DNA of 10,000 bases from contig NZ_JAIWNX010000114.1 in the NCBI RefSeq assembly GCF_020217185.1, forward strand, positions 1 to 10,000, given 5' to 3'. The stretch is from Asticcacaulis sp. GTDB lineage: Bacteria > Pseudomonadota > Alphaproteobacteria > Caulobacterales > Caulobacteraceae. The translations under genes and the position numbers were made by a program. Below are positions 1 through 10,000 of the stretch, in pieces (within the stretch, counting starts at the first letter, position 1; each line of letters opens with the position of its first letter). The notes under the pieces were generated by a model. That model was not told the origin of the DNA, made no database searches, and was given only the letters and a program-made list of their open reading frames with translations.

Positions 1-1685
1 TTGATCGTGCGTTCCGGGATGTTGATTTCGATCGTGTCGCCGTCTTCGACCAGCGCGATCAGACCGCCCTGCGCCGCTTCGGGCGAGGCGTGGCCAATCG
101 ACAGGCCCGACGTCCCGCCGGAGAAACGCCCGTCGGTCAGCAGCGCGCATTTCTTGCCCAGCCCCTTCGATTTCAGGTAGGAGGTGGGGTAGAGCATTTC
201 CTGCATCCCCGGCCCGCCGCGCGGCCCTTCGTAGCGGATGATAACCACTTCGCCCGGCTGCACCTGATTGTTGAGAATCCCGTGCGTGGCGTCTTCCTGC
301 GACTCAAACACACGCGCCTTGCCCGTGAAGCGCCAGATTTCCTCATCAACACCGGCCGTTTTCACGATGCAGCCGTTTTCGGCGATATTGCCGTACAGCA
401 CGGCCAGACCGCCATCCTTGGTAAAGGCGTGCTCGACCGAGCGGATGACGCCCGTCTGACGGTTTGAGTCCAGCTCGTCCCAGCGGCGTTCCTGAGAGAA
501 GGCGACCGTCGTGCGCACGCCGCCCGGTGCCGCCTTGAAGAAGGTGGCCACGCGCTCATCATTCGATTGTTTGATGTCCCAGTGGGCGATGGCCGAAGCG
601 AGGGTCGGGGCGTGCACGGTCGGCACTTCGCCGTGCAACATGCCGCCGCGGTGCAGTTCGCCCAGAATGCCGACAATGCCCCCGGCGCGGTGCACGTCTT
701 CGATATGCACGCTGGAGGTCGCCGGGGCCACCTTGCACAGGCACGGCGTGGTGCGCGACAGGCGGTCGATATCCTGCATGGTGAAGTTGACGCCCGCCTC
801 CTGCGCCGCCGCCAGCAGGTGCAGCACGGTGTTGGTCGAACCGCCCATGGCGATGTCGAGGCGGATGGCGTTTTCGAAGGCCTCAAAGGTGGCGATCGAG
901 CGCGGCAGGACCGAAGCGTCGTCCGTCTCATAATAACGGCGGGTGTTTTCGACGATCAGACGCCCGGCTTCGTAAAACAGGGCCTTGCGGTCGGCATGGG
1001 TGGCCAGAGTCGTGCCGTTACCTGGCAAAGACAGGCCCAGCGCCTCGGTCAGGCAGTTCATCGAATTGGCGGTGAACATGCCGGAACAGGAACCGCAGGT
1101 CGGGCAGGCGGCCTCTTCGACGGCCTTGACCTGCGCATCGGAGATCGAATCGTCGGCGGCCTGCACCATGGCATCGACCAGATCGAGCGCGTGGGTGCGC
1201 TGCACGCCGTCCTTGTCCGGCCACACCACCTTACCGGCTTCCATCGGCCCGCCGGACACGAAGATGCAGGGGATGTTGAGGCGCATGGCGGCCATCAGCA
1301 TCCCCGGCGTGATCTTGTCGCAGTTACTGATGCAGACCATGGCGTCGGCGCAGTGGGCATTGACCATATATTCGACGCTGTCGGCGATCAGGTCGCGCGA
1401 CGGCAGCGAATAAAGCATCCCGCCGTGGCCCATGGCGATACCGTCATCGACGGCAATGGTGTTGAATTCCTTGGCGACTCCGCCGGCCTTTTCGATTTCG
1501 CGCGCCACCATCTGGCCCAGGTCCTTCAGATGGACGTGACCCGGCACGAACTGCGTGAAGGAATTGACCACGGCGATGATCGGCTTGGAGAAGTCGGCAT
1601 CGGTCATGCCGGTCGCCCGCCATAGAGCCCGCGCGCCCGCCATATTGCGGCCGAAAGTCGTGGTGCGTGAGCGATAGGCGGGCAT
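1..1685 (-). CDS. ilvD: Dihydroxy-acid dehydratase, C-terminus cut by window edge
   Basis: This enzyme removes water from 2,3-dihydroxy-isovalerate or -methylvalerate to give the 2-keto acids of Val and Ile; it is cytoplasmic and Fe-S dependent. The reading frame is open for 561 codons from ATG (complement of 1683-1685) to the left edge. Related long-type IlvD proteins have about 616 residues, so roughly 55 C-terminal residues lie outside. The start [10 protein letters not shown] followed by [16 protein letters not shown] is typical. Cluster and metal residues are visible: D81, C122-D-K124 (K124 is the carbamylated lysine of the family), C200 in [11 protein letters not shown]496 in GGPGMQEM, and the catalytic Ser S522 in DGRFSGG. 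The complement of CCTC (1691-1694) gives a GAGG ribosome site 5 nt before ATG. The gene is divergent from the ilv/leu operon and appears intact within the window. Identity is very secure. Confidence 0.97.
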
Positions 1686-2030
1686 GGGAACCTCAGGGGC
1701 AATGCTGGGGAGAATGGCCACAAGATATATTGCGACGTGCGGCCATATAAAACGAACAAGGCGAATTGCAACAGCACCTCAGGCACCCGCAAACCTTCGC
1801 AGACGCATCGGGGATTTTTTTGCTCCTGCGAAACTGTTGCGCAAAGCGCGGCGGTTGTGGGGCAATTTTTTCACAGAAACCGCATACCGAAAAAATATTT
1901 TCAAAATATGGCTCTTTTTCATCAAGTTTCACCTGATAAATTCCGCCATTCGCCCGCTAAAGAAATTTTTTTTCAATTTTGCCTTTGCAATCGGTAAAGG
2001 TTTCAGTCTATATGATCTCACGACGCGGCC
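1686..2030. other. Divergent AT-rich promoter region between ilvD and the ilv/leu operon
   Basis: This gene-free stretch must hold the ilvD promoter (minus strand) and the operon promoter (plus strand). From about 1860 to 2015 it is far richer in A/T than the flanking genes. It contains an inverted repeat ATATTTT-C-AAAATAT (1895-1909) and an 8-bp palindrome TTGCGCAA (1837-1844). Either could be a protein-binding site, but I cannot assign a regulator. For ilvD, the minus strand carries AT-rich motifs around 1725-1755 that could be a -10 element, without a convincing -35. Open frames crossing this region have no ribosome site or recognisable protein and I do not call them. Confidence 0.6.
1985..2016 (+). 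promoter_or_regulatory. Candidate sigma-70-type promoter of the ilv/leu operon
   Basis: TTGCAA at 1985-1990 could serve as a -35 box. The overlapping TATATG (2009-2014, 18-nt spacing) or TATGAT (2011-2016, 20-nt spacing) could be the -10 box. Transcription would then begin near 2020-2024, placing the leader ORF and attenuator at the 5' end of the transcript as expected. The call rests on motif resemblance and position only. Confidence 0.35.
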
Positions 2031-2060
2031 ATGGTGGCCCGCCGAATGGAGACGCTTAAG

Positions 2061-2207
2061 GTGCGCAAGGCTATTGCCATCGCTGCCCGCATGGACGTTC
2101 AAGGCGCTGCCCTGAACCTGTCCGTTGCTGCGTCCGCCATTATCGTAGCCCTGATTAACCTACTCATCGTAGGCGTACTTGTACGCCCTATGATCACGGA
2201 GTGGTAG
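2061..2207 (+). CDS. Ile/Val/Leu-rich leader peptide of the attenuator
   Basis: This short ORF is read as a regulatory leader peptide, translated in cis to sense charged tRNA. From GTG 2061 it has 48 codons. GGAG (2048-2051) lies 9 nt upstream, which favours this start. In-frame alternatives are ATG 2031, ATG 2046 and ATG 2091. The distal half reads AIIVALINLLIVGVLV. From ATT 2139 to GTA 2183, 12 of 15 codons are Ile (4), Val (4) or Leu (4). All four Val codons are GTA, and CTA and CTT occur among the Leu codons; by eye these codons are scarce in the neighbouring genes, as suits sensitive stalling codons. The TAG stop (2205-2207) sits directly after the 3' arm of the pause hairpin. The hydrophobic stretch could instead be a small membrane protein, but the nested RNA structures make the leader role much more likely. 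Confidence 0.8.
   Translation: MRKAIAIAARMDVQGAALNLSVAASAIIVALINLLIVGVLVRPMITEW
2160..2204 (+). promoter_or_regulatory. Attenuator pause hairpin (1:2)
   Basis: Three stacked helices fold into one long stem. They are 2172-2177 with 2182-2187 (GGCGTA/TACGCC, CUUG loop), 2166-2171 with 2189-2194 (one G-U pair, C2188 bulged), and 2160-2165 with 2199-2204 (one U-G pair, 2195-2198 bulged). The 5' arm is made of the Ile/Val/Leu codons of the leader. The 3' arm holds GAGTGG, the strand that can alternatively pair with the terminator. This is the expected position of a 1:2 pause structure. Confidence 0.72.
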
Positions 2208-2254
2208 CGCAGGTCTGAAACCCGCCTGACGAGGAATAACCATCCTCCCGCTCC
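2198..2254 (+). promoter_or_regulatory. Antiterminator pairing (2:3)
   Basis: GGAGTGG (2198-2204) can pair with CCGCTCC (2248-2254) over seven pairs including one U-G. This uses the 5' arm of the terminator and most of the 3' arm of the pause hairpin, so the three structures exclude one another. A ribosome stalled on the Ile/Val/Leu codons would cover 2160-2177, free GGAGTGG and favour readthrough. A ribosome reaching the TAG at 2205 would mask it and allow termination. The pairing is read by eye; its energy was not computed. Confidence 0.62.
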
Positions 2255-2275
2255 CTGACCAGAGCGGGCTTTTTT
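2247..2275 (+). terminator. Attenuator intrinsic terminator (3:4)
   Basis: CCCGCTC (2247-2253) pairs perfectly with GAGCGGG (2262-2268) across an 8-nt loop, followed by C and a run of six T (2270-2275). It stands 40 bp after the leader stop codon and 65 bp before the first structural gene. It therefore acts on the 5' leader rather than at the end of a gene, the classic place for an attenuator. Confidence 0.87.
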
Positions 2276-2339
2276 GTACATGCCTGCTGCCTGACCAACC
2301 TCAGTATCCCGCGTAAACCCCTGAAACCGAGATTTCGCC

Positions 2340-2876
2340 ATGAACGCTCACGCTCGCATCATCGACCCGGCCGCCTTACCCGCCTCGAACTTCGTGATTC
2401 TGCACGGCTCGCTGTCGCCGGAAGGCTGCGTGATGACCGGTGGCGGTTTTGAGCGCGACCCGCATGAAGCCCGCGCCCGCGTCTTCGCCATGGAATCCGA
2501 CGCCATTGCCGCCATTCAGCAAGGCCGCGTCGCTCACGGTGAGGCCATCGTCATCGCGGCCGCCGACGAGGCGGAAATGACGGCCATCTTCGGGGCGATC
2601 GCCGAGGCGGGTCTGCGCGACATCAGCCTGATCTCCAACGGGCGTTTTGCGGCGGCTTCGGAAGGTATCGTCATCGGCCACGTCGGCAAGGCGATCCGCT
2701 ACGTCCAGAATTTCGACACCATCACCATCGACATCAAAAACCGCCGCCTCGACATCGACGCCGACATGGTGGCGCGCCGGGCGGATGGGCCGCGCGGCGC
2801 AAAGGTCAAGAACGGCTTTGCTCCGATGGGCAAGTACGCCGCCCTGATGGCTGAAGCCGACGCCGCTCAGGCCTGA
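2340..2876 (+). CDS. Solitary IlvD/Edd-type C-terminal domain protein
   Basis: This 178-aa protein resembles only the C-terminal (swivel, beta-barrel-like) domain of dihydroxy-acid dehydratases. Matching blocks in order are ILHGSLSPEGCV (20-31; IlvD has [12 protein letters not shown]), RARVFAMESDAIAAI (45-59), GEAIVI (67-72), LISNGRFAAASEGIVIGHV (97-115; Ilv[20 protein letters not shown]), and DTITIDIKNRRLDID (126-140), then a closing KYAALM (165-170). The whole N-terminal Fe-S domain is absent. The Gly/Pro loop with a metal-binding Glu (GGPGMQEM in IlvD) is missing, and the catalytic Ser of GRFSG is Ala here (A104). It is therefore unlikely to be a dehydratase. It is the first structural gene after the attenuator, 62 bp before ilvC. 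Its ribosome site is weak. A regulatory or IlvD-partner role is a guess; the domain assignment is fairly secure. Confidence 0.8.
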   Translation: MNAHARIIDPAALPASNFVILHGSLSPEGCVMTGGGFERDPHEARARVFAMESDAIAAIQQGRVAHGEAIVIAAADEAEMTAIFGAIAEAGLRDISLISNGRFAAASEGIVIGHVGKAIRYVQNFDTITIDIKNRRLDIDADMVARRADGPRGAKVKNGFAPMGKYAALMAEADAAQA

Positions 2877-2938
2877 TCACCCTTTCCTTTTTCCTTTCAA
2901 AGCGACCGGCAAAGCCGGCACTCAATGGAGCCTCCCAA

Positions 2939-3940
<1,002 letters not shown>

Positions 3941-3946
3941 TCGCCT

Positions 3947-3981
3947 CACCTCTTTTTCCCGGCAAGCCGGAAAAAGAGGTG
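3947..3981 (+). repeat. Long hairpin just after ilvC
   Basis: CACCTCTTTTTCC(C)GGC (3947-3963) pairs with 3966-3981 over 16 bp with one bulged C and a 2-nt loop. It begins 6 nt after the ilvC stop codon. No T-run follows on either strand, so it is not a standard intrinsic terminator. It may protect the 3' end of an ilvC message or reduce readthrough into ilvG. Confidence 0.7.
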
Positions 3982-3997
3982 GATACCTGAACGGCTA

Positions 3998-4030
3998 AGG
4001 AAGGGCTCGAAGCGGTTCTTCGCCCTTCCT
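3998..4030 (+). repeat. Second hairpin in the ilvC-ilvG spacer
   Basis: AGGAAGGGC (3998-4006) pairs with GCCCTTCCT (4022-4030). An inner GAAG/CTTC helix (4009-4012 with 4018-4021) is separated by a 2-nt bulge. The sequence after it (CGGCTTTCT) has only a short T stretch, so terminator activity would be weak at most. Confidence 0.6.
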
Positions 4031-4041
4031 CGGCTTTCTAA

Positions 4042-4072
4042 GGCTCAGTTCCGGCTTCGCCGGAATTGAGCC
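4042..4072 (+). repeat. Third hairpin in the ilvC-ilvG spacer
   Basis: A 14-bp stem (4042-4055 with 4059-4072, one G-U pair) is closed by a TTC loop, with GC-rich CCGGC/GCCGG next to the loop. It is followed by an A-rich stretch rather than T, so it does not look like a plus-strand terminator. Confidence 0.65.
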
Positions 4073-4188
4073 AGTTAAAAAAGAAAAATATCCGAAGGCC
4101 GTTATAACTTTCGTGGCCCGAGGCGATTTTTATCCACACCGAGAAGACACCTGGATTTTGCTTGCGAAATTCATGTGAGGACAACGAT
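4073..4188 (+). promoter_or_regulatory. Leader of ilvG, possible internal promoter
   Basis: This A/T-rich stretch leads to the ilvG ribosome site. TATAAC (4103-4108) inside the 8-bp palindrome GTTATAAC (4101-4108) resembles a -10 box, but I find no good -35 box. GGCC copies flank it at 4097-4100 and 4115-4118. No Ile/Val/Leu-rich mini-ORF is present, so there is no second attenuator of the leader-peptide kind. A separate start of transcription for ilvG is possible but unproven. Confidence 0.3.
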
Positions 4189-5877
4189 ATGCCCACCAAT
4201 AAACCGACCGGCGCGCAACTCGTCATCTCAACGCTGAAGGCGCTGGGCGTAGACGTGCTGTTCGGCTATCCGGGCGGCGCCATCATGCCGATCTATGACG
4301 CGCTGGCCGGATCGGGCCTGCGTCACATTCTGGTGCGCCACGAACAGGGGGCGTCGTTCGCCGCTGATTCCTATGCGCGCGCCACGGGCCGCGTCGGCGT
4401 CTGCATGGCCACCTCCGGCCCCGGCGCGACCAATCTGATCACCGGCATCGCCAATGCCTATATGGACTCGGTCCCGGTTGTTTTCATTACCGGTCAGGTC
4501 GCCACGCACCTGATGGGCACCGATGGCTTTCAGGAAGTGGACTTTCTGGGTCTGACCCTGCCGGTCGTCAAACACTCGTGGCTGGTGCGCGACGCCGCGC
4601 AAATCCCGGCCATCCTCGCCCGCGCCTTTGCCATCGCCAAGGAAGGCCGCCCCGGCCCGGTGCTGGTCGATATTCCGAAGGACGTCGCCGCCAGCTTTGT
4701 CGAAGCCTCCGAAATGGGCGAACTGCCCGCCTGGACGCCGGCCGCGCCGAAGGCCGACGCCATTGAAGCCGCGAAGGCCCTGATCGAGCAGGCGAAGAAG
4801 CCGCTGCTGTACATCGGCGGCGGCGTGCACATGGCCGATGCCGATGCCGAGATGCGCGACTTTGTCGAGCGCACCGGCATACCCTTCGTTTCGACCCTGA
4901 AGGGGTTGGGGACGGTTTCGACCTATCACGACCTGCATCTGGGGATGCTGGGGATGCACGGCACCCGCGCCGGGAACATGGCCGTGCAGGAAACCGATCT
5001 GCTGATCGCCGTCGGCGCGCGTTTCGACGACCGCGCCACGGGCAAGTTGTCGGCCTTTGCCCCACACGCCAAGGTCATCCACTTCGACATCGACCCGGCC
5101 GAGTTCCACAAGAACCGTCGCGCCGATGTGGCCATACTGGGCGACCTGAAACAGGCCCTGCCGGCCCTGCGCCCGACCATGCCCGACATTTCGGACTGGG
5201 TGAAGCTCAACAAGGCCAACAAGTGGCAGCACCGCTTCAAGTACGACGCGCCGGGCAAGGGCGTCTATGCCCCGGCCCTGCTGAAATCCCTGTCGGAAAA
5301 GGCGGGTAAAAAGTTTATCGTCGCCTGCGATGTGGGTCAGCACCAGATGTGGGTGGCGCAGCATTGCGAGTTTGAGCAGAACCGCGCTCACCTGACCTCC
5401 GGTGGGTCCGGCGCGATGGGCTATGGCCTGCCCGCCGGTATGGGGGCCAAGCTGGGCCTGCCCGACCACCACGTCGTCACCGTCTCCGGCGACGGCAGCT
5501 TCATGATGAATATTCAGGAGATGGCGACGCTGCGGCGCTACGGCATCAATCTGAAGATCGTCCTGCTCGACAACTCGTCGCTGGGGCTGGTGCGTCAGTG
5601 GCAGGAACTGTTCTACGAAGAAAATTACAGCGAAATCGACCTGTCCGACAATCCGGACTTTGTCGAGGTCGCCAAGGCGTTTGGCCTGAGTGCGTTCCGC
5701 ATCACCCAGCGCCACGAGGTCGAAGGTGCCATCGACCGGCTTCTGGCCGCCGACGCCCCGACCCTGCTGCATGTGTTGATCGACCCGCGCGAAAACGTCT
5801 GGCCGCTGGTGCCGCCGGGCGCGTCGAACGCGGAAATGATGGAGGAGCGCTGGGATGAGCCAATCGATTCATATTGA
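4189..5877 (+). CDS. ilvG: Acetolactate synthase large subunit, IlvG (AHAS II) type
   Basis: This ThDP/FAD enzyme condenses pyruvate with pyruvate or 2-ketobutyrate, the first common step to Val, Leu and Ile. ATG 4189 is chosen because GAGG (4177-4180) lies 8 nt upstream; an in-frame TTG at 4162 lies before that site and is rejected. The protein has 562 residues. Visible features are [15 protein letters not shown] (25-39), the catalytic Glu E52 in [19 protein letters not shown] (74-86), FAD/central-domain GMLGMHGT (252-259) and AVGARFDDR (274-282), the ThDP motif from GDGS (434-437) to DN (461-462), and RQW (469-471), whose Trp favours 2-ketobutyrate in this family. It ends with [11 protein letters not shown] close to E. 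coli IlvG. The neighbouring ilvM-like subunit supports the AHAS II assignment; ilvB is the broader name. Confidence 0.94.
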
Positions 5878-6136
5878 GATCGACCGTCTGGAAGGCACGC
5901 TCCTGCGGGTGCTGGGCCTGATCGAGCGTCGCGGCTTCCACATTGATGAGATCGACCTGTACGATCTGGGGCCCGATACGCGCGGCCTCAGCGTCAGCGT
6001 GCGTCCGCGCGATGCGGGCCGCAATATCGACATTCTGGGGCTGCAAATCGACCGCCTCTATGGCATCAAGCGGCTTGAGCAGGCGCCGGAACGGGCGCAA
6101 ACTGTCCGCCCTAACGCCGAAAAACTGAGCGCCTGA
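5855..6136 (+). CDS. ilvM: Acetolactate synthase small subunit, IlvM-like ACT protein
   Basis: A 93-aa regulatory subunit expected to bind and stabilise IlvG. It consists of little more than one ACT domain: the strand IHIEIDR, helix [19 protein letters not shown] (15-33), then SVSVRPRD and a second helix near [14 protein letters not shown] (57-70). This short form matches IlvM (87 aa in E. coli) rather than IlvN/IlvH of about 95-170 aa with ACT plus extra domains. ATG 5855 overlaps the ilvG end by 23 nt and uses a strong GGAGGAG site (5841-5847) inside ilvG, so the two subunits are translationally coupled. Whether it confers valine feedback cannot be read from the sequence. Confidence 0.88.
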
Positions 6137-6144
6137 GTTCCATC

Positions 6145-7728
6145 ATGAATGCCATCGTCCCCAACGACCCCAACCGCGTCATCGTCTTTGACACCACCCT
6201 GCGTGACGGCGAACAGGCCCCCGGCTTTTCGTTAGGCGTCAAGGATAAGCTGATGCTGGCCCACACGCTCAAGGACCTGGGCGTGGACGTCATCGAAGCC
6301 GGTTTTGCCGCCTCATCGCCCGGCGATGAGGAAGCCATCCGCACCATTGCCCGCGAAGTGGTCGGCCCCACCTTCTGCTCACTGTCGCGCGCGCTGGAAT
6401 CCGACATCGACGCCGCCGCCCGCGCGCTGCTGCCCGCCAAGCGCAAGCGCTGCCACATCTTCCTCGCCACCTCGCCCATCCATCGCGCGGCCAAGCTGAA
6501 GAAGACGCGCGAGCAGGTGGTTGAAATCGCCCACAAGGCCGTCAGCTACGCCTCGACGATTTTCGACGAGGTCGAGTTCTCGCCCGAAGACGCCATCCGC
6601 ACCGAACAGGACTTCCTGCACGAGGTCTGTATCGCCGCGGCCGAGGCCGGGGCGCGCACGCTGAATATTCCGGACACGGTCGGCTACACCACGCCGAAGG
6701 AAATCTATCAGATTTTCAGCGACCTGAAGGCCGCCCTCAAGGACCATCCGCAGGTCATCCTGTCGGCGCACAATCACGACGATCTGGGGCTGGGCGTTGC
6801 CAATACGCTGGCCGCCCTCGAAGCCGGGGCGCGTCAGATCGAAGTGACCATCAACGGCATCGGCGAGCGCGCGGGCAATGCGGCGCTGGAAGAGGTCGTC
6901 ATGGCGCTGCGTACGCGGCCTGAGCTGTTCAAGCTGCACACCGGCATCCATACGCCGCTGCTCAGCAAGGCCAGCCACCTCCTGTCGCGCGCCACCGGCA
7001 CCATCGTCATGCGCAACAAGGCGGTCGTCGGCCGCAACGCCTTCGCCCACGAATCGGGCATCCATCAGCACGGTATGCTGACCGATGCACGCACCTATGA
7101 GATCATGCGCCCGGAAGACGTCGGGGCGGAAAAGTCCAATCTGGTGCTGGGCAAGCATTCGGGCCGCCACGCCATCGCCAAGCAGGCAGCGGCGCTGGGC
7201 TTTGACCTTGACGAGCTGTCGCTGGGCGACCTGTTTGCCGCCTTCAAGCGCCGGGCCGATGAGATCGGCGAAATCGACGAGTTCGAGCTGATGTCGCTGC
7301 TCACGCGCGACAATGCCGACAAGGACGATGCGCGCCTGTTCAAGGTGTCGAGCGAAGTCACCAAGGACTTCGTCACCATCACGCTCGACCTGTTCCGCGA
7401 CAACGGCGAACCGTTGAAGGTGACGGCCACGGGGCTCAATGCCTTTGAGGCCGGGTTCCGCGCTCTGGTGGACGCCTATCAGATCGAGGCGCGCGTCAAT
7501 GACTGCGAAATCATCCAGTCGGGGTTCACCTTCGACGGCGGGGCCTTTGCAGAAATCAGTTTACAGATTAAGGGTGAGGCATACCGGGGCCGTGGTCGCG
7601 GCCCCGACCCTGTATGGGCCGGGCTTCGCGCCATGTGCGACGCTTTTGAAAAATACGTCTTCCTGCACGACCGGAAGACTCATGCCTCAAACCTGAATTC
7701 TGAGAAACAACATGAAACCGCTCGCTGA
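6145..7728 (+). CDS. leuA: 2-isopropylmalate synthase
   Basis: It condenses acetyl-CoA with 2-ketoisovalerate, the committed step to leucine. The 527-residue length matches bacterial LeuA type 1 (E. coli 523). The HMGL-like TIM barrel holds FDTTLRDGEQAPG (15-27, with metal/catalytic R20 and D21), EFSPEDA (144-150), NIPDTVGY (174-181), the metal histidines H209 and H211 in SAHNHDDLG, and GIGERAGNAALEE (238-250). A linker with HESGIHQHG (302-310) and LGKHSGRHA (335-343) follows, then the C-terminal allosteric domain (about 395-510) that binds leucine in this family. It starts 8 nt after ilvM with a weak ribosome site and overlaps ilvE by 17 nt. Product inhibition by leucine is known for the family but not shown here. 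Confidence 0.96.
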   Translation: MNAIVPNDPNRVIVFDTTLRDGEQAPGFSLGVKDKLMLAHTLKDLGVDVIEAGFAASSPGDEEAIRTIAREVVGPTFCSLSRALESDIDAAARALLPAKRKRCHIFLATSPIHRAAKLKKTREQVVEIAHKAVSYASTIFDEVEFSPEDAIRTEQDFLHEVCIAAAEAGARTLNIPDTVGYTTPKEIYQIFSDLKAALKDHPQVILSAHNHDDLGLGVANTLAALEAGARQIEVTINGIGERAGNAALEEVVMALRTRPELFKLHTGIHTPLLSKASHLLSRATGTIVMRNKAVVGRNAFAHESGIHQHGMLTDARTYEIMRPEDVGAEKSNLVLGKHSGRHAIAKQAAALGFDLDELSLGDLFAAFKRRADEIGEIDEFELMSLLTRDNADKDDARLFKVSSEVTKDFVTITLDLFRDNGEPLKVTATGLNAFEAGFRALVDAYQIEARVNDCEIIQSGFTFDGGAFAEISLQIKGEAYRGRGRGPDPVWAGLRAMCDAFEKYVFLHDRKTHASNLNSEKQHETAR

Positions 7729-8653
7729 AAAAATCTGGTTCAACGGTGAACTCAAGGCGTGGGAGGACACCAAGGTCCACGTCATGACCCACGCCCTGCA
7801 CTATGGCACCTCGGTGTTTGAGGGCGTGCGCGCCTACGACACGCCAAAGGGCCCGGCGGTGTTCCGCCTGACCGAACACACCCAGCGCCTGCTCGATTCG
7901 GCCCGCATCTATCACATGCCGGTCCCCTACACGCTGCAACAGATCAACGACGCCTGTAAGGAAACCCTGCGCGTCAACGGCCTGAAATCCGCCTATCTGC
8001 GCCCGATTGCCTTCCTGGGCGAATGCGGCATGGGCGTGACGCCGAAGCCGGAAAACGTCCGCGTCGATGTCGCCATCGCCGCCTTCCCGTGGGGCGCTTA
8101 TCTGGGCGACGAAGGCCTGACCAAGGGCGTCGATGTCATCGTCTCCTCGTGGAACCGCGCCGCGCCGAACACCATCCCCGTCATGGCCAAGGCCGGCGGC
8201 AACTATCTGTCGTCCTACCTGATCGGCCGCGAAGCGCGCTCGAAGGGCTATGTCGAAGGTCTGGGCCTCGGCGTCGATGGGCGTCTGTCGGAAGGGGCCG
8301 GTGAGAACCTGTTCCTGATGATGGGCGGTAAAATCTACACCCCGCCGGTCTCGGCCTCCATTCTGGGCGGCATCACGCGCAACACCGTGCTGACGCTCGC
8401 CCGCGAAGAGGGCATCGAGATCATCGAGCAGGACCTGCCGCGCGAAATGCTCTACCTCGCCGACGAAGTGTTCATGACCGGTACGGCGGCGGAAATCACG
8501 CCGATCCGCACCATCGACGACATTCCGACCCGTGAAAACGGCCCCGGCCCGATCACCAAGCTGCTGCAGGCCCGTTTCCACGGCCTGTTTAATGGAACCA
8601 CCGAAGACCGCTGGGGCTGGCTCGACTATGTCGATGCCAAGACGCCAGCTTAA
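7712..8653 (+). CDS. ilvE: Branched-chain amino acid aminotransferase
   Basis: A PLP fold-type IV enzyme that transfers the amino group of glutamate to the keto acids of Val, Ile and Leu, the last step for all three. Its 313 residues align along their length with E. coli IlvE (309). Motifs are IWFNGE (8-13), HALHYGTSVFEGVRAY (27-42), AAFPWGAYLG (123-132), SSWNRAAPNTIP (145-156), PLP lysine K160 in AKAGGNYLSS, SEGAGENLF (193-201), GITRNT (220-225) and DEVFMTGTAAEITP (251-264). ATG 7712 overlaps the leuA end by 17 nt, with GAGAA just upstream (7702-7706), so it is probably coupled to leuA. It ends the tightly packed ilvG-ilvM-leuA-ilvE block. Confidence 0.97.
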   Translation: MKPLAEKIWFNGELKAWEDTKVHVMTHALHYGTSVFEGVRAYDTPKGPAVFRLTEHTQRLLDSARIYHMPVPYTLQQINDACKETLRVNGLKSAYLRPIAFLGECGMGVTPKPENVRVDVAIAAFPWGAYLGDEGLTKGVDVIVSSWNRAAPNTIPVMAKAGGNYLSSYLIGREARSKGYVEGLGLGVDGRLSEGAGENLFLMMGGKIYTPPVSASILGGITRNTVLTLAREEGIEIIEQDLPREMLYLADEVFMTGTAAEITPIRTIDDIPTRENGPGPITKLLQARFHGLFNGTTEDRWGWLDYVDAKTPA

Positions 8654-8666
8654 CCAGAGCTTTCGT

Positions 8667-8682
8667 CGGCTCAGTTGAGCCG
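8667..8682 (+). terminator. Small hairpin after ilvE, possible weak terminator
   Basis: CGGCTCA (8667-8673) pairs with TGAGCCG (8676-8682) 14 nt after the ilvE stop codon. The only T-rich stretch (TCTTTT, near 8697-8702) is about 15 nt downstream, too far for a standard intrinsic terminator. It may end the operon, or may act only as an RNA stabiliser if transcription continues into leuC. Confidence 0.35.
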
Positions 8683-8707
8683 CCGTATTGCTCTAATCTT
8701 TTATAAC

Positions 8708-8753
8708 GCCTCATGTTTTTCCGAAAAGTGGCCACCACTTTTCGGCATGAGGC
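8708..8753. repeat. Palindromic intergenic element (CCGAAAAGTGG type)
   Basis: A near-perfect two-part hairpin: GCCTCATG (8708-8715) with CATGAGGC (8746-8753), then a 5-T bulge, then CCGAAAAGTGG (8721-8731) with CCACTTTTCGG (8735-8745) around a 3-nt loop. From memory, CCACTTTTCGG palindromes are common between genes in alphaproteobacteria, so I read it as one copy of a dispersed REP-like repeat. No T-run follows on either strand. Confidence 0.65.
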
Positions 8754-8780
8754 TAAAATCGCCTTTCCGGTATCGAAAAG

Positions 8781-8926
8781 GCCCCCACCACCATCTGCGC
8801 CCTGCGGGCTTGATGGTCCCCCTCCCCGGCACGCCGGGGAGGTATGAACATGACCCGATCATACCTCCCCAACTCGCTTGGGGAGGGGGACCGCACGAAG
8901 CGTAGCTGAGATGCGGTGGTGGGGGC
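8781..8926. repeat. GC-rich compound palindromic element, MITE/REP-like
   Basis: A nested set of inverted repeats about 146 bp long. The outer 12-bp arms GCCCCCACCACC (8781-8792) and GGTGGTGGGGGC (8915-8926) enclose a 13-bp pair, GGTCCCCCTCCCC (8815-8827) with 8880-8892. Inside are overlapping hairpins that cannot all form at once: 8824-8830 with 8833-8839, 8836-8847 with 8859-8870, and 8867-8872 with 8878-8883. There is no ORF worth calling and no transposase. The architecture fits a non-coding mobile repeat of the C-rich kind seen in Caulobacter-like genomes; copy number elsewhere is unknown. Confidence 0.6.
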
Positions 8927-8977
8927 TTTGCAGGTCCCGCGAAAGACGCATGTAACTGAGGCTCTAGGACGACCATC

Positions 8978-10000
8978 ATGTCAAAACCCAAATCATTGTT
9001 CGAGAAGGTGTGGGAACGCCACATCGTTGAGGAAGAAGGCGCGGACAAGCCCGCCGTCCTCTACATCGACCTGCATCTGGTTCATGAGGTGACCAGCCCT
9101 CAGGCCTTTTCCGAGCTGGATGCGCGCGGCCTGAAGGTCCGTCGTCCCGATCGCACCTTTGCCACGCTCGATCACTCGATCCCGACACTGGCCCCCGATG
9201 CCGATGGCAACCGCCCCTATGTGACGGCGCAGGCCAAAAAGCAGGTCGAAACGCTTGAGGCCAATGCCGCCAAAAACGGTCTGCGCCTGTTCGGCTATGA
9301 GGCCGAAAACCGCGGCGTCGTCCACGTCATCGGGCCGGAAATGGGCCTGACCCAGCCGGGCTTTACGGTCGTTTGCGGCGACTCGCACACCTCGACCCAC
9401 GGCGCCTTTGGCTGCATCGCCTTCGGTATCGGCACCTCGGAAGTCGGCCACGTTCTGGCCACCCAGTGCCTCGCTCAGCGTAAGCCCAAGACCATGCGCA
9501 TCAACATCACCGGCGCGCTGCAACCGGGTGTGACGGGCAAGGACGTGGCGCTGACCGTCATCAACACGCTGGGCTTCTCCGGCGGCACGGGCTACGCGCT
9601 CGAATATGCCGGGCCGGTCATCGAAGCGCTCGACATGGAAGGCCGCATGACGGTCTGTAACCTGTCGATCGAAGCGGGTGCCCGCTGCGGCATGATCGCC
9701 CCTGACCAGAAGACGGTCGAGTGGCTGCGCGGCCGCGAATACGTGCCGCAAGGCGCGGCCTTTGACGAAGCCGCCGCTCATTGGCTGACGCTGAAGTCCG
9801 ACGACGGCGCCGTGTTTGATAAGGAAATCACCATCGACGGTTCGGCGATTGAGCCGATGGCCACCTGGGGCACCTCGCCCGATCAGGGTGCGCCCATCGT
9901 CAAGGGCGTGCCCGTGGCCGCCAATGAAGACGAAGAACGCGCGCTGAAATATATGGGCTTCACCGGCGGCGAGGCCCGCGAGGTGGAGAAGGTCGATGTG
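8978..10000 (+). CDS. leuC: 3-isopropylmalate dehydratase large subunit, 3' end cut
   Basis: With LeuD this aconitase-family enzyme isomerises 2- to 3-isopropylmalate in leucine synthesis. ATG 8978 has AGGA (8966-8969) 8 nt upstream. The frame runs for exactly 341 codons to the right edge, against a usual 465-470. The N-terminus SLFEKVWERHIV, then LYIDLHLVHEVTSPQAF, the TLDHSIPT histidine motif, HVIGPEMGLTQPGFTVVCGDSHTSTHGAFG (split over about residues 116-145) and GTSEVGHVLATQ are diagnostic of LeuC rather than aconitase. The three cysteines that hold the 4Fe-4S cluster lie in the missing C-terminal part, starting just past the edge. leuD and leuB may follow outside the window. Confidence 0.96.
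   Translation, partial: MSKPKSLFEKVWERHIVEEEGADKPAVLYIDLHLVHEVTSPQAFSELDARGLKVRRPDRTFATLDHSIPTLAPDADGNRPYVTAQAKKQVETLEANAAKNGLRLFGYEAENRGVVHVIGPEMGLTQPGFTVVCGDSHTSTHGAFGCIAFGIGTSEVGHVLATQCLAQRKPKTMRINITGALQPGVTGKDVALTVINTLGFSGGTGYALEYAGPVIEALDMEGRMTVCNLSIEAGARCGMIAPDQKTVEWLRGREYVPQGAAFDEAAAHWLTLKSDDGAVFDKEITIDGSAIEPMATWGTSPDQGAPIVKGVPVAANEDEERALKYMGFTGGEAREVEKVDV

Follow-up and report, generated by a model that had tools for sequence, protein, structure and literature searches.

Pseudoenzymes and exapted enzyme fragments form a general class of proteins in which the fold has been kept and the catalytic residues lost, under purifying selection. Among small proteins, RraA and the small subunit of aconitase X act with another protein. 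Within the IlvD/Edd family of dehydratases, the consulted parts of a report on D-xylonate dehydratase (PMC5770437) place the active site between domains, where it takes residues from the partner subunit and has the partner's C-terminus sitting in it; the same parts give Glu463 as one of the metal ligands and the conserved Ser as the probable base. By analogy, the Glu of the GGPGMxEM motif may likewise be a metal ligand. The earlier note on the DNA analysed here knew of no described function for a stand-alone IlvD C-terminal domain lying beside ilvC. Among the open-licence papers listed in our searches, none described a truncated or C-terminal dihydroxy-acid dehydratase with ilvC or a dihydroxy-acid dehydratase pseudoenzyme, the one paper on Asticcacaulis with ilvD dealt with xylose use in yeast, and searches for stand-alone enzyme fragments and for Asticcacaulis transposon screens gave nothing usable.

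The small gene and its operon

The window, by which we mean the whole 10,000-nucleotide stretch of an Asticcacaulis sp. contig analysed here, carries at positions 2340-2876 of the plus strand an open frame of 178 amino acids plus stop, uninterrupted by stop codons or frameshifts, as the earlier note had stated. Its product matches Pfam PF24877 (ILV_EDD_C) from profile position 9 to 187 of 191 with an E value of 2.1e-22 and a score of 79.9 bits, which is above the gathering cut-off of 27.7 and extends across most of the domain. Full-length ilvD models are covered over their C-terminal part only (370-550 of 559 and 360-537 of 543), in line with the claim that the Fe-S domain is missing, and the scores against the dihydroxy-acid dehydratase models TIGR00110 and PRK00911 (83.9 bits vs 618.15, and 91.4 vs 644) lie below the curated cut-offs, with the C-terminal third alone matched. 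Judged by these profile searches, which bear out the proposed likeness to the IlvD C-terminal domain, the small protein is one ILV_EDD_C domain and little else. Comparison of its predicted structure with that domain gave the same picture: the AlphaFold model has most of its core at block pLDDT values of 77-93, and the predicted fold is still the beta-barrel-like C-terminal domain of the IlvD/Edd family. What the analysis shows is a catalytically crippled domain with a predicted fold, kept by purifying selection in an apparently attenuated Ile/Leu/Val operon. Our assignment of the gene as a stand-alone ILV_EDD_C domain with lost catalytic residues draws on the open frame, the profile match, orthologues in 25/25 genomes of the genus, an omega value of 0.057 and the AlphaFold model.

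Examination of the gene neighborhood revealed, in order on the plus strand, an Ile/Leu/Val-rich leader ORF, a terminator-like hairpin, the small gene, ilvC, ilvB, ilvN, leuA, ilvE and leuC. The leader peptide ORF (2031-2207, plus strand) encodes 58 amino acids ending in LVRPMITEW, and its true start codon may lie later, inside the ORF. The hairpin (2247-2268, plus strand) is followed by a T tract and is a probable attenuator on the basis of pattern and a single-sequence fold; no Rfam family reached its gathering score anywhere in the window. The next gene, ilvC (2939-3940, plus strand), begins 62 bp after the stop of the small gene, so that the slot between attenuator and ilvC described in the earlier note is indeed where the gene lies. 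A long-type (E. coli-like) ilvD occupies 3-1685 on the minus strand and continues beyond the window's left edge; its start at 1685 is 655 bp from the small-gene ATG at 2340, again as previously described.

Several other features of the operon region were observed. Past its Ile/Leu/Val run, the leader peptide ends in EW in all 25 Asticcacaulis genomes, mostly after an (R/S)P(M/L) motif, and because this ending is common to all of them, the 3' end of the leader may be constrained either by the peptide or by the structure of the RNA. In the window, ilvN (5855-6136) is short, at 93 amino acids, and its product is presumably an ACT-only small subunit. In 11 of the 25 genomes a leuA gene (6145-7728 in the window) separates ilvN from ilvE; the other 14 had no match in the operon region searched. 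The intergenic stretch before leuC (8770-8930) contains inverted elements of the CCTCCCC/GGGGAGG type.

Distribution and sequence constraint

We searched 61 related genomes, 25 of them within Asticcacaulis (including that of the window) and 36 outside. Every Asticcacaulis genome searched had a short frame for the small gene (183-234 amino acids), and the 30 of 36 genomes outside the genus that matched all did so in frames of at least 559 amino acids. In all 25 Asticcacaulis genomes the small gene is intact and in the same slot, ends 29-118 bp before ilvC, is preceded by a candidate leader ORF that contains an Ile/Leu/Val run, and has the long-type ilvD in divergent orientation, with its start 622-3187 bp upstream. 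The frames of that ilvD measure 625-697 amino acids in 23 of the 24 other genomes of the genus. The small protein itself is 176-205 amino acids long, depending on the start codons chosen, and its identity to the copy in the window is between 99% and 30%. The earlier note had named a lack of orthologues outside this strain as a sign against its reading; what was found is a gene carried by 25/25 genomes of the genus.

Long-type IlvD also occurs in at least two other Caulobacteraceae genera (G029 and G036), where the search turned up no small gene. In a genome-contig collection, 80 loci from 84 relatives comprised 16 with frames below 300 amino acids, all 16 from Asticcacaulis (among the carriers are the culturable A. 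biprosthecium C19 and A. taihuensis), and 64 with frames of at least 300. A search of 199 Caulobacteraceae genomes gave no stand-alone copy outside Asticcacaulis among the matches listed; those listed outside the genus with frames below 400 amino acids (G096, 200; G105, 227; G111, 292; G104, 374) all start 16-532 bases from a contig start, and the 272-amino-acid frame of G018 is an Asticcacaulis genome's own broken long-type ilvD rather than a stand-alone copy. In G018 the matches to ilvD, ilvB and leuC are each split, as if by frameshifts, possibly through sequencing or assembly errors. Across 200 genomes from the order, 84 in addition to the window gave a match with an E value of 1e-40 or better, in frames of at least 316 amino acids among the matches listed. 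Of the short-frame cases there, G256 (324) and G347 (465) are full-length ilvD matches interrupted by a break in the frame, and the match of G317 (316) is located where a contig begins. Plasmid records with a match numbered 83, all below 60% identity, and 12 of the 15 listed fell under an annotated ilvD. Among the sampled collections and the matches listed, only Asticcacaulis showed the stand-alone form, and the survey proposed in the earlier note, across Caulobacterales, was drawn too wide.

Alignment of the 25 small proteins with 12 operonic full-length IlvDs of relatives showed that the N-terminal domain, the GGPGM loop and the C-terminal SASxGAVT-type tail are absent from all 25; the loop is present in all 12 full-length enzymes. 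These also have Ser in the GRFSG column without exception, and the small copies have Ala (14), Gly (6), Ser (2), gaps (two) and one other residue; the window copy has Ala at this position and reads GRFAA, as first noticed. The loop and its metal-binding Glu had both been called missing. The loss of the loop stands, but that of the Glu is alignment-dependent in the window copy because the pair E79-M80 aligns with it there and in near relatives; the column is not conserved in the family (Glu in nine of the 25 small proteins, the window copy included, Asp in seven, Gly in six and Ala in three). Seventeen positions, M1, F18, I20, H22, G23, G29, F37, R47, V48, F49, A55, I119, D126, D131, R135, Y166 and A167, are invariant in 25/25. 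Part of this constraint looks new, because H22 corresponds to Tyr in 12/12 operonic enzymes, and F37 to His in nine and Tyr in two of the 12. No cysteine is invariant across the 25 small proteins (C30 occurs in 20), which makes the suggested role as an aid to Fe-S delivery unlikely.

To quantify selection, codon-based analyses were performed on the small gene and its neighbors. Whole-tree omega was 0.057 for the small gene, 0.067 for ilvC, 0.108 for ilvN and 0.043 for ilvD; the small-gene codon tree is saturated, at 34 changes per codon, and the whole-tree difference in likelihood should not be read as a strict test of one parameter, because the run with omega set to 1 also fixed kappa at 2. 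Pairwise codon likelihood gave omega values of 0.041-0.130 in 16 of 18 small-gene pairs and rejected omega of 1 in all 18, with likelihood ratios from 22.6 to 155 in pairs that share taxa and are not all independent; omega was left out for G004-G017 and G002-G014, which showed runaway dS, and dS was 4.1 for G020-G021. By the pairwise measure the constraint is weaker than that on ilvC and ilvD, because the omega of the small gene is higher than theirs in most pairs. The small protein is also the fastest evolving of the seven compared, with a tree length of 6.26 vs 0.86-3.9 for the other six; ilvN, at 3.9, is the second fastest. In neutral simulations, in which the window ORF was placed at the base of an unrooted species tree that had been scaled to the ilvC synonymous distances of three pairs, a mean of 4.1 and a maximum of 9 of the 25 frames stayed open, and all 25 did so in 0/300 runs. 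The dN/dS near 1 that had been proposed as a sign of decay was not found, and the view that this is no decayed fragment is upheld by 25/25 intact frames, by an omega far below 1 and by the simulations. Loss of catalytic residues together with strong selection suggests that the small protein has acquired a new job.

Probable origin in the operon slot

The position of the small gene is occupied by a full-length gene in relatives. In another genus of the same family (g3), a short-type ilvD lies immediately upstream of ilvC in 6/6 loci, chosen for strong matches, with ilvB, ilvN and leuC downstream of ilvC and leuA and ilvE each present in 4/6; in one of these loci (L148) the ilvD match starts only at query residue 88. 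Operonic IlvD is not found throughout g3: 23 of its 39 genomes matched at an E value of 1e-40 or better, 13 gave only weak matches and 3 gave none. Among loci from other families, 5/6 have a short-type ilvD immediately before ilvC, the sixth (L060) having ilvD followed by leuA and leuC without ilvC. A simple scan, run without a chance control, gave candidate Ile/Leu/Val-rich leaders before the full-length ilvD in 10/10 outgroup loci examined. Identity of ilvC is 66-70% in the g3 loci vs 50-53% in other Caulobacteraceae genera (13 of 14 genomes matched). One Asticcacaulis genome (G009) carries on contig C4 (37376-39052) an extra full-length IlvD relative that is 47% identical to the g3 operonic enzyme and was seen in this one genome only.

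In a tree of 63 C-terminal domains, with the small proteins represented by 14 of the 25, the small proteins formed one clade. The AU test did not reject a topology holding them with the operonic IlvDs (p 0.363), and it rejected those holding them with the IlvD type of other Caulobacteraceae (p 0.00078) and with the long-type IlvD of their own genus (p 0.00116). A fragment of the genus's own long-type IlvD was accordingly discarded as a source; the small-gene query is 25-33% identical to its long-type matches in the genus. When the topology was left free, the small clade did not come out as the exact sister group to the operonic IlvDs, and a long stem leads to it; the case for an origin in place therefore relies on position and on the AU non-rejection. 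Taken from sequence comparison, the small gene is most likely the remnant, in place, of an ancestral operonic short-type ilvD, an origin that is supported, not proven. We infer an order of events in which a long-type ilvD would have become established divergently beside the operon and taken over; the old operonic ilvD would then have lost its Fe-S N-terminal domain, the GGPGM loop, the conserved Ser and the C-terminal tail, and the remaining C-terminal domain would have been retained under purifying selection. The locus resembles a clean natural experiment on how a gene is replaced, in that living genera still display the slot, the full-length gene of the relatives, the enzyme that took over and the dead domain that survives, and the whole-tree omega of this domain is of the same order as those of the pathway enzymes.

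Proposed role and comparison with known systems

We propose, with a probability of roughly one in two, that the small protein is an exapted dead domain from the operonic short-type ilvD that acts in trans in the synthesis of branched-chain amino acids, as a subunit for binding, scaffolding or regulation. As suggested by gene order, the dead domain would be co-produced with IlvC, IlvB and IlvN under the control of the Ile/Leu/Val attenuator, and it might dock on one of the pathway's enzymes, for which KARI and the substitute DHAD are the first candidates. We suggest more tentatively a specific form of this proposal, in which the old C-terminal domain, after IlvD replacement, became a genus-wide regulatory pseudo-subunit that is attenuator-controlled with IlvC and AHAS, docks on a branched-chain enzyme and tunes flux.

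Rate covariation was examined for a partner. Between the small gene and ilvB it was rho 0.53 (p 0.0005; 39 branches, 23 taxa, 21 pairs), near the 0.50 of the known pair ilvB-ilvN; the ilvE of G004 and G012 had been dropped because the match held a stop, and both genomes are therefore missing from this set. When six control genes from the murG region were added, whose names other than murG are assumed from position, the value for the small gene and ilvB was 0.28 (p 0.14; 17 taxa, 29 branches), unrelated pairs reached 0.71-0.74 and ilvB-ilvN fell outside the top 16 pairs. IlvB as a partner was thus not robust, the signal being lost with unlinked control genes. No significant covariation was seen between the small gene and IlvD (rho 0.19 and 0.07). 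The earlier note had offered, among other roles, a regulatory or stabilising partner of IlvD; this is not supported by those values or by the long-type IlvDs of G029 and G036 that occur without the small gene. That at least two other genera keep a long-type IlvD without such a protein also counts against our preferred explanation, as do the fast evolution of the small protein, its weaker pairwise constraint, its placement and long stem in the free tree, and the patchy presence of operonic IlvD in g3.

Alternatively, the small protein may have an independent function outside the pathway enzymes, its swivel fold serving as a small-molecule or RNA-degradation-type regulator like the stand-alone RraA-like proteins, with the gene merely co-expressed; we regard this as rather unlikely, though worth keeping in mind. 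An improbable cis role would make the ORF a translated spacer that keeps the message occupied by ribosomes from the attenuator to ilvC and so avoids Rho termination, the amino-acid sequence being irrelevant. The constant presence of a small gene between leader and ilvC in 25/25 genomes is in favor of this model, as is a GAG, GGA or AGG shortly before the start in 25/25 upstream stretches, read by eye without a chance control; however, a spacer would need an open frame only, and the model therefore fails to explain the amino-acid constraint seen in the low omega and in fixed invariant residues across proteins often only 30-40% identical. Still less probable is a split or hybrid dehydratase, in which the small protein would serve in trans as the C-terminal domain for an N-terminal domain encoded elsewhere, either on a separate fragment or on the long-type IlvD. 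Domain exchange is thinkable because the active site of D-xylonate dehydratase, in the parts of the report consulted, takes partner-subunit residues (PMC5770437), but no recurrent N-terminal-only short-type fragment appeared among the matches listed when full-length operonic IlvD was used as the query in the 25 genomes of the genus. G013 has a partial match in a frame of 461 amino acids, seen in this one genome only. The complete loss of loop and tail and the lack of a conserved Ser also speak against a split enzyme. That the gene is a decaying pseudogene fragment, intact by chance, is scarcely credible, since its fast evolution and lost active site are outweighed, at the sampled depth, by the intact frames, the low omega and the neutral simulations.

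If the reading of the small protein as an exapted pathway subunit is true, and it regulates the pathway, a dead IlvD domain has given branched-chain amino-acid synthesis a control subunit, and with it a new class of pathway regulator, made by subtraction from one of the pathway's own enzymes. Annotation pipelines should be cautious about labelling such ORFs as partial ilvD genes or pseudogenes.

Among known systems, the C-terminal domain of IlvD (PF24877) resembles the small protein in sequence family and predicted fold, and the full-length short-type ilvD of relatives has the same operon slot; the small protein differs in its lack of the N-terminal domain, GGPGM loop, conserved Ser and SASxGAVT-type tail, and in its 178 amino acids vs the frames of at least 559 in full-length relatives. 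It is like RraA and the aconitase X small subunit, as stand-alone swivel-fold proteins, in being a single small domain with a predicted fold of similar general kind. With the pseudoenzymes it has in common a predicted fold that is kept, catalytic residues that are lost and purifying selection, but unlike them it is apparently a truncation in the place of a replaced pathway gene, and not derived from the current enzyme.
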